This document shows positions 1 to 64,000 of a stretch of DNA of 64,000 bases, piece by piece. Under the pieces are notes generated by a model. The model did not search any database and had not been told where the DNA came from. It saw only the letters and a program-made list of their open reading frames with translations. The translations under genes were made by a program, and so were the position numbers. Location of the stretch: contig NZ_CP037452.1 in NCBI RefSeq assembly GCF_007754425.1, positions 5,927,164 to 5,991,163 on the forward strand, read 5' to 3'. The DNA is from Gimesia fumaroli. Its GTDB lineage: Bacteria > Planctomycetota > Planctomycetia > Planctomycetales > Planctomycetaceae. Every line of letters begins with the position of its first letter. Position 1 is the stretch's first letter.

Positions 1-1059
1 ATGTACGCCGATGGGAATCTGCCAGACGAAAAAGTTCAGGTCTCTCAAGCTGGTGCCGAATTAACCCATCCGCCTCAAAACAGTCTCTATCAATATCCAT
101 GGCAATTTGCCCTCTCACCCAGCCGGCTTCAGTCCCTCAATCCTCCCGCTCGACCGGACGCGCAGTTGCAATACCTGGAAGGATGGTCGTACTGGCTGGG
201 AACGATTCCCACGAATCGAACCGATATGTGGAGAATCTTTTATAACTACTATCTCAATTTAATCCGTGATAATGACCGCATGCTGCAATCGCTGCTGGCG
301 ACGTGTGATGAACTGGATCTCTGGAATAATACGATCTTCATCTTCACCGCCGATCATGGCGAATTAGGAGGTAGTCACGGCGGACTTCGGGGGAAAGGGC
401 CGTTTCCGTTTGAGCAACAGTCACACGTCCCGCTGATCATTGTTCATCCGGATCATCAGGGAGGACGCAGTTGTACTGCCGTTACCAGCCATATCGATCT
501 GTTACCCACGCTGGCCAGTTTAACAGGACAATCCTCTGACGCACAGAAAAAAGCAACTCAGAGTATGCCCGGTAAAGATATCTCGGTCTTGCTGTATCAA
601 CCGGAGTCAGCTCCCTCTGATGCGATTCGAAAAGGGGCCTTGTTTAATTATGTCGGCCTACAGACCATCGATGCCAATTACTTAAAAAAGATTGCCCCTC
701 TCCAGGCACATAGCAAGTTTGTACCACCCCTCAAAGAACTCCACCCCAATCTAAAAAAACGCGGCTTCCTGAATTTCGTATTTGATGGGCGCTATAAATA
801 CGCCCGGTATTACTCACCCAGCGAATTTAACATGCCAGAAACGCTCGAACAGATATATAAATACAACGACCTTGAACTGTTTGACCTTTACTGTGACCCC
901 CATGAAATGAACAACCTGGCGATGGAGCCGGAAGCAAACAGGGAACTGATCTTAAGATTAAACGGCTTAATGAACGAACTGATGATGCAAGAAGTCGGCG
1001 TCCATGACGGCCAGTTCTTGCCTGCAGCAGTCCGCCCCAAAGGGCCGATCAAGTTCTGA
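1..1059 (+). CDS. Sulfatase, C-terminal part (5' end outside window)
   Basis: This is the C-terminal portion of a type I sulfatase (alkaline phosphatase superfamily), which hydrolyses sulfate esters. The visible part carries the second metal-binding block FTADHGELGGSHG near residues 114-126 and the usual C-terminal half ending in a LFDLYCDPHEMNNLA stretch, the typical 'product to weight/terms' tail of these enzymes. The catalytic CxPxR block and the first Asp pair, which normally lie within the first 80 residues, are absent. The gene therefore almost certainly starts before base 1, and the ATG at base 1 is probably an internal Met. It converges with the beta-lactamase-like gene ending at 1101. 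Substrate cannot be told from sequence. Confidence 0.85.
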   Translation: MYADGNLPDEKVQVSQAGAELTHPPQNSLYQYPWQFALSPSRLQSLNPPARPDAQLQYLEGWSYWLGTIPTNRTDMWRIFYNYYLNLIRDNDRMLQSLLATCDELDLWNNTIFIFTADHGELGGSHGGLRGKGPFPFEQQSHVPLIIVHPDHQGGRSCTAVTSHIDLLPTLASLTGQSSDAQKKATQSMPGKDISVLLYQPESAPSDAIRKGALFNYVGLQTIDANYLKKIAPLQAHSKFVPPLKELHPNLKKRGFLNFVFDGRYKYARYYSPSEFNMPETLEQIYKYNDLELFDLYCDPHEMNNLAMEPEANRELILRLNGLMNELMMQEVGVHDGQFLPAAVRPKGPIKF

Positions 1060-1100
1060 GTAAACCTGCAACAGGATCAATGACCGGACACTCAACGTGG

Positions 1101-2315
1101 CTATTTCTCTACAGGAACGATTCGCATGATCGTATCCATAATACGATCATGATGTTTCGTGCGATTCACTGTGTTACTCTGCATCAGCAGCACGCCGACC
1201 AGATCCCGATTGAAATCGATCCAGGCGACAGGACCCGAGTAACCAGGATGCGATAGAATTACCGAAGGACCATATTTATTGTTTTCTTTAAACTGAAACG
1301 CGAGTGCGTAGCGGTCGTTGGTTCCCGGCTGTGGCAGATAGAGTTGCTGCAAGATCCTTCGATCGATGAACGGTTTCCCATTGTATACACCACGGCTCAG
1401 GTGCATCTGCATCAAAGTACCGATATCGTCAAGGGTTGAATAGACACCGCCGCCAGCGGTTGAAAATCGTTTGTCCTGACGCTCTGCCACTTCCAGACCA
1501 AAGTTGTCCAGCTCAAAGACGCCTGCTTTGTTCGACTGATACAGAGGCGCCAGACGTTTCAATTCTGCTAGCGTTGGCTGAATGGTGGTATTCTTCAAAT
1601 TGAGTGGCTTGAAGACGCGTTCCTGCATCAGTTCGACAAATGTTTTTCCGGTGACCTTCTCCGCAACACAGGCAGAGAGATCGATGGGGCGACCATACAT
1701 CATCTTTGTCCCGGGTTCCGCAACCAGCCCCAGTTTCAGGCAGCCGTTCACGAAATCCTGATGCGTCTGGGGGAAAATATAGTCCTTCAATTCCGGACTA
1801 GTTTTCTCCAGCTGTTTGTTCACTTTGAGCCAGTTGTCATTCGGGATTCCCGACGTATGACTGAGCACGTGACGTATACGGACCGGTTGTTTCGGCTTGG
1901 AGCCATCTGGCAAGCGAATCTCAGCAAACTCGGGAAACGTTTTCGCGATCGGATCATCAAACGTTAATAGACCGTCATCCATCAGAGACGCCATCAGGGT
2001 CGCGGTAAACAGCTTGCCCGTGGAGGCCAGCCAGCAGAGCTGATCCACGGTAAACGGATCTTTGGTTTCAATGTTAACAACGCCGTGCGCTTCGCGCATG
2101 ATGACTTTGCCGCGATGAATCAGCAGCACGGAGATCCCCGGATAATATCCTTCGTCAATCACCGCCTGGATTTCTGAACGAATAGCATTACGGTCTGCTT
2201 TCGTGAGTGTAAAGGGGGGCCGCTCTTGCGGAATGACCTTATCTCCCGCTCTGGCAGACACCGTCACTGTGAGAAAAAGGATCAGGCAGAGCATAATTCG
2301 TGTCATCAGTTTCAT
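1101..2315 (-). CDS. Secreted serine beta-lactamase-like hydrolase (class C/PBP4* family)
   Basis: 404-residue serine hydrolase of the beta-lactamase/penicillin-binding-protein-like family, with an N-terminal signal peptide (about residues 1-23). The nucleophile motif SxxK is S98-T-G-K101. The YxN position reads Y207-G-R209, so the usual Asn is replaced. The third motif is H356-P-G358 in place of KTG/HSG. Relatives act as esterases, amidases or D-aminopeptidases rather than antibiotic-degrading enzymes, so no resistance role is inferred. The start codon overlaps the stop of the upstream sulfatase by 4 bp (ATGA, 2312-2315), which suggests translational coupling. It is probably the last gene of a three-gene sulfatase operon. 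Confidence 0.85.
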   Translation of the reverse strand: MKLMTRIMLCLILFLTVTVSARAGDKVIPQERPPFTLTKADRNAIRSEIQAVIDEGYYPGISVLLIHRGKVIMREAHGVVNIETKDPFTVDQLCWLASTGKLFTATLMASLMDDGLLTFDDPIAKTFPEFAEIRLPDGSKPKQPVRIRHVLSHTSGIPNDNWLKVNKQLEKTSPELKDYIFPQTHQDFVNGCLKLGLVAEPGTKMMYGRPIDLSACVAEKVTGKTFVELMQERVFKPLNLKNTTIQPTLAELKRLAPLYQSNKAGVFELDNFGLEVAERQDKRFSTAGGGVYSTLDDIGTLMQMHLSRGVYNGKPFIDRRILQQLYLPQPGTNDRYALAFQFKENNKYGPSVILSHPGYSGPVAWIDFNRDLVGVLLMQSNTVNRTKHHDRIMDTIMRIVPVEK

Positions 2316-4282
2316 GGTTGCGCCCCTTCAAAAGACCAGTTTTTTTCGCCGGCCCCTTTGCCGGTAAATTGGATTCTCTGAATTTCTAAGGGAGCCTCGT
2401 TTGCCGGCAGATAGAGCCGCACGATACCCGTTTTGCCTTCAACGGGGAGCTTCAGTTCAACATCCTGCCAGTCTTCCCTCCCTTTAAAGGTATACTCAAC
2501 GATCTGGCCCGTGCGTGGAAACGTCTCCTGATCTGCCGTCTTCCATTGTACTTTGCCTGCCCCACCCGATTTGCTACGCAAGCGAAGCTTTAACGTCAGT
2601 GGTCCTGTCAGTTTGACTTGCGCGGTTCCGAGAAATGGTGTGCGACCATCGGCTTCGATTCGAGCGGCTCCTTTGACCAACGACAACTTACACATTTTCG
2701 GAACCAGTCCGAACGAGGGGCCTCGCCTCGGTGTTTTCCGACGTGGATTAAAATCGGGATTGGGTTTAGGCGCGAGCGCGTTTGTCTCCCGGGTGAATTC
2801 CTCAATCAATGCATCCAGCTCTTTCACCTTGTCCGGCATTTTTGCAGCCAGGTTCGTCGATTCGCCGATGTCTTCTTTCAGATTATAAAGCTCATACAGG
2901 TCTGGATAACTGGGATGCGGTTCCCAGCGACGGATCAGTTTATAGTCGCCAGCTCGTACTGATGCAGCGGGAATCAGATGCGGAAACCAAGTGAAGTAGG
3001 CTTCGCGTTTCAACGTTCCCTGCTGTAACAACACTGGCAGAATTGAGACGCCATCCAGAATTTGCTCTTTAGGTTTGTCGACTTTCACGGCATCAAGGAT
3101 CGTTGGATACAAATCAATGGGGCCGACAATAGCATCAGAAATTGAACCAGGTTTGATGTGCTTCGGCCAGCGAACCATCAGTGGCACGCGTTGTCCTCCT
3201 TCATAGATTCGCCCTTTCCCTTCGCGCAGTGGCGCGTTATTCGTGGGTGCTTCCCCCTTGGCCCATTTACGATAACTTTTGATCGTCTCATACTTGGGAT
3301 GCTTTGGCGTGACATTCCTCAGCTTGGGATCGTCGGCACGCCAGCTATGCGTATTGCCGCCATTATCGGAATAGAAAATGAAAATGGTATTGTCGGTCAG
3401 ATTCAATTCGTCGAGTTTATCCAGCACACGTCCCAGACTTTCATCGACGTTCTGCAGCATCGACCCCATTACGGGATTACGCTGTTCGCCGCGCGGGTCT
3501 TTCTTCTTCGCATACCGAGCCGTGTACTCTGCTTTATGTTGCCACGGGCCATGTACCGAATACTGCCAGAGATTCAGATAGAACGGCTCTTTCTGGTGTT
3601 GTTCAATGAACCGCAGTGCTTCGTCTGTCAATCGATCAGTGATGTGCTCTCCTTCGGGGCCATCGGTAATATTGCCAACCTTATGCCTGCCGGTGGGTCG
3701 CCCCTCGGCATGCACTCCATATGGAGAAAAATAATTTGGCGGTCCCGGGTCGGGAGCACAGTGCCAGATCGTTTCGAACCCCTGTTTATCGGGCCAATGC
3801 TGTTGCATCGCACCCAGGTGCCATTTACCAAAGTGACCCGTGCGATAGCCGGCGTCTCGCAAGACTTCTGAGAGTGTGATCAGCTTCGGATCGAGATAAC
3901 GTTTACTTGCCGGGTAAATAAATTGCTTGTTAGGTGACCTCTTTGTTTCATAGTGGCGTCCCTCTGGTAAAGGCGGCTGATGGCCTGCGGCGCTGGTGAT
4001 CCCGTGACGAGACGAATATTGACCGCTCAAAATCGAAGCCCGCGTCGGCGAACAAAGCGGCACGGCATACGCGTTCGTAAACCGCATCGACTGCTTTGCC
4101 AGACGCTCCATCTGAGGAGTTTCGTAAAACTGAGATCCGTAAACCGAGCTGTCCATCCAGCCCATGTCGTCGACCAGAAACAGCACGACATTCGGTCTGG
4201 CAGGGGCATCAGCAAATACCGGCACCAGTACACAGAAAAACAGAACCAGACAGAACATCGATTTCCAAAGAGGCGATTTCAT
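2312..4282 (-). CDS. Secreted sulfatase with extra C-terminal domain
   Basis: 656-residue type I sulfatase with a signal peptide (about residues 1-25). The metal-binding Asp pair is D38-D39 and the active-site block is C77-S-P-T-R81; the Cys would be converted to formylglycine by a sulfatase-maturing enzyme not present in this window. After the catalytic region (ending near residue 505) there is a basic linker and a further region of about 130 residues, rich in alternating hydrophobic residues, that looks like a beta-sandwich carbohydrate-binding or adhesion domain (inference). It is the second gene of a run that starts with the sulfatase at 5831. The intergenic gap is 70 bp and the downstream hydrolase gene overlaps by 4 bp. 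Likely substrate is a sulfated polysaccharide, not determinable here. Confidence 0.93.
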   Translation of the reverse strand: MKSPLWKSMFCLVLFFCVLVPVFADAPARPNVVLFLVDDMGWMDSSVYGSQFYETPQMERLAKQSMRFTNAYAVPLCSPTRASILSGQYSSRHGITSAAGHQPPLPEGRHYETKRSPNKQFIYPASKRYLDPKLITLSEVLRDAGYRTGHFGKWHLGAMQQHWPDKQGFETIWHCAPDPGPPNYFSPYGVHAEGRPTGRHKVGNITDGPEGEHITDRLTDEALRFIEQHQKEPFYLNLWQYSVHGPWQHKAEYTARYAKKKDPRGEQRNPVMGSMLQNVDESLGRVLDKLDELNLTDNTIFIFYSDNGGNTHSWRADDPKLRNVTPKHPKYETIKSYRKWAKGEAPTNNAPLREGKGRIYEGGQRVPLMVRWPKHIKPGSISDAIVGPIDLYPTILDAVKVDKPKEQILDGVSILPVLLQQGTLKREAYFTWFPHLIPAASVRAGDYKLIRRWEPHPSYPDLYELYNLKEDIGESTNLAAKMPDKVKELDALIEEFTRETNALAPKPNPDFNPRRKTPRRGPSFGLVPKMCKLSLVKGAARIEADGRTPFLGTAQVKLTGPLTLKLRLRSKSGGAGKVQWKTADQETFPRTGQIVEYTFKGREDWQDVELKLPVEGKTGIVRLYLPANEAPLEIQRIQFTGKGAGEKNWSFEGAQP

Positions 4283-4352
4283 GTGATTGACTTTCCCAAT
4301 GAGAGCGGTGTGGTGTTGATTCTTTCCCTACTGAATCAGAACAGCGATACGA

Positions 4353-5831
4353 TTACAGATCTTTTTCTGTCGGTGGAAAACTCTTGCGATTGTCACTGTC
4401 AACCGGCTTCCCGTTACGTGTGTTCCACCATTCGGCGGCACGCTCAGGATCGTAGCTGGGATTAGGAATCGGCATTCGCGCGCTGACATCCTGCCGCCAT
4501 GCATTGAGCTTTTGTTTCAAATCGGCAACACGTCCCTTTTTCTCTGCTGCCAGATTTTTCGTTTCACCAATATCGTTGCTGATCTGGTACAGCTCGACAT
4601 CGCCAGTTCCATCGAGATACTCAATCAGCTTCCAGTCACGCTCGCGAATACTGCTCGCAGGTCGATCGTGGTGGTAATGGGGATAGTGCCAGTACAGCGC
4701 GCTTCGTTTGAGTTTCGTATCAGGGTCATTCAATAATGGAATCAGACTCATACCATCGATTGTCTGATTCTTCGGTAGTGTTCCTCCCGCGAGTTCGACA
4801 AACGTAGGATAAAAGTCGTACGTAATCGTCGGCTCAGCACAGACGGTTCCCGGCTTCACCAGGGGAGGGTATTTGATAATCAAAGGCACTCGCACGCCTC
4901 CTTCGTGCAGCGATCCTTTCTCTCCCTTGAGCGGGTCCTGAGTTGAGACATTATCATCGGCCTGTTCGCGATAATCATAGCGGCGATAGAGGCCTCCGTT
5001 GTCAGAGGTAAACACAACCATAGTATTGTCGGTCAATCCTTCAGCTTCGATGGCATCCACAATCCGGCCGACCATGTCATCGCAATGTTCAATCATCGCG
5101 GCATAAACGGGGTGCGGAAATTCACGTTTCAGACTGGCGGACTTCTGCCGGTACTTCTCAACTTTTTGCGACATCGCGCCCAGCGGAATATGAACTGCAA
5201 ATGGTGAGAGCATCAGAAAGAACGGCTTCTCTTTGTTGTCGCGAATGAAATCGATACTCAGATCGGCTTCGAAGTCGGTCCGATACTGGCCTGCTTTCGG
5301 CTTCAGATCCCGCCGTCCCTGCACGCGGTACTTGCCCGGCAGATGCGGTCCACCTATCACAGCCGAAAAATCGTATCCCTGCCGATCCGGTTGAAATTGT
5401 GCTCCTCTTCCCAAGTGCCATTTTCCGATGTATCCGGTTTCGTAACCGACGGTTTTCAAAGATTCCGCCACGGACACCGTATCCAGGGGAAGCGCTGTTG
5501 CTGGCCGGGGAGTAATCACTCGTTCAAACGGCCGCCAGTGTCCGGCAATAAAATCGGTAATCCCAATCCGCGCCTGATTCTGTCCCGACTGCAACGCACA
5601 CCGCGTGGGAGAGCAGACAGCACCTGCTGCATAAAAATCGGTAAACCGCATCCCTTCTTTAGCCAGTTGATCGATCCGCGGCGTGTCCACAAAGTCATTG
5701 CCATAACAGCCGACATCCTTCCAGCCCATATCGTCAATAAAGATCAATACAATATTGGGCCGCTCGGCAGCCGAAGTCTGATGCGAGGCACACAGGAGTG
5801 CCAGCATGGACAGAAAAATCATTCGCGCCAT
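4353..5831 (-). CDS. Secreted sulfatase
   Basis: 492-residue type I sulfatase with a cleavable signal peptide (residues 1-22, ending SAA). The first metal ligands are D33-D34, the active-site signature is C73-S-P-T-R77, and a second metal-binding block VFTSDNGG is visible mid-protein. Length and motif order fit arylsulfatase A-like enzymes of polysaccharide-degrading planctomycetes. It is the first gene of the minus-strand run of sulfatase, sulfatase and beta-lactamase-like hydrolase, so its promoter should lie in 5832-5984. I saw no recognisable promoter there. The substrate is unknown; sulfated algal glycans are a reasonable guess from known biology. Confidence 0.93.
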   Translation of the reverse strand: MARMIFLSMLALLCASHQTSAAERPNIVLIFIDDMGWKDVGCYGNDFVDTPRIDQLAKEGMRFTDFYAAGAVCSPTRCALQSGQNQARIGITDFIAGHWRPFERVITPRPATALPLDTVSVAESLKTVGYETGYIGKWHLGRGAQFQPDRQGYDFSAVIGGPHLPGKYRVQGRRDLKPKAGQYRTDFEADLSIDFIRDNKEKPFFLMLSPFAVHIPLGAMSQKVEKYRQKSASLKREFPHPVYAAMIEHCDDMVGRIVDAIEAEGLTDNTMVVFTSDNGGLYRRYDYREQADDNVSTQDPLKGEKGSLHEGGVRVPLIIKYPPLVKPGTVCAEPTITYDFYPTFVELAGGTLPKNQTIDGMSLIPLLNDPDTKLKRSALYWHYPHYHHDRPASSIRERDWKLIEYLDGTGDVELYQISNDIGETKNLAAEKKGRVADLKQKLNAWRQDVSARMPIPNPSYDPERAAEWWNTRNGKPVDSDNRKSFPPTEKDL

Positions 5832-5984
5832 GATTTCAGTTCCCCATTGGTTGGAAGTTATGCTCTGCTGCTGAATCGACAGATGAAGAGCTGATTGATT
5901 TTCCTCTATCGTACCTGCAAACAGAGGCTGCGGAAACGGTCAAGTGTTCCACTTTGAGCGCAATTGCTAAATCCAGGAAATTAA

Positions 5985-6016
5985 AAAACGCCGGGCACAC
6001 CAACACGCGGCGTTTT
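5985..6016 (-). terminator. Rho-independent terminator
   Basis: An inverted repeat pairs AAAACGCCG (5985-5993) with CGGCGTTTT (6008-6016) around a 14-base loop, with extra A/T pairing outside. Read on the minus strand it ends in a T-run, as expected after the gene ending at 6130. The rest of 5832-6129 shows nothing recognisable. Confidence 0.7.
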
Positions 6017-6129
6017 AATTAAGTTCTTTTAAAAGCGTCCGTTCACTCCCGATTCGCCTGCTCCACCCATTTCACTGTCGGAGAGCGTGAGAGGTGGCAC
6101 CTGAAGAATGGTTTAGTCGTTGCAGTGAA

Positions 6130-7677
6130 TCAATCAGTAGTAACTGTGGCACCCTGTTTGCGGGCTTCTTGTAACAACCGGTCGATGTCGAATTGTGCCA
6201 GAGGGTGTTCCCTGGCTTGGAATGGTTGGATGTGAAACAACGTGACGATCGTTTCGTCAGTAAGACCGGGGCGATGAAGTGTGGTGATCCGCATCGCGGG
6301 ATACCAGCGATCGCCGGGTAGCTGTCGCAAATCAGTCAGCCTGTGTTCTTCAGTTCGGCACCAGCCGTCGGAATCCACGTTCCAATCGATCTGTTCCACT
6401 GCGATGTGATCGTGAGCAGGATCGAACCAACAGTCCTTCCGCCAGTTGACCCCCTCGAAACGGATTCCGATTAAACCAGCGTCGTTCTTGCCGGGAGTAT
6501 TGAGCCGAGTAGCAGTTCCCCCAATTGGCCAGAAACATTCCATTGGAATAATCGAATTGCCCCTACCGCGCGGCCCGATACGGATTCGGTTCTCGCGAGT
6601 ATTGTAATCGACTCGCCTTTGGCCGTCGTTCAAAAGAATGCTCCATGGCTGCGGTGTCTCGAACCAATCCCAGAGACGGACTTCGGAGGCATCGTATCGC
6701 AACCGACAGAGTTTGACGGGCCCCCAGTAGAACCCACTTTCGTCCCACTGTGGCAATCCGTCCTGGTAGAGCACTTGCATTTCCTCGCCCCAGATAAGAG
6801 CGCGGTAGCGAGTTGGAAACCGCCCAATCGCTTCGTCGATCTTCTTCAATGCTCGGGCGAGTTCGGGTTCGGATGCTGGCTGAACGTCCGAGATAATTCT
6901 CACAGGCAGATTCGCCGGCACCCCCAAGTCGGCCAGACTGCGGGGACCTGACTGGGGAAAGCTGTAGCGACCGTCCCGATATGAGCCATCCCCCAAACGC
7001 TGCCGTACTCGTACCGGGAGTTTCGTCTGCGGATCAACCCAAAGCTGCCGCTTGACAACGCGCTGCTTGAGGGAGTTCTGCCCGAAGAAATCAAACCGAA
7101 TTAAGCGCAGTCCCTCTACTGATTCCGTGCTCCGAGTCCAGGAGGGGCTGTCGCCGGATGGCAAATCGGCATTCGGCGTGGTCAGCCATTCCTGTGGGAG
7201 CCCGACAGCATCCAGCGGCGAACTCGGCGGTCCGAGGGCCGTCCGTGACAAATGGTCTTCCATGATAAAGGAGAGTTGAGGATTCCATTGCTGGTGGATG
7301 TTGCGCCGATGATCATGGTACGCGGCGTTCCCATTGCGGTCGCGGTGCCAACTCTGATGTTCTCCCAACAGAATCCAAAGTTCGTCCCCCGTATCGAATT
7401 CTACATGCAAGCAGTGCTCGCGGCCAATCGCCTCGCGGAGCTCCGCCAGAGTCAGTTCAGGCGCGCTCAAAGACAACAGCCACACCGCCAATAACACCAG
7501 TACCGAGACAGACAGTCCTAAACTTGATCTCATGATTCGGAGTCCTTTCCGATTGCTTGGAGTAAAAACCGGCGAATTGGGCAGGCGATCCATCACCTTG
7601 TCCACAAGGGAGTTTTCCGGAGGGAGCGGCTTCCCGAGACACTGCAGCAATTCCTCAAGTTCATGATGCGGATTCAT
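6130..7677 (-). CDS. One-helix membrane protein paired with ECF sigma factor (putative anti-sigma or sensor)
   Basis: 515-residue protein with a cytoplasmic N-terminal segment of about 50 residues, one transmembrane helix (about 51-72) and a large exported region of about 440 residues. The exported part is rich in Trp, Arg and Asp and reads like the outer-membrane-lipoprotein-sorting type of sensor domain often found in planctomycete proteins beside ECF sigma factors. That fold assignment is a guess. The start codon overlaps the end of the sigma gene by 4 bp (7674-7677), so the two are translated together. By position it is the likely negative regulator or signal sensor for that sigma factor. 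I see no zinc-binding HxxxCxxC anti-sigma motif, so a classical ZAS anti-sigma domain is not supported. Confidence 0.7.
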   Translation of the reverse strand: MNPHHELEELLQCLGKPLPPENSLVDKVMDRLPNSPVFTPSNRKGLRIMRSSLGLSVSVLVLLAVWLLSLSAPELTLAELREAIGREHCLHVEFDTGDELWILLGEHQSWHRDRNGNAAYHDHRRNIHQQWNPQLSFIMEDHLSRTALGPPSSPLDAVGLPQEWLTTPNADLPSGDSPSWTRSTESVEGLRLIRFDFFGQNSLKQRVVKRQLWVDPQTKLPVRVRQRLGDGSYRDGRYSFPQSGPRSLADLGVPANLPVRIISDVQPASEPELARALKKIDEAIGRFPTRYRALIWGEEMQVLYQDGLPQWDESGFYWGPVKLCRLRYDASEVRLWDWFETPQPWSILLNDGQRRVDYNTRENRIRIGPRGRGNSIIPMECFWPIGGTATRLNTPGKNDAGLIGIRFEGVNWRKDCWFDPAHDHIAVEQIDWNVDSDGWCRTEEHRLTDLRQLPGDRWYPAMRITTLHRPGLTDETIVTLFHIQPFQAREHPLAQFDIDRLLQEARKQGATVTTD

Positions 7678-8201
7678 AGTTCGACCCTCCTTAGCATTTT
7701 CTGCAACCGCTCCAGGGCACGCGAGAGTTGTTTGGTTACGGTACCAACAGGACGGCCGGTCAATTCGGCAATGACTCGAACAGAATGGCCGTCCACATAC
7801 CGGAGCAGCACGACTGCGCGTTCATGCTGGGGTAGTCTTGGGATTGCGGCCAACACGTCATGGAACTCTGCCTCGTCGCCCTCAACTTCGGGAGGCGTGG
7901 CGATTTCAGAAACCGCTTCCAGCGAACACGCATCGATTTGCCGCCGTCGCAGCACCAGGGCCGCCTGTCGCTCGGCAATCCGTGCCACCCACGGCCCGAA
8001 CAGTGCAGGACTACGAAGCGTCAGCAGATTTTCGTAGGCGGAGAGAAACACATCCTGAGTGACATCTTGTGCCAGGTGATAGTCCTTCACGACTGACCAA
8101 ACGGTCGTAAGGACAAGTCGCTCATACCGCCGCACAAGCTCGGCGAACGCAGCCCGCTCACCACGCAATACAGAAGTCACTAGTTCAGCAGTTGATGTCA
8201 A
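7674..8201 (-). CDS. ECF-family RNA polymerase sigma factor
   Basis: Sigma-70 family, extracytoplasmic-function type. Region 2 is visible as DYHLAQDVTQDVFLSAYENL and region 4 as the helix-turn-helix around LPQHERAVVLLRY through GTVTKQLSRALERL. I place the start at the TTG at 8201 (175 residues) because a GGAG ribosome-binding site lies at 8210-8213, eight bases upstream. The open frame continues to a TTG at 8312, but those extra 37 residues are basic and unlike sigma factors. It is cotranscribed and overlapping with the membrane protein gene downstream, the usual arrangement for a sigma/regulator pair. The target regulon is unknown. Confidence 0.9.
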   Translation of the reverse strand: MTSTAELVTSVLRGERAAFAELVRRYERLVLTTVWSVVKDYHLAQDVTQDVFLSAYENLLTLRSPALFGPWVARIAERQAALVLRRRQIDACSLEAVSEIATPPEVEGDEAEFHDVLAAIPRLPQHERAVVLLRYVDGHSVRVIAELTGRPVGTVTKQLSRALERLQKMLRRVEL

Positions 8202-8511
8202 GATCTTTGCTCCAACCTTCCTTGCGAGAGCCCATATCTTAATAGATGCGCGCCGTGACCGAAATGCGACAAGAAAAGCCTGCCATTTCGTAGAATTCTC
8301 CGGCCCGCTCAACCCGGAGCAAGGCGGTCGCGTCTGATTCCCTGCATCCTGACTTTCCGCCGCTCACTCTACCGGTTGAGCTTTCAAGGATCAGATTTCG
8401 CGGCAAGCGCAGGCTCTCAAACAGGTTATGCGTAAAAAATACTGTGAGAAAAGCGTAAACTCTACGGGACCCTACACTAAGAGAGACAACAGCGGCCTCT
8501 CCATCGTCTTA
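8202..8511. other. Upstream region of the sigma operon; 7-bp direct repeat
   Basis: About 310 bases without a gene if the sigma factor starts at 8201. It should hold the promoter of the sigma/membrane-protein operon. The only pattern I see is GCGTAAA twice (8430-8436 and 8453-8459), 23 bp apart on one strand, about two helical turns. It could be a regulatory site or chance. Confidence 0.3.
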
Positions 8512-9909
8512 TCACATCGGGGCAATCCGTTTGGAGCCAACATCAGTTGTTAAGACGACATGGCTATTAAAGCTCGCTAATATCAACTGCTGTTTGGCAG
8601 CCTGATGTTCCGGGTCGTCCCACAAGTTGTTGTGTTCCCAGGGGTCCGTTTGCAAATCGTAAAGCTCCCCCAAATCCTTGTCGTGATACAGAGATAATTT
8701 AAACCGGTCGTCGCGATACATGGTCGCAAAACTGCCCTCCCCGCCCGTGAAAAACGGATCGAGTGCGTCAAAGTATTCACAGCGAACACTATCGCGAATT
8801 TGTGCGCCTGTCTGTTCGCCAGTAAGCACCGGGAGCAGGCTCTGCCCCTGATGATAGTCTGGGATGGGCATCCCTGTTAAATCGAGTAATGTAGCAGAAA
8901 GATCGAGCAATTCCACAAGACCGGTCGCACACTGATTGGCGACAAAGTGTCCCGGCCAGGAAAAAATCAACGGTACCCGAACTAATCCTTCATAAAACCG
9001 ACATCCCTTTTGTACCAGCCCATGATCTCCCAACGTCTCACCATGGTCTGAAGTGAAAATGATGACCGTATTGTCTCTCTGTCCTGTTGATTCTAATGCA
9101 TTAAGTATGCGCGCAAACTGATCGTCAATTTGAGCAATCATTGCATAATAAAGTGCCTGAACTTTTTTCAGCTCACTGATTTCCGTTGACATCGTGACAG
9201 GCTGAAAATCAACCTGGGACAGCAGTTCTTGAGTCGCCTTATCAGACTCCTTAAAATGGGGACCGGGCATCGCGGCAGGGTCGAACAGATTCGCATATTT
9301 TTCAGGAGGAATAAACGGGGGATGCGGGTCATAAATATTGATGTTCAGCAACCAGGGTTGTTGGTGATCCTGTTCGATAAATTCGATTGCCCGATCAGAT
9401 GCCCACTTTGTTTGATGATATTCGGGGTCAACATGCTCTTGGCTATTTCGCATGTCCTCAAGGCTTTTACCTTGCGCGCGTACCCAGTCGGCATAATCGT
9501 GTGTTCCTTCAGGCCAATCATCGCGCGGAGCATGGCTATGCTGCCAGACTGTGAATCCATCATCCAGCCGAGGTTCCGCGCGATGGCCGGCACTCACTAA
9601 ATGAAATTTTCCAATCAACCCACACTGGTAACCACTCTCTGCGATTAACTTGCTGATCAGTGGTGGCCAATCAGGAAAGGTGTCGTTGCCATTTCTGGTA
9701 TTGTGTAAGCGCGAAGGATACAGCCCGCTCATAAAACTCGCCCTGCTGGGGGTACAGATTGGACTTTGGCAATACGCATGCGTAAAGGCCACCCCCTCTT
9801 CCACGAGCGAATCAACCACAGGCGTTTTCACATACGCGTTCCCCAGCGCACCAATGGTGTCAAACCGTTGCTGGTCGGTGCAATACCATAAAATATTAGG
9901 ACGGGTCAT
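8512..9909 (-). CDS. Cytoplasmic sulfatase (choline-sulfatase-like type)
   Basis: 465-residue type I sulfatase that begins directly with the catalytic fold (NILWYCTDQQ at residues 5-14) and has no signal peptide, unlike the other complete sulfatases here, so it probably acts in the cytoplasm. The active-site block is C52-T-P-S-R56. The second metal block is FTSDHGETLGDHG. An AAGG ribosome-binding site precedes the ATG by about eight bases. It lies 89 bp downstream of, and on the same strand as, the fused Tct transporter gene. Cytosolic sulfatases of this type act on small imported sulfate esters or related phosphonates, so transporter and enzyme may form an uptake-and-desulfation unit (inference). 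Confidence 0.92.
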   Translation of the reverse strand: MTRPNILWYCTDQQRFDTIGALGNAYVKTPVVDSLVEEGVAFTHAYCQSPICTPSRASFMSGLYPSRLHNTRNGNDTFPDWPPLISKLIAESGYQCGLIGKFHLVSAGHRAEPRLDDGFTVWQHSHAPRDDWPEGTHDYADWVRAQGKSLEDMRNSQEHVDPEYHQTKWASDRAIEFIEQDHQQPWLLNINIYDPHPPFIPPEKYANLFDPAAMPGPHFKESDKATQELLSQVDFQPVTMSTEISELKKVQALYYAMIAQIDDQFARILNALESTGQRDNTVIIFTSDHGETLGDHGLVQKGCRFYEGLVRVPLIFSWPGHFVANQCATGLVELLDLSATLLDLTGMPIPDYHQGQSLLPVLTGEQTGAQIRDSVRCEYFDALDPFFTGGEGSFATMYRDDRFKLSLYHDKDLGELYDLQTDPWEHNNLWDDPEHQAAKQQLILASFNSHVVLTTDVGSKRIAPM

Positions 9910-9998
9910 GGAATCGCCTTCGTGTTTTAGAGACTTTGTGGTTGAAAAAACTCTGCAATCTCTGCGTGAGGTCTATTTTCTGCGCTGGAATGATCCAG

Positions 9999-12917
9999 TT
10001 ACGGCAGTACAACAGAGAATACTGATGTGAACACAATTTCTGTACCCAACCCAGTCAACAAAGAGAGTTCGATGAGAATTAACAAATAGTTCGGTTGCCA
10101 TTTTGCCATAGCTCCCCCAGTGACTGCAACCATGAATGCCGTTGCCAGCCAGTAACTGAGCCAGCCCTGCTCTAACACCAGCACATAACCGCAAAGCAGT
10201 ACAAAACAAATAACGGCCAGCCAGATGCGCGGCTTGCAGCTTGAGAATCTATTTGTTGATGGTGTTTGACTGAGAAGTTTTTCCTGTACGACGATAATAC
10301 TCATCAATAAGAGAATTACCATGATCATATAGAAAGGAAAATCAGGAAGCTGAACTGTTGAGCCAGGAACCAGTTCGCTGAATTTCTTCTCACTTTGGCT
10401 GATGTTCTCATTTAATTTCTCGCCCCGATAAAACACCGGTGCAATAGACAACTCCCGCAAACTATTCCGCACAGAATCAGATTGCATCGCCTGTTCCAGT
10501 GTATCTGCCAGTAGATCAATTCGCTCTTGCGGAGTGCCTTTGGGTGCCCACCAGTAAAACGAGTTACCAACCACGGCATCGAGATGCTGTTCACGAGCCG
10601 TCGAAACGTCTGGCAGGGCGGATTGCCTCTTGTCAGACAATACTGCCAAAGCGCGAATCTGCCCGTCTCCCTGGTAGGACAGAAATTCTGCCAGCGAAAA
10701 AATGGTGGCATCGATATGACCACCAATGAGCATCGTATATCGCTTTTGCCCATCTCCCGATTGCACATAATTAAAATATTCTCCACCAGAGGCCTGTTCT
10801 ATCTTTTTGGCAGCGAAATGGGCGACTGCCCCGAAATTGGTTCCAAATTGAACTTTACCAGGATGGTTCTCGGCATAATGCAACAGCTCAGCCAGATTTT
10901 TGTACCAGGCATTTTGATGCGTGGCTACCACCAGGTTAATCTCTCCCGTTTGGGCAATCGGATCAAAAGCCTCCGGACCGTAGTTCACTTTGCCGGAGTA
11001 TTTCGATGTAATAATCCCCTCATGGTTACAGAGTATTTTGTAACCATCAGGCCGCGCCTGTTTGACATTTCGGCTCCCAATCGTACTACTGCCCCCCGGC
11101 TGATTAATGATGACGACAGGTTGTTTCAGCAGCTTGTTCTCGGTGATGGACTTTTGAATAATTCTGACAAACAGGTCCGTTCCGCCTCCTGCAGAAAACG
11201 GCACGACAACCTGAACGGGGCGTTGTGGAAATTGCGTCAGCTCATGTTGATTCGCGAAGAAACCAGAAAACTGAAAGACGATCATGCCAATAATGGCCAT
11301 CACCGCAACGGTATGCCAAACTGGTAAACCGTATCGACTCCAAAATGAGTGAGACTCATCTTCTGCGTTTTCACTCAATATTTCTGAGGAATTAAGAGCA
11401 GTCGTCTTTTCGGCATCATCATGCAAGGTCTCTTTTTTGCTGTCCGATTGTTTGCGGAACCGACGCACAAGCGGCACCATCAGCAATAATGCAGAGATGG
11501 CGACAAAGAGTAAAGAAATTGGCCGAGTGATGATCGGTAACCAGCTACCATGCGATGACATTAGCCCGGCGCACAAATTTTCTTCAGCAATCGGACCTAA
11601 GACAAAACCAATGACAAAGGGGGCCAATGGGATTCGGTTTCGCTCTAATACCAGTCCCAGCAGCCCGAAACCGAGCATCACCCAGACATCGAACATTCGG
11701 TTCGACAACGCAAATGCTCCGGCAATGCAAAAGGTGAAAATAATGGGCAACAAAAAAGGACGTGGAAACCGTACCAGTTTTGCCAGAAAACCGACTGATG
11801 CGATCATCACCGCAAACATGACCAGATTTGCCAGAAAATAGGTTCCCATAATGGTATGCACGAGTTCGGGATGATCGCTGAATAACCGCGGACCTGGTTG
11901 CAAACCATGCAGAACTAATGCGCCGAGCAAAATGGCATCGATCACACTGCCGGGGATGCCCATCGCTACGAGTGGAATTAAAGCCCCCCCTACAGTCGCA
12001 TTATTGGCTGCTTCTGAAGCAATAATTCCCTCCGCAGAACCGGAACCGAATTTCTGCGGAGTTTTGGAACTGTTTTTGGCGGCTGAATAAGCGGCTATCG
12101 AGCCGATGTTTGCACCAATGCCGGGAAGTATTCCAATAAACGTTCCAATAAAGGAAGACCGCAACATATTAACCCATTGATTTTTCCAATCTCTGAAAGT
12201 AAGCCACAACCCACTGTGTGTTACCGAGACGCGCGGAACTTTTTGGTCAATATTCGCAATATCGCGCAGCACCTGATTGATCGCAAACATTCCAATTAAC
12301 ACGGGCAACAACTTGAAACCACCATTGAGAGGAGTGAACCCTAATGTGAGTCGCACTTCGCCTGTGGCTGCGGAAATCCCCGGCATGGCTGCCAAAATTC
12401 CCAATGTTCCCGAAAAGAGTGACCGCGTCAGCGATGCACCATCAATGGTCGCGATTAATACCAGGGCCATTAATACCAGCGAGAAATATTCAAAAGGTCC
12501 CAATTGTGTTGACCAGCGGGCAATTGGGGCAGACAAGGTGACTAAAAACACACAGGAAATTAAACCACCCACCAGGGAAGCATATATTCCCAGCCCCAGC
12601 GCACGACCGGGCTGACCTTGTTGCGTCATGGGGTAACCATCAAGCGTTGTCATTACAGAGGCGGGCGTGCCGGGCATTCGCAAGAGTGTGCCGGTTATCA
12701 AGCCACCGCTGATTGATCCCACATACATACTCACTAACAATGTCATCGCCAGTTGAGGATCGAGGGTAAACGTCAACGGCAACGTAAGTGCAATCAACAT
12801 GGCGCCGGTTAAACCGGGAATCGCACCCACGAAGATACCAAGCGATGTTCCCACAAAAATCAGCGTCAGGCTGAGAGGTGTAGATAATTGAACAACTGTA
12901 GTTTGAATCGCATCCAT
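9999..12917 (-). CDS. Single-chain tripartite tricarboxylate transporter: TctA-TctC-TctB fusion
   Basis: 972-residue protein containing all three parts of a tripartite tricarboxylate transporter (TTT), which are normally separate proteins. Residues 1 to about 490 form the large multi-helix permease TctA, with the family motif GIFVGAIPGLTG near residue 28. A charged linker and one further helix (about 525-550) follow. Residues about 560-845 match the periplasmic substrate-binding TctC/Bug family, including VVVPFSAGGGTD and PGGSSTIG motifs. Residues about 860-972 are hydrophobic with about four helices, fitting the small subunit TctB. TctC proteins bind carboxylates such as citrate or tricarballylate. 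Here the binding domain would be tethered outside the membrane between two helices. The sulfatase gene follows 89 bp downstream. Confidence 0.88.
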   Translation of the reverse strand: MDAIQTTVVQLSTPLSLTLIFVGTSLGIFVGAIPGLTGAMLIALTLPLTFTLDPQLAMTLLVSMYVGSISGGLITGTLLRMPGTPASVMTTLDGYPMTQQGQPGRALGLGIYASLVGGLISCVFLVTLSAPIARWSTQLGPFEYFSLVLMALVLIATIDGASLTRSLFSGTLGILAAMPGISAATGEVRLTLGFTPLNGGFKLLPVLIGMFAINQVLRDIANIDQKVPRVSVTHSGLWLTFRDWKNQWVNMLRSSFIGTFIGILPGIGANIGSIAAYSAAKNSSKTPQKFGSGSAEGIIASEAANNATVGGALIPLVAMGIPGSVIDAILLGALVLHGLQPGPRLFSDHPELVHTIMGTYFLANLVMFAVMIASVGFLAKLVRFPRPFLLPIIFTFCIAGAFALSNRMFDVWVMLGFGLLGLVLERNRIPLAPFVIGFVLGPIAEENLCAGLMSSHGSWLPIITRPISLLFVAISALLLMVPLVRRFRKQSDSKKETLHDDAEKTTALNSSEILSENAEDESHSFWSRYGLPVWHTVAVMAIIGMIVFQFSGFFANQHELTQFPQRPVQVVVPFSAGGGTDLFVRIIQKSITENKLLKQPVVIINQPGGSSTIGSRNVKQARPDGYKILCNHEGIITSKYSGKVNYGPEAFDPIAQTGEINLVVATHQNAWYKNLAELLHYAENHPGKVQFGTNFGAVAHFAAKKIEQASGGEYFNYVQSGDGQKRYTMLIGGHIDATIFSLAEFLSYQGDGQIRALAVLSDKRQSALPDVSTAREQHLDAVVGNSFYWWAPKGTPQERIDLLADTLEQAMQSDSVRNSLRELSIAPVFYRGEKLNENISQSEKKFSELVPGSTVQLPDFPFYMIMVILLLMSIIVVQEKLLSQTPSTNRFSSCKPRIWLAVICFVLLCGYVLVLEQGWLSYWLATAFMVAVTGGAMAKWQPNYLLILIELSLLTGLGTEIVFTSVFSVVLP

Positions 12918-13174
12918 ATTTTGTACTGGTGCAGATGACTGCTTGGCCCCTTACTCAACGGAGACCGTTAGATAGTGATTCATTAAAGAATTATATTCAC
13001 CAACAAAACTCCAGATCACGAAGGAGAGCTAAGATGAATTCGTGTTACCTGATTTTCCCCTAAGGTTCCATCGATATTTCCTCGTGCTATCCTGCCTGGG
13101 TGGTGACATATTAATATCCTGATACATTGTATCTCAAAACAGATAGTGAACATGTCTACTATGTTCGTGGATAA
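12918..13174. other. Intergenic region upstream of the transporter gene
   Basis: Upstream of the Tct fusion (minus strand), so its promoter is expected here. There is an interrupted palindrome GAACAT/ATGTTC at 13148-13166 with a 7-base spacer, a possible operator. No ORF with coding character is seen. Confidence 0.3.
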
Positions 13175-13214
13175 ACAAAAAACGCCGGGCGATTTCTCGA
13201 CCGGCGTTTTTTGT
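13175..13214 (-). terminator. Rho-independent terminator after tRNA-Asn
   Basis: A perfect 14-bp inverted repeat (13175-13188 with 13201-13214) around a 12-base loop, GC-rich at the core with A/T-runs outside, so it can work in both directions. It lies 40 bases past the tRNA 3' end on the minus strand. Its 14 bases from 13177 to 13190 are identical to 5983-5996 in the terminator of the sigma operon. Confidence 0.85.
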
Positions 13215-13254
13215 TAAGTAATGGGTCACGCTTATTCATAAGCATAACAAGAAG

Positions 13255-13327
13255 CTCCTCGAGTAGGACTCGAACCTACAACCTAGCGGTTAACAGCCGC
13301 TCGCTCTACCAATTGAGCTATCGAGGA
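13255..13327 (-). tRNA. tRNA-Asn (anticodon GTT)
   Basis: A complete 73-base cloverleaf. The seven-pair acceptor stem joins 13321-13327 with 13256-13262 and the discriminator G is at 13255. The D arm is GCTC/GAGC, the anticodon stem AGCGG/CCGCT has loop CTGTTAA giving anticodon GTT, and the T arm is GTAGG/CCTAC with TTCGAGT. The 3' CCA is not encoded. Confidence 0.97.
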
Positions 13328-13482
13328 ATAAATTAGCGGTAGAAGAAAGCTCTCAACCCCTTTGTGCGTATAAGATATTGTGAGGTATGGATGAAGTCAA
13401 CCGATGTTAATCATGAACCAGATGTGTTCTGGCAAAATTCTCAAGAAAATTCGGACTGATCGGACATCGTAACTGTTTTGAG

Positions 13483-13926
13483 TCACTCAGCTTCGGCGTC
13501 CGGCTGTTCGGGGGCCACCCCTTTAACCTTTTCCAGGGTGACTTTATTGCCTTGCTCATTGTACTCGATGAGGTTCATAAAGGCCCCCATCAGCATAATT
13601 CCCCGGCCACAGGGACGTTCGAGATTTTCCAGCAGGGTAGGATCCGGGACATCGGTCCGATCGAACCCTTCGCCTTCATCCTGGATTTCTATGCGAACCC
13701 GTTCGTCGCTCAACCAGCAGTTGATTTCGACGCTTTTGTCAGGCGACATTCGATTACCATGCTTAATGGCATTCACCAGCGCCTCTTCTAAAGCGAGGCG
13801 CACAGCAAAGACATCGCGATCTGGATACTCACGTACCTCAAGAGCCTCGACAATTCTGGCTTGAACAGCCTGACCTTCCGAGGTATCGCTGGGAATCGTT
13901 ACTTCAAAATGTTCGTCCGATGACAT
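13483..13926 (-). CDS. RsbW-like anti-sigma factor / ATP-binding serine kinase
   Basis: About 147-residue protein of the HATPase_c_2 family, which includes the anti-sigma serine kinases RsbW and SpoIIAB. Visible motifs are the N box LALEEALVNAIKHGN, the G1 box DEGEGFDR and the G2 region GRGIMLMGAF. Such kinases phosphorylate a STAS-domain antagonist and sequester a sigma factor or other partner. The STAS gene lies 192 bp upstream on the same strand. I chose the ATG at 13926; a GTG at 13941 would add five residues, and neither has a clear ribosome-binding site. No SigB-type sigma factor lies beside it, so the final target is unknown. Confidence 0.88.
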   Translation of the reverse strand: MSSDEHFEVTIPSDTSEGQAVQARIVEALEVREYPDRDVFAVRLALEEALVNAIKHGNRMSPDKSVEINCWLSDERVRIEIQDEGEGFDRTDVPDPTLLENLERPCGRGIMLMGAFMNLIEYNEQGNKVTLEKVKGVAPEQPDAEAE

Positions 13927-14118
13927 GTATTTGGCCAGCACACGATTTCTGGTGTTTATCCAGTTACTAAATTAGAGACAGGTCAAGCAGTTTCAGGAAA
14001 ACAGTTTCAAAAATGAACCGCGGTATTCCTTGTTTCGCTATCTCACAACATTTTGTTCTCCAAAAGTACTCTGCAAATGACCGGGAACGCGTTCGAAACA
14101 GCAATTCCCGAGCCAAAG

Positions 14119-14475
14119 CTAAAACCCTTCGAGAGCAGCTTCCTGTGTTTCGGCAATATCAAAAAGTTGATTCAGTCTTGTAATGGCGAATACTTCATAG
14201 ATATCAGGACGAATTGAACAAAGTTTCAATTTCCCCTTTGCCTTTTTCACTTTTTTATCCAGTGTAATTAACTTTCCGAGTGCAGCACTGGAAAGATATT
14301 CGACATTGGAAAAGTCGAGAATAATCTTCTTGCGACCATCTTCATCAACAAGCCCAAATAACTGAGTCCCGATGATCTGGATATTCCCCTCATCAAGGAT
14401 CTTCTTGTCAATAAACTTTGCAATGGTGACATCATTGACTTCCTCGATGTCAACACGACGGTGACCAGCTGCCAT
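14119..14475 (-). CDS. STAS-domain anti-sigma factor antagonist (RsbV-like)
   Basis: 118-residue single STAS domain. The core IILDFSNVEYLSSAALGKL (residues 51-69) matches the phosphorylation loop of SpoIIAA/RsbV; the phospho-acceptor should be Ser62 or Ser63. When dephosphorylated, such proteins bind the cognate kinase and release its partner. It is upstream of and co-directional with the RsbW-like gene, so the two probably form a partner-switching pair. The ATG at 14475 has an AGAGGG stretch upstream. The N-terminus is slightly longer and more charged than in RsbV. Confidence 0.9.
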   Translation of the reverse strand: MAAGHRRVDIEEVNDVTIAKFIDKKILDEGNIQIIGTQLFGLVDEDGRKKIILDFSNVEYLSSAALGKLITLDKKVKKAKGKLKLCSIRPDIYEVFAITRLNQLFDIAETQEAALEGF

Positions 14476-15230
14476 AATTCCAGCCCACCCTCTTCTAAAA
14501 AGACAAAATCCGACGTTGGCACATGTATTCCCTATGAATACATTATCGTTGACGTGAAACTACCTACGATTGCCTGGCCCGATCGGAATCGATCATAAAA
14601 ACGAATTGAATAAAGTAACAAATTATATCTGTTGCGACTAAAAAGGGAATCACCTAAACAGATATTCCCATTAGACTAACATCAATTTGCATCCGGACAA
14701 CACGTCCCTGATTATGCATGATCATCACGCTTTCCTTCCTTGCTGTCAAGCATATTCGCAATATTGTTTACGGGAATCTACGGGTCTAAGTGCCATATTC
14801 AGCAGACTTTGTGTAATCTCGCAGACTCAGATTGTCTAAATCCCCGTTTATTAAGGTGAAAAGGACCGACGAACTCGACCGTGCCTGGGAAATCCCTGCA
14901 GCTGATTTCAAGCGCCCTAATTGTAAAGAGAGTGAAACGTCTCTCTGTGAATCGTGTTCAACGTTTGATACAACACCGCCGCTCCGATTCACGCAGTGCA
15001 GCGCGAATGCCCCACAATCAATCATAATCCCGCGGTTTCCCCGGTTTCTCTTTAACTGCAACTGGCATAACCCTGACAGATTGCCTGCCACCTGAAAAAC
15101 CTCGCTTTCAGGCGTTCCCGTCAGCGCACCGCCCTGATCTCAGGCGCACTGTTTGCCCCTTAGTGCTGTTGAACAAAGGACATTCTGCCCTCATCGGCAG
15201 TTCAGTTTGACTCTTCACCCGGGGAACACC
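14476..15230. other. Long intergenic region, no supported gene
   Basis: A 755-base gap between the STAS gene and the secreted-protein gene, which are divergently transcribed, so both promoters should lie here. Open frames of 87 and 101 residues overlap on opposite strands near 14786-15095, but they have low-complexity composition and no ribosome-binding site. I do not regard them as genes. No riboswitch or repeat was recognised. Confidence 0.5.
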
Positions 15231-16442
15231 ATGCAACGTCGATTCCGCTTCACCCTCATCATTCTATCCGTGAGCTTATGTTCGTTTTCCCTCCTTCAGG
15301 CAGGAATTGAAATCGAACTGACAGACGGACGCATCGTCACTGCTGACCGCATTGAGTGGGGTGCCTCGTCAACTTTGATCCTCGAAACTGCTCGCCAGAA
15401 CCGAACGGTTCAATCAACACATTCTCTGGACCAAATCAAACGGCTGTCGATTGATGGCTCGCACTATGATCAGGAAACAATTCAACTGGCGTCGGCAAAC
15501 CGGCACCTGGTTCAGCCAGCCACATTCACATCAATTCAAAATGATCCCAGAGAGAGAGCGACTTCCCTCAAGCACCTGACAGAGAAAGCACCCTCAGGCG
15601 ATTTCCATTGCCAATTACCCTGGCCCTGTCCTTCCAATCGCAGTCGTGGCACCATTATTGGCATTCACGATGATCCCCTGAGTGCTTATGAACCGTTGTT
15701 GAATCAGGTTTATCCTGAAGGCGTTCCGACTTTAGAACGTGGGTTTGCTCTGGAACTGATGCGTTCGCAGGCGGCTCAACGGGTTTTGGGAACGCCCCCG
15801 TCTCCGCAAGATTTTCCGCCGCCCCCGGCAGTAAATCCGATCCTGGGAAAACTGACACAGATTGGCGTTCAGGCGACGCCGCTGAATACACGCGGCAAAG
15901 CAGACTGGAACGCACTGGCGATTCGCGTGCAGGGCTTTGACCGAATGGGCAATCCCGCTCGGATTTCCGGAAACGTTAACATCACCCTCTACGGCCAGCG
16001 TCAATTGCTGTTACATGTCTGGGATCAACAGTTCCTGGCAAAACCAATCGAGACGATTTCCCTCGCACAATGGACGCGTAATTGTTCGACCACGCCAAGC
16101 ACACAAACTCCGCGTGTCGGAAACGCGTTTGGTGCAGGTCAACCGACTGATCAGACCTGGATTGTGTTCTTACCTTCGCCGATCCCCGAACAGAACCCAA
16201 ATGTTTACGCGCTGGGTGAAGTCCAGGTCTCTCTGGTCTCTCCCGGAATTGGCACGTTTGAAGCTTCGACTCCTGCTGTACCTTTGAAGCAGGTTTCACT
16301 CAACCGTGATCTCTCATTGGCGAATGACGGCTCGCGCTTCTTTCCGTCCGAAACGACCTCGTCGGGTGTCTACCATATGAAGCGTTTGAACTATAATGCC
16401 GCCTCAAGGCCAAGCAGCCGCACACTCTCCGTCCAACCTTAA
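15231..16442 (+). CDS. Secreted protein of unknown function
   Basis: 403 residues from the ATG at 15231. The frame is open from 15153, but the signal peptide starts at MQRRFRF, which fixes the start. The signal peptide spans about residues 1-24. It is followed by a short beta-rich segment, IELTDGRIVTADRIEWG, resembling the LSM-like 'DGRxLxGxI' pattern, then a Pro-rich middle and a beta-rich C-terminal half. I recognise no catalytic motif. Planctomycetes have many secreted proteins of this kind. The 3' end overlaps the convergent amidinotransferase-fold gene by 39 bp (16404-16442). Confidence 0.75.
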   Translation: MQRRFRFTLIILSVSLCSFSLLQAGIEIELTDGRIVTADRIEWGASSTLILETARQNRTVQSTHSLDQIKRLSIDGSHYDQETIQLASANRHLVQPATFTSIQNDPRERATSLKHLTEKAPSGDFHCQLPWPCPSNRSRGTIIGIHDDPLSAYEPLLNQVYPEGVPTLERGFALELMRSQAAQRVLGTPPSPQDFPPPPAVNPILGKLTQIGVQATPLNTRGKADWNALAIRVQGFDRMGNPARISGNVNITLYGQRQLLLHVWDQQFLAKPIETISLAQWTRNCSTTPSTQTPRVGNAFGAGQPTDQTWIVFLPSPIPEQNPNVYALGEVQVSLVSPGIGTFEASTPAVPLKQVSLNRDLSLANDGSRFFPSETTSSGVYHMKRLNYNAASRPSSRTLSVQP

Positions 16443-17231
16443 GGTCAAACATTTCGCAGAGCCGCCTGCTTTGATGAATTCATCCAAGGGCGTGCTGTGT
16501 GCCTCATAACCACGTTCCTTGAGAGCTTTTTCCAGTTGCGGGCAGCCGGTATTCAAGGCCACCGATTTCCCGATCACGACTGCATTACAGGCAAACCGCT
16601 GGGCTTCCTGATCCACCACGGGAATCAGATGCGGAATATGTTCTTTCAAAGCCTGTTGTGCATAGCTGTCAAAAGCGGGCGGATAATATATGGCTTCCGT
16701 CTCACTCAGCGGGCAGAAGCAGGTATCGAGATGATAGTAGAATTCATCGACCAGCTGTAACGGAATCACGCGGCAGTTTATTTCACCAGCCACCCATTGC
16801 AGCGCCTTCACATCGCTGCGAATCAGATAACCGGCAAAGAGGGTGTCTCCACAAAAAAGCGCATCGCCGGCCCCTTCAAAGAAATAATCGTCGGGCATCT
16901 CTATCGTTTCAAAGCCGGCCTCTTGAAACCAGTCCCGATCGACGGCAGTTTCTCCCTGTCGCGCTTCATGGCGAAATTGGGACAAAAATACCTTGTCTTT
17001 CCAGACAAGGCCGGCGTTCGCCGTAAAGACGAGATCGGGTAGTCCCTTCACGGGCGTCATTAATTTTATCTGGGCTTTTAACGTCTGTAGAAGCTGATGC
17101 AAAGCCTCCCACTGCTGCCGGGCCACGTCGAGATTACTTTGCTGACTGCGGCTCATCCAGGGATTGATTTCGTATTCAATCCCATAAAAATCGGGCGGAC
17201 ACATTAAGATGGTGGGGGTGTTGAATTTCAA
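16404..17231 (-). CDS. Amidinotransferase-fold arginine/dimethylarginine hydrolase
   Basis: 275-residue member of the guanidino-group-modifying (amidinotransferase/arginine deiminase) superfamily. Family marks are CPPDFYGIEYEINPWM near the N-terminus, DLVFTANAG (substrate pocket), FEGAGDAL (guanidinium-binding acid), the catalytic His at 167 in HLDTCF, and the nucleophilic Cys at 261 in GGSAKCLTLRL. Length and N-terminus resemble the dimethylargininase group and the arginine dihydrolase domain of cyanobacterial ArgZ/AgrE. Products could therefore be citrulline or ornithine plus ammonia. The exact substrate is not settled by sequence. It is a lone gene with a 39-bp convergent overlap with the neighbour. 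Confidence 0.8.
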   Translation of the reverse strand: MKFNTPTILMCPPDFYGIEYEINPWMSRSQQSNLDVARQQWEALHQLLQTLKAQIKLMTPVKGLPDLVFTANAGLVWKDKVFLSQFRHEARQGETAVDRDWFQEAGFETIEMPDDYFFEGAGDALFCGDTLFAGYLIRSDVKALQWVAGEINCRVIPLQLVDEFYYHLDTCFCPLSETEAIYYPPAFDSYAQQALKEHIPHLIPVVDQEAQRFACNAVVIGKSVALNTGCPQLEKALKERGYEAHSTPLDEFIKAGGSAKCLTLRLDGECAAAWP

Positions 17232-17449
17232 TGCAGCTCGCTTTCTTGATCGTGATTCTCGCTGATCTCTTTATTTTCATTTCACTTCGGTTACTCTCAT
17301 TATACCATCGTCTTCCATCGCCTGTTTGAATTATTCGAAAGTGAAACGAGTTTTCGAATCCGGTTATGTTTAATTGACGGGATGACCGGCAATAGAATAC
17401 ATTCAGGACATGACTATAACTTCTTTCTTTCTGTTTGGGATTCATCACC

Positions 17450-19264
17450 ATGACTGAGGCAACTTCGTACCCCCTGACCTGGGATCTGGCTTCCCTGTAC
17501 CCTCACCCGGAGCACGCTGACTTTGAATCCGTTTTGAAGCAGATGAAAGCGTCACTGGAGGGACTGGTCTCACAAGTTGCTGAATTGTCAACGTCTACCA
17601 ATCCAGAAACGGATGCCGGCATCTGGGGTGATTTTCTCACGGACTACCAAGCTGCTATCGCCGAACTCGCGGGGCTTTTCGCCTGCCTGGAGTGTTACTG
17701 TTCCGAAGATGCGAATAATAAACACTACCAGATCTTAATGGCGCGTCTGGCCAGTATCCGTCCCTTACGCGAAAATATAGAAACACAACTGCAACTCACG
17801 GTGCGAGAACTTTCTGATGAAGTCCTGCAGCAATTCTGCCAGCAGGATGCGCGGATTCAAGAGATCCAATTCTTCCTGGAAGACTGCAAACGGAATGCCA
17901 CACTCAGACTGCCTAAGGAACAGGAGATTCTGGCGTCGCAACTGGCGGTCGACGGTTTGCATGCCTGGGGACGTTTGTATGACCGTCTATCGGGCGATCT
18001 GAAAATTCGGATTATGGAAAAGGGGGAACTGGTCGAACGCTCTCCCGGCCAGGTCCACTTTGATTCACCAGAGCGCTCGATTCGCGAAAATAATTTCTTT
18101 GCTGCGAACAAAGCCTGGGACACGATCGCCGATTCCTGTGCTGACGCGTTGAATCATCTCTCGGGAACCAGGCTCACCATATACAGTCATCTGCCGGTTA
18201 CCGATCATCTGGATGCCCCGTTGATCTATAATCGGATGCAGCGCAGCACTCTGGATACCATGTGGTCTGTCATTTCGAAGCGTAAACAGAAGCTAGTGCA
18301 ATTTCTGGAAAAGAAAGCCGAAATGCTGGGGCTTTCCCAACTCTGCTGGTACGACCTGAATGCACCACTGCCTCTATCAGGTGGCGAATCGCCGGAGATT
18401 CACTACGATCGCGCGTGCGAACTGATTGTCAATTCCTTCGACCAGTTCAGCCCCGACTTAAGTGAGTTCGCCGAACGGGCACTCCGTGAACGCTGGATCG
18501 AAGCGGAGAATCGGCCTGGGAAACGACAGGGGGGCTTCTGCACGACGTTCCCGGTTCAGAAGCAGTCACGCATTTTCATGACCTACACTAATTCCGCCGA
18601 CAGCATGTCGACGCTGGCGCATGAACTGGGACACGCCTATCATTCGTATGTCCTCAAAGATGTACCTTACGCACTCAGTGACTATCCAATGAACCTGGCA
18701 GAAACCGCATCCACGTTTGCCGAAGCGGTACTCGGGGAGCAACGCCTGAAAGCCGCGAAGTCGAAAGCAGAAGAACTGCAGATCCTGGACGGCATGCTGG
18801 GAGACTCGGTGGCCTTCATGATGAATATCCACTCCCGCTTCCTGTTTGAAGACCGGCTGCACCAGGAACGGCAGGAAGGCGAATTGACGCCCGACCGTTT
18901 TTCCGAGTTGATGCAACAGGCCCAGAAGGAAGCGTATGCCGGTGCCTTGGATGACGCAGGCTGGAATCCGCAGTTCTGGATTTCCAAACTACATTTTTAT
19001 ATCAGCGAATTACCGTTCTATAATTTTCCTTATACGTTTGGCTATTTACTCTCGCTTGGCGTTTATGCATTGGCTGATACGTTTTCCGATCCGTCGGAAT
19101 TCGCTGAAAAATACCGTGAACTGCTGATTGCCACCGGGTGTCAGGTGACTGAAGAAGCTGTTGCGAATACATTTGGCTACCAGTTGGGAGAAACCGACTT
19201 CTGGAACAAGAGTATTGATATCATTGATCGCCGGGTCGACCGTTTCCTGGAACTGGCAGAGTAA
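17450..19264 (+). CDS. M3-family oligoendopeptidase (PepF-like)
   Basis: 604-residue zinc oligopeptidase of the M3B/PepF family that cleaves short peptides in the cytoplasm. The zinc motif HELGH lies near residue 391 in STLAHELGHAYHS, and the third ligand region is LAETASTFAEAVLGE about 30 residues later. No signal peptide is seen. The frame is open from a TTG at 17435, but the ATG at 17450 is the better start. Length is normal for the family. It stands alone between the divergent hydrolase gene and metX. Confidence 0.93.
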   Translation: MTEATSYPLTWDLASLYPHPEHADFESVLKQMKASLEGLVSQVAELSTSTNPETDAGIWGDFLTDYQAAIAELAGLFACLECYCSEDANNKHYQILMARLASIRPLRENIETQLQLTVRELSDEVLQQFCQQDARIQEIQFFLEDCKRNATLRLPKEQEILASQLAVDGLHAWGRLYDRLSGDLKIRIMEKGELVERSPGQVHFDSPERSIRENNFFAANKAWDTIADSCADALNHLSGTRLTIYSHLPVTDHLDAPLIYNRMQRSTLDTMWSVISKRKQKLVQFLEKKAEMLGLSQLCWYDLNAPLPLSGGESPEIHYDRACELIVNSFDQFSPDLSEFAERALRERWIEAENRPGKRQGGFCTTFPVQKQSRIFMTYTNSADSMSTLAHELGHAYHSYVLKDVPYALSDYPMNLAETASTFAEAVLGEQRLKAAKSKAEELQILDGMLGDSVAFMMNIHSRFLFEDRLHQERQEGELTPDRFSELMQQAQKEAYAGALDDAGWNPQFWISKLHFYISELPFYNFPYTFGYLLSLGVYALADTFSDPSEFAEKYRELLIATGCQVTEEAVANTFGYQLGETDFWNKSIDIIDRRVDRFLELAE

Positions 19265-19528
19265 AGGTGAATGCGTTCCCCATCACCTCTCTGGCGTAAA
19301 GCTTGATGAGTTCAGGAAATAGGCTCTACTGCACATTGCCTCAACCTCATTTTCCGCAAATATTCCATAAAAGGACTCATTTGCGGTGAATGCTGGTCTA
19401 AAATGCGAACAGATCCCGATTTAATGAATCGGTCCCGTGTCGAAATTCCGGAGGACCTTCGGTATACTGATTCCACGATGAAGAGAGAACCGTCGATACT
19501 GCAGGTAATCTGAAAAGCAATTTTTTCT

Positions 19529-20731
19529 ATGGCAACACAACAGGAAACAACGGAAGCTCGCCAACATTCAGGGGTGGGTTTTGTTCAGACCAAACTGGCG
19601 ACCTTGTTTGTGCCTCCTCACTGGTTGAAACTGGCCGGGGGTGGTGAACTGGGGCCGATTCAGGTGGCCTATGAAACGTATGGCGAATTGACGCCGGCGA
19701 AAGACAATGCCATCTTCATCTGCCATGCGCTCACCGGCGATGCTCACGCAGCCGGCTACTATGAAGATGATGACGAAAAGGCAAAACCGGGCTGGTGGGA
19801 TGATCTGATCGGACCCGGTCGAACTCTGGACACCGATAAATACTTTGTGATCTGCGCTAATGTGTTGGGCGGCTGTCAGGGGACAACGGGCCCCGGAAGT
19901 ATTAATTCCGAAACCAATCAGCCATATCGGCTTAATTTTCCTTTCATCACAGTAGGTGATATTGTCGAAGTGCATTCCGCATTAACCCGGCATCTGGGCA
20001 TCGAGCAATTGCTGGCCGTGATTGGGGGGAGCCTGGGAGGCATGCAGGTACTGGAGTGGGCAGCGCGTTTTCCCAAACAGTTGCGCAGTGCGATCTGTCT
20101 GGCATCGGCGGCTCAACTTTCGGCCCAGGGAATCGCCTTTAACGCCGTTGGCAGACGCGCCATCAAAACCGATCCCGAATACAAAGACGGGGAATACGAA
20201 GCAGGCGCCGGCCCTCGCTATGGTTTGGCATTAGCCCGCATGATTGCCCACATTACTTATCTGTCAGACCAGTCGATTGAAATGAAATTCGGTCGCCGCC
20301 TGCAGGATCACGATACCTTCACGTATGAAATGCTGCCGGAAGTCGAGTTCCAGGTCGAGAGCTATCTGCATTATCAGGGTAAACGATTCGTGGAACGGTT
20401 TGACGCCAACAGCTATCTCTACCTCACGCGGGCGATGGACTATTTTGATCTCGAATCACAATATGGTTCGCTGACCAACGCCCTGGGAAAAACCGATGCC
20501 CGGTTTTTAATTGCTTCTTACGACTCGGACTGGCTGTTTACCACCACTCAAAGTAAAGAAATCCTGCGAGCACTGATTGAATGCGGCAAGCATGTGTCGT
20601 TTATCGAATTAAAAAGCCCGTTCGGCCACGACTCTTTTTTGATTGAAATTGAACAACTGCAAAACATGATCACTCCCTTTCTGGAACAGGCCTATCAGAG
20701 CCAGCTGATTGAGAGTGCTCAAAAAACATAA
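19529..20731 (+). CDS. metX: Homoserine O-acetyltransferase (or succinyltransferase) MetX
   Basis: 400-residue alpha/beta-hydrolase acyltransferase that activates homoserine for methionine synthesis. The nucleophile elbow is GGSLGGMQ with catalytic Ser168; the Asp lies in SYDSDWLF and the His in PFGHDSFL near the C-terminus. The N-terminal part carries the family block HALTGDAHA and the NVLGGCQGTTGP motif. metW follows 57 bp downstream, the usual partner. MetX can use acetyl- or succinyl-CoA, so acyl-donor choice is not certain. The 264-base region upstream shows no recognisable SAM riboswitch. Confidence 0.96.
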   Translation: MATQQETTEARQHSGVGFVQTKLATLFVPPHWLKLAGGGELGPIQVAYETYGELTPAKDNAIFICHALTGDAHAAGYYEDDDEKAKPGWWDDLIGPGRTLDTDKYFVICANVLGGCQGTTGPGSINSETNQPYRLNFPFITVGDIVEVHSALTRHLGIEQLLAVIGGSLGGMQVLEWAARFPKQLRSAICLASAAQLSAQGIAFNAVGRRAIKTDPEYKDGEYEAGAGPRYGLALARMIAHITYLSDQSIEMKFGRRLQDHDTFTYEMLPEVEFQVESYLHYQGKRFVERFDANSYLYLTRAMDYFDLESQYGSLTNALGKTDARFLIASYDSDWLFTTTQSKEILRALIECGKHVSFIELKSPFGHDSFLIEIEQLQNMITPFLEQAYQSQLIESAQKT

Positions 20732-20788
20732 TTGAGTGCAATAGCCACGTGGCTGTTGTAAGACTCAAAATGGACGCGGATATTTTTT

Positions 20789-21490
20789 ATGTGTGCACAA
20801 CATCGATACTGTATGCAAGACCCGTCACTGGAAATGACGGATAGAATGCTGCTGGAACAGATTCAGCCAGGCAGTCGCGTACTCGACCTGGGTTGCGGCG
20901 ATGGTCGCCTGCTGGCCCGGTTGCGCGAAGAACGCGGGGCTTCGGTACTGGGCATTGAAATCGATATCACACAACATCACGCCGCGATCGCCCGCGGTGT
21001 TCCCGTGATTCAGGCCGACCTGGATGAAGGCTTACAGGACATTCCCGATGGCTCCTTCGATTACGTGGTCCTGAGCCAGACACTGCAACAGGTGTTGCAC
21101 CCGAAACAGCTGCTGGAAGAAATGGTCCGTGTTGCAAAGCGGGCACTGGTTGTCGTTCCCAATTTTGGAAACTGGCGGATTCGACTCCAGGTTTTAAAAC
21201 AGGGACGTGCCCCGGTGACCGAGGTCTTACCCTATGAATGGTATAACACACCCAACCTGCACCTGATGTCGATGCACGATTTTCAGGACCTGATGCGGCT
21301 GCTGGGAATCGAAATTCTCCAGGAAATCCCGATTATTAACCATCGTGCCGTCGAACGCGCCTGGCTGGCGAACCTGCGTGCCCAGCATGTGCTCTATGTT
21401 CTGCAACGACAATGCGAACCTCATCCGGTCTCCCAAAGTAAAAACAACGCGGAGAGCGAACTGGAATCTCTCAAACCTGGTTCGCGATAA
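20789..21490 (+). CDS. metW: Methionine biosynthesis protein MetW
   Basis: 233-residue SAM-dependent-methyltransferase-fold protein. The SAM-binding motif is VLDLGCGDGR at residues 31-40. The stretch LSQTLQQVLHPKQLLEEMVRV and the PNFGNWRIRLQVL segment are characteristic of MetW. It acts with MetX in homoserine acylation. The gene is 57 bp downstream of metX in the same direction and probably cotranscribed. The C-terminal tail of about 30 residues is polar and longer than in typical MetW. Confidence 0.94.
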   Translation: MCAQHRYCMQDPSLEMTDRMLLEQIQPGSRVLDLGCGDGRLLARLREERGASVLGIEIDITQHHAAIARGVPVIQADLDEGLQDIPDGSFDYVVLSQTLQQVLHPKQLLEEMVRVAKRALVVVPNFGNWRIRLQVLKQGRAPVTEVLPYEWYNTPNLHLMSMHDFQDLMRLLGIEILQEIPIINHRAVERAWLANLRAQHVLYVLQRQCEPHPVSQSKNNAESELESLKPGSR

Positions 21491-21504
21491 CCTGAAAAAC
21501 AATC

Positions 21505-21539
21505 TGCAGCGTTTCAACATATTTTGAAACAGCCTGCAC
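21505..21539. repeat. Inverted repeat downstream of metW
   Basis: GTTTCAA (21511-21517) pairs with TTGAAAC (21524-21530) around a 6-base loop, extended by TGCAG/CTGCA across a small internal loop. No T-run follows, so a standard terminator is not shown. It could be a weak terminator for metXW or a regulatory site for the parA-like gene. The rest of the 306-base gap 21491-21796 holds nothing I recognise. Confidence 0.4.
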
Positions 21540-21796
21540 AGTGAAACATCATTGATTTCTGTGTTTCCCGGCAAGTTCACCCTGGAATTCCCCCACAAAA
21601 AATCCTGCCTGTGGTGCCTTAATTCCTGTTTCCATAAATGGAATTTCCCGATATACTGCCTCACCTTCAGGTCAGGACTGACATACTCTCACCTTCGTCA
21701 TCAGGAACACATCAATGACGTAAAGTGATATACAATAAGCGTTTGAAACAAGACAGCGACCCAGTTTATTGAAGAGAAAGAGGGAAAGGACTCCCG

Positions 21797-22621
21797 ATGC
21801 GTATCATTGCAATCATGAATCAAAAAGGGGGCGTCGGCAAAACGACGTCAAGCGTGAACATGGCTGCCGGGCTGGCAATGCAAGGCAAAAAAGTCTGCCT
21901 GGTTGACCTCGATCCGCAGGGCCATGCTTCGTTACATCTGGGCATTGAACCGATGGGAAATGTTCCCACGGCCTATGATGTCTTTTCAGGATTCAAAACC
22001 CTGGCGGAAACCCGCCAACTGGTCGCTAAAAATTTATGGGTCGTTCCCGCGACACTCGATCTTGCGGCCACTGAACTGGAACTGGTTGACGCCGAGAACC
22101 GGGAAATCGTTCTGCGCGAGGCCATCAAGAAAATGGCGGAAACGGAACCCTTTGATTACCTGATCATGGACTGCCCCCCTTCTCTGGGTGTGTTGACGGT
22201 CAACGCATTGACGGCGGCCACCGAGGTCATCATTCCGCTGCAACCTCACTTTTTTGCGCTGCAGGGTTTATCCAAGCTGTTGGAAACGACGGCTCTGGTA
22301 CGGCGTCGCTTGAATCGCAATTTGAAAATTTCCGGCGTCGTATTATGTCTCTATGAAACGGGAACTCGATTGGCAGCCGACGTCACCGACGACTTGTGTG
22401 CCTTTTTGGGCGAAAGCGATCCAGAGGCTCCCTGGGCTGATGCCAAAGTCTTCCAGAGTCGAATCCGACGGAACATCAAACTGGCAGAAGCCCCCAGCTA
22501 CGGGCAATCTGTGTTTGACTATTCCAGTTCGTGTCCGGGCGCCAAAGACTACGCCGGTCTGGTTGAGGAAATCATCGCTGGAGAGCAGGCAGAAGAGTCC
22601 CCTCTGCAACAGGCAGCCTGA
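21797..22621 (+). CDS. ParA/Soj-family ATPase
   Basis: 274-residue ParA-type P-loop ATPase. The deviant Walker A box is KGGVGKTT with signature Lys10 and Lys15; Walker A' is [10 protein letters not shown], and Walker B is [10 protein letters not shown]. These proteins form ATP-dependent dimers on DNA and position chromosomes, plasmids or protein complexes. An AAAGGA ribosome-binding site lies nine bases before the ATG. No parB or parS-like site is near, so it is an orphan ParA rather than a complete segregation system. The stop codon abuts the stop of the convergent oxidoreductase gene with no gap. Confidence 0.92.
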
Positions 22622-24067
22622 TTACTCAGACGCCGGCTTCTGTTTTTCTTCCAACTTCGCCTTGGCTTCTTTCCACAGTGGATCATAAACCTCTTTATCA
22701 AACGGAGGACATCCTGTCGGGTACTGTCCGAGTGGATGGTCCTTCGTGCGCATCAGGTTGGTGCAATAAGAAAACGTACGGCAGACAGTTTTCCGCTTGA
22801 GTTTCCCTTCTTCCTTCAGCATTTTGGCAAACTCCGGTTGCGACAATGTAGCGCGCCCCATGCCGACAATAGAGATTTTTCCCTGTTCAACGTTCGCGGC
22901 AGCGGCGTGCATCGCAAAATCCTGAAGCCAGCTGTAACCACTGCCCACGACCGGTATTTCGGGAACAGCAGCTTGGATCTGTGAGGCAATCCGGAAGTGC
23001 CGTGCGACGCCGATCAGGGGATGCTCGGGCGCGTGATAACCATCGGTCGGCGGAAACTCGGCAGGACGCACAATATGCGGATTGGCATACGGATTTCCGT
23101 TCGAAATATTGATCATGCCGACACCCCACTCTTTGAGAAGTTTGGCCACTTCCAGTGGTTCGGTCAAATCTTCTTTTAAATGGTCGTTCGGATCAGTACC
23201 AAAGGCCGTCTGTAACGGCAACTCATGAGGACAGGGGGCTCCTACAAAGTCATCGCCCAAGCCTTGATAGGGAATCCCGTCGTAGCCGTTCATACGGGTG
23301 CCGATCACCAGACTCGGGCACTCTTCTCGAATGCGTTTGACCAAATTCCGAACCAGACGCGTCCGGTTTTCCAATGAGCCGCCATACTCGCCCGGACGAT
23401 TTTTCGCTGCCAGTAATTCTGAAAGCAGATAACGATGACACTGTTTGATATCTACAAACCCGACTCCGATTGACTCGGCCAGTTTTGCAGAGGTTACATA
23501 CTGATCTTCGATGCGTTTTAAATCGTCATCTGTGAGAACCGGATAGCTGTCATCGATGGGACGGCCCGTCGATTTATCAATCGTTCGCGGATCAAGCACC
23601 TGATCCCGCGTCACGACCAGCGGCTTTTCAAAACTGAAACGGCCCGAGTGCGTCAGTTGCAGACCAATGACCAGTCCGTCGTCAGAACCAAAGGCTTCTT
23701 TGTGTGCGTCGCGACAACCGCCGAGCATGGTTTCTAAAGCAGACGCCGTTTTGTCGTTGATCATCAACTGCCGCGGGTTCATTCGTGCTTCCGGGCCGAT
23801 AGCCGTCGCTTCTCCCCAGATTAACGAAGCGCCACCTGCACCAAAGCGTTGATAGCGGCGGTAGGTCAATTCATCAGGAAAGCCGTCGGTGGTGCCGTCA
23901 CAGCCTTCCATCGGCTGAATGCCTAGACGACTTTTGGCTACCAGATGTCCGATTTGAATCGGTTGATACAGCACATCAAAGTTATCCGAGACTTGAATCG
24001 GGCAGCCTAGACGTTCTGAATCGGCGACGACATCTGCGGGAGTTTTATATTTATAAAATTTTGCCAT
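22622..24067 (-). CDS. NADH:flavin oxidoreductase, Old Yellow Enzyme family
   Basis: 481-residue TIM-barrel flavoprotein of the OYE/NADH:flavin oxidoreductase family. Visible blocks are IGHLVAKSRLGIQPMEGCDGT (N-terminal FMN region), GLQLTHSGRFS, and FVDIKQCHRYLLSELLA with ENRTRLVRNLVKRI, as in 2,4-dienoyl-CoA-reductase-like members. The C-terminal segment contains several Cys in a CRTFSYC pattern, but not the spacing of a standard [4Fe-4S] site. It has no signal peptide and is presumably cytoplasmic. It is the last gene of a four-gene minus-strand cluster (DUF1080, ThuA-like, SDR, OYE). Substrate is unknown. Confidence 0.9.
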   Translation of the reverse strand: MAKFYKYKTPADVVADSERLGCPIQVSDNFDVLYQPIQIGHLVAKSRLGIQPMEGCDGTTDGFPDELTYRRYQRFGAGGASLIWGEATAIGPEARMNPRQLMINDKTASALETMLGGCRDAHKEAFGSDDGLVIGLQLTHSGRFSFEKPLVVTRDQVLDPRTIDKSTGRPIDDSYPVLTDDDLKRIEDQYVTSAKLAESIGVGFVDIKQCHRYLLSELLAAKNRPGEYGGSLENRTRLVRNLVKRIREECPSLVIGTRMNGYDGIPYQGLGDDFVGAPCPHELPLQTAFGTDPNDHLKEDLTEPLEVAKLLKEWGVGMINISNGNPYANPHIVRPAEFPPTDGYHAPEHPLIGVARHFRIASQIQAAVPEIPVVGSGYSWLQDFAMHAAAANVEQGKISIVGMGRATLSQPEFAKMLKEEGKLKRKTVCRTFSYCTNLMRTKDHPLGQYPTGCPPFDKEVYDPLWKEAKAKLEEKQKPASE

Positions 24068-24203
24068 GGTTGATGACTCGATGTATGCAAAATGAATGAC
24101 AGTGAGGGTAATGAGGGTCTGACTTCCCCGAGTTTACTCAAACTCGAAGTGAATTACCATTCTGCGGAAAAAAGCGATCTTTGCCGGTTTTTGAGTGCGT
24201 TTT

Positions 24204-24887
24204 CTAACCAGGAGCCGTCAATTGTTTTCCGTTATCTCGAGCCGATAGGCCTAATAGAAAGGGGACGGCGGTCTCTGCCCATTCTTCTGCCGTCGGGTAG
24301 TGTGCGGCTTGTGAACCAAAACAGCTTTGCAGCAATTCGGTATTAATAATCCCCGGATTCAAAGGGATCGCCGCCATGCCACGTGGCAGTTCTTGCGCCA
24401 GTGCCTGCGTCAAACCTTCGATGGCCCATTTCGTCGCACAATAAGAGGCGACTTCTGCGGACGTCGAACGCCCCCAACCGGAACTGAAATTCACAACCAC
24501 GCCCGTCTGCTGCTCTAGCATGACAGGCAGAAAATGGCGAATGGTGTTGGCGGTACCTTTGATATTCACATCGATAATGGAATCAAAGTCTTCCGCAGGT
24601 ACTTCCCACAGCGGCGCGTTCTCGTTGATCTGCGCCGCATTATTCAGCAGCAAATCCGGCGGCCCAAACTGGTCTATCGCACTAGACGCCCAGTCTTGAA
24701 CAGAGCGGTCATCAGCAATATCGACCACCGAAAACTGATGCGCTGCACCATACTGTTTTGACAGTGCTGCGATCTTTTCTGCTGACCGACCACAGCCGAT
24801 CACGGTGTGACCGGCTTCAATGAAGCCAGCGGACATGGCGCGCCCCAATCCCTGGGTCGCGCCCGTCACGACGATTACTTTCGACAT
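24204..24887 (-). CDS. Short-chain dehydrogenase/reductase (SDR)
   Basis: 227-residue classical SDR. The dinucleotide-binding motif is TGATQGLG (residues 8-15), the structural NNAAQ motif starts at residue 82, and the catalytic residues are Ser135/136, Tyr149 and Lys153 (YCATK). It lies 27 bp downstream of the ThuA-like gene, so probably in the same operon. It is slightly shorter than the usual 240-260 residues but has all catalytic parts. Substrate cannot be inferred. Confidence 0.93.
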   Translation of the reverse strand: MSKVIVVTGATQGLGRAMSAGFIEAGHTVIGCGRSAEKIAALSKQYGAAHQFSVVDIADDRSVQDWASSAIDQFGPPDLLLNNAAQINENAPLWEVPAEDFDSIIDVNIKGTANTIRHFLPVMLEQQTGVVVNFSSGWGRSTSAEVASYCATKWAIEGLTQALAQELPRGMAAIPLNPGIINTELLQSCFGSQAAHYPTAEEWAETAVPFLLGLSARDNGKQLTAPG

Positions 24888-24914
24888 GCGTTTTCCTGCA
24901 ATAGACTTTGAATT

Positions 24915-25775
24915 TTACTTTTCAGCGGCTTTGGTAGCAGCGGCTGCCTTTGCATCTTCCCGTTTGGAAAGTTCCGGATTCACGGGAACTGCAGAGGGTG
25001 CATCGCCGCGGATCCATTTGATGGCTCCGATGACTGATTTTTGAAAGGCAGGATTGGCCCAGGTTTGCGGGTTGTGTCCCAGGTTATTCACAAAGACCTT
25101 GCCGTTTCCCCACTCTTTCGCCCAGGCAACGGGAACCTGGTAAGGACGTTTGGGATTGCATTTTTCCATATTCAGGCTCATTAGCACATGCACTTTTTCC
25201 GGCTGCCAGTTCTTGTACTGATAAATTTCGTCTTTGATCTGAAATTCTTTGCCGAACGATTTCATCGCCGGGTGATCGGTATTATGCACAGTGATCGTCA
25301 CCTTATTACCGGAAGTCCAGGGGTGCCCGTTGAACGAACCACCGACCATATCCCAATAGGGCTCGTACGATTTATAAGTATCGGTGGCGGAGTGGAAACC
25401 GATGAAACCATGCCCTTTCTGTTTGAGCCAGTCATTCAGAAAATATTGCATATCTGCTTCTTTGATCGGCAGCATTCCGGTCGTGTAGAACATTACGATG
25501 TCATAGTTTTTCAGATTCTCTTTCGTGAAGTCCGCGGCTGCATCCTGAGTACAGTCGACCGAGAACAGGCCGGACTGTTTGCCCAGTTGGACCATGGCGA
25601 TTTCGGCAGGTGCCAACTCGGTCTTATCCTTCCGCTTTACCGAGCCGTGTGTATAACCTTTACTCTGGGTCAGCATCAACACCCTGGTTTTTCCTGATTC
25701 GGCCTGGGAATAGGAGGGGGTCAGCAACAGGGTACATGCCAGCAGGCAGAAAGACATCAATAATCGAAATTGCAT
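24915..25775 (-). CDS. Secreted ThuA-like protein
   Basis: 286 residues with a signal peptide (about 1-26). The body matches the ThuA-like domain (trehalose-utilisation family, class I glutamine-amidotransferase-like fold), seen in RVLMLTQSKGYTH, YDIVMFYTTG and GFIGFHSATDTY followed by GGSFNGHPW. The family is abundant in planctomycetes and linked to carbohydrate catabolism, but its biochemical activity is not firmly known. The C-terminus is Ala/Lys-rich. It sits in a co-directional run with a DUF1080 lipoprotein gene 92 bp upstream and an SDR gene downstream, consistent with sugar metabolism. Confidence 0.88.
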   Translation of the reverse strand: MQFRLLMSFCLLACTLLLTPSYSQAESGKTRVLMLTQSKGYTHGSVKRKDKTELAPAEIAMVQLGKQSGLFSVDCTQDAAADFTKENLKNYDIVMFYTTGMLPIKEADMQYFLNDWLKQKGHGFIGFHSATDTYKSYEPYWDMVGGSFNGHPWTSGNKVTITVHNTDHPAMKSFGKEFQIKDEIYQYKNWQPEKVHVLMSLNMEKCNPKRPYQVPVAWAKEWGNGKVFVNNLGHNPQTWANPAFQKSVIGAIKWIRGDAPSAVPVNPELSKREDAKAAAATKAAEK

Positions 25776-25867
25776 GGTGATCGCTCCACGGTTTGTTAAT
25801 AGGAAGACTCAAGACTTCAGTCTGCCCATTTTAAAGTGAACAGGCAGTCTAATGCAAAGCAAAACGC

Positions 25868-26587
25868 CTAATCGGTCAGTTTCTGCACGCGGATATTGCG
25901 AAACTCGACAGCGTCTCCTTCGGACTGAATGCCGAAGAAACCTGACTTGAGTTCACTCGGCTTACTGGAAGCGATGGGGGTTCCATTCAAAACCGAAGTC
26001 AGCGCACCATCTTTACAAACGACTTCGATGGCGTTCCACTCGCCGATCGGGCGTCTGGCAGATTCGCGGGCCGCCTGATTGTCGGTCACTTCCAGGGTGA
26101 TTTCTTTGCTGTTGGATTTGATGTGAGCCATCTCCTCAAATTTACCCTGCACTTCCAGACACTTAGGCCAGATTCGATTTTCGCCGGTGATGAAAAACAG
26201 AAAGCCGGTGTTGGGGTTCTCATTTTTCTCAGCTGATTCCGGAAAACGATACTCCAACCGTACGGTGCAGTTCCCCAGACTTTCCAGCGAGTGCAGATAG
26301 CCCCGTGGCTGGCCCGTGCAGGAGATCACACCATTTTTTTCCGTCCAGGTCGGTTCCTGGACCGGCTCTTTTGATTTTCCCTGAAACTCTTTAAAGTCTT
26401 TCAGGCTCAGAAGCGTAAAACCATCTTCGACTTCGAATAACGATTCTAACGTTTTTTCAGGCAAATCGATGGCAGGAACCTCATTGAGTGCTTCCTCTTT
26501 TTGTTTTTCAGTCGGTGCGGAATCACTACAACTTGTCAGAAAACAAACCGAGGTCATTAGTAACAAAAATGCATGCAGAGATTTCAT
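25868..26587 (-). CDS. DUF1080 (3-keto-disaccharide hydrolase-like) lipoprotein
   Basis: 239 residues from the ATG at 26587. The open frame extends upstream to 26719, but the lipoprotein signal MKSLHAFLLL with lipobox LTSC (Cys20) fixes the start. The body fits the DUF1080 concanavalin-like family, named for 3-keto-glycoside/3-keto-disaccharide hydrolases. Marks are CTGQPRGYLHSLESLGNCTVRL, NTGFLFFITGENRIWPKCLEVQ and EWNAIEVVC. It is probably anchored to a membrane facing outward and acts on sugars. It heads the DUF1080, ThuA, SDR and OYE run. Confidence 0.88.
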   Translation of the reverse strand: MKSLHAFLLLMTSVCFLTSCSDSAPTEKQKEEALNEVPAIDLPEKTLESLFEVEDGFTLLSLKDFKEFQGKSKEPVQEPTWTEKNGVISCTGQPRGYLHSLESLGNCTVRLEYRFPESAEKNENPNTGFLFFITGENRIWPKCLEVQGKFEEMAHIKSNSKEITLEVTDNQAARESARRPIGEWNAIEVVCKDGALTSVLNGTPIASSKPSELKSGFFGIQSEGDAVEFRNIRVQKLTD

Positions 26588-26944
26588 CAAATATTTTCTT
26601 TCAGGAAAGTCAAAGTTAAATCGGTGATTGCAAGGAAACATGTTCTGATCTTGTTTCCCTATCATATCGATTCCAGATGGCGCACTGAAGCCTGCTGTCC
26701 CGTGTTCTGTGCAGGACACCTATAATCGATATATCTTTCTGCTCTCCCCTCAAATATCTGAAATCCGTAAACAATACATGAGGGAAACACTGCAAACTTT
26801 ACGATACAAGTACTGTTCCCTCCTTAAACTGATTCGCTTCACAGGGACAATGATTGAATCCTTCATCACTGAATCATTCCCTCCCTGTGCTCAGAGTGAT
26901 CAGTTGCTGAATTCGGATTACCACCGAGAAAGAAATGGGCCAGC
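26588..26944. other. Intergenic region upstream of DUF1080 gene
   Basis: 357 bases between the divergent DUF1080 gene and a small plus-strand ORF. It should contain the promoter of the four-gene sugar cluster. No repeat, riboswitch or convincing promoter was recognised. Confidence 0.4.
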
Positions 26945-27226
26945 ATGCAACAGTTAATGATTTCCCCTCAGCAGTGTCAATCCAAGACAACCAGACCATC
27001 GGCCACAGGTCTGGGCCATGCTGATTCAGCTGAAACGGAAGATACCTCTCAGAACCTGAGCATCTCGGTTCTGGAGTGGTTGAATGCCGAACTGCGTAAA
27101 GAGGTTGAAAAGCAGGAAATTGTCGAACTGCAAGCAAACGACAAAATGATTGATCGTTTGCAGCACATGCTGACGTCCAAAGCGACCGGCATCACAATCA
27201 TGGTGGCAGGCCTGTTTTTGATGTGA
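26945..27226 (+). CDS. Small hypothetical protein
   Basis: 93-residue ORF with an AGAAAG-like stretch upstream of its ATG. The first 40 residues are polar. Residues 40-75 (ISVLEWLNAELRKEVEKQEI onwards) look like amphipathic helices, possibly a short coiled coil. The last 15 residues are hydrophobic (GITIMVAGLFLM), like a short membrane tail. No family is recognised. It is followed at once by a large inverted-repeat element. It could be a real small protein or chance. Confidence 0.45.
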   Translation: MQQLMISPQQCQSKTTRPSATGLGHADSAETEDTSQNLSISVLEWLNAELRKEVEKQEIVELQANDKMIDRLQHMLTSKATGITIMVAGLFLM

Positions 27227-27234
27227 TGTAGCCC

Positions 27235-27323
27235 CACTCATTGGCAATCTGAGGTCGGGATCATGTAGTTGATTCTGCTATGAAACAGGATCCGTTCGTA
27301 GCAGAATCAGTCGCCAATGAGTG
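27235..27323. repeat. Two-tier inverted-repeat element (long hairpin)
   Basis: The outer arms CACTCATTGGC (27235-27245) and GCCAATGAGTG (27313-27323) are perfect complements. Inside them GATTCTGCTA (27271-27280) and TAGCAGAATC (27299-27308) pair perfectly. Transcribed from either strand, the 89 bases can form a hairpin with an 11-bp outer stem, an asymmetric internal loop and a 10-bp inner stem. It lies between the small ORF and the convergent spoVG-like gene. It lacks a T-run, so it is not a simple terminator; a structured RNA, 3'-end element or small mobile repeat is possible. Confidence 0.7.
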
Positions 27324-27389
27324 CCTGGCCATTGAATCGAGTTCACGCCTGGGGTGACACTCTGATTTTATGGCACGTGTTTGTGAAGA

Positions 27390-28061
27390 TCAGACAATTC
27401 CGGAACCAAAGGTATCACCGCCTCGTAAACGAGACTCACTCTCATTCGATGATACTTTGTCTGATTCGGGCTGTTCTGCTGCCGTATGATGCGGCGGACT
27501 CGATTCCTGAGAACTCTCGGCAGAGTCTATTCGGAATACCTGATTATTTTTGCGGATGTGGATTGATTCAGAACCCGCTGTTTCGGCAGGGGCCTTTGTT
27601 TCTTCGGAATCTTCCTCATAGGAAGGACTCAGGCGGGCATAATCCTCTTCACCAAAGTCGTCATAGCGACAGATATAGCCATCCTGCTTTGCGGAGATGG
27701 TTTCATCCTGATAGGCTTTGAGGACTTCCTGCTGAATCAATTCACGGCATTCCGAATTGATCGGATGGGCGATATCGGCATAGAGTCGGGCGCGTCCCGC
27801 GTCATCCTTATCCGCCCGGTTTTCATCGAGTCGCACACCACACTGATTACAAAACGAGGCCCGCAGGTGGTTTTTGGTGTGACATTTCGGGCAGCGATCC
27901 ATTAGTTTGCGACTGGGCATCGCCACAAAGGCGCCTTTGGCCCCCTGAATAATTTTCAAATCTCGAATGACAAACGAAACATCGAAAGTAATCGAGCAAA
28001 AAGCAAGTAATCTTTCATGCGGATCATTCATCAACTTGATGCGTACTTCACTGATATCCAT
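27390..28061 (-). CDS. spoVG: SpoVG-family RNA/DNA-binding regulator with inserted zinc ribbon
   Basis: 223 residues. Residues 1-54 match the N-terminal half of SpoVG ([19 protein letters not shown] to [10 protein letters not shown]), and residues 95-118 match its C-terminal half ([16 protein letters not shown]). Between them, where ordinary SpoVG has a short loop, sits a four-Cys zinc ribbon: Cys57, Cys60, Cys71, Cys74. After about residue 120 there is a roughly 100-residue acidic, Ser/Glu-rich tail, probably disordered. Usual SpoVG is about 85-100 residues long and binds RNA or DNA. ispE lies just upstream in the same direction, echoing the ispE-purR-yabJ-spoVG order of Bacillus. Confidence 0.88.
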
Positions 28062-28099
28062 GGCCTCACTCCATTTGTGCCAAATTTTGAATTGCTCAT

Positions 28100-29017
28100 C
28101 TATAGCCGGTTCTGGACGACAAATATGTGCCCTTTGATTGTGGAACGTAATCGTGCCGCAATCTGAGATGCCTGAGCCCGGTTCTGGCAGATACCGAAAT
28201 AGGCAGTCCCACTACCACTCATCATATGCCCCAAAACAGATTGTTTTGAGAAGTAATCTTTTAAAATTAATATGTCCGAATTCAGTGTTTCCGCAGGAGC
28301 CTGAAGATCATTCAACATGAGGCTGGATAATGAATGAAATTGACCAGAAGCCAGATCGCCTGCGAGTTGCGCTACCTGATTTTCCGAATGGCTTCCCACT
28401 CGACAGTGCCGATAAACGTCAGCAGTCGATAGTCCCGAACAGGGACGGACAACTACAAAATGGAGACAATGGGGAATTGAAACAGGTTTTATCAGTTCAC
28501 CTCTTCCCCGGCAGATGGCACTGGTGCTTTCTGTCAGAAAGAAGGGAATATCACTTCCCAGTTCCGCCGCCAATTCACGTAGTTCATGAAGCGACAATCC
28601 CAATTGCCAAAGTTTATTGACAGCAAACAAGGCTGCAGCTGCATCACTTGACCCCCCGCCTAATCCAGCCTGGGAAGGAATTCGTTTTGTTAACTGAATT
28701 CGAATTCCTTGTTGTTTACCCGACTTTACCTGAAGCAACCTGATTGCGCGAACTACCAGATTTTCTTCTCCGGTCGGGGTCGACTCCTGGACTGTAAGTT
28801 GTTGGGGCTGAAGAGAATTTGCTTCGACAACACGCAACTCAACTTCTGATGAAGGTTCCTCCGTGAAAACTAAAGTGTCGTATATTCCCACCGACAGCAT
28901 TAACGACGTAATATCGTGAAAGCCGTCGGATCGCTTATGATCGATGCTTAAGAACAAATTTAATTTTGCAGGAGTATGAACGGTAATGGAGCGCGAATTG
29001 GAGTAAGAAAAGAGCAT
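28100..29017 (-). CDS. ispE: 4-diphosphocytidyl-2-C-methyl-D-erythritol kinase IspE
   Basis: 305-residue GHMP-family kinase of the non-mevalonate (MEP) isoprenoid pathway, which phosphorylates CDP-methylerythritol. The N-terminal block is PAKLNLFL (residues 16-23). The ATP-binding glycine-rich motif [15 protein letters not shown] spans residues 114-128, and a C-terminal [10 protein letters not shown] block is present. spoVG follows 38 bp downstream. It supplies precursors for the UppS enzyme encoded at 59338-60102. Confidence 0.95.
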
Positions 29018-29076
29018 CCGTCACATTTCCATAATTCCTACCAAAACGAATTCAGTGTCGTTTTATTGAACAGGTC

Positions 29077-29092
29077 CTCACTGATGAGTGAG
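29077..29092. repeat. Short palindrome upstream of ispE
   Basis: CTCACT and AGTGAG pair around GATG, 60 bases before the ispE start in the only gap (29018-29270) between uvrA and ispE. It could be an operator for ispE-spoVG, but may be chance. Confidence 0.25.
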
Positions 29093-29270
29093 AGATTAGA
29101 GCGATTTGACCTGATTAAGATTCGATTGCTATACGACGTAACAATATAAAAGACTATTGCTACAGCAAGTATCCTATCTGTTAAACCAAAAAACGTCAAC
29201 ATCTTTTCCGAGATGCGGGGATTTCCCCCTTTATTTCAAAGCGTTTTTTGAAGTTCTGTTTCGGAACGGC

Positions 29271-32200
29271 TCACTCGTCAGTCATCGATTTAAGCAGTTG
29301 TTTGAACGCTTTGGTTTGCACCTGCTTCTGGTTTGTGAAGCGAATCCGCGCCAGCTCTTTGCCTTTGGAATCGGTTTTGATTTCGCGATCGCTTCCCAGG
29401 TCGGCGATCTTGCCCAGCGTGAGTTGCCCCGACGAAGATTGCAGTGTCAGATCGACGCCTTCGCGGCGTTTGGTATGAATCGTCAGAAACGACTTCTTTT
29501 TTCCCGCACGCGTAAAATTCACCAGCGATTTGCTGTCCCATTGAATGTCCGCATCGGGGTAAGTCTGCTCCACCAGATCAAACAGAGACTCCAATAGCGC
29601 CGCATCCCAGACAACCCGTTTGTTATTCGGGAACCCTTTCCGCGACAAGTGCCATTTCTTCTTCAGGACTTTCCAGGGCATGATCTCTTCGGGCTTGATT
29701 TCATCGCGTTGAATCAAGCCGAGATACGATTCGCACGCCGTCTCCAGGAATTCCATAAACGCGGGTGTGCTGATTTCTTCCTCCCAGTGAACTGTCAGAC
29801 TGACTTCCTGCCAGGGGCCTTTCAGATTTTTAACTCGCACCCGGTTTGAACGTCCATAGATGGGAAGCTCGTCCAGATCATCCAGAGACTTCAGCGCCAA
29901 CTCTTCCCGCAATTCATCCTGTTTAAAGGTATTTCGTTTGACGCGGAAATTGAGCCGGAGAAGCCACTCATCCCCGGTATTCGCATGCAGGAACCACCCC
30001 TGTTTTTTGACCGGTCCGTTCACTTCCACAATACTGCGATGATTCCAGTTGATCTCACCAAAGCCCTCTTTGTTCTCCACAAAGTCGATCACCGCTTCCA
30101 GCGCCCCGCCTTCCCACTGACAGGCCGCTCCCGAAAGGGAAACATGGTCCTGCGTATGCCAGCGTCTCCCCTCTTTCTGCCACGGCATCTGTGCGTCGCG
30201 GCCGATTTGCTTCAGGTCAAGGTCGCCTGCCTGCTTTTCTCCGAGTGACTGTGCGTCGAAGACTTCGCGTTCCTCGCGATCACCGGAGGCAAGAATCGGC
30301 TTGAGAATTTCACCCGTATAAGATCGGAGCAGCGGCGGCTGTTTAGATTTGCTTGATCGTGCTTTGCCTTTTTGTTTCTGAAAGCGGTCAGCATGTTCCA
30401 CCAGTTTTTCCGGCGTTCCTGCAGCGATGATCCGTCCGCCACCAATGCCCGCTTCCGGTCCGACATCCACCAGCCAGTCGGCTGTTTTGATCACGTCCAG
30501 ATTGTGCTCAATCACGATCACGGTATTGCCCAGTTCGACCAGACTGTTGAGTACCTTGAGCAGTTTGGCAATGTCATCAAAATGCAGGCCGGTCGTCGGT
30601 TCATCCAGTAGATACAGTGTTTTTCCGGTACTTGGTCGTGCCAGTTCCGCCGCCAGTTTCACGCGTTGCGATTCGCCCCCCGATAACGTCGGCGCGGATT
30701 GTCCCAGCGTCAGGTAATCCAGACCAATCGCACACAGGGTTTCCATGGTGCGCCTGATCGCAGGAATGTTATTAAACAGCTCTGCCACTTCGCCAATCGA
30801 CATCTCCAGCACATCAGCGATCGATTTCCCTTTATATTTGACCGACAGCGTTTCCTGGTTATAGCGTTTGCCGTTACAGGTTTCACAGGTCACCCAGACA
30901 TCGGGCAGAAAGTGCATTTCGATACAGCGTTGACCGTTGCCTTCACAGTCTTCACAGCGTCCGCCCGAACGGTTGAAACTGAAACGCCCCGGTTGATAGC
31001 CGCGCACTTTGGAATCAGGGAGTCGAGAAAAGAGTTCGCGAATCTGATCAAACACGCCGGTATAGGTGGCAGGATTCGAAGCGGGCGTATTCCCCAGCGG
31101 CCTTTGATCGACAATGATCGCTTTATTGATCTGCTCAAGCCCCAGCAGATCATCAAACGGGCCGGGTGCTACTTTGGAACGGTGCAGCTTTTTGGTGACG
31201 GCCCGTGCCAGTGTCTCTTCGATCAGCGAACTTTTTCCCGAACCACTCACACCCGTAATACAGACAAATGCCCCCAATGGAATGGAGAGATCGACCGACT
31301 GCAGATTGTGCTGGCGAGCTCCTTTCAATTCCAGCCAGTGACCGGTGGGAGAAACCGCAACGTCGGTCTTGCCCTGTTTTTCATAAATCACGCGGCGTTC
31401 CTGAGGCAGCGGGATCGTCAACTGATCTGACAGATATTGCCCCGTGAGTGATTTCTTTTTGCGTTGTAACTGCTTGGGCGAACCTTTGCCGACAATCGTA
31501 CCGCCAAACCGTCCTGCCCCCGGACCAAAATCGTACAGACAGTCCGAAGCTTCCAAAACTTCCCGATCATGCTCGACCATCACAATCGTGTTGCCGATAT
31601 CGCGCAGTTTTTTGAGCGTGTTGATCAACCGTGTGTTGTCGCGCGGATGCAGGCCGATCGTCGGTTCATCCAGCACATACAATACGCCGGTCAGGGAACG
31701 TCCCACCTGCCCTGCCAGTCGAATCCGCTGGCTCTCTCCCCCCGAAAGCGTCGGCAACGGGCGACTGAGAGTTAAATATTCCAGCCCGACATCAACCAGA
31801 AACTCCAGTCGGCTCGTGGCTTCTTTGATCAGATCGCCGGCGATCTGCTTTTGCCGTTTATCGAGCTTTGCGGTTTTTATAAACGCAAGCGCATCGCTTA
31901 AAGGAAGATCACAAAACTGTCCAATGGTCTTACCCTGGAACCGCACGGCGGCGGCATCAGTTCGCAGACGGCTGCCGTGACATACAGAACAGGGTACTTC
32001 CCCCGTCATCTCATGCAGACGGCTGCGAAACGCAAACGAGAGCCGCGACGCTTCTTCAATTGCCGGATAGAGTCCCTTATATTGAAATTGAATTCTGCCG
32101 GAGTCATCTAGTGGAATCCAGCGATCTTCATCGCCGTAGAGCACGACGCGTTGCTGTTTCACGCTGAGCTGATTAAAGGGGACGTCCAGCGGAATCCGAA

Positions 32201-35200
32201 ACTGTTTTGCCAGCGCAACCAGCGTTTTGTTGAACTCAGGATTCGTCCGTGGATCGGGCCAGGCGGCGACGGCGGCGTCCTCTAGACTGCGATTCGGATC
32301 GGGAATCAATTCGGATAAATTCGTACCCAGTTCAGTTCCCAGGCCTTCACAATATTCACACCACCCCAGCGGACTGTTGAAGGAATAATTGTGCGGGGTT
32401 AACTCTTCAAAGCTCTGGCCACACTGTTCACAGAAGTAAAACAGGCTGAACGTTTCGAAATCCCATTCTTCTTCGGGAATCGTCTCATCACAATAGCAGG
32501 TATACATCAGCCCTTCGCCGAGCGCCAAGGCGGATTCTACTGAGTCGGCAATGCGCGAACGATTCTTGGCGGCGACGGTAATCCGGTCGAGCACGACTTC
32601 CACTTCATGCCGACGACGGCGGTCGATTTCCGGGACCTCTTCCAGACGGTACGTCGTGCCATCGATGCGTACCCGCAGGAAGCCTTGTGACTTCAGTTTT
32701 TCCCAAAGCGTCTCATAGGCCTGACCGACGTTGATCTCGACGGGCGCCAAGATCAAGAGCTTGGTTCCCGCTTCCATCGCCAAAATGCGTTCAATGACTT
32801 CATCGGTGGTCTGCGTTTCCACGGGCACATCGCAGTCCGGGCAATACATGGTTCCCAGGCGGGCATAGAGCACGCGCAGGTAATCATAAATTTCGGTCAC
32901 GGTGCCGACGGTCGAACGGGGTGAATGGCCGGTTGTTTTCTGTTCAATGGCGATCGCTGGCGAGAGGCCGTGAATGTGCTCGAACTTCGGTTTGGGCATC
33001 TGGCCGAGAAACTGGCGGGCGTAAGCTGACAGCGATTCCACATAGCGACGCTGCCCTTCGGCGTAGAGCGTATCCATCGCCAGCGAACTTTTGCCGCTGC
33101 CACTAGGGCCACAGAAGACATTCATCTGATTACGGGGAATCTGCAAATCCAGGTTCTGCAGGTTGTGCTGGCCGGCACCGCGGATCGTGATCTCTTTGCT
33201 GTCCCCTTTGGGTTTGCCATTCCGTTTTTGATTCGCTGACTGCCAGCGCAGGTGCGGGTTGTTGAGAGTCAGCGCTTTTATTTTTTTCTTGCGTTTCGTC
33301 GATTTGGAAGGCACAAGATCGGTCTGTTCTTTCAACGCCAGGCCAGTGTAGGAGTGCGAACAGGCGGCGACTTCTTCGGGCGTCCCTTCAACCAGAATCG
33401 TCCCCCCCCCTTCTCCGCCCTCGGGGCCAAGATCAATCACCCAGTCGGCCGTCTTGATTACATCGAGATGGTGCTCGACCACCAAGACCGTGTTTCCGGC
33501 ATCGACCAGATGATGCAGCACTTTTAACAGTAATTTGACATCGGCAAAGTGCAGCCCGGTTGTTGGTTCGTCTAAAAGATAAAAGGTGCTGCCGGTCGAA
33601 CGTTTACCCAGCTCGCGTGCCAGCTTGACCCGTTGTGCTTCACCGCCGGACAGTGTGGGGGAAGGCTGCCCTAATTTAAGATAGTCCAACCCGACATTGT
33701 GCAGCGATTCCAGCAGCTTCAGAATTTTGGGAACGTTCTGAAAATGTTCAATCGCCTGCTGAATATCCATCTCCAGAACTTCGGCGATATTGGCGCCCTT
33801 GTAGCGAATCTCCAACGTCTCATGATGAAAACGACGCCCTTCACAAACCGGACAGGGAACCCAGACATCAGCCAGAAAATCCATCTCCAGCTTATTCGCA
33901 CCGTGTCCTTCACAGGCTTCACAGCGTCCGCCGGCAACATTGAAACTGAACCGCCCGGCTTTGTAACCGCGGGCACGGGCATCGGGTAGTTTGGCATACA
34001 GATCACGAATGAGATCGAAGACCTTCACATACGTCGCCGGGTTCGATCGCGGCGTCCGACCGATGGGAGACTGATCGATGTCAATCGCTTTGTCGATGAA
34101 TTCCAGGCCGGTCACTTTCTGATGATCGCCAGGATTGCCTTTTCCTTTGTTGACACTTTTATTGAGGACAGGCCAGAGAATATCGTTCACGAGTGAACTC
34201 TTACCGGAACCACTCACACCAGTCACGCAGATAAAACCTTTGGTTGGAATCGAAGCGCTGATATTTTTCAGGTTATGGTGTTTGGCACCCTTGATTGTAA
34301 TCGATTCTTTTTTGACAAGACGACGACGTGTTTCCGGGATTTCGATTTTTTCTTTACCGGACAGGAACTGGGCCGTCACACTCTCTTTCGCTTTGAGAAC
34401 TTTCTGATAGGTGCCTTCCGCGACAATGTGCCCGCCACGGATACCGGGGCCGGGACCGAAGTCGACGATATGGTCAGCGGCGCGCATGGTCTCTTCATCG
34501 TGCTCGACGACGATGACCGTATTTCCCTGATCACGCAGATCGCAAAGACTTTCCAGCAGCATCGTATTGTCGCGGGGGTGCAGGCCGATCGAGGGTTCGT
34601 CCAAAATATACACAACGCCCACCAGACCGCAGCCAATCTGCCCGGCCAGTCGAATCCGCTGACTTTCACCGCCGGACAGCGTGGGCGCGGTGCGGTCGAG
34701 CGTCAGATAATTCAGACCACATCTCAAGAGAAACCCGAGTCGCCCGCGAATCTCTTTCAAGACCTCATCAGCAATCAGCAATCCGGTCTCGTCCAGTTCC
34801 AATGATTCGAAGAAGGTGGCGGCTTCTTCAATGCTGAAGGCACAGACTTCCGGCAGAGTTTTAGCAGATGGTTTTTGACTGCCATTGGAGGAATAACTGG
34901 TCGAAGTAATGTGAACGTGGCGGGCCTGTGTGTTCAGTCGCGTTCCGTGACAACTGGAACATTGGACAAAGTCCATATACTTTTCGAGCTGTCTCCGACG
35001 CATGGGATTGCTGGTTTTACGGTAACTTTCCAGCAGTTCCTCAATGTAGCCTTCCCAGGTACCGCCATGCTTCCAGACGCCGCCGGAATGCCGCCAGCTG
35101 AACGTAATATTGCGTTCGCCGGTTCCATACAGAAACTGATGCTGGGCGGCTTCGGGCAATTCATTCCAGGGCGTTTTCAGAAAGCTGTCTTCGGGAAGTT

Positions 35201-36239
35201 TGAGATTCTTTTCGATGGAGCGAGCCACTCCATTGTAGATGTGCCGTCGCCATTTTCCGACTTTGCTCAACGGGCCCAAGAGCTCGAAGGCCCCTTTTTG
35301 AATTGACAGCGATTCTTTTTTCAGTAAGGAGTCGAGCGGAAAATCGTACCGCATACCGAGGCCGTTACATTCATTACACATTCCCAACGGACTGTTGAAA
35401 CTGAAGAGCTGCGGCGTGGGCGGTTCATAACTGATGCCACAATCGGCACAGGCATAGCGTGAACTGAAGATTTTGTCTTGTAGCGTCTCTGCATTTTCCT
35501 TGTCAGGATGTTTCGCCGAAAGTTCCTGTGCGACGATCAGCGTTCCATTGCCCTGTTTCAACGCCAGCTCTACCGACTCTGCCAACCGCGCGCGGCTGAC
35601 TTTGCCTGCCACCAATCGGTCGATGACGACTTCAATTGTGTGACGCATCTGACGATCCAGTTGAAGCTGATCGGTCAATTGTACAATGCGACCATCGACG
35701 CGTGCTCTAAGAAATCCCTGTTTGGAAAGGTCCTCGAACAGATCTTTGTATTCGCCTTTCTGTTGCTGAATGAGCGGTGCCAGAATTGAAAAGCGGGTTT
35801 TCTCGGGCAGCAGCGAAATCGAATCGATAATCCGTTCGCTGCTCTGAGAGCTGATCGGTTTGCCGCAGTTTTCACACGATCCCAGTCCGACGCGCGCAAA
35901 CAAAACGCGCAAGTAATCGTAAATTTCCGTAATCGTGCCCACGGTACTACGCGGATTGCGGCCGCTCATTTTCTGCTGGATGGAAATGGAAGGAGCGAGG
36001 CCGGAGATGGCATCGACTTCCGGTTTCGGCATCTGCCCCAGAAACTGCCGCGCGTAACTGGAGAGCGACTCGACGTAACGTCGTTGCCCTTCGGCGTAGA
36101 GCGTATCAAACGCGAGCGAGCTTTTGCCGGAGCCACTGACTCCGGTCATGACGATCAGTCGATTGCGGGGAAGTTGAACACTGACGTTTTGCAGATTGTG
36201 CTCGCGAGCACCGGTAATAATGATATCTGTTTGTGACAT
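29271..36239 (-). CDS. uvrA: Tandem-fused UvrA excinuclease subunit with novel C-terminal extension
   Basis: 2322 residues from the ATG at 36239 (a TTG at 36284 adds 15). It contains two complete UvrA units in one chain. Unit 1 (about 1-960) has Walker A motifs near residues 33 and 676. Unit 2 (about 1010-1970) has them near 1043 and 1663. Each unit shows two LSGGE(S/A)QR signatures, the CxxC zinc modules (for example CEACEGHG with CPVCEG) and the MPKPEVD/MPKPKFE DNA-damage-handling segment. UvrA normally works as a dimer that recognises damaged DNA and loads UvrB, so this protein may be a covalent dimer. The final 350 residues match nothing I know and contain an internal repeat. The small gene at 36325-36741 lies just upstream in the same direction. 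Confidence 0.95.
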
Positions 36240-36324
36240 AGACCGCGTTATACCAATCGGCTGATGCCGAGATAAGAAACTCAAACGAAATCGTGATCAA
36301 TCGAACGCATCGATTCAAAGTGGT

Positions 36325-36741
36325 TCAGAGCAAACCGCCGCCGAAGCTGTCTTCTTCTTCCTCTAATTGTTCCTCTGGTGGATTTTGCGTCGAAGACGTT
36401 TCGGTTTCTGATGATTCGGGAGTGATTGATGAAATTTCCAGCGACTGTTCTTCAGTCACGACGATTTCTTCTACCGATTCCGTTCCCTCAATCGAACGCG
36501 CAGCTGCAGCGGCCCGTTCTGAAGAAGATTGATCGCCTTCCGGTAATTCATAATAGTCAAAATGAAACGGATCCCGGTAGAGACTGCGTTTTTCTTCGAC
36601 GAGTTGCATGAAGACGGTTTCGCCCTTCACCTGCATTGTTTTCGCAGTGACATCGCCGCTCAATCGAATCGTTTCGCCCGTTTGAGGACACTTCCAGAGT
36701 CGCCTGACATCGAGGTCCAGCTTCAATCCGGGGCCTTTCAT
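36325..36741 (-). CDS. Small acidic-tailed protein upstream of uvrA
   Basis: 138 residues. The first 70 form a compact basic/aromatic segment (LDLDVRRLWKCPQTGETIRL and later DPFHFDYYELPEGD) with a single Cys-Pro, and no zinc pair is visible. The last 65 are Glu/Ser/Thr-rich and end DSFGGGLL, likely disordered. No family is recognised. It is 85 bp upstream of and co-directional with the giant uvrA gene, so cotranscription is possible. The ordered-head and acidic-tail layout resembles the SpoVG-like protein of this window, but without sequence similarity that I can see. Confidence 0.65.
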   Translation of the reverse strand: MKGPGLKLDLDVRRLWKCPQTGETIRLSGDVTAKTMQVKGETVFMQLVEEKRSLYRDPFHFDYYELPEGDQSSSERAAAAARSIEGTESVEEIVVTEEQSLEISSITPESSETETSSTQNPPEEQLEEEEDSFGGGLL

Positions 36742-36915
36742 AGTGCTTTTCTCTTTACTATTGAGGGATCAGAAATCAACGCTTTTCAGAAACGCTTCAC
36801 TAGATTACACTTTGCATCTCTATGAAACATACCTGATCTCGTATCCTGTGTTCAATTGCTGGCGTCGAAATAATTGAATCGAAGATCCTTTTGTTCATTA
36901 AATCAAGGTTGATTG

Positions 36916-37935
36916 ATGTCTGATTCCGAACCCTCCGTTTCCCAGTCCCCCTCCAAATTTCCCGCCAAAGGAGATCTGATTCAACTTGGAAGAGGGCTTT
37001 TAATGGGGGGCGCCGACATCATTCCCGGCGTTTCCGGGGGAACGGTCGCACTGATTCTGGGCATCTACCAACGTCTGATTACTGCCATCAGTCACTGTGA
37101 CGCCCGATTGTTCCAACTGTTGATGCAGCGGAAATGGTCTGAGGCGGCACAACATCTCGACCTGCGATTTGTAATTCCGCTGGGTGTGGGAATTCTAACA
37201 GGCGTCGTCAGTCTGGCCAGCCTGATGCATTATCTGCTCGATTATCATCTGCAACTGACGCTATCGCTCTTTTTCGGATTGATCCTGGCTTCCAGTTTTC
37301 TAGTGGCACAAATGGTGGATCGCTGGACGATTGCAAATGTGATCGCGTTTGCCGCTTCGCTGATTGGTGTTTACCTGCTGGTGGGCGAACATTCGGTCAA
37401 GCCGCCTGAAGGAAACTTTTATGTCTTTCTCTGCGGGATGATTGCCATCTGTGCGATGATTCTGCCTGGGATTAGTGGTGCGCTGATACTGATCCTGCTG
37501 GGAAAATATCACGACATCACCGGTTTATTGAAAACCATTCCGAAAGAACTACTTAAAGGGAACATCGACTGGAACGGTTTACTGACGGTTGTTGTGTTTG
37601 TGATGGGTTGTTTACTCGGACTGATCCTGTTCAGCAAAGTGCTACGCTGGCTATTGCACAATTTCCACACGTTGACGATGGCCGTTCTCTGTGGCTTGAT
37701 GGTGGGTTCACTCAGGCGGATCTGGCCGTTTAAGATTGATGCGACCCCCTACACCGCCGATCAGACACCTGAAATGGTGCCCTTCAAACATCGAATTTAC
37801 GAGAATGTCTGGCCGGGCAGTTTTGACGGTATGTTCTGGTCTTCGCTCGCACTGATTGTGGGTGCGGCCTTTCTGGTCTGGGGGTTGGACCGGTTATCAC
37901 AAAAGTACGCGATGCACGACACCACCGACCTGTAA
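36916..37935 (+). CDS. DUF368 membrane protein (polyprenyl-phosphate transporter type)
   Basis: 339-residue integral membrane protein of the DUF368 family with about eight to nine hydrophobic segments. The family mark GGADIIPGVSGGTVALILGIY is near residues 32-52, and a second similar block MILPGISGALILILLGKY lies mid-protein. DUF368 proteins have been reported to recycle undecaprenyl phosphate across the cytoplasmic membrane, which would fit with uppS in the same window. The ATG at 36916 is preceded by AAGG at a good distance; the frame is open from a TTG three bases earlier. The stop is 12 bp from the convergent FG-GAP gene. Confidence 0.9.
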   Translation: MSDSEPSVSQSPSKFPAKGDLIQLGRGLLMGGADIIPGVSGGTVALILGIYQRLITAISHCDARLFQLLMQRKWSEAAQHLDLRFVIPLGVGILTGVVSLASLMHYLLDYHLQLTLSLFFGLILASSFLVAQMVDRWTIANVIAFAASLIGVYLLVGEHSVKPPEGNFYVFLCGMIAICAMILPGISGALILILLGKYHDITGLLKTIPKELLKGNIDWNGLLTVVVFVMGCLLGLILFSKVLRWLLHNFHTLTMAVLCGLMVGSLRRIWPFKIDATPYTADQTPEMVPFKHRIYENVWPGSFDGMFWSSLALIVGAAFLVWGLDRLSQKYAMHDTTDL

Positions 37936-37947
37936 TCGGCTCACTCT

Positions 37948-40287
37948 TTACTCTTTCCCGTCATCTTGCGGATAAAGCAATACGCGGTCGTGGCACAGCA
38001 GGATCAGGTCCTTGCGGTTGTCACCGGTCAGATCGGCGATCACGGCTTCCCGTGGATTAACGCCAGCCCGGTTAGAGCGCGAAAAGGTTTTCTCTTCAAA
38101 AACCTTGAAGTTCAAGGCATGCTTCAAATCCTGTTTCGCACCGAAGTTGAGAATCTCCACATGATGGGTGCGTGTATCGAGAATCACCAGATCAGACCGA
38201 CCATCGCTGTTCAGATCGCCGGCGACAGAATCGGTAAAGTAGGCCTGCGGCAGTTTTGATTCAAAGGAAGCTACTTCCTTCAATGTCGGAGGTGTCTGAC
38301 CAGAATAGAGAATCCCGAATTGTCCTCGTCCGAACAGTAACAGGTCAGGCCTTTGATCGCCGTTCAAGTCGGCCACATGCGCGGATATAAACGGAAATTC
38401 GCCAATTTCCACTTCTTTCCAGGGTCTGTAGACGTTGGACTCTTTCCGCAGAATACGAAGTTTCTCAACCCCCAGATCGACCAGCACGATTTCATCCCCC
38501 GGTTCCCCATCCAGGTCGATATTCACTGCACCGACAACACGGGCTTTGCTTTCGGGAGCATTGAACTGATCAACCACCTGCCATTGATTGGCCGAATTCA
38601 ATCTCAGTCGGCGGGCAAAGTTATTCTGCGCCGTCAGCACCCAGTCCCGTTTTTTGCCGCCGATAAATATGGATTCCGGTTTAATCTCATCCAGATTGAT
38701 TCCTCCGGAGGGTGCGATAAATTTGGGTGTTTGTCTTGGTGGCAGCGAGATCATTTTGGGTGATCGTGAGAGCCCGTAAAATGCCATGAGTTCAAAAATA
38801 CCGTCTCCGTTGGCGTCGAGCTTGACTAATGATTTGGGTGCATCCAAGCTGGGAGGATCGCTGGGGAACTCGTATTCGCTCCACTTCCCATCATTGCCCA
38901 GACGAAGTGCCTGCAGCTTATAACTATACCTGCTTTTGTTGCCGACTTTGGCGGCATAAATCAATTCGGGCGTCCGGTTCCCATCCAGGTCAGCCAGTTC
39001 AAAGGCCAGCGGCTCCCCTTTGATGGGCAGGATCTGGGGAAATGATAAACGTTGATTTTCCAACGAACTGACGCCGATAATTTTTTCGCGTTCGCTTAGT
39101 ACAAAGACTTCGCCCCGTCCGTCGCCGTTCACGTCTTCAATGCGTAACTGATCGACGCCCAGCAGACCGGGATATGTTTGTCCCAGGTCGAGGCCGCGAT
39201 CTTTGGTTTGCAGATAAACGAGCATTTGTGCTGTTTCCGGATCAGAAACGACAGCGTCGCTTAATCCATCGCCGTTGATATCTCCCAGATCAAAACCACG
39301 ATTGCGGCCTGAGCCTTCTTCGCCAAATCCATATAGCGTCAAACGTTTGGAGAGTTCGCTGTCTTGATTCTGTGTCTGTTCCAGCTGCTGCACTTTGAGA
39401 CGCCCGGTTTGTGAATCAATGGTCATGATTTCAGAACCCGGTTTGCCATCAATGTTCGACAGCGTAACAGAACGCGGGTTGGAAAGTTCAAACCGAATTT
39501 CCGGTCCCAGTTTTCCATCCTGCTTTTGCAGGCGGGCACATAAAATCTGGTTTTTTCCATCACGCGTAGCGTAGGTGAAATCGTTACGACCATCGCCGTT
39601 CAGGTCGGCAACCGCAGCCAACCCCAGCTTGGGAGACGTATTTAATATCGAGCGTGGCGTCTCCAGTTCACCCTGCGCGTTCTGCAGAATCTCGTAGGTA
39701 TGATTTTTAGCCAGAACGATTAAATCGTCTTTCTGATCGAAATTCAGATCGCCGGCAGCAATCGTCCACTGCGTTGGCAGCAAATCGGCAAGTCGAATTC
39801 GCTTGCGTTTGGTCCAGTCTCCCTTTTCCGACTGATAGCGAATAATCAAACGATCCGGCAGTGCAAGGTATGCCAGATCATTACGACCATCGCCGTTAAA
39901 GTCACCAACCGTCAGAGCAGAAACGGAAACGTCTACAGGCACCTTCACATGCTTCAAGCGAGCATCACTGGGAATGGAATTGACTCCGTCATCGGAATCA
40001 TCATTCACTTCCCGATCCCCGGCGGCACGCTGCTGTAAAATATCGATGCGGCTGTGGCTGTTATCGATCAGAATCAAGTCATTCAGATCATCGCCGTTCA
40101 TATCTTCCGCCAGCATATTGGAAGAACGGCTGGATAACTTGAAGAGTTCGAGAGGCTTGAATCCATAGAATTCGGCCAGATTGACTTTTTCGTCTGAATA
40201 AGCGGGATTCCCGTTCCCCCCGATCACGAAAGCCACTAACGCAAAGAAGCAAAAAACCTGGTCCGCTTTTCGTAAGCCGTTAAACAT
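37948..40287 (-). CDS. Secreted FG-GAP/VCBS repeat protein
   Basis: 779 residues with an N-terminal signal peptide (about 1-31). The rest is built from about eleven repeats with the calcium-binding core D-x-N-x-D-x-x-x-D, for example DFNGDGRNDLAYL, DLNGDGRNDFTYA and DINGDGLSDAVVS, each spaced about 60 residues apart. Such FG-GAP/VCBS repeats fold as integrin-like beta-propeller blades, so two propellers are likely. It is exported, probably to the cell surface or periplasm. No catalytic domain is visible. It is convergent with the DUF368 gene and downstream of sppA (74 bp) on the same strand. Confidence 0.88.
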   Translation of the reverse strand: MFNGLRKADQVFCFFALVAFVIGGNGNPAYSDEKVNLAEFYGFKPLELFKLSSRSSNMLAEDMNGDDLNDLILIDNSHSRIDILQQRAAGDREVNDDSDDGVNSIPSDARLKHVKVPVDVSVSALTVGDFNGDGRNDLAYLALPDRLIIRYQSEKGDWTKRKRIRLADLLPTQWTIAAGDLNFDQKDDLIVLAKNHTYEILQNAQGELETPRSILNTSPKLGLAAVADLNGDGRNDFTYATRDGKNQILCARLQKQDGKLGPEIRFELSNPRSVTLSNIDGKPGSEIMTIDSQTGRLKVQQLEQTQNQDSELSKRLTLYGFGEEGSGRNRGFDLGDINGDGLSDAVVSDPETAQMLVYLQTKDRGLDLGQTYPGLLGVDQLRIEDVNGDGRGEVFVLSEREKIIGVSSLENQRLSFPQILPIKGEPLAFELADLDGNRTPELIYAAKVGNKSRYSYKLQALRLGNDGKWSEYEFPSDPPSLDAPKSLVKLDANGDGIFELMAFYGLSRSPKMISLPPRQTPKFIAPSGGINLDEIKPESIFIGGKKRDWVLTAQNNFARRLRLNSANQWQVVDQFNAPESKARVVGAVNIDLDGEPGDEIVLVDLGVEKLRILRKESNVYRPWKEVEIGEFPFISAHVADLNGDQRPDLLLFGRGQFGILYSGQTPPTLKEVASFESKLPQAYFTDSVAGDLNSDGRSDLVILDTRTHHVEILNFGAKQDLKHALNFKVFEEKTFSRSNRAGVNPREAVIADLTGDNRKDLILLCHDRVLLYPQDDGKE

Positions 40288-40361
40288 CCTGTCTCCTCGT
40301 TCTCATATTTCTACTCTGGTCTTCAGTTTCAGAGTTGTAAAATCTTCAGACCAATTTTTTA

Positions 40362-42170
40362 CTAGTTCACACGAATCTGAAATGGCATCAGCGTGAGCGT
40401 TTTTTCCCGGGCCAGCAAGTTGATCAGATCCAGTTGTTTCAATTGCTGTGATAGTTCGGGAGAAAGGAGATTGAGCATGCGTGACATTTGCTGAGCCTGC
40501 CCGGCTTGTGCATCAATGGGGCCAAAAATCTGCTCAAAAGGACTGGTTGGACGGGGAAGAATTAACTTTTCAAATTTCTCACCATCCGGAATTTTACCGA
40601 GCTGGCGGGCGTGCTCGATGGCATCGTCCAGCGTTCCCAGTTGATCCACCAAGCCATTATTGAGCGCCATCGCCCCAGTATAAACGCGGCCTCTGGCCAG
40701 TTTTTCCAATGCGGTATACTCCATTTTTCGTCCCTCAGCGGCTTTTTCCGTAAACTGTTTATAGACGGCATACAGCAGCTTGGTCACAGCGGCCCGCTCT
40801 GATTCGGTAAAGCCGGTCATGGGGCTGAAGGTCCCACTGTTCTTGCCTCGTGAAATCACGCTGGTGGTAATTCCGATTTTGTTATACAGACCTTCCACAG
40901 CCAGTTTTCCACCTACCACACCAATCGATCCAGTCAACGTGCCTGGCTCTGCAAAGATGCGATTCGCGCCCATGGAAATATAATAACCACCGCTGGCGGC
41001 AACATCACCCATGCTGACCACAATTGGCTTGTCTGCTTCCTGCAGTGAGCGCCACATTAAATCACTGGCAAGAGCACTTCCCCCCGGGCTGTCGACCCGC
41101 AGGACGATCGCTTTGACCTGATCATCTTTGGCCGCTTTCTCAACAGCCTTGATGAAGGTATCAGAACCCAGCACATGCACACCCAGAAGTCCGCCTTGTG
41201 AACTGGAACCAGACATGATGGCGCCAGTGGCATAAATCACGGCAATCCTTGGTCCTGAACCAATGCGTTGTGAGGAATCGATGCCGGCTAGCAGATCCAT
41301 CAATTTAATCAGACCGGCGATCCCTGAAAAGTCGGTATCCGCTCGCTTTTTCGCATATTTCTTGATGATCCTGACTTCGGTCTTGGCTTTCCCTCCGGTG
41401 ATCAGCTTGGGGAGTTGGTCTTCATAAGCAATGTGATCAATAAGCCCTTTCTGTTTGGCATCCGTGGCCATATAGGGTCCGGCGTTGATCGCAGCTTCCA
41501 CTGCTTCAGCCGACATGCCTCTGGATTTGGAAATCATCTCTTTGATCTGACGGAAATAGTCATCCAGCAGTGCTTCCATCTCTTCTCGAAATGCGGGGCT
41601 CATATCCGTTCGCGTGTAGGGTTCCGCAGCCGACTTGTATTCTCCGACTCGCAAGACGTCCGGTTTGACATCCAGCCAGTCGAACAGGTTTTTATAGAAG
41701 CTGACCTCGGCGCGCATCCCGAGCAGAATCAGCGTGGCGGATTCTGGCATTACAATCTGGTCGCAAGCAGTTGCGATCAGATAATCTTTCGTCATGCCCG
41801 ACTCAATCCAGGCATATACTTTTTTCTTACCTTTTCGGACTTTGAAAATGGCTTCGCGTAATTCGTTGATTTTCGCCCAGCCCAGTTGAGTGCCCTTCAA
41901 ATGCAGAATGACGCCTTGCAGGGATTTATCCTCGGCTGCTTTTTCCAGTCGCCCGGTGACCTTTGAAAGCGACTCGGTCACATCACCGAACAGCCCCGGC
42001 ATCTGGGGGCCTTCAGGATAGGAGCCTTTAATAATAATGTGTGCCCAGTTTTCCCGCGTGGGCTTGGCTTTTTCCTCGGCGGCTGAAGCGGAATCCAGCA
42101 TGAAACAGCAGCTACACCCCAAAACCAGAGCGAATAGTAACCATCGATTTTTCAGGAACGACATCGACAT
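40362..42170 (-). CDS. sppA: Signal peptide peptidase SppA, long (67 kDa) type
   Basis: 602-residue S49 serine protease with two tandem SppA domains, the long form. There is a signal/anchor segment at residues 1-30. The catalytic lysine is Lys179 in VGEYKSAAEPY and the nucleophile is Ser393 in DVAASGGYYIS, matching the Lys/Ser dyad of E. coli SppA. These enzymes degrade leftover signal peptides at the membrane. It lies upstream of the FG-GAP gene. The region 42171-42480 upstream (310 bases, divergent with the next gene) holds no feature that I recognise. Confidence 0.95.
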   Translation of the reverse strand: MSMSFLKNRWLLFALVLGCSCCFMLDSASAAEEKAKPTRENWAHIIIKGSYPEGPQMPGLFGDVTESLSKVTGRLEKAAEDKSLQGVILHLKGTQLGWAKINELREAIFKVRKGKKKVYAWIESGMTKDYLIATACDQIVMPESATLILLGMRAEVSFYKNLFDWLDVKPDVLRVGEYKSAAEPYTRTDMSPAFREEMEALLDDYFRQIKEMISKSRGMSAEAVEAAINAGPYMATDAKQKGLIDHIAYEDQLPKLITGGKAKTEVRIIKKYAKKRADTDFSGIAGLIKLMDLLAGIDSSQRIGSGPRIAVIYATGAIMSGSSSQGGLLGVHVLGSDTFIKAVEKAAKDDQVKAIVLRVDSPGGSALASDLMWRSLQEADKPIVVSMGDVAASGGYYISMGANRIFAEPGTLTGSIGVVGGKLAVEGLYNKIGITTSVISRGKNSGTFSPMTGFTESERAAVTKLLYAVYKQFTEKAAEGRKMEYTALEKLARGRVYTGAMALNNGLVDQLGTLDDAIEHARQLGKIPDGEKFEKLILPRPTSPFEQIFGPIDAQAGQAQQMSRMLNLLSPELSQQLKQLDLINLLAREKTLTLMPFQIRVN

Positions 42171-42480
42171 CAGAAATCTCCAGTAGAGGGGACGTATGTA
42201 TTGTTAGCAGAGCAGGAACCGGCTTCTCAACATTCCGGGAAACGTTAAAACCGTGTTAACTCCTACAAGCAGTCTAAGGCCAAAGACGGGCAACGGTCAA
42301 GAAAGAGTTGACTGATGCTCCCGTTATTCGCTCTGAAAGTGATTCGCTTGGGAAAATTCCTGCCGGAAAATCCGAAAAGTGTTGTCAGGGGATGCCTCTT
42401 TTGTCACACTGGAGTCTTAAGTTCTGACTGTAATTGACCGTCTCCCTTCGTTTTCTGTGTTCAGCTCTGGTTTTCACAAT
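42171..42480. other. Intergenic region between divergent sppA and secreted-protein gene
   Basis: 310 bases that should carry both promoters. No repeat, terminator or coding frame is supported. Confidence 0.35.
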
Positions 42481-43290
42481 ATGTCTGTCCGATCAATCTT
42501 TCTTGCCGTTTGTCTGGTAGTTTCCTGTTCGAGTTCCCTGTTTGCACAAGGGTTGATCTGGGAATTGCCCCCCGATGGTTCCTGGGTCCGATTTGAAGGC
42601 ACTTATGAAAAAGAGATGCCAGGACCGGAATCCAACGATTTGAATGCCAAACTTCAATGGACGCGACATCTGATTATCAGTTCGGTCGGTTCCGAAATGG
42701 CGGAATTCGAAGGTGCACAAACAGCGTGTCGCTGGCTTGAATTCAAGTGTATTACCGGCAAGGCGACGGAATCAGGGGTCGCCCCGGGCGTCTCCGGTCC
42801 GCGGATTTATAAAGTGCTTGTTCCGGAATCTGCGGTCAGCGGCCAGCTGGTAGACAAACAAAATATTCCGATCACGTTTCTCCCGATTATTCGTGGCTAT
42901 CGAAAAATCGGTGATCGGGACGTGGAACCTTTGAAAACGAATGTGCTGCGATTCTACCCGATGATCACCATGCTCGAACATTACACCAAATGGGATTCGG
43001 AAGGCGAAGCAACAACCGTGGAAACCCCAGCCGGGGCTGTTTCTGCCCGTGAATTTAAGGGGACCTTCATGAGCGAAAGCCCCAGTGCCCGCTCTAAAAA
43101 TGAAGGCACCATCTGGCGTACGAAAGAAATTCCCTTTGGTCTGGCGAAATGGACCGTGGAAATCACACGGGAAACCAAAGGGGGGACACAACCCCGGTCC
43201 GAGTTCAAAATGACATCGCGGATTCATGTAGCGATGTCGGCCCATGAAGTCGGAAAAAATGCCGAGAGCGAGTTGCCCGCGTCCCGTTAA
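42481..43290 (+). CDS. Secreted protein of unknown function
   Basis: 269 residues from the ATG at 42481, with signal peptide MSVRSIFLAVCLVVSCSSSL ending at FAQ. A GTG eight codons earlier is possible but less likely. The mature part starts with LIWELPPDGSWVRFEGTY and is beta-rich with many charged residues; no motif or family is recognised. Similar 'Trp-x-x-Pro-x-x-Gly-x-W-V' proteins occur in planctomycetes, by my recollection. The neighbours give no functional hint. Confidence 0.75.
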   Translation: MSVRSIFLAVCLVVSCSSSLFAQGLIWELPPDGSWVRFEGTYEKEMPGPESNDLNAKLQWTRHLIISSVGSEMAEFEGAQTACRWLEFKCITGKATESGVAPGVSGPRIYKVLVPESAVSGQLVDKQNIPITFLPIIRGYRKIGDRDVEPLKTNVLRFYPMITMLEHYTKWDSEGEATTVETPAGAVSAREFKGTFMSESPSARSKNEGTIWRTKEIPFGLAKWTVEITRETKGGTQPRSEFKMTSRIHVAMSAHEVGKNAESELPASR

Positions 43291-43575
43291 TCGATGCCCG
43301 TTCTGCCCCTTGTGCGTTCTCAAATCAGACCTGGCGCTCCTGGTCCGAGCTATTAGGGGTGGAAAACAGGAATTCCCACAGGCATTTGCCCCAGATTCCC
43401 TGGCGATTTGTAAACAAAGCTATCAGAGACTTGACGCTTTCCACTCAGGTGAAAAGAATCAGGTGTTTTCGAACATCTTAGAGTTCCCGGTGTCATAGCA
43501 GGGAATTTGAGCCGATCTGAATCTGGTTTTCAGATCCAAACTGTTTTATTCATTCAGACTACAAAGATCACAATT

Positions 43576-44775
43576 ATGTCGATGCAGCTCTCCTCCACTG
43601 TCCAGAAACTAAAACCCTCTGCCACAATCGCAGCTGCTGCCAAAGCGAAGGAATTAAAAAACACGGGCGTCAAAGTCTACGAGTTCACGCTGGGAGAGCC
43701 CGATTTCAATACGCCGGACCACATTTGTGACGCTGCCAAAGCAGCGATGGACGCGGGGCAGACACATTACACTCCCGCCGCGGGAACCCCGGAAGTCAAA
43801 CAGGCGATCTGCGATGCCTATCAGCGTGACTATGGTTTCAGCTTTCAACCCAATCAGGTGGTGGTCTCCAATGGCGCCAAGCACTCGATTCATAATGTGT
43901 TGACTGCGCTGTGTGGCCCCGGCGATGAAGTGATCATTCCCACCCCTTACTGGGTCAGTTACAGCGCCTTGGTCGAACTAACGGGAGCGACTCCTGTGAT
44001 GGTCGAAACGACCGAAGAGAGTGGTTTCTGCATGAGTGCCGAACAATTCAAACAGGCGATTTCGCCGAAAACGAAATTGATGATGCTCAACAATCCCTGT
44101 AACCCAACCGGAGCCGCCTACCCGGTGGAAGCACTCGAAGCACTGGCACGCGTCGCGGTGGAAAAAGATATCGCCGTGCTGTCAGATGAGATCTACGAAA
44201 AACTGATCTACGAAGGTTCGGAATTTCGCAGCTTTGCTTCCTTCGGCCCGGACGTCGCCGAACGGACAATTATCGTCAGCGGCGTCAGTAAAGCCTACGC
44301 GATGACCGGCTGGCGGATTGGCTGGACGATTGCTCCCGTCGAACTGACGGCAGCGATGACCAAACTGCAGAGCCAGGAAACATCAAATCCCTGCAGCATC
44401 AGCCAGGCCGCAACGATTGCTGCTTTAAGCGGACCTCAGGAAAGCGTGGCGGCGATGCTGGAAGCGTTTAAGGAACGCCGAGCCTATGTTCTGGAACGCT
44501 TACGAAAATTCCCGGACATCAGTTTTGCTGAACCGGGGGGCGCGTTTTATGCATTCTTCAACGTAAGTGCCCACTTCAATAAGCCACTGGGTGGCGGCAA
44601 GGTCGTCAAAGACTCCAGCGAATTTTGCACCGCACTGCTGGAAGAAGCTCATGTTGCATTAGTGACCGGCGACGCCTTTGGTGCCCCGGGTTATGTTCGG
44701 CTTTCGTTTGCTACGGATCTCAAAACACTGGAAGAAGGCTTGGATCGGATCGAACAGTTTCTGTCGCCCGCTTAA
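43576..44775 (+). CDS. Aspartate aminotransferase (class I, PLP-dependent)
   Basis: 399 residues from the ATG at 43576; the frame is open from 43507 but those residues are not family-like. It is a fold-type I aminotransferase of the aspartate/prephenate subgroup (Ib). Marks are LGEPDFNTPDHI, YTPAAGTPEVKQAI, NNPCNPTGA, and SGVSKAYAMTGWRIGW with PLP-binding Lys239. It transfers amino groups between aspartate and 2-oxoglutarate and may also serve prephenate. A clear terminator follows. Confidence 0.95.
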   Translation: MSMQLSSTVQKLKPSATIAAAAKAKELKNTGVKVYEFTLGEPDFNTPDHICDAAKAAMDAGQTHYTPAAGTPEVKQAICDAYQRDYGFSFQPNQVVVSNGAKHSIHNVLTALCGPGDEVIIPTPYWVSYSALVELTGATPVMVETTEESGFCMSAEQFKQAISPKTKLMMLNNPCNPTGAAYPVEALEALARVAVEKDIAVLSDEIYEKLIYEGSEFRSFASFGPDVAERTIIVSGVSKAYAMTGWRIGWTIAPVELTAAMTKLQSQETSNPCSISQAATIAALSGPQESVAAMLEAFKERRAYVLERLRKFPDISFAEPGGAFYAFFNVSAHFNKPLGGGKVVKDSSEFCTALLEEAHVALVTGDAFGAPGYVRLSFATDLKTLEEGLDRIEQFLSPA

Positions 44776-44804
44776 ATAAAATAAAGTTGAACCGTCTATT
44801 AAAG

Positions 44805-44838
44805 AAGGCCATCCTGAATCACTCAGGATGGCCTTTTC
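44805..44838 (+). terminator. Rho-independent terminator after aminotransferase gene
   Basis: A perfect 13-bp stem (44805-44817 with 44823-44835) with a 5-base loop ATCAC, followed by TTTTCG. It lies 29 bases past the aminotransferase stop, and the A-run on the other side lets it also serve the convergent large gene ending at 44877. Confidence 0.9.
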
Positions 44839-44876
44839 GTTTTAACAGAGTTTCAAATCATACCCAGTGAGGGAGA

Positions 44877-47800
44877 TTAGAATTGTCCCCAACCGAAGGG
44901 TAGTTCGCCTGTAATTGTTCCCGGCAGGAGTACACCATTTGCATCGTTCGGCGTAGTCACGAAAGGATTGGTATCCAGAGTGAAGATTCCCAGATCCCCG
45001 GTACTATCAACTCGGAAGGTACTTGCTCCCAGACCAGAGTACCGGAAGTCGGCAGGTCCTGTCGTTCCCGGTGCATTCAGGTTGGGAATACGAACGGCCA
45101 GACGTTGTGCATTACGACGTCTTGACGTTGACGTGAATGGTCCTGGGCTGGCAACGTTGTTCAAACGTGATTTAAACGTATCAGCGTTGTCATAGAAGGC
45201 TCCAATGTTGGTTGTATCAGAGGACAGAATCGTATTGCCGTCCCAGTCCAGGTCGAGACGAGCCAGAGGATCGGTTCGGAATGCAGTGATGGCAGTTGGG
45301 TTGATCGTATTACCCCAGGTTCCCGCTGTGGTAGTCGGGTCTACCGTAGAAGCGAATGATTCGAAGTACACATCATCACCCAGGTTACCCGTTAAACTGT
45401 TATTGGTTGCCGTCATGATCACACCAGAGTTCAGGAAGTTCCCAAGACCGTCACTGGCAAACCCGCCTGAGGTTGTGGTACTGCTAAAGGATCGTGTGGT
45501 ACCAACCCGAACGACTAAACCGGTCGAACTGAAGCCACTGTTGATACCGTTATCAACAACAATGTTGCTGTCCATACTGAACCTCAGATAGACATCTCTT
45601 AAAGTACTTCCCATATTAGCCAGTGGATCTGTTGCCGGATCTGTCTGGTTTTGTGCATCATCCGCTGTGTAGACCACGTAGATACCTTCCAGGTCGTTGC
45701 GGTTCACGATATTGTTGTTAAACGTGATCGCAGTTTCGGAATACGAACCGCCGTTACCCGGTCGGGCTAAGACATCGAAACCACGACCATTGTTGAAGTC
45801 GATCACGTTGCCAGTGATATTCACAGTAAATACATCGGTAGGATTAAACGAAGAGGACACATTCGAGTACTCGATACCATCCCCCTGGTTCATCGTAATA
45901 TCGTTATTGGAAATCGTGATCACGTTCGCATGGTCTTCACTGAAATCTTCCAGATCCAGGTCGATACCGTGTACCGTGTTTTCAGCAATCATGTTACGAG
46001 CGACTGTGACGCTACCCGATCCTGTGATATTCACACCGTCTTGCGTGTTATTCTGGATGAGGTTACCCAGTGCAGGATCCGCGGCATCACCAATGACCAG
46101 ACCGTTGGAAGCGGCTTGCAGATCGATACCATTGGCACCGTTATTGGAGATATTGTTAACCGTCCAGGCCCCTGTCACAAAACGTTCGTCGGCGAAAGAG
46201 TTTTGCAGTTCGGTGGTTAGGATACCATTGCTGGTGTTACCAGTAATGGTGTTCCGCGTCATGTTCGCAGACAAGCCGGCATCGGCTTCCACTCTCAGTT
46301 CAACACCATTCTGCATATTGCCTGTGATTGTGTTGTCGTTAATTGTATAGGTGTCTGTCTTACTTGCACTTGAGGATGTCAAAGCGATACCGTCCAGAGT
46401 GTTGCCGGTCATCATGTTGAATCGAATGAGAGTGTTAGTAATGACACCATCAGCCGTTCGCGTCATTTCCATACCGTTTCCACCATTCGCAGTAAACAGG
46501 TTTCCAAAGGCAGCGGTTGTACCACCGATGGTCACATTATTGACTATCGCAAAGTCACCCAGGTTGTTTCCGGTAGCATCGATTCTTAAACCGGAAGCAG
46601 CACTGTTCTGGAACACGTTTCGTTGAATCGTGCCAGTAAAGGTAGCTGTATCGCTCATCAGGAACCCAACTCCTTCACCGTTGAAATTCGCATTCAAAGT
46701 GGTGTCGTTTGTTGTGTCAAAGATCTGTTGGTCGATATCAACCTGATTCGTAGTATTTCCTTGAAGTTCCAGGCCGATGTGGGCATCGCCGTTGTTCATG
46801 AAGGTATTGGCAAGAGAATTGTCTATCGCTGCCAGGCTTCCAAATGCCAGAGTCACCCCGCCATTTCCACCGACGGTCGTTGTACCGCCAACAGTACCAC
46901 CAACACCAAAACCAGCACCGAGATCAGCTCCAGCAGGTGCACGCCCGATAAAGGTATTGCGGGTAATGCTTGCCGTTGTTCTGACATCGCTGGAACCAAA
47001 CAGAATTCCTGCAGTCCCAAGTGTATCGCGATTGAAGTTGTTCATATCAATGCTACCCAGGGTATTGACCGCTGTATTGGTCCCCCCCATCGCAGATCCA
47101 CTAATGAACATGCCTGCTTCGGTGTTATTGCTGAAATCATTCATTGTAATCAATGCGGTTGTAAAGACACCGCCGTTGTTGTTGGTGATACTCATACCGT
47201 GGCGGGTGTTGCCTGTGAATGAGTTATTTGAGATAGATGGAGACGCAATCGTAGTGAAATCGATCGTACCTGTTGTCAAGGTGTTAGCAAAACCATCCTG
47301 TCCGTTGCCGGTGGCCGTGTTGTTCACAATCTGACCGCCAATCGTACCGTTATTCAACGTATTCAGGCTGATCCCGTTTTGGCCGTTGCTGTTGAACAGG
47401 TTGGCTGCGGTATTCACGCTTCCCATGCTCAGGTTGATTGTGGAACCCACACCATCGGCTGTCGCCACAAAACCATCTGTCGTATTGTTGCTGGCATTGA
47501 TCGTCGTCAGCCCCAGATCAAGAGCGCCGTTTCCGTTCATGTCTTCCCCGGGATCAAGAACGCCGTTTCCATTTGCATCTTCCGTGACGGCTGAGATCGT
47601 ACCACCTGCAGTCGCATCAAAGGCGATACCGATGCCTGTGTTACCCGTCGCTGTGATCGTATCAAAGCTGCGGAAGATGATTGAACCGCCATTCGCATTC
47701 ACATGCAAACCGGTATTCGGGTTGATATTGTTATTGAAGGTATTATTGGAGAAGTCTGTTTCAATCATTCCCCCATTCTCTGTCAGAATCATCCCGGTAC

Positions 47801-49751
47801 CGTTTGCGTTAGCCGTGTTTCCGGTGATCCCCAGAGTCGTGGTACCATCGGCGGCGGTTCCCACGCCATCAATGGTTGTTCCCGCATTGGCGATGATTTC
47901 AAAGCCGGTTCCCGTTCCCGGAGGCACGACACCCAGATTGTTTGTCGCTGTGTTATTGTGGAACGCCAGTTCAAGAGTCCCTGTATTCTGCGTGATGCGA
48001 GCACCATGCAGAGAGTTGGCTCCATCGCCTGCGAAAGTGTTCTCGGTCACGATACCAATACCATTGGCAGTATTAGTGACATCGACGCCGCGGTTATAGA
48101 GTACGAAGGAGTTACGATTGATATTGAATCCACGTGTTCCCGCCGAGAGGATACCCGTGTTATACGGTGTTGCCGCTTTTGTTCCACTGATATTGAAACC
48201 GGAAACTTCCCAGGCACCACCTTGGCCGTTGACAACAAAGTTCCCACCCACCGAAGCAGTATTGGACAATGTTGGACGGTTTGCATCCGGGTTGTAACCA
48301 GGCAGAGTGAGGGTTGAAACCGTTCCACCTTGAATCACGTTGAAGGAGTGCTCTACAGCTTCACTTAACAAGCGTTGTCCTGTCACACCACCGATTCCGC
48401 CACCATTGTCAAGCAGAGTGATCCCGCCATCGAGGTTCGTTTCGTTCCCGTCCAGGACAAAGATAATATCGGTAGCAGCAACGGGACCAGAAGCATTATA
48501 AGCGGCAACAGAACCGAAGGGTGTTTCAAAGGTACCATTCCCGGCAGCTCCGAAGTCTGGATCGATATGAGCCACGGTATAAGGTTGATTGTCATCCGGG
48601 TTAATCGCCAACTCGGAATTAATTGTTGTCTTATTATGGGCAACAATCCGGTAGTTACGATTCATCGGTTGATACATACGCTGTCGCAACGTCTTGGGAC
48701 GCATCCATTTATCGGACCGGCCCTCTGGAATCGAGACTGTGACATTCATCCAGGCATTTGATCCGAAGACCGAATCCTTGGCATAACTGACACTCATCTG
48801 CCACCAGTCATTGATATTTGCTTCTGCACGGAACTTGGCTCCGGCAGCACTTTTGTCATGGTCAGAGTTATAATAATAGCCGCCGACAAAGGCATCGATT
48901 CCAAATTTTCCTAAGACAGGCAGCGGACCACCGATTTCGGCATCAACACCACCGTAAGAAGATTCTGAAATCCGGGCGCGGTCCAGAAAGATTCGATTTG
49001 ACTGGAAGTAAGCTCCACCTGTCAGATTATTTGAGATGACGATTTCATCATTGTTGATCGGGAAGTAACCATTGATGCGCGATGTCAGATATTGACCGAT
49101 GACTTCACCACTGATCCCGATCTGATGATAATCCTGAAAATGGCCATCATCATAATCGTACCAGCCGGCGAGTGTGAAAATCTTATCAACGGTGTCACTG
49201 TATCCACGCCAACCAGCACCCAGGTTTACGCCGCCGGCTCCCTGGTCGGTAACCATTGCTCTTAAATCAAGGAAGAGCATGCTTTGATCCGGGTTAATGG
49301 TAAATGGAACCAGCACTCCCAGATTGGAATAACCATCGTCATATCCAATTCCGCCGCCGATGCCTTTATCCAGACGAAAGATGGTGTGAAATTCATCAGG
49401 CCCCATGGGCTGATACCCGGCTCCGTTATCAATATACTCATTGACAACCATGGTTTGCGGATCGGGATATTTGTAAGGAGCATAACCTTGCAAATTATCC
49501 TGATAGCTCACATCTTTCATGGTAGTAAAACCGGGAACAGCATTTCCCTGGACAGTGTTCTCAGGCACGAATTCATGTCTGAAAACACCAGAGGAAACAC
49601 TACCCACAATGGCAGAACCTTCTTGTTCGCTTAGAGTAGCACGTCCCTCTGCTCGATTGTTCCCAGTTTGATCCGGCTCTGCAGACGCAAACGCCAGTAC
49701 GTACTGAGATGCTAGTAAGAAGCAGGCCAGGCTGACACATAATTTGTTCAT
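44877..49751 (-). CDS. Giant surface protein: inverse-autotransporter-like barrel plus beta-helix passenger
   Basis: 1624 residues from the ATG at 49751, with GGAG eight bases upstream. A signal peptide spans about 1-28. Residues about 85-370 resemble the intimin/invasin (type Ve, inverse autotransporter) beta-barrel: alternating strands such as IDAFVGGYYYNSDHDKSAAG and the closing RQRMYQPMNRNYRIVAHNKT. The rest is a long series of Asn/Gly/Thr-rich turns (for example ITGNTSNGI, FNNNINPNT, ITGNMQNGV), as in a right-handed parallel beta-helix. A calcium-binding-like DANGNGVLDPGED block is near residues 724-740. Barrel first, passenger after is the inverse-autotransporter order. Probable adhesin or surface fibre; partner unknown. 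Confidence 0.8.
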   Translation of the reverse strand: MNKLCVSLACFLLASQYVLAFASAEPDQTGNNRAEGRATLSEQEGSAIVGSVSSGVFRHEFVPENTVQGNAVPGFTTMKDVSYQDNLQGYAPYKYPDPQTMVVNEYIDNGAGYQPMGPDEFHTIFRLDKGIGGGIGYDDGYSNLGVLVPFTINPDQSMLFLDLRAMVTDQGAGGVNLGAGWRGYSDTVDKIFTLAGWYDYDDGHFQDYHQIGISGEVIGQYLTSRINGYFPINNDEIVISNNLTGGAYFQSNRIFLDRARISESSYGGVDAEIGGPLPVLGKFGIDAFVGGYYYNSDHDKSAAGAKFRAEANINDWWQMSVSYAKDSVFGSNAWMNVTVSIPEGRSDKWMRPKTLRQRMYQPMNRNYRIVAHNKTTINSELAINPDDNQPYTVAHIDPDFGAAGNGTFETPFGSVAAYNASGPVAATDIIFVLDGNETNLDGGITLLDNGGGIGGVTGQRLLSEAVEHSFNVIQGGTVSTLTLPGYNPDANRPTLSNTASVGGNFVVNGQGGAWEVSGFNISGTKAATPYNTGILSAGTRGFNINRNSFVLYNRGVDVTNTANGIGIVTENTFAGDGANSLHGARITQNTGTLELAFHNNTATNNLGVVPPGTGTGFEIIANAGTTIDGVGTAADGTTTLGITGNTANANGTGMILTENGGMIETDFSNNTFNNNINPNTGLHVNANGGSIIFRSFDTITATGNTGIGIAFDATAGGTISAVTEDANGNGVLDPGEDMNGNGALDLGLTTINASNNTTDGFVATADGVGSTINLSMGSVNTAANLFNSNGQNGISLNTLNNGTIGGQIVNNTATGNGQDGFANTLTTGTIDFTTIASPSISNNSFTGNTRHGMSITNNNGGVFTTALITMNDFSNNTEAGMFISGSAMGGTNTAVNTLGSIDMNNFNRDTLGTAGILFGSSDVRTTASITRNTFIGRAPAGADLGAGFGVGGTVGGTTTVGGNGGVTLAFGSLAAIDNSLANTFMNNGDAHIGLELQGNTTNQVDIDQQIFDTTNDTTLNANFNGEGVGFLMSDTATFTGTIQRNVFQNSAASGLRIDATGNNLGDFAIVNNVTIGGTTAAFGNLFTANGGNGMEMTRTADGVITNTLIRFNMMTGNTLDGIALTSSSASKTDTYTINDNTITGNMQNGVELRVEADAGLSANMTRNTITGNTSNGILTTELQNSFADERFVTGAWTVNNISNNGANGIDLQAASNGLVIGDAADPALGNLIQNNTQDGVNITGSGSVTVARNMIAENTVHGIDLDLEDFSEDHANVITISNNDITMNQGDGIEYSNVSSSFNPTDVFTVNITGNVIDFNNGRGFDVLARPGNGGSYSETAITFNNNIVNRNDLEGIYVVYTADDAQNQTDPATDPLANMGSTLRDVYLRFSMDSNIVVDNGINSGFSSTGLVVRVGTTRSFSSTTTSGGFASDGLGNFLNSGVIMTATNNSLTGNLGDDVYFESFASTVDPTTTAGTWGNTINPTAITAFRTDPLARLDLDWDGNTILSSDTTNIGAFYDNADTFKSRLNNVASPGPFTSTSRRRNAQRLAVRIPNLNAPGTTGPADFRYSGLGASTFRVDSTGDLGIFTLDTNPFVTTPNDANGVLLPGTITGELPFGWGQF

Positions 49752-50291
49752 CGAAAGCTCCAACGTCGATGTGTAACTCGTCTCTTACGATTTTAGACGA
49801 TCAACTCCGTTCTTTAGCAGTCTTCCGGGAAAGTCGTACTCTGAAGCATCTGCTCAGATTCAAAAATCCCAGTCGACCTGAATGCCAGGTGAAACCTGAC
49901 ACTCATCCCCCTGTCTCCGGGTCGGATGTAAAACTATTCCGATTATCCGGGTACAAGCGGTTATTCTGATCTTTCGGAATAATCGTCTTGAGAAGTTGAG
50001 ACGAAATATGCTAATCGTAAGGGTCAGAAGAAAACGTCTTGGGAGGACAGGTAGAGCCTGCGTGGATTGGTAGAACATAATATGTTTATATCAAAACACT
50101 TACGCTCTTTTCAGACAGAACATTTTACCTGAAAATTAAGGGGCTTGTGATTAGAAAATTCTTCAAAAATTTCCGGTGAATTCAGGCTGAAAACTCAAGC
50201 CTGCCATGAACATTAAGCCACACCCCACCTTGACGTCTCGAGCAAATAGTAAGACTGGGGTAACATGGTTGTTTAGAGGCGACTCAATCGA
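49752..50291. other. Intergenic region upstream of the giant surface gene
   Basis: 540 bases. It must contain the promoter for the gene starting at 49751. Apart from the GGAG ribosome-binding site there I recognise no regulatory site, repeat or coding frame. Confidence 0.4.
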
Positions 50292-51668
50292 TTATTTAAA
50301 CCAAATTGTGTCAGCTTCCCATTTCCCCTCAACAGGAACCAGCGTCGTTAACGTCCGGCCGTTCTTCATTTTGATTTTGGCGCGGATGCCTTCGTCTGTA
50401 TCCTCGACCTGAATTGAGTGGATCAACTCCTCCGGAGTCACCGAAGCCGCCTGCTGCTTTGCCGTTTCCAGGGACTCAGCAGTAATCAGTTTTCGCACCC
50501 GTTCCGTGAAAAACGGCTTCATCGCTGCCACATCTCCCTGTTGAATATATTGCATCTGCAGTGCAATGACTTCGCGGGATTCTTTGACCAGCTTCTCTTC
50601 CAGGTTCTTTTTCTGTGCTGCGGTCAGACGGCTCAGTTTCGGGTGTGCTTCGACCAGCCTGGCCGCTTTCAATCGTTCGATCCATTGGTTACGATCCTCT
50701 TCACTGAGAGGCAGCTTGCGTGTCACATAAGCCAGTCGATGCATATCTCGTTTGCCGCGGACCAGTCTGTTGATCTCGTGTTGAGCCGGTGTTTTGTCAC
50801 TCTCGTCGACACGCCATTCGTACAGAATATCGTCGTCCCCCTCTGCAATCACATTCCATTCTTCGACCTGATAAGATTGTTCAACCTGGACTTTCATCCG
50901 ATTCATCATCTCTTTGGCAGAGAGTTGCTCACCAAGCTTAAACAACCTCTGTGTGGAAAACATCTGCTGATAATTCTGGACCGTTTCTTCGGGCAAGACA
51001 TATTCAGTGAGTGCACTGGTCGCATTCATCAATCGATAGCCTTCTCTCCAGGGAGGGCCTAGCCGAAACTCCATCGACTTCAGTGCTTTCGCGTATTCAG
51101 CGGAGAGGCCGCGAGTATCCACCACGGCATATAGCCTGCCTTTCCGAAAATTGAGCCACATGAATCCATAAATCAATTCTGTCTCGCCCGACTGGTCCCG
51201 CTGCTGGTCCGGTTTGCCCAGCAACTTGAGCGTTTCTACCTCTGGCGTCCCGACATTTAAGATGCCTTTGCGATCAAAATAACTCCAGAATTTCAGGAAA
51301 TCTCGAACTGCGTTCTTGATGTTTGGATCCAGCAACACAGCTTTCCGCATTTCAATCCAGCTTTTCGAGGCCTGAGAATCTTTCAGATAACTGACGCCCA
51401 GGACGTAATGCAATCCGCCACTTTGAGGCTGTAGTGCGACCGCTTTTTCAAATTCGGTAATCGCGTCTTTCCAGTTTTTCTGATTGAGAAAGGCCTGCCC
51501 CTGTTTTGCATGCGCCCGCGCAGCAGCTTTTGCGTTGGGATCCTCGGCTGAACCTACTGACGGCTGATTGAATTCATCCTGCGCCTGAACACGACTACCG
51601 CACAGACCGCTGCCGAAAATCAGGCAGAACCACAAAAAAGAGGGTAAGGCAAGCTGGCGAATTTTCAT
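50292..51668 (-). CDS. Secreted TPR-repeat protein
   Basis: 458 residues with a signal peptide (about 1-29). Residues about 50-115 form two tetratricopeptide-type repeats (AFLNQKNWKDAITEFEKAVALQP, then HYVLGVSYLKDSQASKSWIE). The remaining 340 residues are an alpha/beta region with no family I recognise. A TPR pair implies protein-protein contacts. It lies 73 bp downstream of the other TPR gene on the same strand, so the two are probably cotranscribed. Export is inferred from the signal peptide only. Confidence 0.8.
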   Translation of the reverse strand: MKIRQLALPSFLWFCLIFGSGLCGSRVQAQDEFNQPSVGSAEDPNAKAAARAHAKQGQAFLNQKNWKDAITEFEKAVALQPQSGGLHYVLGVSYLKDSQASKSWIEMRKAVLLDPNIKNAVRDFLKFWSYFDRKGILNVGTPEVETLKLLGKPDQQRDQSGETELIYGFMWLNFRKGRLYAVVDTRGLSAEYAKALKSMEFRLGPPWREGYRLMNATSALTEYVLPEETVQNYQQMFSTQRLFKLGEQLSAKEMMNRMKVQVEQSYQVEEWNVIAEGDDDILYEWRVDESDKTPAQHEINRLVRGKRDMHRLAYVTRKLPLSEEDRNQWIERLKAARLVEAHPKLSRLTAAQKKNLEEKLVKESREVIALQMQYIQQGDVAAMKPFFTERVRKLITAESLETAKQQAASVTPEELIHSIQVEDTDEGIRAKIKMKNGRTLTTLVPVEGKWEADTIWFK

Positions 51669-51741
51669 CGTTGTTCGATCCCCTCAGAGATTCAGGAAAA
51701 CACCATTTCAAAATGGGGCGAGTCGCGAGAGAGTGAATGGG

Positions 51742-52527
51742 TTACTTTGTGCGTTCAGGTTCTGTTAACAATTGTAGCTCTAAACGGCCTGTATGCCACA
51801 TATAATTCGGGCCAAAGCCGGCGCGGGGCCCCCATTTGTTGTTGACCGCTTTTTGTAAATATTTGCGTGCGGTCGCTTTCCGCCCCTGTATTGACTCATT
51901 CAAGCCTATATAGAGATAAGCGTAAAAGTGGCGTTTTTCCCGCTCGTTATCGTCAATTTCAGCCGTCTCAATATTTTTCAGGATTTGTTCCGGCGTTCTT
52001 TTCCCTTCAAACAGGCGGTAGATATCCGGAAAAGGCTCGCGGTCATCCTTTTGATACTTCAACAGACCCTGTTGCGCCTGTTGGGGACCTTTGGCTTTAT
52101 ATTGAGAAAAGAAACGCCAGATCCCATTCTCGCGATCGACATTGTCGAATGAGTGGTAAATTTCGAACTGCTTCGCCGCCTCATCATACTGCTTTGCGTA
52201 ATAACAGGCGATGCCGCGCCGCCAGTGGGAGACCTTGATCGACGGCTTCAATTCCACCATTTTGTCATAGTCGGCGACCGCGGCTTTGAACTGACCTTGA
52301 AAGAAGAACGCATCCCCTCTCCGCGAATACAAGGCACTTTCATCGGGCATTTGTTTGATCTGAGCCGTCAATTCGTCGATCAATTGAGAAAGTTTGCGCT
52401 GCATCAAGGCCCGTTCTTTCGCGGCGTCTGTCTTCGGCGTTTCTTCCGCTGCCAGAGTAAATCTGCTGGCAAACGGCATGAAAATCACCCCGCAAAGCAA
52501 TACCTGGGATATCAAACGTCTCATCAA
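51742..52527 (-). CDS. Secreted TPR-repeat protein
   Basis: 261 residues with a signal peptide (about 1-26). A coiled or helical stretch precedes three TPR-like repeats, seen in LYSRRGDAFFFQGQFKAAVADY, HWRRGIACYYAKQYDEAAKQ and the later FYAYLYIGLNESIQGRKATA. It probably acts as a periplasmic scaffold. It lies upstream of the second TPR gene with a 73-bp gap. The function is unknown. Confidence 0.82.
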   Translation of the reverse strand: MMRRLISQVLLCGVIFMPFASRFTLAAEETPKTDAAKERALMQRKLSQLIDELTAQIKQMPDESALYSRRGDAFFFQGQFKAAVADYDKMVELKPSIKVSHWRRGIACYYAKQYDEAAKQFEIYHSFDNVDRENGIWRFFSQYKAKGPQQAQQGLLKYQKDDREPFPDIYRLFEGKRTPEQILKNIETAEIDDNEREKRHFYAYLYIGLNESIQGRKATARKYLQKAVNNKWGPRAGFGPNYMWHTGRLELQLLTEPERTK

Positions 52528-52759
52528 TGGGCACTTTCGTCCAATTCACAAATTTTCGGCGAGAAGATTAACTGAACCTTCTTTCTCAATATACTGTCAT
52601 ACTCTGATAGAAGTGAAAAGAGCTAGACAGACTGAAAAGAATAGAAAATTCTCTCCCCAAACGACTTGGCGTGCGAACAGAATTTCGTATAATGGCCGAA
52701 CATAGCTGCAAGTAATGCTACCTGCTCAGCTTAGCTAGTTTTCACAAAGCACAGATTAT

Positions 52760-52830
52760 TGCCTGATAGTGTAACGGTAGCACGAGTGACTCTGACTCAC
52801 TTAGTCTAGGTTCGAATCCTAGTCGGGCAA
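52760..52830 (+). tRNA. tRNA-Gln (anticodon CTG)
   Basis: A 71-base cloverleaf. The acceptor stem TGCCTGA (52760-52766) pairs with TCGGGCA (52823-52829) with one T-G wobble, and the discriminator A is at 52830. The anticodon stem AGTGA/TCACT carries the loop CTCTGAC, giving CTG. The T arm is CTAGG/CCTAG with loop TTCGAAT. CCA is not encoded. A strong terminator follows six bases later. Confidence 0.95.
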
Positions 52831-52835
52831 CTTTC

Positions 52836-52872
52836 AAAAAGCCCTGAATCAGTTCTGATTCAGGGCTTTTTT
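52836..52872 (+). terminator. Rho-independent terminator after tRNA-Gln
   Basis: A 16-bp stem (AAAAAGCCCTGAATCA with TGATTCAGGGCTTTTT) around a 4-base loop GTTC, then more T. It starts six bases after the tRNA. Confidence 0.93.
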
Positions 52873-52993
52873 ATTCTTCTTGAAATCCTGTCAGCGTTCA
52901 GCCTCAACCGATCAAGAAAATATTTTTATTCATCAGAGTAAATTAAGAGCGCAGGGATGTTACCGATCCTCTTTATTTAACACGGTAATTTAA

Positions 52994-53620
52994 TTAGTTG
53001 GGAGGTTGAAAATAAACGATACCTGCCCCTTGATCATGAACTAACCGGAGTCTTGAAAACTGAGGATCCTCAGGGGAATGAGAAGTCCAGCAGGTAATTA
53101 AAAGGGACTCTTGAGGTCCAAGCTCTCCAATTTCTATGTAATCTTCGTAATCTGAAAAGAAAATCTGCCTGTCAATGGCATCGATTTGCCTTACTTTTTT
53201 TGAGGCCTCTCCTTTGTGAGTCATCTCGATAAACAAAGACCTGGGAACAAATACTTCTACTCCAGTGAGCGTTTTTGAATCACTGTTCAGAACTTGTAAA
53301 GACAAAACTCCCCTGATCGACATAAATCGACTTCTCGAACTAGAATCAAACTTCGTCTCACTAGCGACCCGATCTAAAAAAATACCAAGTTCCAGGGGTT
53401 GCTTGTATGGAGTGAACTTCACAGTAGCTGATAACGGTTGCTGTTGCTGCTTAATTGGCTTTGATGGCAGCAGGTGATGTTGATGACTTGTTTGTTGGAT
53501 TGGAACTCCAAACCAAGAATAGGACAGAAAAATAACGATGAATAAGCTGGAAATTGAACCTGCGATTGCAAGGACTTTTTTCGATTCCACTCTACCATTT
53601 TTCTCAGACAATTCATCCAT
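52994..53620 (-). CDS. Membrane-anchored hypothetical protein
   Basis: 208 residues with a short cytoplasmic N-terminus, one transmembrane helix (about 17-37) and an exported beta-rich domain of about 160 residues. It contains GVEVFVPRSLFIEM and EDYIEIGELGPQESLLITC. No family is recognised. The exported domain may be a small immunoglobulin-like fold, a guess from alternating hydrophobic strands. Neighbours (tRNA-Gln, a small zinc protein) give no clue. Confidence 0.65.
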   Translation of the reverse strand: MDELSEKNGRVESKKVLAIAGSISSLFIVIFLSYSWFGVPIQQTSHQHHLLPSKPIKQQQQPLSATVKFTPYKQPLELGIFLDRVASETKFDSSSRSRFMSIRGVLSLQVLNSDSKTLTGVEVFVPRSLFIEMTHKGEASKKVRQIDAIDRQIFFSDYEDYIEIGELGPQESLLITCWTSHSPEDPQFSRLRLVHDQGAGIVYFQPPN

Positions 53621-53645
53621 GAATGCTCACTCAATTAAAATCCAT

Positions 53646-53879
53646 TCACCTTTGCTGGGAAAGAATAATCAGTTTCCACTGAATCGGTCCCAGGTCTTCG
53701 GCATGCTGGTGATGGTTCTGAGGCGGGAATGGATTATCCTTGTTCGATGCAATTTCGTCGCCGCACGCTTTGCAGCGATAGATGCCGGAGTGCGGGCAGT
53801 TCTCGCCCGGACTGTGCAGCGTATCGAACTCCGGATGGTCCGCCTTTTCGAGGTACTCACTATATTTATAAAGCGCCAT
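53646..53879 (-). CDS. Small zinc-ribbon-like protein
   Basis: 77 residues from the ATG at 53879, chosen because GGGAG lies just before it; the frame is open 20 codons further upstream without such a site. Cys28, Cys36 and Cys39 plus a His cluster (His56, His57, His59, in NHHQH) suggest a zinc-binding ribbon. Family resemblance is to short conserved bacterial proteins of unknown function, known to me only by pattern (CPHSGIYRCKACG). The role is unknown. Confidence 0.7.
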   Translation of the reverse strand: MALYKYSEYLEKADHPEFDTLHSPGENCPHSGIYRCKACGDEIASNKDNPFPPQNHHQHAEDLGPIQWKLIILSQQR

Positions 53880-54296
53880 GTGAACTCCCTCTCCCTGAAA
53901 AAACTGAACTATGTTTCGTGCAGGCGGTTCTGCCGACACGTTGATCAGACCGGAAAGATGATCATCGTCGTTCCTTTAGCTTAACTATCAAGATCAACTC
54001 TTCAATATTAATCTTCCACAAAATGGGATTCTCGCGGTCCGCAATAACGAACGAGAGAAATCGATTGCATTCGGGACCATCCGATCCCGGATCGAATTTT
54101 TCGTGTACTTTCGTGTTTTTCGCGGTAGTAAAAATCGGCCTCTTGTGGCACTGGTGGCTTATCAACACAGAATAAGAAACAGAGGCTTTTCCAAGTCCAT
54201 GATTGACAACGCCAATTTCATCGTTGATGATAGAGGATTCAAATGTCTGACTTTCTCAATAAATATGTTGACCTCTTTTGATATAGAGTTTCTTTT
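53880..54296. other. Intergenic region with TTTCGTG-rich element
   Basis: 417 bases between divergent genes. At 54097-54129 there are three spaced TTTCG units (TTTTCGTGTAC, TTTCGTGT, TTTTCGCGG). On the other strand this is CCGCGAAAAACACGAAAG, which resembles a dispersed repeat I recall from intergenic regions of many environmental bacteria. The rest shows nothing. Confidence 0.4.
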
Positions 54297-55838
54297 ATGA
54301 ATCGAGTACTCATTGCGTTCTCACTTGTGACTTTGATGTTATTTAGTCAAAGCCCTCTCCTTGAAGCGGCTGAGCAACAGCCGAACATTTTGTGGATCAT
54401 TGCCGAAGACATGGGGCCGGAACTTGGCTGTTATGGAACTCCCGAAGTCAAAACGCCGACGCTGGACCGCCTCGCAAAGAACGGCATGCAATTCCTGAAT
54501 GCGTTCACGGTTACGCCCGTCTGTTCGACCAGCCGTTCTTCATTTATGACGGGCATGTATGCCATGTCGATCGATGCACACAATCATCGTTCACATCGAG
54601 ACGGAACCAATCCGTTGCCGGACGGCGTCCGCGTGATCACTGACTGGCTGCGTCCCGCCGGTTATACGACGGGCAATATTCGGAAACTGACCGATGATCG
54701 CAAGCTGGCCAAGTTTTATAAAGGGACTGGAAAAACCGACTGGAATTTCACCTATCCCAAAGGCAAACAACCATTCGACGTCAAGAACTGGGACGACCTG
54801 AAGAACAAACAACCCTTCTATGCCCAGATTAACTTTTCAGAGACCCATCGTGGCGGTGCCTGGAATACTTCGCACGAACACCTGGGCTATCAGGCGGACC
54901 CCGCTAAGGTCAGGATTCCCCCTTACTACCCCGACCATCCTGTCACGCGTGGCGTATGGGCACAATATTTAAACGCCGTGATGGCCGTCGATAAAAAAGT
55001 GGCTTTCATTCTGGATCTCTTGAAGCGAGACAAACTGGATAAGAATACAATTGTGATTTTCTTCGGCGATCACGGCCGTGCGATGCCCCGCGGTAAACAG
55101 TGGCCTTATGATAGTGGATTACATATCCCACTTATCATTTACTGGCCGGAAGGAAACGAATTTCTCCCCACCCCCGCAAATTACAAACGCGGCGTGATCA
55201 CGGATCAACTGATTTCCTCAATCGATTTGACCGCAACGACACTCGGCTTTGCCGGAATCAGAAAACCGGAAAAAATGCAGGGAGAAGTATTTCTGGGAAC
55301 GTACTCAGAGCCGCCACGCAAGTACCTGTATGGCGGACGGGATCGCGGCGATGAAACCGTGTTCCACATCCGCACGGTGCGCGACAGGCGCTATCGTTAC
55401 TTGCGGAATAAATATCCGGAGCATCCGTTCCTGCAGATCAACCGATACAAGGAAACTTCTTATCCGATTATCGGCCTGTTACGCCATTTGCACGAGGAAG
55501 GAAAACTGACCGGCCCCCCACTGGCGTTGATGGCAGACAGCCGCCCTCAGGAAGAACTGTATGACTTGCAGAATGATCCCTGGGAAATCAATAATCTGGC
55601 GAATTCGAATGAGCCCGAGTATCAGGCTGCCAAGCGAAGACTGTCCTCGGTATTAACGGACTGGATGGTCGACATCGACGACAAAGGGCGGACGCCCGAA
55701 GATCCTTCTATCCCCCAATTCTGGGACGAACGCGCCATTCGCGTCTATTCCAAACGATTGAAAGAACGCCCCAAAGACTGGTTCCTCACCAATCCCGCAT
55801 TGGGACCTTATAAGATTGAAAGCGATAAGCCCGAATAG
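54297..55838 (+). CDS. Secreted sulfatase with atypical CSTSR active site
   Basis: 513-residue type I sulfatase with a signal peptide (about 1-25). The first metal-binding block is IIAEDMG (Glu37-Asp38). The active-site segment is C76-S-T-S-R80, in which the Pro of the formylglycine signature CxPxR is Thr. The second block reads FFGDHGRAMPRGKQ. The rest matches sulfatases across its length, including the C-terminal LYDLQNDPWEINNLA. The Cys and Arg are intact, so activity remains plausible, but maturation efficiency is uncertain. It is convergent with cysC, with a shared terminator between. Confidence 0.92.
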   Translation: MNRVLIAFSLVTLMLFSQSPLLEAAEQQPNILWIIAEDMGPELGCYGTPEVKTPTLDRLAKNGMQFLNAFTVTPVCSTSRSSFMTGMYAMSIDAHNHRSHRDGTNPLPDGVRVITDWLRPAGYTTGNIRKLTDDRKLAKFYKGTGKTDWNFTYPKGKQPFDVKNWDDLKNKQPFYAQINFSETHRGGAWNTSHEHLGYQADPAKVRIPPYYPDHPVTRGVWAQYLNAVMAVDKKVAFILDLLKRDKLDKNTIVIFFGDHGRAMPRGKQWPYDSGLHIPLIIYWPEGNEFLPTPANYKRGVITDQLISSIDLTATTLGFAGIRKPEKMQGEVFLGTYSEPPRKYLYGGRDRGDETVFHIRTVRDRRYRYLRNKYPEHPFLQINRYKETSYPIIGLLRHLHEEGKLTGPPLALMADSRPQEELYDLQNDPWEINNLANSNEPEYQAAKRRLSSVLTDWMVDIDDKGRTPEDPSIPQFWDERAIRVYSKRLKERPKDWFLTNPALGPYKIESDKPE

Positions 55839-55884
55839 CATGTCGTCTGCTTCCGTGGTAGCAAAAAAATCGCACACGCCTACG

Positions 55885-55924
55885 AAAAAACCTCAGGAAG
55901 CGTCACACTTCCTGAGGTTTTTTT
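55885..55924. terminator. Bidirectional terminator between sulfatase and cysC
   Basis: A 15-bp perfect stem (AAAAACCTCAGGAAG at 55886-55900 with CTTCCTGAGGTTTTT at 55908-55922) and a 7-base loop, with A-runs on one side and T-runs on the other. It can end both convergent transcripts. Confidence 0.9.
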
Positions 55925-55952
55925 GATTCAACAGCAGTTCTGCCAGTACGCA

Positions 55953-56567
55953 TTATGCGTAGGTCAGATATCCGTTTGATTCGAGGTAAGCGACGACTTC
56001 GTCAGCCAGATCATCGATGCCTTTTCCGTCGGAATCCAGAATCAGTTCTGCTTTTTCTGGTTCTTCGTATGGAGCGTCGATTCCGGTAAAACCTTTGATC
56101 TCACCAGCGCGGGCTTTCTTATAGAGCCCTTTAGGGTCGCGTTCTTCGCACGTTTCCAGAGACGCTTTGACGAAGACTTCAATAAACTCGCCATCACCCA
56201 GAATTTCGCGAACCTGATCGCGGTCTTCACGGTAAGGTGAAATGAAGGCGGTCATTACCAGAATACCGGCGTCGGTATACAGTTTGGAAACTTCACCGAT
56301 ACGACGGATGTTTTCAGTACGATCTTCAGGAGAGAAGCCCAGGTTTTTGTTGAGGCCCATCCGAATGTTGTCGCCATCGAGAACAAACGTATGTTTGCCC
56401 ATTTCGAACAGCTTGTGATCTACGGTATTAGCAATGGTACTTTTGCCAGAACCACTTAATCCGGTGAACCAAAGTACGGCACCTTTGTGTCCGTTTTGCT
56501 TGCAACGTTCTTCTTTGGTAACACGGTGATCATGCCAGGTCACGTTAGTGGCTTTTTGCTCGGCCAT
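55953..56567 (-). CDS. cysC: Adenylylsulfate (APS) kinase CysC
   Basis: 204-residue P-loop kinase making PAPS from adenylylsulfate. The Walker A is GLSGSGKS (residues 36-43), followed by [15 protein letters not shown], the [11 protein letters not shown] block and [15 protein letters not shown], all family-typical. cysN/cysD or ATP sulfurylase is not in the window. Next to sulfatases it may serve re-sulfation or sulfate assimilation, but only adjacency supports that. Confidence 0.95.
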
Positions 56568-56933
56568 CGAGGAATTTCTCCTTACTCATAAAAAATATCT
56601 GTGGAAACAAGTTGTATATTCAGATTCCTGCAGTGAAAAACAGGCGGGAATCGTATATCCTGAGTCGATGTCTGCACGATCCTAGAGAAACTCCGCGCTC
56701 GATGGAAGCCCACAGATTGGGAATTTCTACGAACATTCTCGTTCCGAACTACTGGAACTAGGGTTTTTGAGCTGTTAGAGTACGCGCAAGGAACCATTGT
56801 CAGGCAGTCGTGTCCTTCAAACAGGTACGCACCTGACAGATTCGCGGTGCCCGCCCACAGCGGAGCCATGAACATAAACCGTTAATATTATACACATTAC
56901 GAATCAAACCAACGCATTCAGAAAACCAAAACC
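56568..56933. other. Intergenic region between divergent cysC and hisG
   Basis: 366 bases that must contain the promoters of both genes. I see no obvious regulatory site. Confidence 0.4.
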
Positions 56934-57812
56934 ATGTCTGAGAAGGTCTTAAAGCTCGGTATTCCCGCGGGAAGTTTACAGGAATCGACGGCGGAATTAT
57001 TCAAACGCGCCGGCTATGTCATCAAATTTTCATCCCGCTCGTATTATCCCTCGATCGACGATGAGGAAATCGAATGTCTACTGATCCGGGCTCAGGAAAT
57101 GGCCCGCTATGTCGATCAGGGCATTCTGGACGCCGGGATTACCGGACATGACTGGATTCTGGAAACGGGCGCCGATGTCCATGAAATTTGTGAGTTGATC
57201 TTCTCGAAAGTCAGCCGTCGGCCTGTTCGCTGGGTATTGTGCGTGCCCGAAGACTCGCCGATCCAGAGCGTCAAAGACCTGGAGGGAAAACGCATCGCCA
57301 CAGAAGTTGTCGGCATGACCGAACGCTATCTGGAACAACATGGCGTCAAAGCCAATGTGGAATTTTCCTGGGGTGCGACCGAGGTCAAGCCACCCAAGTT
57401 GGCCGATGCGATTGTGGAAGTCACCGAAACCGGTTCTTCACTGCGTGCGAACAACCTGCGGATCGTAGAAGAGTTGATGCAGAGCACAACCCGCTTCATC
57501 GCCAACAAACAATCGTTCGAAGATCCCTGGAAACGGGAGAAACTTGAGAACATCGCCATGATGCTCGAATCCTGTCTGGCGGCGGAAGGCAAGGTTTGCC
57601 TGCTGATGAACGTGGAACGTGCGGATCTCGAAAAAGTGCTTGATCTACTACCCGCATTACAGAAGCCTACCGTTTCGTCGCTGTCCGATCCTGACTGGGT
57701 TGCCATCAGTACGATTATTGATGAAACCGTTGTACGAACGATTGTTCCCAAATTGAAAGTCGCCGGCGCGTGCGGTCTTGTGGAATATCAGATTTCCAAA
57801 ATCATCGACTGA
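56934..57812 (+). CDS. hisG: ATP phosphoribosyltransferase HisG (long form)
   Basis: 292-residue first enzyme of histidine synthesis, joining ATP and PRPP. It is the long form: the catalytic part is followed by a C-terminal regulatory domain (about 215-290, ending [11 protein letters not shown]) that binds histidine for feedback inhibition. Marks include [25 protein letters not shown] and [20 protein letters not shown]. No other his gene is nearby. The next gene follows 41 bp downstream in the same direction. Confidence 0.95.
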
Positions 57813-57853
57813 TGTGGGGCTTATAGAAGCTCGGGCAGAAACAGGAGTGCCAA

Positions 57854-58498
57854 ATGTGCGTCTCCGTGATCAAAGTTGGCGGCAGTCTGTTTGATCTGCC
57901 CGATCTGGCGACGCAACTGCAACGACTATTGGGGCGTCTGGAAAATGCAATGCCTCTCATTGTTTGCGGAGGCGGAACAGCCGCAGACCTGGTGCGCGAC
58001 TGGGATCGAACGCATCACCTGGGCGAAACGAAAGCGCATTGGCTGGCGATTCAATCCTTGATGCTGAATGACCGTTTGCTCTGTGCGATGCTGCCCAATG
58101 CCTGTCTGGTTTCTACACAATCAGAAGCCATCCAGGTCTGGAACAGTGGCAACATCCCCGTGCTTAGTGCATACGATTATTTAACACAGACATCCTCTTC
58201 TACCTTTGCAGAATTGCCGGAGTCCTGGGGTGTGACCAGCGATTCGATCGCGGCCTGGATCACGCTGACCTTGCCGGCCGACGAACTGATTCTGTTGAAA
58301 TCGGTGGAGCTACCGGTCGAAAAGACAGTTTCCGATCTGGCGGAAGCGGGGCTTGTCGACGCATACCTGCCTACACTGGCTGCAGCGATACCAACTCTGC
58401 GCTGGTGTAATTTGCGAGCCGATACCACATCGATTCAGTTAGCAACGGTAATCAGCGGCAGCAGTTTCCAGAGCAAAAATGCGACCGGGCCGGCGTAA
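57854..58498 (+). CDS. Amino-acid-kinase-family protein (MfnE-like)
   Basis: 214-residue kinase of the aspartate/glutamate/uridylate kinase fold. The N-terminal nucleotide motif is KVGGSL (7-12), then VCGGGTAADL (37-46), AHWLAIQSL (61-69) and WGVTSDSIAAWI. This pattern resembles MfnE, the furfurylamine-phosphate kinase of methanofuran synthesis, found near tetrahydromethanopterin C1-transfer genes in methylotrophs and planctomycetes. That link is from family knowledge, not proven here. CAGGAG lies nine bases before the ATG. The 3' end overlaps the convergent cdsA by 64 bp. Confidence 0.78.
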   Translation: MCVSVIKVGGSLFDLPDLATQLQRLLGRLENAMPLIVCGGGTAADLVRDWDRTHHLGETKAHWLAIQSLMLNDRLLCAMLPNACLVSTQSEAIQVWNSGNIPVLSAYDYLTQTSSSTFAELPESWGVTSDSIAAWITLTLPADELILLKSVELPVEKTVSDLAEAGLVDAYLPTLAAAIPTLRWCNLRADTTSIQLATVISGSSFQSKNATGPA

Positions 58499-59331
58499 AG
58501 CGGGCTGTCCAACAGATCCAGCAGCCCCCCAAAGCCGGGCAACAGCTCTGCAGAATCTTTTTTTCCAACATCCCGTTTGATGAGTGATTCACACAAATCA
58601 CCCACCAGACCAACGACGCCGATAATTGCCCCGAACAGAATTGACCAGTACCAGGGAGAGGCCATCCATCCCGAGTGAAACAGCGAGATAGTAAAGTGCA
58701 ACCAGAGAAATGCTCCCAGGGCAGCGCCAAAAATGGCCCCGTATCCGCCAACCTGAGTTTTCCCGGGACTGAGTCGCGGCACCAGTTTCGTTTTGCCCCA
58801 TAAGCGACCGAAGGTGTAGCCGCCGATGTCTCCCATTTTGGCGCTGATGATCAGCGAGCCGAGTGCCAGATAGCCGGTTTCGGGACCGAGGACCCAACGC
58901 AACTCTGCCAGCATGGCAAGCAAAAAGCCCATATAAGAAACAGACAGAATTTCGGCACCGATGGTTTCCATACTCTGTCCCGGTTCCTGAAACTGGATGG
59001 CTCCTTTCAGAAAGATGATCAGAACTGAAACCGCATAGGTGACCGCCATCAAAGCCAGGGACAGCGTTTGTGGATCGGAAGACGCGCCTTGCAGAAACGG
59101 AACCCAGGCGGCGACGCAGATGGAAAGTGACAAGCCGCAGACCAGTCGAAAACTCGGGACCAGATTGCGAACCGTCAGTAAGTCTGTGATTTCCCAACTG
59201 CCTCTGACAATTAACAGGCAGCTGAGTCCCAACAAATAAGGTGCGCTGACTCCCGCACGCTGATCCAGATAGAACAATCCAAACAACAGGGGAATCAGGA
59301 TTGCAGAAATCAGTAACCGCCAGCCCAGCAT
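58435..59331 (-). CDS. cdsA: Phosphatidate cytidylyltransferase CdsA
   Basis: 298-residue membrane enzyme with about eight helices that makes CDP-diacylglycerol for phospholipid synthesis. The CDP-alcohol signature at about residues 250-276 reads SLIKRDVGKKDSAELLPGFG followed by GLLDLLDS. Relative to the usual PGHGGxxDRxD, His is Phe and Arg is Leu. The start is six bases after the uppS stop, so both are translated from one mRNA. The 3' end overlaps the convergent MfnE-like gene by 64 bp. Confidence 0.92.
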   Translation of the reverse strand: MLGWRLLISAILIPLLFGLFYLDQRAGVSAPYLLGLSCLLIVRGSWEITDLLTVRNLVPSFRLVCGLSLSICVAAWVPFLQGASSDPQTLSLALMAVTYAVSVLIIFLKGAIQFQEPGQSMETIGAEILSVSYMGFLLAMLAELRWVLGPETGYLALGSLIISAKMGDIGGYTFGRLWGKTKLVPRLSPGKTQVGGYGAIFGAALGAFLWLHFTISLFHSGWMASPWYWSILFGAIIGVVGLVGDLCESLIKRDVGKKDSAELLPGFGGLLDLLDSPLYAGPVAFLLWKLLPLITVAN

Positions 59332-59337
59332 GCTGCG

Positions 59338-60102
59338 TTATCCTTTCAACCCACCGAAGCGGCGGTCCCGGGCAGCGAAGTCACGCAGTGCCTGCCAGAA
59401 ATCAGAAACAGAGAAGTCAGGCCAATAGGTTTCGGTGACCCACAGTTCGGCATAGCTGATCTGCCACAATAGAAAATTACTGACCCGCATTTCCCCGGCC
59501 GTGCGGATCACCAGATCGGGATCGGGCATGCCGGCGGTATAAAGGTGCGATGAAATCACCTCTTCATCGATCTCGTCTGCTTTGAGATTTCCCTGTTCAA
59601 CTTCGGAGACGATCGATTTGACAGCGTCCACAATTTCGGAGCGACTGCCATAATTGAGCGCCAGGCAGAGTTGCATGCCTGTGTTTTCCTGGCTCTCACG
59701 GATCGTTTTATCGACTTCAGCGAGCACATCCTTGGGAAGATCGCTGCGACGACCAATCGTCGTGAAGCGGATATTCTGACGCATGATTTCTTCCCGTTCA
59801 CCGATGACAAACTTTTTTAAGAGCTGCATCAGCAGGTTTAATTCCAATGCGGGACGTTTCCAATTCTCGCTACTGAGACAGTACAGCGTCAGTTGTTCGA
59901 TGCCCAGTCGCGTCGATTCTTCGACCACGGTGCGGACACTGTTGACTCCCTGGCGGTGTCCCTCAATTCGTGGAAATCCACGACGCGACGCCCACCGACC
60001 ATTGCCATCCATAATAATGGCGATATGCCGCGGTAGCTGTCGGGACTCTAAGCCAAGCGATTCCCCATCCTGTTCCGAAATGGCGGGCACAATTTGCCTC
60101 AC
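59338..60102 (-). CDS. uppS: Isoprenyl transferase UppS (undecaprenyl diphosphate synthase)
   Basis: 254-residue cis-prenyltransferase making undecaprenyl diphosphate, the carrier for cell-wall precursors. The catalytic block MDGNGRWA has Asp32; other motifs are GHRQG (48-52), YCLSSENW and the late PDPDLVIRTAGEMRVSNFL. cdsA follows six bases downstream, the common uppS-cdsA order. Together with the DUF368 protein it suggests a working polyprenyl carrier cycle. Confidence 0.95.
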   Translation of the reverse strand: MRQIVPAISEQDGESLGLESRQLPRHIAIIMDGNGRWASRRGFPRIEGHRQGVNSVRTVVEESTRLGIEQLTLYCLSSENWKRPALELNLLMQLLKKFVIGEREEIMRQNIRFTTIGRRSDLPKDVLAEVDKTIRESQENTGMQLCLALNYGSRSEIVDAVKSIVSEVEQGNLKADEIDEEVISSHLYTAGMPDPDLVIRTAGEMRVSNFLLWQISYAELWVTETYWPDFSVSDFWQALRDFAARDRRFGGLKG

Positions 60103-60313
60103 AGTGATTGATAGTTTGAAGGACGTGTTTGCCTGATTTTAGCAGACTTCACAATACGAGTAGAGAGAAAACTCTCTAGCCTTACCTATTGTGAGAAATT
60201 ATCGCAAAAACGCCAAGGCTGCGCGGCGAGAAAGCGCCGCTTCTTTAGAGAATGAACGGGAGACAACGTCCTGTTCAGATCATCTACAGTGATTTCTGTT
60301 CGTATGGGGTAAA

Positions 60314-60514
60314 TCACCCACCGATTTGAACAGACTCAAGTTCCTCAGCCTCAACAGACTGATCCAGGTAGACAACTTTCTCCCAGTAAGCAGGTTCTGC
60401 CCCGGGAGTTTCAATCGACAGTTTTACACGATCCCCAAATACTTCAAGCACTTTAACAACCGTATGTTCCCCGATGAGGATACTCTCATTCGCTTCACGA
60501 GAGATAATATGCAT
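60314..60514 (-). CDS. csrA: Carbon storage regulator CsrA
   Basis: 66-residue RNA-binding regulator. HIISREANESILIGEHTVVK matches the N-terminal strands of CsrA, and the Arg that contacts GGA motifs in RNA (Arg6 here) is present. The C-terminus is acidic and longer than in E. coli CsrA. A GAGG ribosome-binding site lies about eight bases before the ATG. It represses or stabilises target mRNAs; targets are unknown. It stands alone between uppS and tadA; 60515-60801 holds nothing clear beyond an expected promoter. Confidence 0.9.
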   Translation of the reverse strand: MHIISREANESILIGEHTVVKVLEVFGDRVKLSIETPGAEPAYWEKVVYLDQSVEAEELESVQIGG

Positions 60515-60801
60515 TCGCTCGCCTCAAAGATAATTCAGAAATGAATCTGTAGACATTGTGAAAAGTTATTGTAAGACACATTTTGTCAAACTGCTATCAG
60601 AAGGACAAGCGGAAACCAAACAAAAAATGAAACGAATTTAATGCCGTTTCTTTTCAGCGAAAATCACTTGACAAATTCAGTTTCATCATTTCTACACATT
60701 TTCATACGTCGCCAATAATTGAATGATACATCAATTAATTGATTTTGTTGATGTCTTGACGTCGCGTAGAAAACGAAAGAAATAAATGAACGTCAGGCGA
60801 T

Positions 60802-61317
60802 TCACTTTTTCCCTTCCGCCCGTTTACGTCGAAAAAACTCCTGCAGTATCGTGCGGCATTCTTCCTGCATCACACCACTGATCACGGTGCTCTGATGATT
60901 CAATCGTGTGTCGCTGGTAATTTGAAATAATGAGTGACAGGCGCCTGCTTTTTCATCCGCTGTCCCATAGATCACCAGCGGAATGCGCGACTGAATAATC
61001 GCCCCGGCACACATCGGACAAGGCTCCAGCGTGACATACAAAATACAGTCGGAAAGCCGCCATGAACCGAGAGACTCGGCGGCCTGGGTAATGGCAATCA
61101 TCTCGGCATGTGCCGTCGGGTCGCTTAGCATTTCGCGCTGATTATGCGCGGCTGCAATGATCCGATCCTGATAGACAATCACAGCGCCGACAGGCACTTC
61201 ATCTTCTTCAAATGCCGCACGTGCTTCATCATAGGCAAACCGCATCCAACTCGTATGCAGTTGCAGCAAGTCTCGGTCGCCGGGAGAAAAACCGGGGTCG
61301 TCAGGTCGGTCGATCAT
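60802..61317 (-). CDS. tadA: tRNA adenosine deaminase TadA
   Basis: 171-residue zinc-dependent deaminase that converts the wobble A34 of tRNA-Arg to inosine. The catalytic HAE is at residues 70-72, and the zinc-binding P-C-x-x-C is P99-C100-P-M-C103. An N-terminal extension of about 20 residues is present. A lone gene with no close co-directional partner. Confidence 0.94.
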
Positions 61318-61578
61318 CTTAATGACACTTCTTTATATATGTTTCTTTAGGAAAGAACTCTCATCATCTTCGCACAACATAAACCAGATCTGGCTGGAAT
61401 GAAAGTCGCGTCGAAACTTTCTCCAGATTGAGACGTGGATTCCAATTCTGATTGGTAACCGGTTGGATTGGTCCAATCAATGGCTTCCAGTTTGAGATTC
61501 TTCTGCCGCTTCGTTTACAATATGAGTTTGCAGTGAATCACTCAGATCAACAATCCTCTCAGTTCAAGGTCCTCCCTT

Positions 61579-62994
61579 ATGCGCGGCATCGTAATCAGTT
61601 ATTCAATCCTTCTGATCATCGGTCTTCTAGTGATTTCCTCGCAACCAGGAAAATCACAGGACAGTCAATCGCCAGTTCTTGCAACAGCGACGCCGACTCT
61701 TCAATCGTTTGGCGTTGCGGGAGACGGAGTTACTGACGATACCGCCGCCATCCAGCGCGCTGTCGACTCGGGAGAATGCCAGATCATGTTTCCCAAAGGC
61801 GTCTACCGTATCACGAAAACCATCAGCATCGATCTGGACAAACTGGGACCGACCTCGATTAGTGGCGATGGCACCGCCACCATCATTATGGCGGGCGCCG
61901 GTCCCGCGTTTCGCTTCATCGGCACGCACGAAGGAACCGCCAGTCCAAAGACGGTCAAAGAAAATGTCTGGTTGAAGCAACGTTCTCCACTTGTGGACGG
62001 CTTGGAAATCGTGGGCGATCATCCGGATGCCTGTGGCATTGAAGCAACGGGAACCATGCAGATTACCCTGACCCGACTCACGATCCGCCGCGCGCTGCAT
62101 GGAATTCACTTTGTCAAACGCAATCGAAATCTGATCGTTTCCAACTGTCATATTTATCAGAACCGCGGTGCCGGTATCTTTTACGATCACGTCAATATCC
62201 ATCAGTCCAATATAGTTGGCTGTCACATTTCCTATAACGCAGGCGGCGGTGTTGTCGTCCGCAAGGGTGATATTCGCAACATTCATATCGGCACGTGTGA
62301 TATTGAAGGCAACATGGGAGATGAGAACTCCGAACCGACGGCCAATGTACTGATCGATTCGGAAGGCGCCTCGGTGGGAGAAATCGCCATCGTCGGTAAC
62401 ACCATTCAACACGATCACTTTGCCCCCGGCTCCGCCAATATTCGCATCAACGAACACGCCCGCATTCGACCGCATTCCGAAGAATACCGCGATGGCAACA
62501 TCACCATCGCCGACAATGTTCTCTCTGACGTGCAGACCAACATCGAAGTCACCAGCGCCCGCGGAGTAACCATTACCGGCAACACGATGTGGAAAGGTTA
62601 CTCGCACAATATTCGTGTCGACGACTGTCGGAACATTCTCGTTTCCAATAACGTGCTGGATCGCAATCCCCGTTATCACTACGCTGACGGCAGCACCGCC
62701 CAGGTCGGTATGCTCTTTACGAATTGCGATGGCTGCACCATCAGCGGCAACCATATCAATGGTACGGGCGATGAAACCGCGGCGTTCGAAATCCGTGATT
62801 CCCGCCGCATGAATGTGACAAACTGCACCATCCTCGATTACGCGAAAGAGGGACTGTTGCTGAAAAACGTTTCCGACAGTCGCATCTCTGATTGTTTGAT
62901 TCGCAGCGATCTGCGGGGAAGTGAAAACGCCCAGGCCATCCAGATCATCGGCGGCAAGGATAATCAAATCGTGAACAACCTTTATAAAAAATAA
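61579..62994 (+). CDS. Secreted right-handed beta-helix (pectate-lyase-like) protein
   Basis: 471 residues with a signal peptide (about 1-27). The first domain carries the pectate-lyase-3 type block FGVAGDGVTDDTAAIQRAVD (about residues 48-67). The rest is coils of a parallel beta-helix, with repeated NxxxxN turns such as NCHIYQNRGAGIFYD and ITGNTMWKGYSHN. Such proteins act on or bind polysaccharides or cell surfaces. No catalytic residues can be assigned. A Gfo/Idh oxidoreductase gene follows, hinting at sugar metabolism. Confidence 0.85.
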   Translation: MRGIVISYSILLIIGLLVISSQPGKSQDSQSPVLATATPTLQSFGVAGDGVTDDTAAIQRAVDSGECQIMFPKGVYRITKTISIDLDKLGPTSISGDGTATIIMAGAGPAFRFIGTHEGTASPKTVKENVWLKQRSPLVDGLEIVGDHPDACGIEATGTMQITLTRLTIRRALHGIHFVKRNRNLIVSNCHIYQNRGAGIFYDHVNIHQSNIVGCHISYNAGGGVVVRKGDIRNIHIGTCDIEGNMGDENSEPTANVLIDSEGASVGEIAIVGNTIQHDHFAPGSANIRINEHARIRPHSEEYRDGNITIADNVLSDVQTNIEVTSARGVTITGNTMWKGYSHNIRVDDCRNILVSNNVLDRNPRYHYADGSTAQVGMLFTNCDGCTISGNHINGTGDETAAFEIRDSRRMNVTNCTILDYAKEGLLLKNVSDSRISDCLIRSDLRGSENAQAIQIIGGKDNQIVNNLYKK

Positions 62995-63196
62995 TCATAA
63001 AATAGAGTCCCAGGTTCACTAGCCGAGCCCCCCTCATCGCATCAAAATTTAATGTTCTGTAAGACCTGAAACAGTTTGACTCAGGTCAGGATGATGCCAT
63101 GTTGAACGGCCTCTGTCTTAAAATATTTGATCTTATTCCCAGTGGGATTTCACCGTTCCTACTGTTTATTATTCAATCGCTCAAGGAGTCTTTTCT

Positions 63197-64000
63197 ATGT
63201 CCCATCTGTCACGTCGTCACTTCCTGAAAAAATCGGTCTTCGGTGGACTCTTTATGGGGCTGAGTGCCAAAAGCTATCGTTCCACCTTCGCTGCAGTCCC
63301 GCCCAGCGAACGCGTTCGGATTGGCATGATCGGCGTCGGCAACCAGGGTGGACCACGGAACAACATGAAGTACTTCCTTAACAACATTGAAGCACTCTGT
63401 GATCTGGATCAAAACTATTTGTCGGAAGCAGACGAGTTTCTTAAGAAAAACGCGAACAAGTCCGCGATGATGACCGACGATTATCGCAGACTGCTCGATT
63501 CCAAAGACCTCGACGCTGTCGTCGTGACCGTTCCCGATCAATGGCACGCGAAGATGACCGTCGAAGCGTGTCGCGCCGGTAAAGACGTTTATTGTGAAAA
63601 GCCGCTGACGCTCGTTGTGGACGAAGGCCCCGTGATGATCGATGCAGCTCGCAAACACAATCGAGTAGTCCAGACGGGAACCATGCAACGCAGCGGCAAA
63701 GAGTTCAAGCTGGCCGTCGACCTGGTACAGTCCGGATTACTGGGCAAAATTCATACCGTGAATGTGACATTGCCCGGACCCAACTGGATCGCACGGGCCG
63801 GCAAACCTGTTCCCAACAGCGCACCGCCACAAGGCTTCGATTTTGATCGCTGGCTCGGACCGGCACCAGAGCGTCCTTACAACAAAAATCGGGTACACTA
63901 TCTGTTCCGCTTCTTCTGGGATTACAGTGGCGGACAGCAAACCAACTTTGGCGCCCACCATCTGGACATCGCACAATGGGGACTCGGCATGGATGAAAGT
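63197..64000 (+). CDS. Tat-exported Gfo/Idh/MocA-family oxidoreductase, 5' part
   Basis: The first 268 codons of a gene that runs off the window. The N-terminus SRRHFLKKS (residues 5-13) is a twin-arginine (Tat) signal, followed by a hydrophobic segment. The Rossmann motif is IGMIGVGNQGG, and the family block DVYCEKPLTL is mid-protein. The NxHxxD-like part HHLDIAQWGLG near the window end fits the catalytic/sugar-binding region. An AAGGAG ribosome-binding site lies eight to nine bases before the ATG. Such secreted oxidoreductases are numerous in planctomycetes and act on sugars. Confidence 0.93.
   Translation, partial: MSHLSRRHFLKKSVFGGLFMGLSAKSYRSTFAAVPPSERVRIGMIGVGNQGGPRNNMKYFLNNIEALCDLDQNYLSEADEFLKKNANKSAMMTDDYRRLLDSKDLDAVVVTVPDQWHAKMTVEACRAGKDVYCEKPLTLVVDEGPVMIDAARKHNRVVQTGTMQRSGKEFKLAVDLVQSGLLGKIHTVNVTLPGPNWIARAGKPVPNSAPPQGFDFDRWLGPAPERPYNKNRVHYLFRFFWDYSGGQQTNFGAHHLDIAQWGLGMDES

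Follow-up and report, generated by a model that had tools for sequence, protein, structure and literature searches.

We found that the three subunits of a tripartite tricarboxylate transporter (TTT) are encoded by a single gene in the 64,000-nucleotide stretch of Gimesia fumaroli DNA analysed here (the window). The gene is an open reading frame of 972 residues on the minus strand (9999-12917) that begins with ATG and runs without an internal stop through TctA, a linker, a helix, TctC and TctB to the stop codon at 9999-10001. By its domain content the predicted protein is a TTT transporter; what is unusual about it is that it is one chain, that TctC is captive within it and that TctB is without helix 1.

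Conservation and spread of the fused frame

The full-length frame, with no internal stop, is present in 12 of the 17 genomes of the window's genus, its own included; nine of the twelve copies come from single-contig assemblies, and the eleven copies other than the window's are 86-98% identical to its protein. The earlier note had claimed one frame interrupted by neither stop nor frameshift, and the genus upholds this; these genomes do not appear to encode TctA, TctB and a mobile TctC as separate subunits. A thirteenth genus genome (G006) has a piece cut at a contig end and the other four have none. Scanning samples of the phylum (392 genomes) and of the order (170 genomes) at thresholds of E 1e-90 and 1e-120, we found that all nine full-length single-frame matches in the former and all twelve in the latter were members of the genus, and none of the genomes sampled outside the genus had one; G019 has a frame of 990 residues at this place, but it contains a TGA. 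An 84,980-species collection was also searched with six short peptide patterns, which remote single chains could escape. Of the 253 relatives that it gave, the best 80 were retained, and these included one single chain, L003 (with a TctA identical to the TctA of genome G004), and L004, a contig-end piece of 411 residues.

Comparison of the 12 single-chain sequences gave dN/dS values of 0.083 for TctA, 0.54 for the linker (residues 485-523), 0.20 for the tether helix (524-556), 0.18 for TctC and 0.29 for TctB. Values below 1 right through the junction indicate that the junction is translated, the linker being loosely and the tether clearly constrained.

Domain layout of the chain

TctA, the permease, occupies residues 1-484 (11466-12917; this and all following parts of the gene on the minus strand), and in a scan of the whole protein Pfam TctA spans residues 17-436, covering profile positions 1-423 of 423 at E 8.4e-141. 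It is followed by a charged and variable linker (residues about 485-530; 11328-11465; alignment A2), which its charge counts would place in the cytoplasm, and by the tether helix (residues about 531-555; 11253-11327), recognized by hydropathy. The TctC/Bug binding domain comprises residues about 561-857 (10347-11237), with the whole-protein scan placing Pfam TctC at residues 594-849 (E 2e-34) and 11 PDB sequences, BugD and the terephthalate-binding protein among them, matching it at E 3e-35 to 1e-20. The best-covering matches run from about 561-565 to 849-857, and some PDB matches end earlier, at 824-841. G577, G578 and D581 of this domain are invariant across the 61 rows of alignment A3. The TctB domain takes up the remainder (residues about 859-972; 10002-10343). 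The earlier note had the domains, their sequence in the chain and their limits right, and the continuous frame bore out that the binding domain is joined to the membrane domains. A scan of the fused protein against NCBIfam returned nothing near any cut-off.

The TctB end begins at the second helix

The whole-protein Pfam scan did not list TctB at any E up to 10. When only the last 133 or 128 residues were scanned, they matched TctB at 31.8 and 30.3 bits, respectively (curated cut-off 29.1), from profile position 31 or 32 to 137 of 137; of 61 C-terminal segments scanned in the same way (12 from single chains, 49 from TctC-TctB relatives), 60 matched TctB at E ≤ 0.01. An hhalign comparison of the fused-end profile with a profile of 11 free-standing TctB proteins, from which the 80-residue frame L062 was left out, gave E 5.7e-21 from profile column 55 on, and the reversed-profile control for this comparison gave E 0.014. 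The TctB-like end that the earlier note had placed at 860-972 is thus matched to its family both above the Pfam cut-off and by hhalign, indicating that this small membrane subunit is part of the chain; it is not a whole TctB, as it begins at the second helix.

The match of the main clade to free TctB starts at this helix, and the hydropathy segment that precedes it in 11 of 11 free TctB proteins has no counterpart in the fused end, which accordingly lacks the N-terminal helix of a complete TctB. Helices are numbered here by hydropathy count: the fused TctB has segments at 859-877, 898-916 and 945-963 and a weaker one at 920-938 (1.39 against a threshold of 1.4), and the free proteins have five segments in nine cases and four in two. 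The part of a TTT review at hand gives TctB four helices (PMC5812351).

Origin of the fusion

The relatives of the chain are of three kinds: in Pseudomonadota and others, TctC, TctB and TctA are encoded by separate genes; in Planctomycetota, Verrucomicrobiota and Lentisphaerota, TctA is accompanied by a fused TctC-TctB; and in one genus all three form a single chain. The three genes described in the earlier note as normal for TTT systems are not the rule in this lineage, whose PVC relatives use TctA and TctC-TctB. Since TctC and TctB are already joined in these relatives, tethering was not invented by this gene: the permanently tethered binding protein of that note is indeed joined in the chain, and its tethering is older than the chain.

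The 122 TctA rows comprise 54 with the order CB-A, seven with A-CB, 14 single chains, 31 in which TctC is unfused (before TctA in 25 and after it in six) and 16 that lack a TctC within reach. At each of the seven A-CB loci, namely L018 and six Pirellulaceae-like ones, the two genes overlap by 4 nt, through ATGA at six loci and GTGA at one. In both careful trees, of TctA (58 rows; 100/96) and of TctC (35 rows; 100/99), the A-CB clade is the sister group of the single chain. Forcing all fused TctC-TctB rows together lowered lnL by 109 (AU p 1.3e-5), in a test on 35 of the 96 rows of an earlier TctC tree in which long branches were present and the group was defined by the fusion trait with that tree already inspected. 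As judged from these phylogenies, the TctC-TctB fusion has at least two origins; two changes are counted on the tree, a count that alone cannot separate gain from loss.

A second, distant planctomycete TTT clade also has TctC-TctB fusions. One member is in the window's own genome, where a lipoprotein-type TctC-TctB followed by TctA forms a second TTT system (G000:C1:1008911-1011810; L002, L132), and no sulfatase match was found near it in the 13 kb viewed. L101, a neighbour of this clade, has a separate TctB of 171 residues with the first helix. In the second clade, too, the fused ends resemble TctB (E 1.1e-10); the match starts in the loop before helix 2, 16 profile columns earlier than that of the main clade, and helix 1 is absent. 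Two fusion events seem to have arrived at nearly the same TctC-TctB joint, in the loop that precedes TctB helix 2, each time with helix 1 missing. The trees support a gene history in which separate C, B and A genes would have led to a TctC-TctB fusion with loss of TctB helix 1, then to TctA and TctC-TctB in the order A-CB, overlapping by 4 nt, and finally to one gene in one genus.

Tether helix and topology

The tether, whose hydropathy peaks at 537-555, aligns onto the signal peptides and lipoboxes of the two-gene TctC-TctB relatives. Upstream of TctC, a lipobox pattern matches 23 of the 46 TctC-TctB rows of the main clade and 5 of the 11 of the second clade; the pattern undercounts, and by eye the numbers are 26 and 11. 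The rows include near-duplicates. Relatives that have no lipobox carry a Sec-like or uncleaved signal before TctC. The pattern was found in none of the 13 single-chain rows (12 genomes) and in none of the seven A-CB rows, and L085 has a cysteine inside the tether helix that lies outside the pattern. Because the relatives' signals stand at the same place and the lipobox is missing in the single chain and the A-CB clade, the tether is best taken for a one-time export signal of TctC that has become a permanent membrane helix. The earlier note had rightly seen a helix at about 525-550, between TctA and TctC; what that note called extra occupies the place of the TctC signal peptide or lipobox of the two-gene relatives.

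We also considered the tether as TctB helix 1 and rejected it, given that it has no match to the profile (1 column, E 0.23, in a weak test of 39 columns) and that lipobox-bearing relatives would lose that stretch on processing. It may substitute for TctB helix 1 in space, not in sequence.

Lysine and arginine together number 5-10 per sequence in the linker (484-531), 2-5 in 878-897, 0-1 in 556-564 and none in 916-921. Hydropathy and these basic residues predict a chain that runs from the cytoplasm out, through TctC, and then in, out, in and out, with the caveat that acidic residues in the linker are as many as basic ones (7-11 aspartate plus glutamate per sequence) and that one TctB segment is just under the threshold. 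If this topology holds, the helix limits and the best-covering TctC matches would leave about ten residues at most on either side of TctC to hold it; a longer second linker is conceivable, as some TctC matches in the PDB end as early as 824.

The adjacent sulfatase

A sulfatase gene lies 89 nt downstream of the fused gene on the same strand (8512-9909, minus), and it is the best substrate hint at the locus, one that the earlier note had left unmentioned. Its protein matches Pfam Sulfatase (E 1e-46) and SGSH_C (E 5.7e-24) and starts with MTRPNILW, leaving no room for a signal peptide. It has both the sulfatase domain and the C-x-P-x-R active-site motif (CTPSR), from which we take the partner gene to encode a formylglycine (class S1) sulfatase.

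Within the genus, the sulfatase (E ≤ 1e-100) occurs in exactly those 12 of 17 genomes that have the full-length fusion. Across the order, 40 of the 42 genomes that have the transporter clade also have the sulfatase (E ≤ 1e-120), versus 8 of the 128 that lack the clade (Fisher 2e-28), and by genus the counts are 13 of 14 versus 5 of 44 (3e-8), in tests that ignore shared ancestry. Three of the 48 sulfatase genomes (G020, G540 and G543) have a match that is only 45-47% identical, and leaving them out gives 39 of 42 versus 6 of 128. The transporter and the sulfatase lie within 2.5 kb of each other in 23 of the 39 pairs located; the other 16 include 15 on different contigs and one, in G337, with 3.7 Mb between the two genes on one contig. 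Counting rows with at least 1.4 kb downstream, we found a sulfatase (E < 1e-100) within 1.6 kb in 13 of 13 single-chain, 19 of 38 CB-A, none of seven A-CB and 5 of 11 unassigned rows of the PVC clade, and in 3 of 41 rows outside it. A more distant sulfatase (E < 1e-30) is present in five of the seven A-CB rows, the closest kin. Neighbour and co-occurrence counts make it unlikely that the adjacency is due to chance in this clade, yet the sulfatase is not a universal neighbour.

The link to the transporter could still be accidental, or the enzyme could act on a different compound, the transported substrate being without sulfate. Sulfatases abound in the genome (150 match segments), and the closest solved relatives of the partner are mixed in function, comprising sulfatases, choline sulfatase and phosphonate monoester hydrolase, the last of which also belong to the alkaline-phosphatase superfamily. 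Moreover, about half of the two-gene relatives are without a close sulfatase neighbour, and some of these adjoin other enzymes, by eye threonine-dehydratase-like and aldo-keto-reductase-like. Against this, the next match to the partner in the genome is at E 7e-62, indicating that the partner is one distinct ortholog, and this ortholog tracks the transporter across the order; we consider an accidental link or another target of the enzyme unlikely, though this is the strongest of the alternatives. A sulfated carboxylate is our best guess at the substrate, for this member only, and the substrate class may vary between relatives.

A subclade of the relatives (L022, L025, L027, L028 and L029) has an uncleaved-anchor-like TctC-TctB, and L025, L027 and L029 share two downstream frames, judged by eye to encode a dehydratase and an aldo-keto reductase, in the sulfatase's stead. 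The window itself is a sulfatase-rich stretch, with three further sulfatase-like frames at 1-1059 (plus), 2312-4282 (minus) and 4353-5831 (minus) that match the partner at E 3.7e-13, 1.7e-27 and 5.1e-24, respectively.

Other genes in the window

At 6130-8312 (minus strand), a sigma-70-type factor (Pfam Sigma70_r2 and r4) has a 4-nt overlap with a frame of 515 residues without a Pfam match, and neither was present in the five genus neighbourhoods (19-20 kb) viewed. Adjacent HATPase_c_2 and STAS proteins are encoded at 13483-13941 and 14119-14475 (minus), resembling a partner-switching pair; they are also near the fusion in one of the five genus neighbourhoods (L136). A frame at 16404-17231 (minus) has a DDAH-type Pfam match (E 1.4e-17).

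Proposed mechanism and its alternatives

We think it probable that the protein is a one-chain symporter that holds TctC at both ends and imports a sulfated carboxylate. TctA would end in the cytoplasm and the charged linker would lead into the outward-crossing helix; TctC would lie in the periplasm, and the chain would return through the remaining TctB helices, pinning TctC at both ends directly above the permease. There TctC would open, close and hand its substrate to TctA without diffusing away, in transport driven by an ion gradient, as is assumed for TTT systems. The imported carboxylate would carry a sulfate ester, which the cytoplasmic sulfatase from the gene just downstream would cleave. 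Given the continuous chain, TctC probably cannot leave, and we infer that it works while docked. It is also possible, at somewhat less than an even chance, that TctC loads, closes and delivers while docked and that the twice-made joint reflects TTT systems in general, in which docked TctC would have its C-terminus above the periplasmic end of helix 2 of TctB, and TctB could do without helix 1.

The full chain might be made and signal peptidase might then cut the tether, so that TctA and TctC-TctB act as two proteins. The position of the tether, at the site of export signals that in half of the main-clade rows bear a lipobox, speaks for such a cut; yet the pattern is missing from every single-chain row, the cysteine of L085 does not conform to it, no constant small-x-small site was seen by eye (SGFFANQ, SGFFTNQ, TGFFSNK) and TctC would remain fused to TctB regardless, all of which makes cleavage improbable. 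Still less credible is an internal start in the linker or tether that gives a separate TctC-TctB beside the full chain. All 12 sequences have ATG, GTG or TTG within residues 485-560, the ATG at residue 545 being common to the 12, but a Shine-Dalgarno-like stretch precedes none of these codons in the 12 sequences, and initiation at 545 would truncate the helix. Translation in planctomycetes may begin without such a motif. An assembly or sequencing error that fused separate genes has nothing for it beyond the general possibility and is rejected with near certainty, since independent assemblies of the genus share the frame, nine of them as single contigs, and dN/dS stays below 1 across the junction.

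A TTT transporter in one chain with captive TctC, the reading that we favour, would fix the subunit ratio at 1:1:1 and may ease purification and structure determination as compared with three subunits. Sequence searches of the PDB found no structure of TctA or TctB, and no characterized TctB exists according to a 2026 paper (PMC13390454). The repeated joint would provide a distance restraint for the TTT complex and a first hint at the needed part of TctB. The sulfatase partner suggests sulfated organic acids as a substrate class for some TTT systems. Planctomycetes are known for their many sulfatases.

Comparison with known systems

The single chain shares all three domain families with the three-gene TTT systems (TctCBA, TC 2.A.80), and its TctC is related to the solved Bug proteins; it differs from them in being one polypeptide, in that TctC is not free and in that TctB is without its first helix. 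Rare TctAB fusions are on record in the TTT review, whose available text mentions none with TctC (PMC5812351). Among the matches listed from the open-licence literature, in the excerpts that these gave, we found no description of a TctA-TctC-TctB fusion, a TctC-TctB fusion or a TTT-sulfatase pair. The two-gene PVC systems (TctA plus TctC-TctB) are direct relatives with the same TctC-TctB joint, with identities of 52-67% for TctA and of 29-41% over the aligned part for TctC-TctB rows (alignments A2, A3 and A6 were used, and from the mixed alignment A1 the identities of TctA rows only). In these systems TctA is separate and TctC-TctB starts with a lipoprotein, Sec-like or anchor signal, whereas in the single chain the tether is linked to TctA.

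Fused subunits are also found in TRAP transporters, in which, according to the part of the review at hand, the small membrane subunit is joined to the binding protein in rare P-Q fusions and a helix is added in fused QM; TRAP and TTT systems have no sequence similarity, and an all-in-one P-Q-M chain is not mentioned in that part (PMC5812351). Rare Q-P fusions are likewise noted in the accessible text of a second source (PMC8276074). TAXI-GltS fusions, as described in the section available, join a binding protein to a secondary transporter; they belong to other protein families, and in Bordetella the binding protein is a lipoprotein beside GltS, the two being fused only in other bacteria (PMC12344293).

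ABC transporters with fused binding domains, such as OpuA, have the binding domain permanently attached to the translocator, as in the chain described here. GlnPQ is a further ABC transporter with a fused binding domain, and ABC transporters are ATP-driven and have a different permease family.
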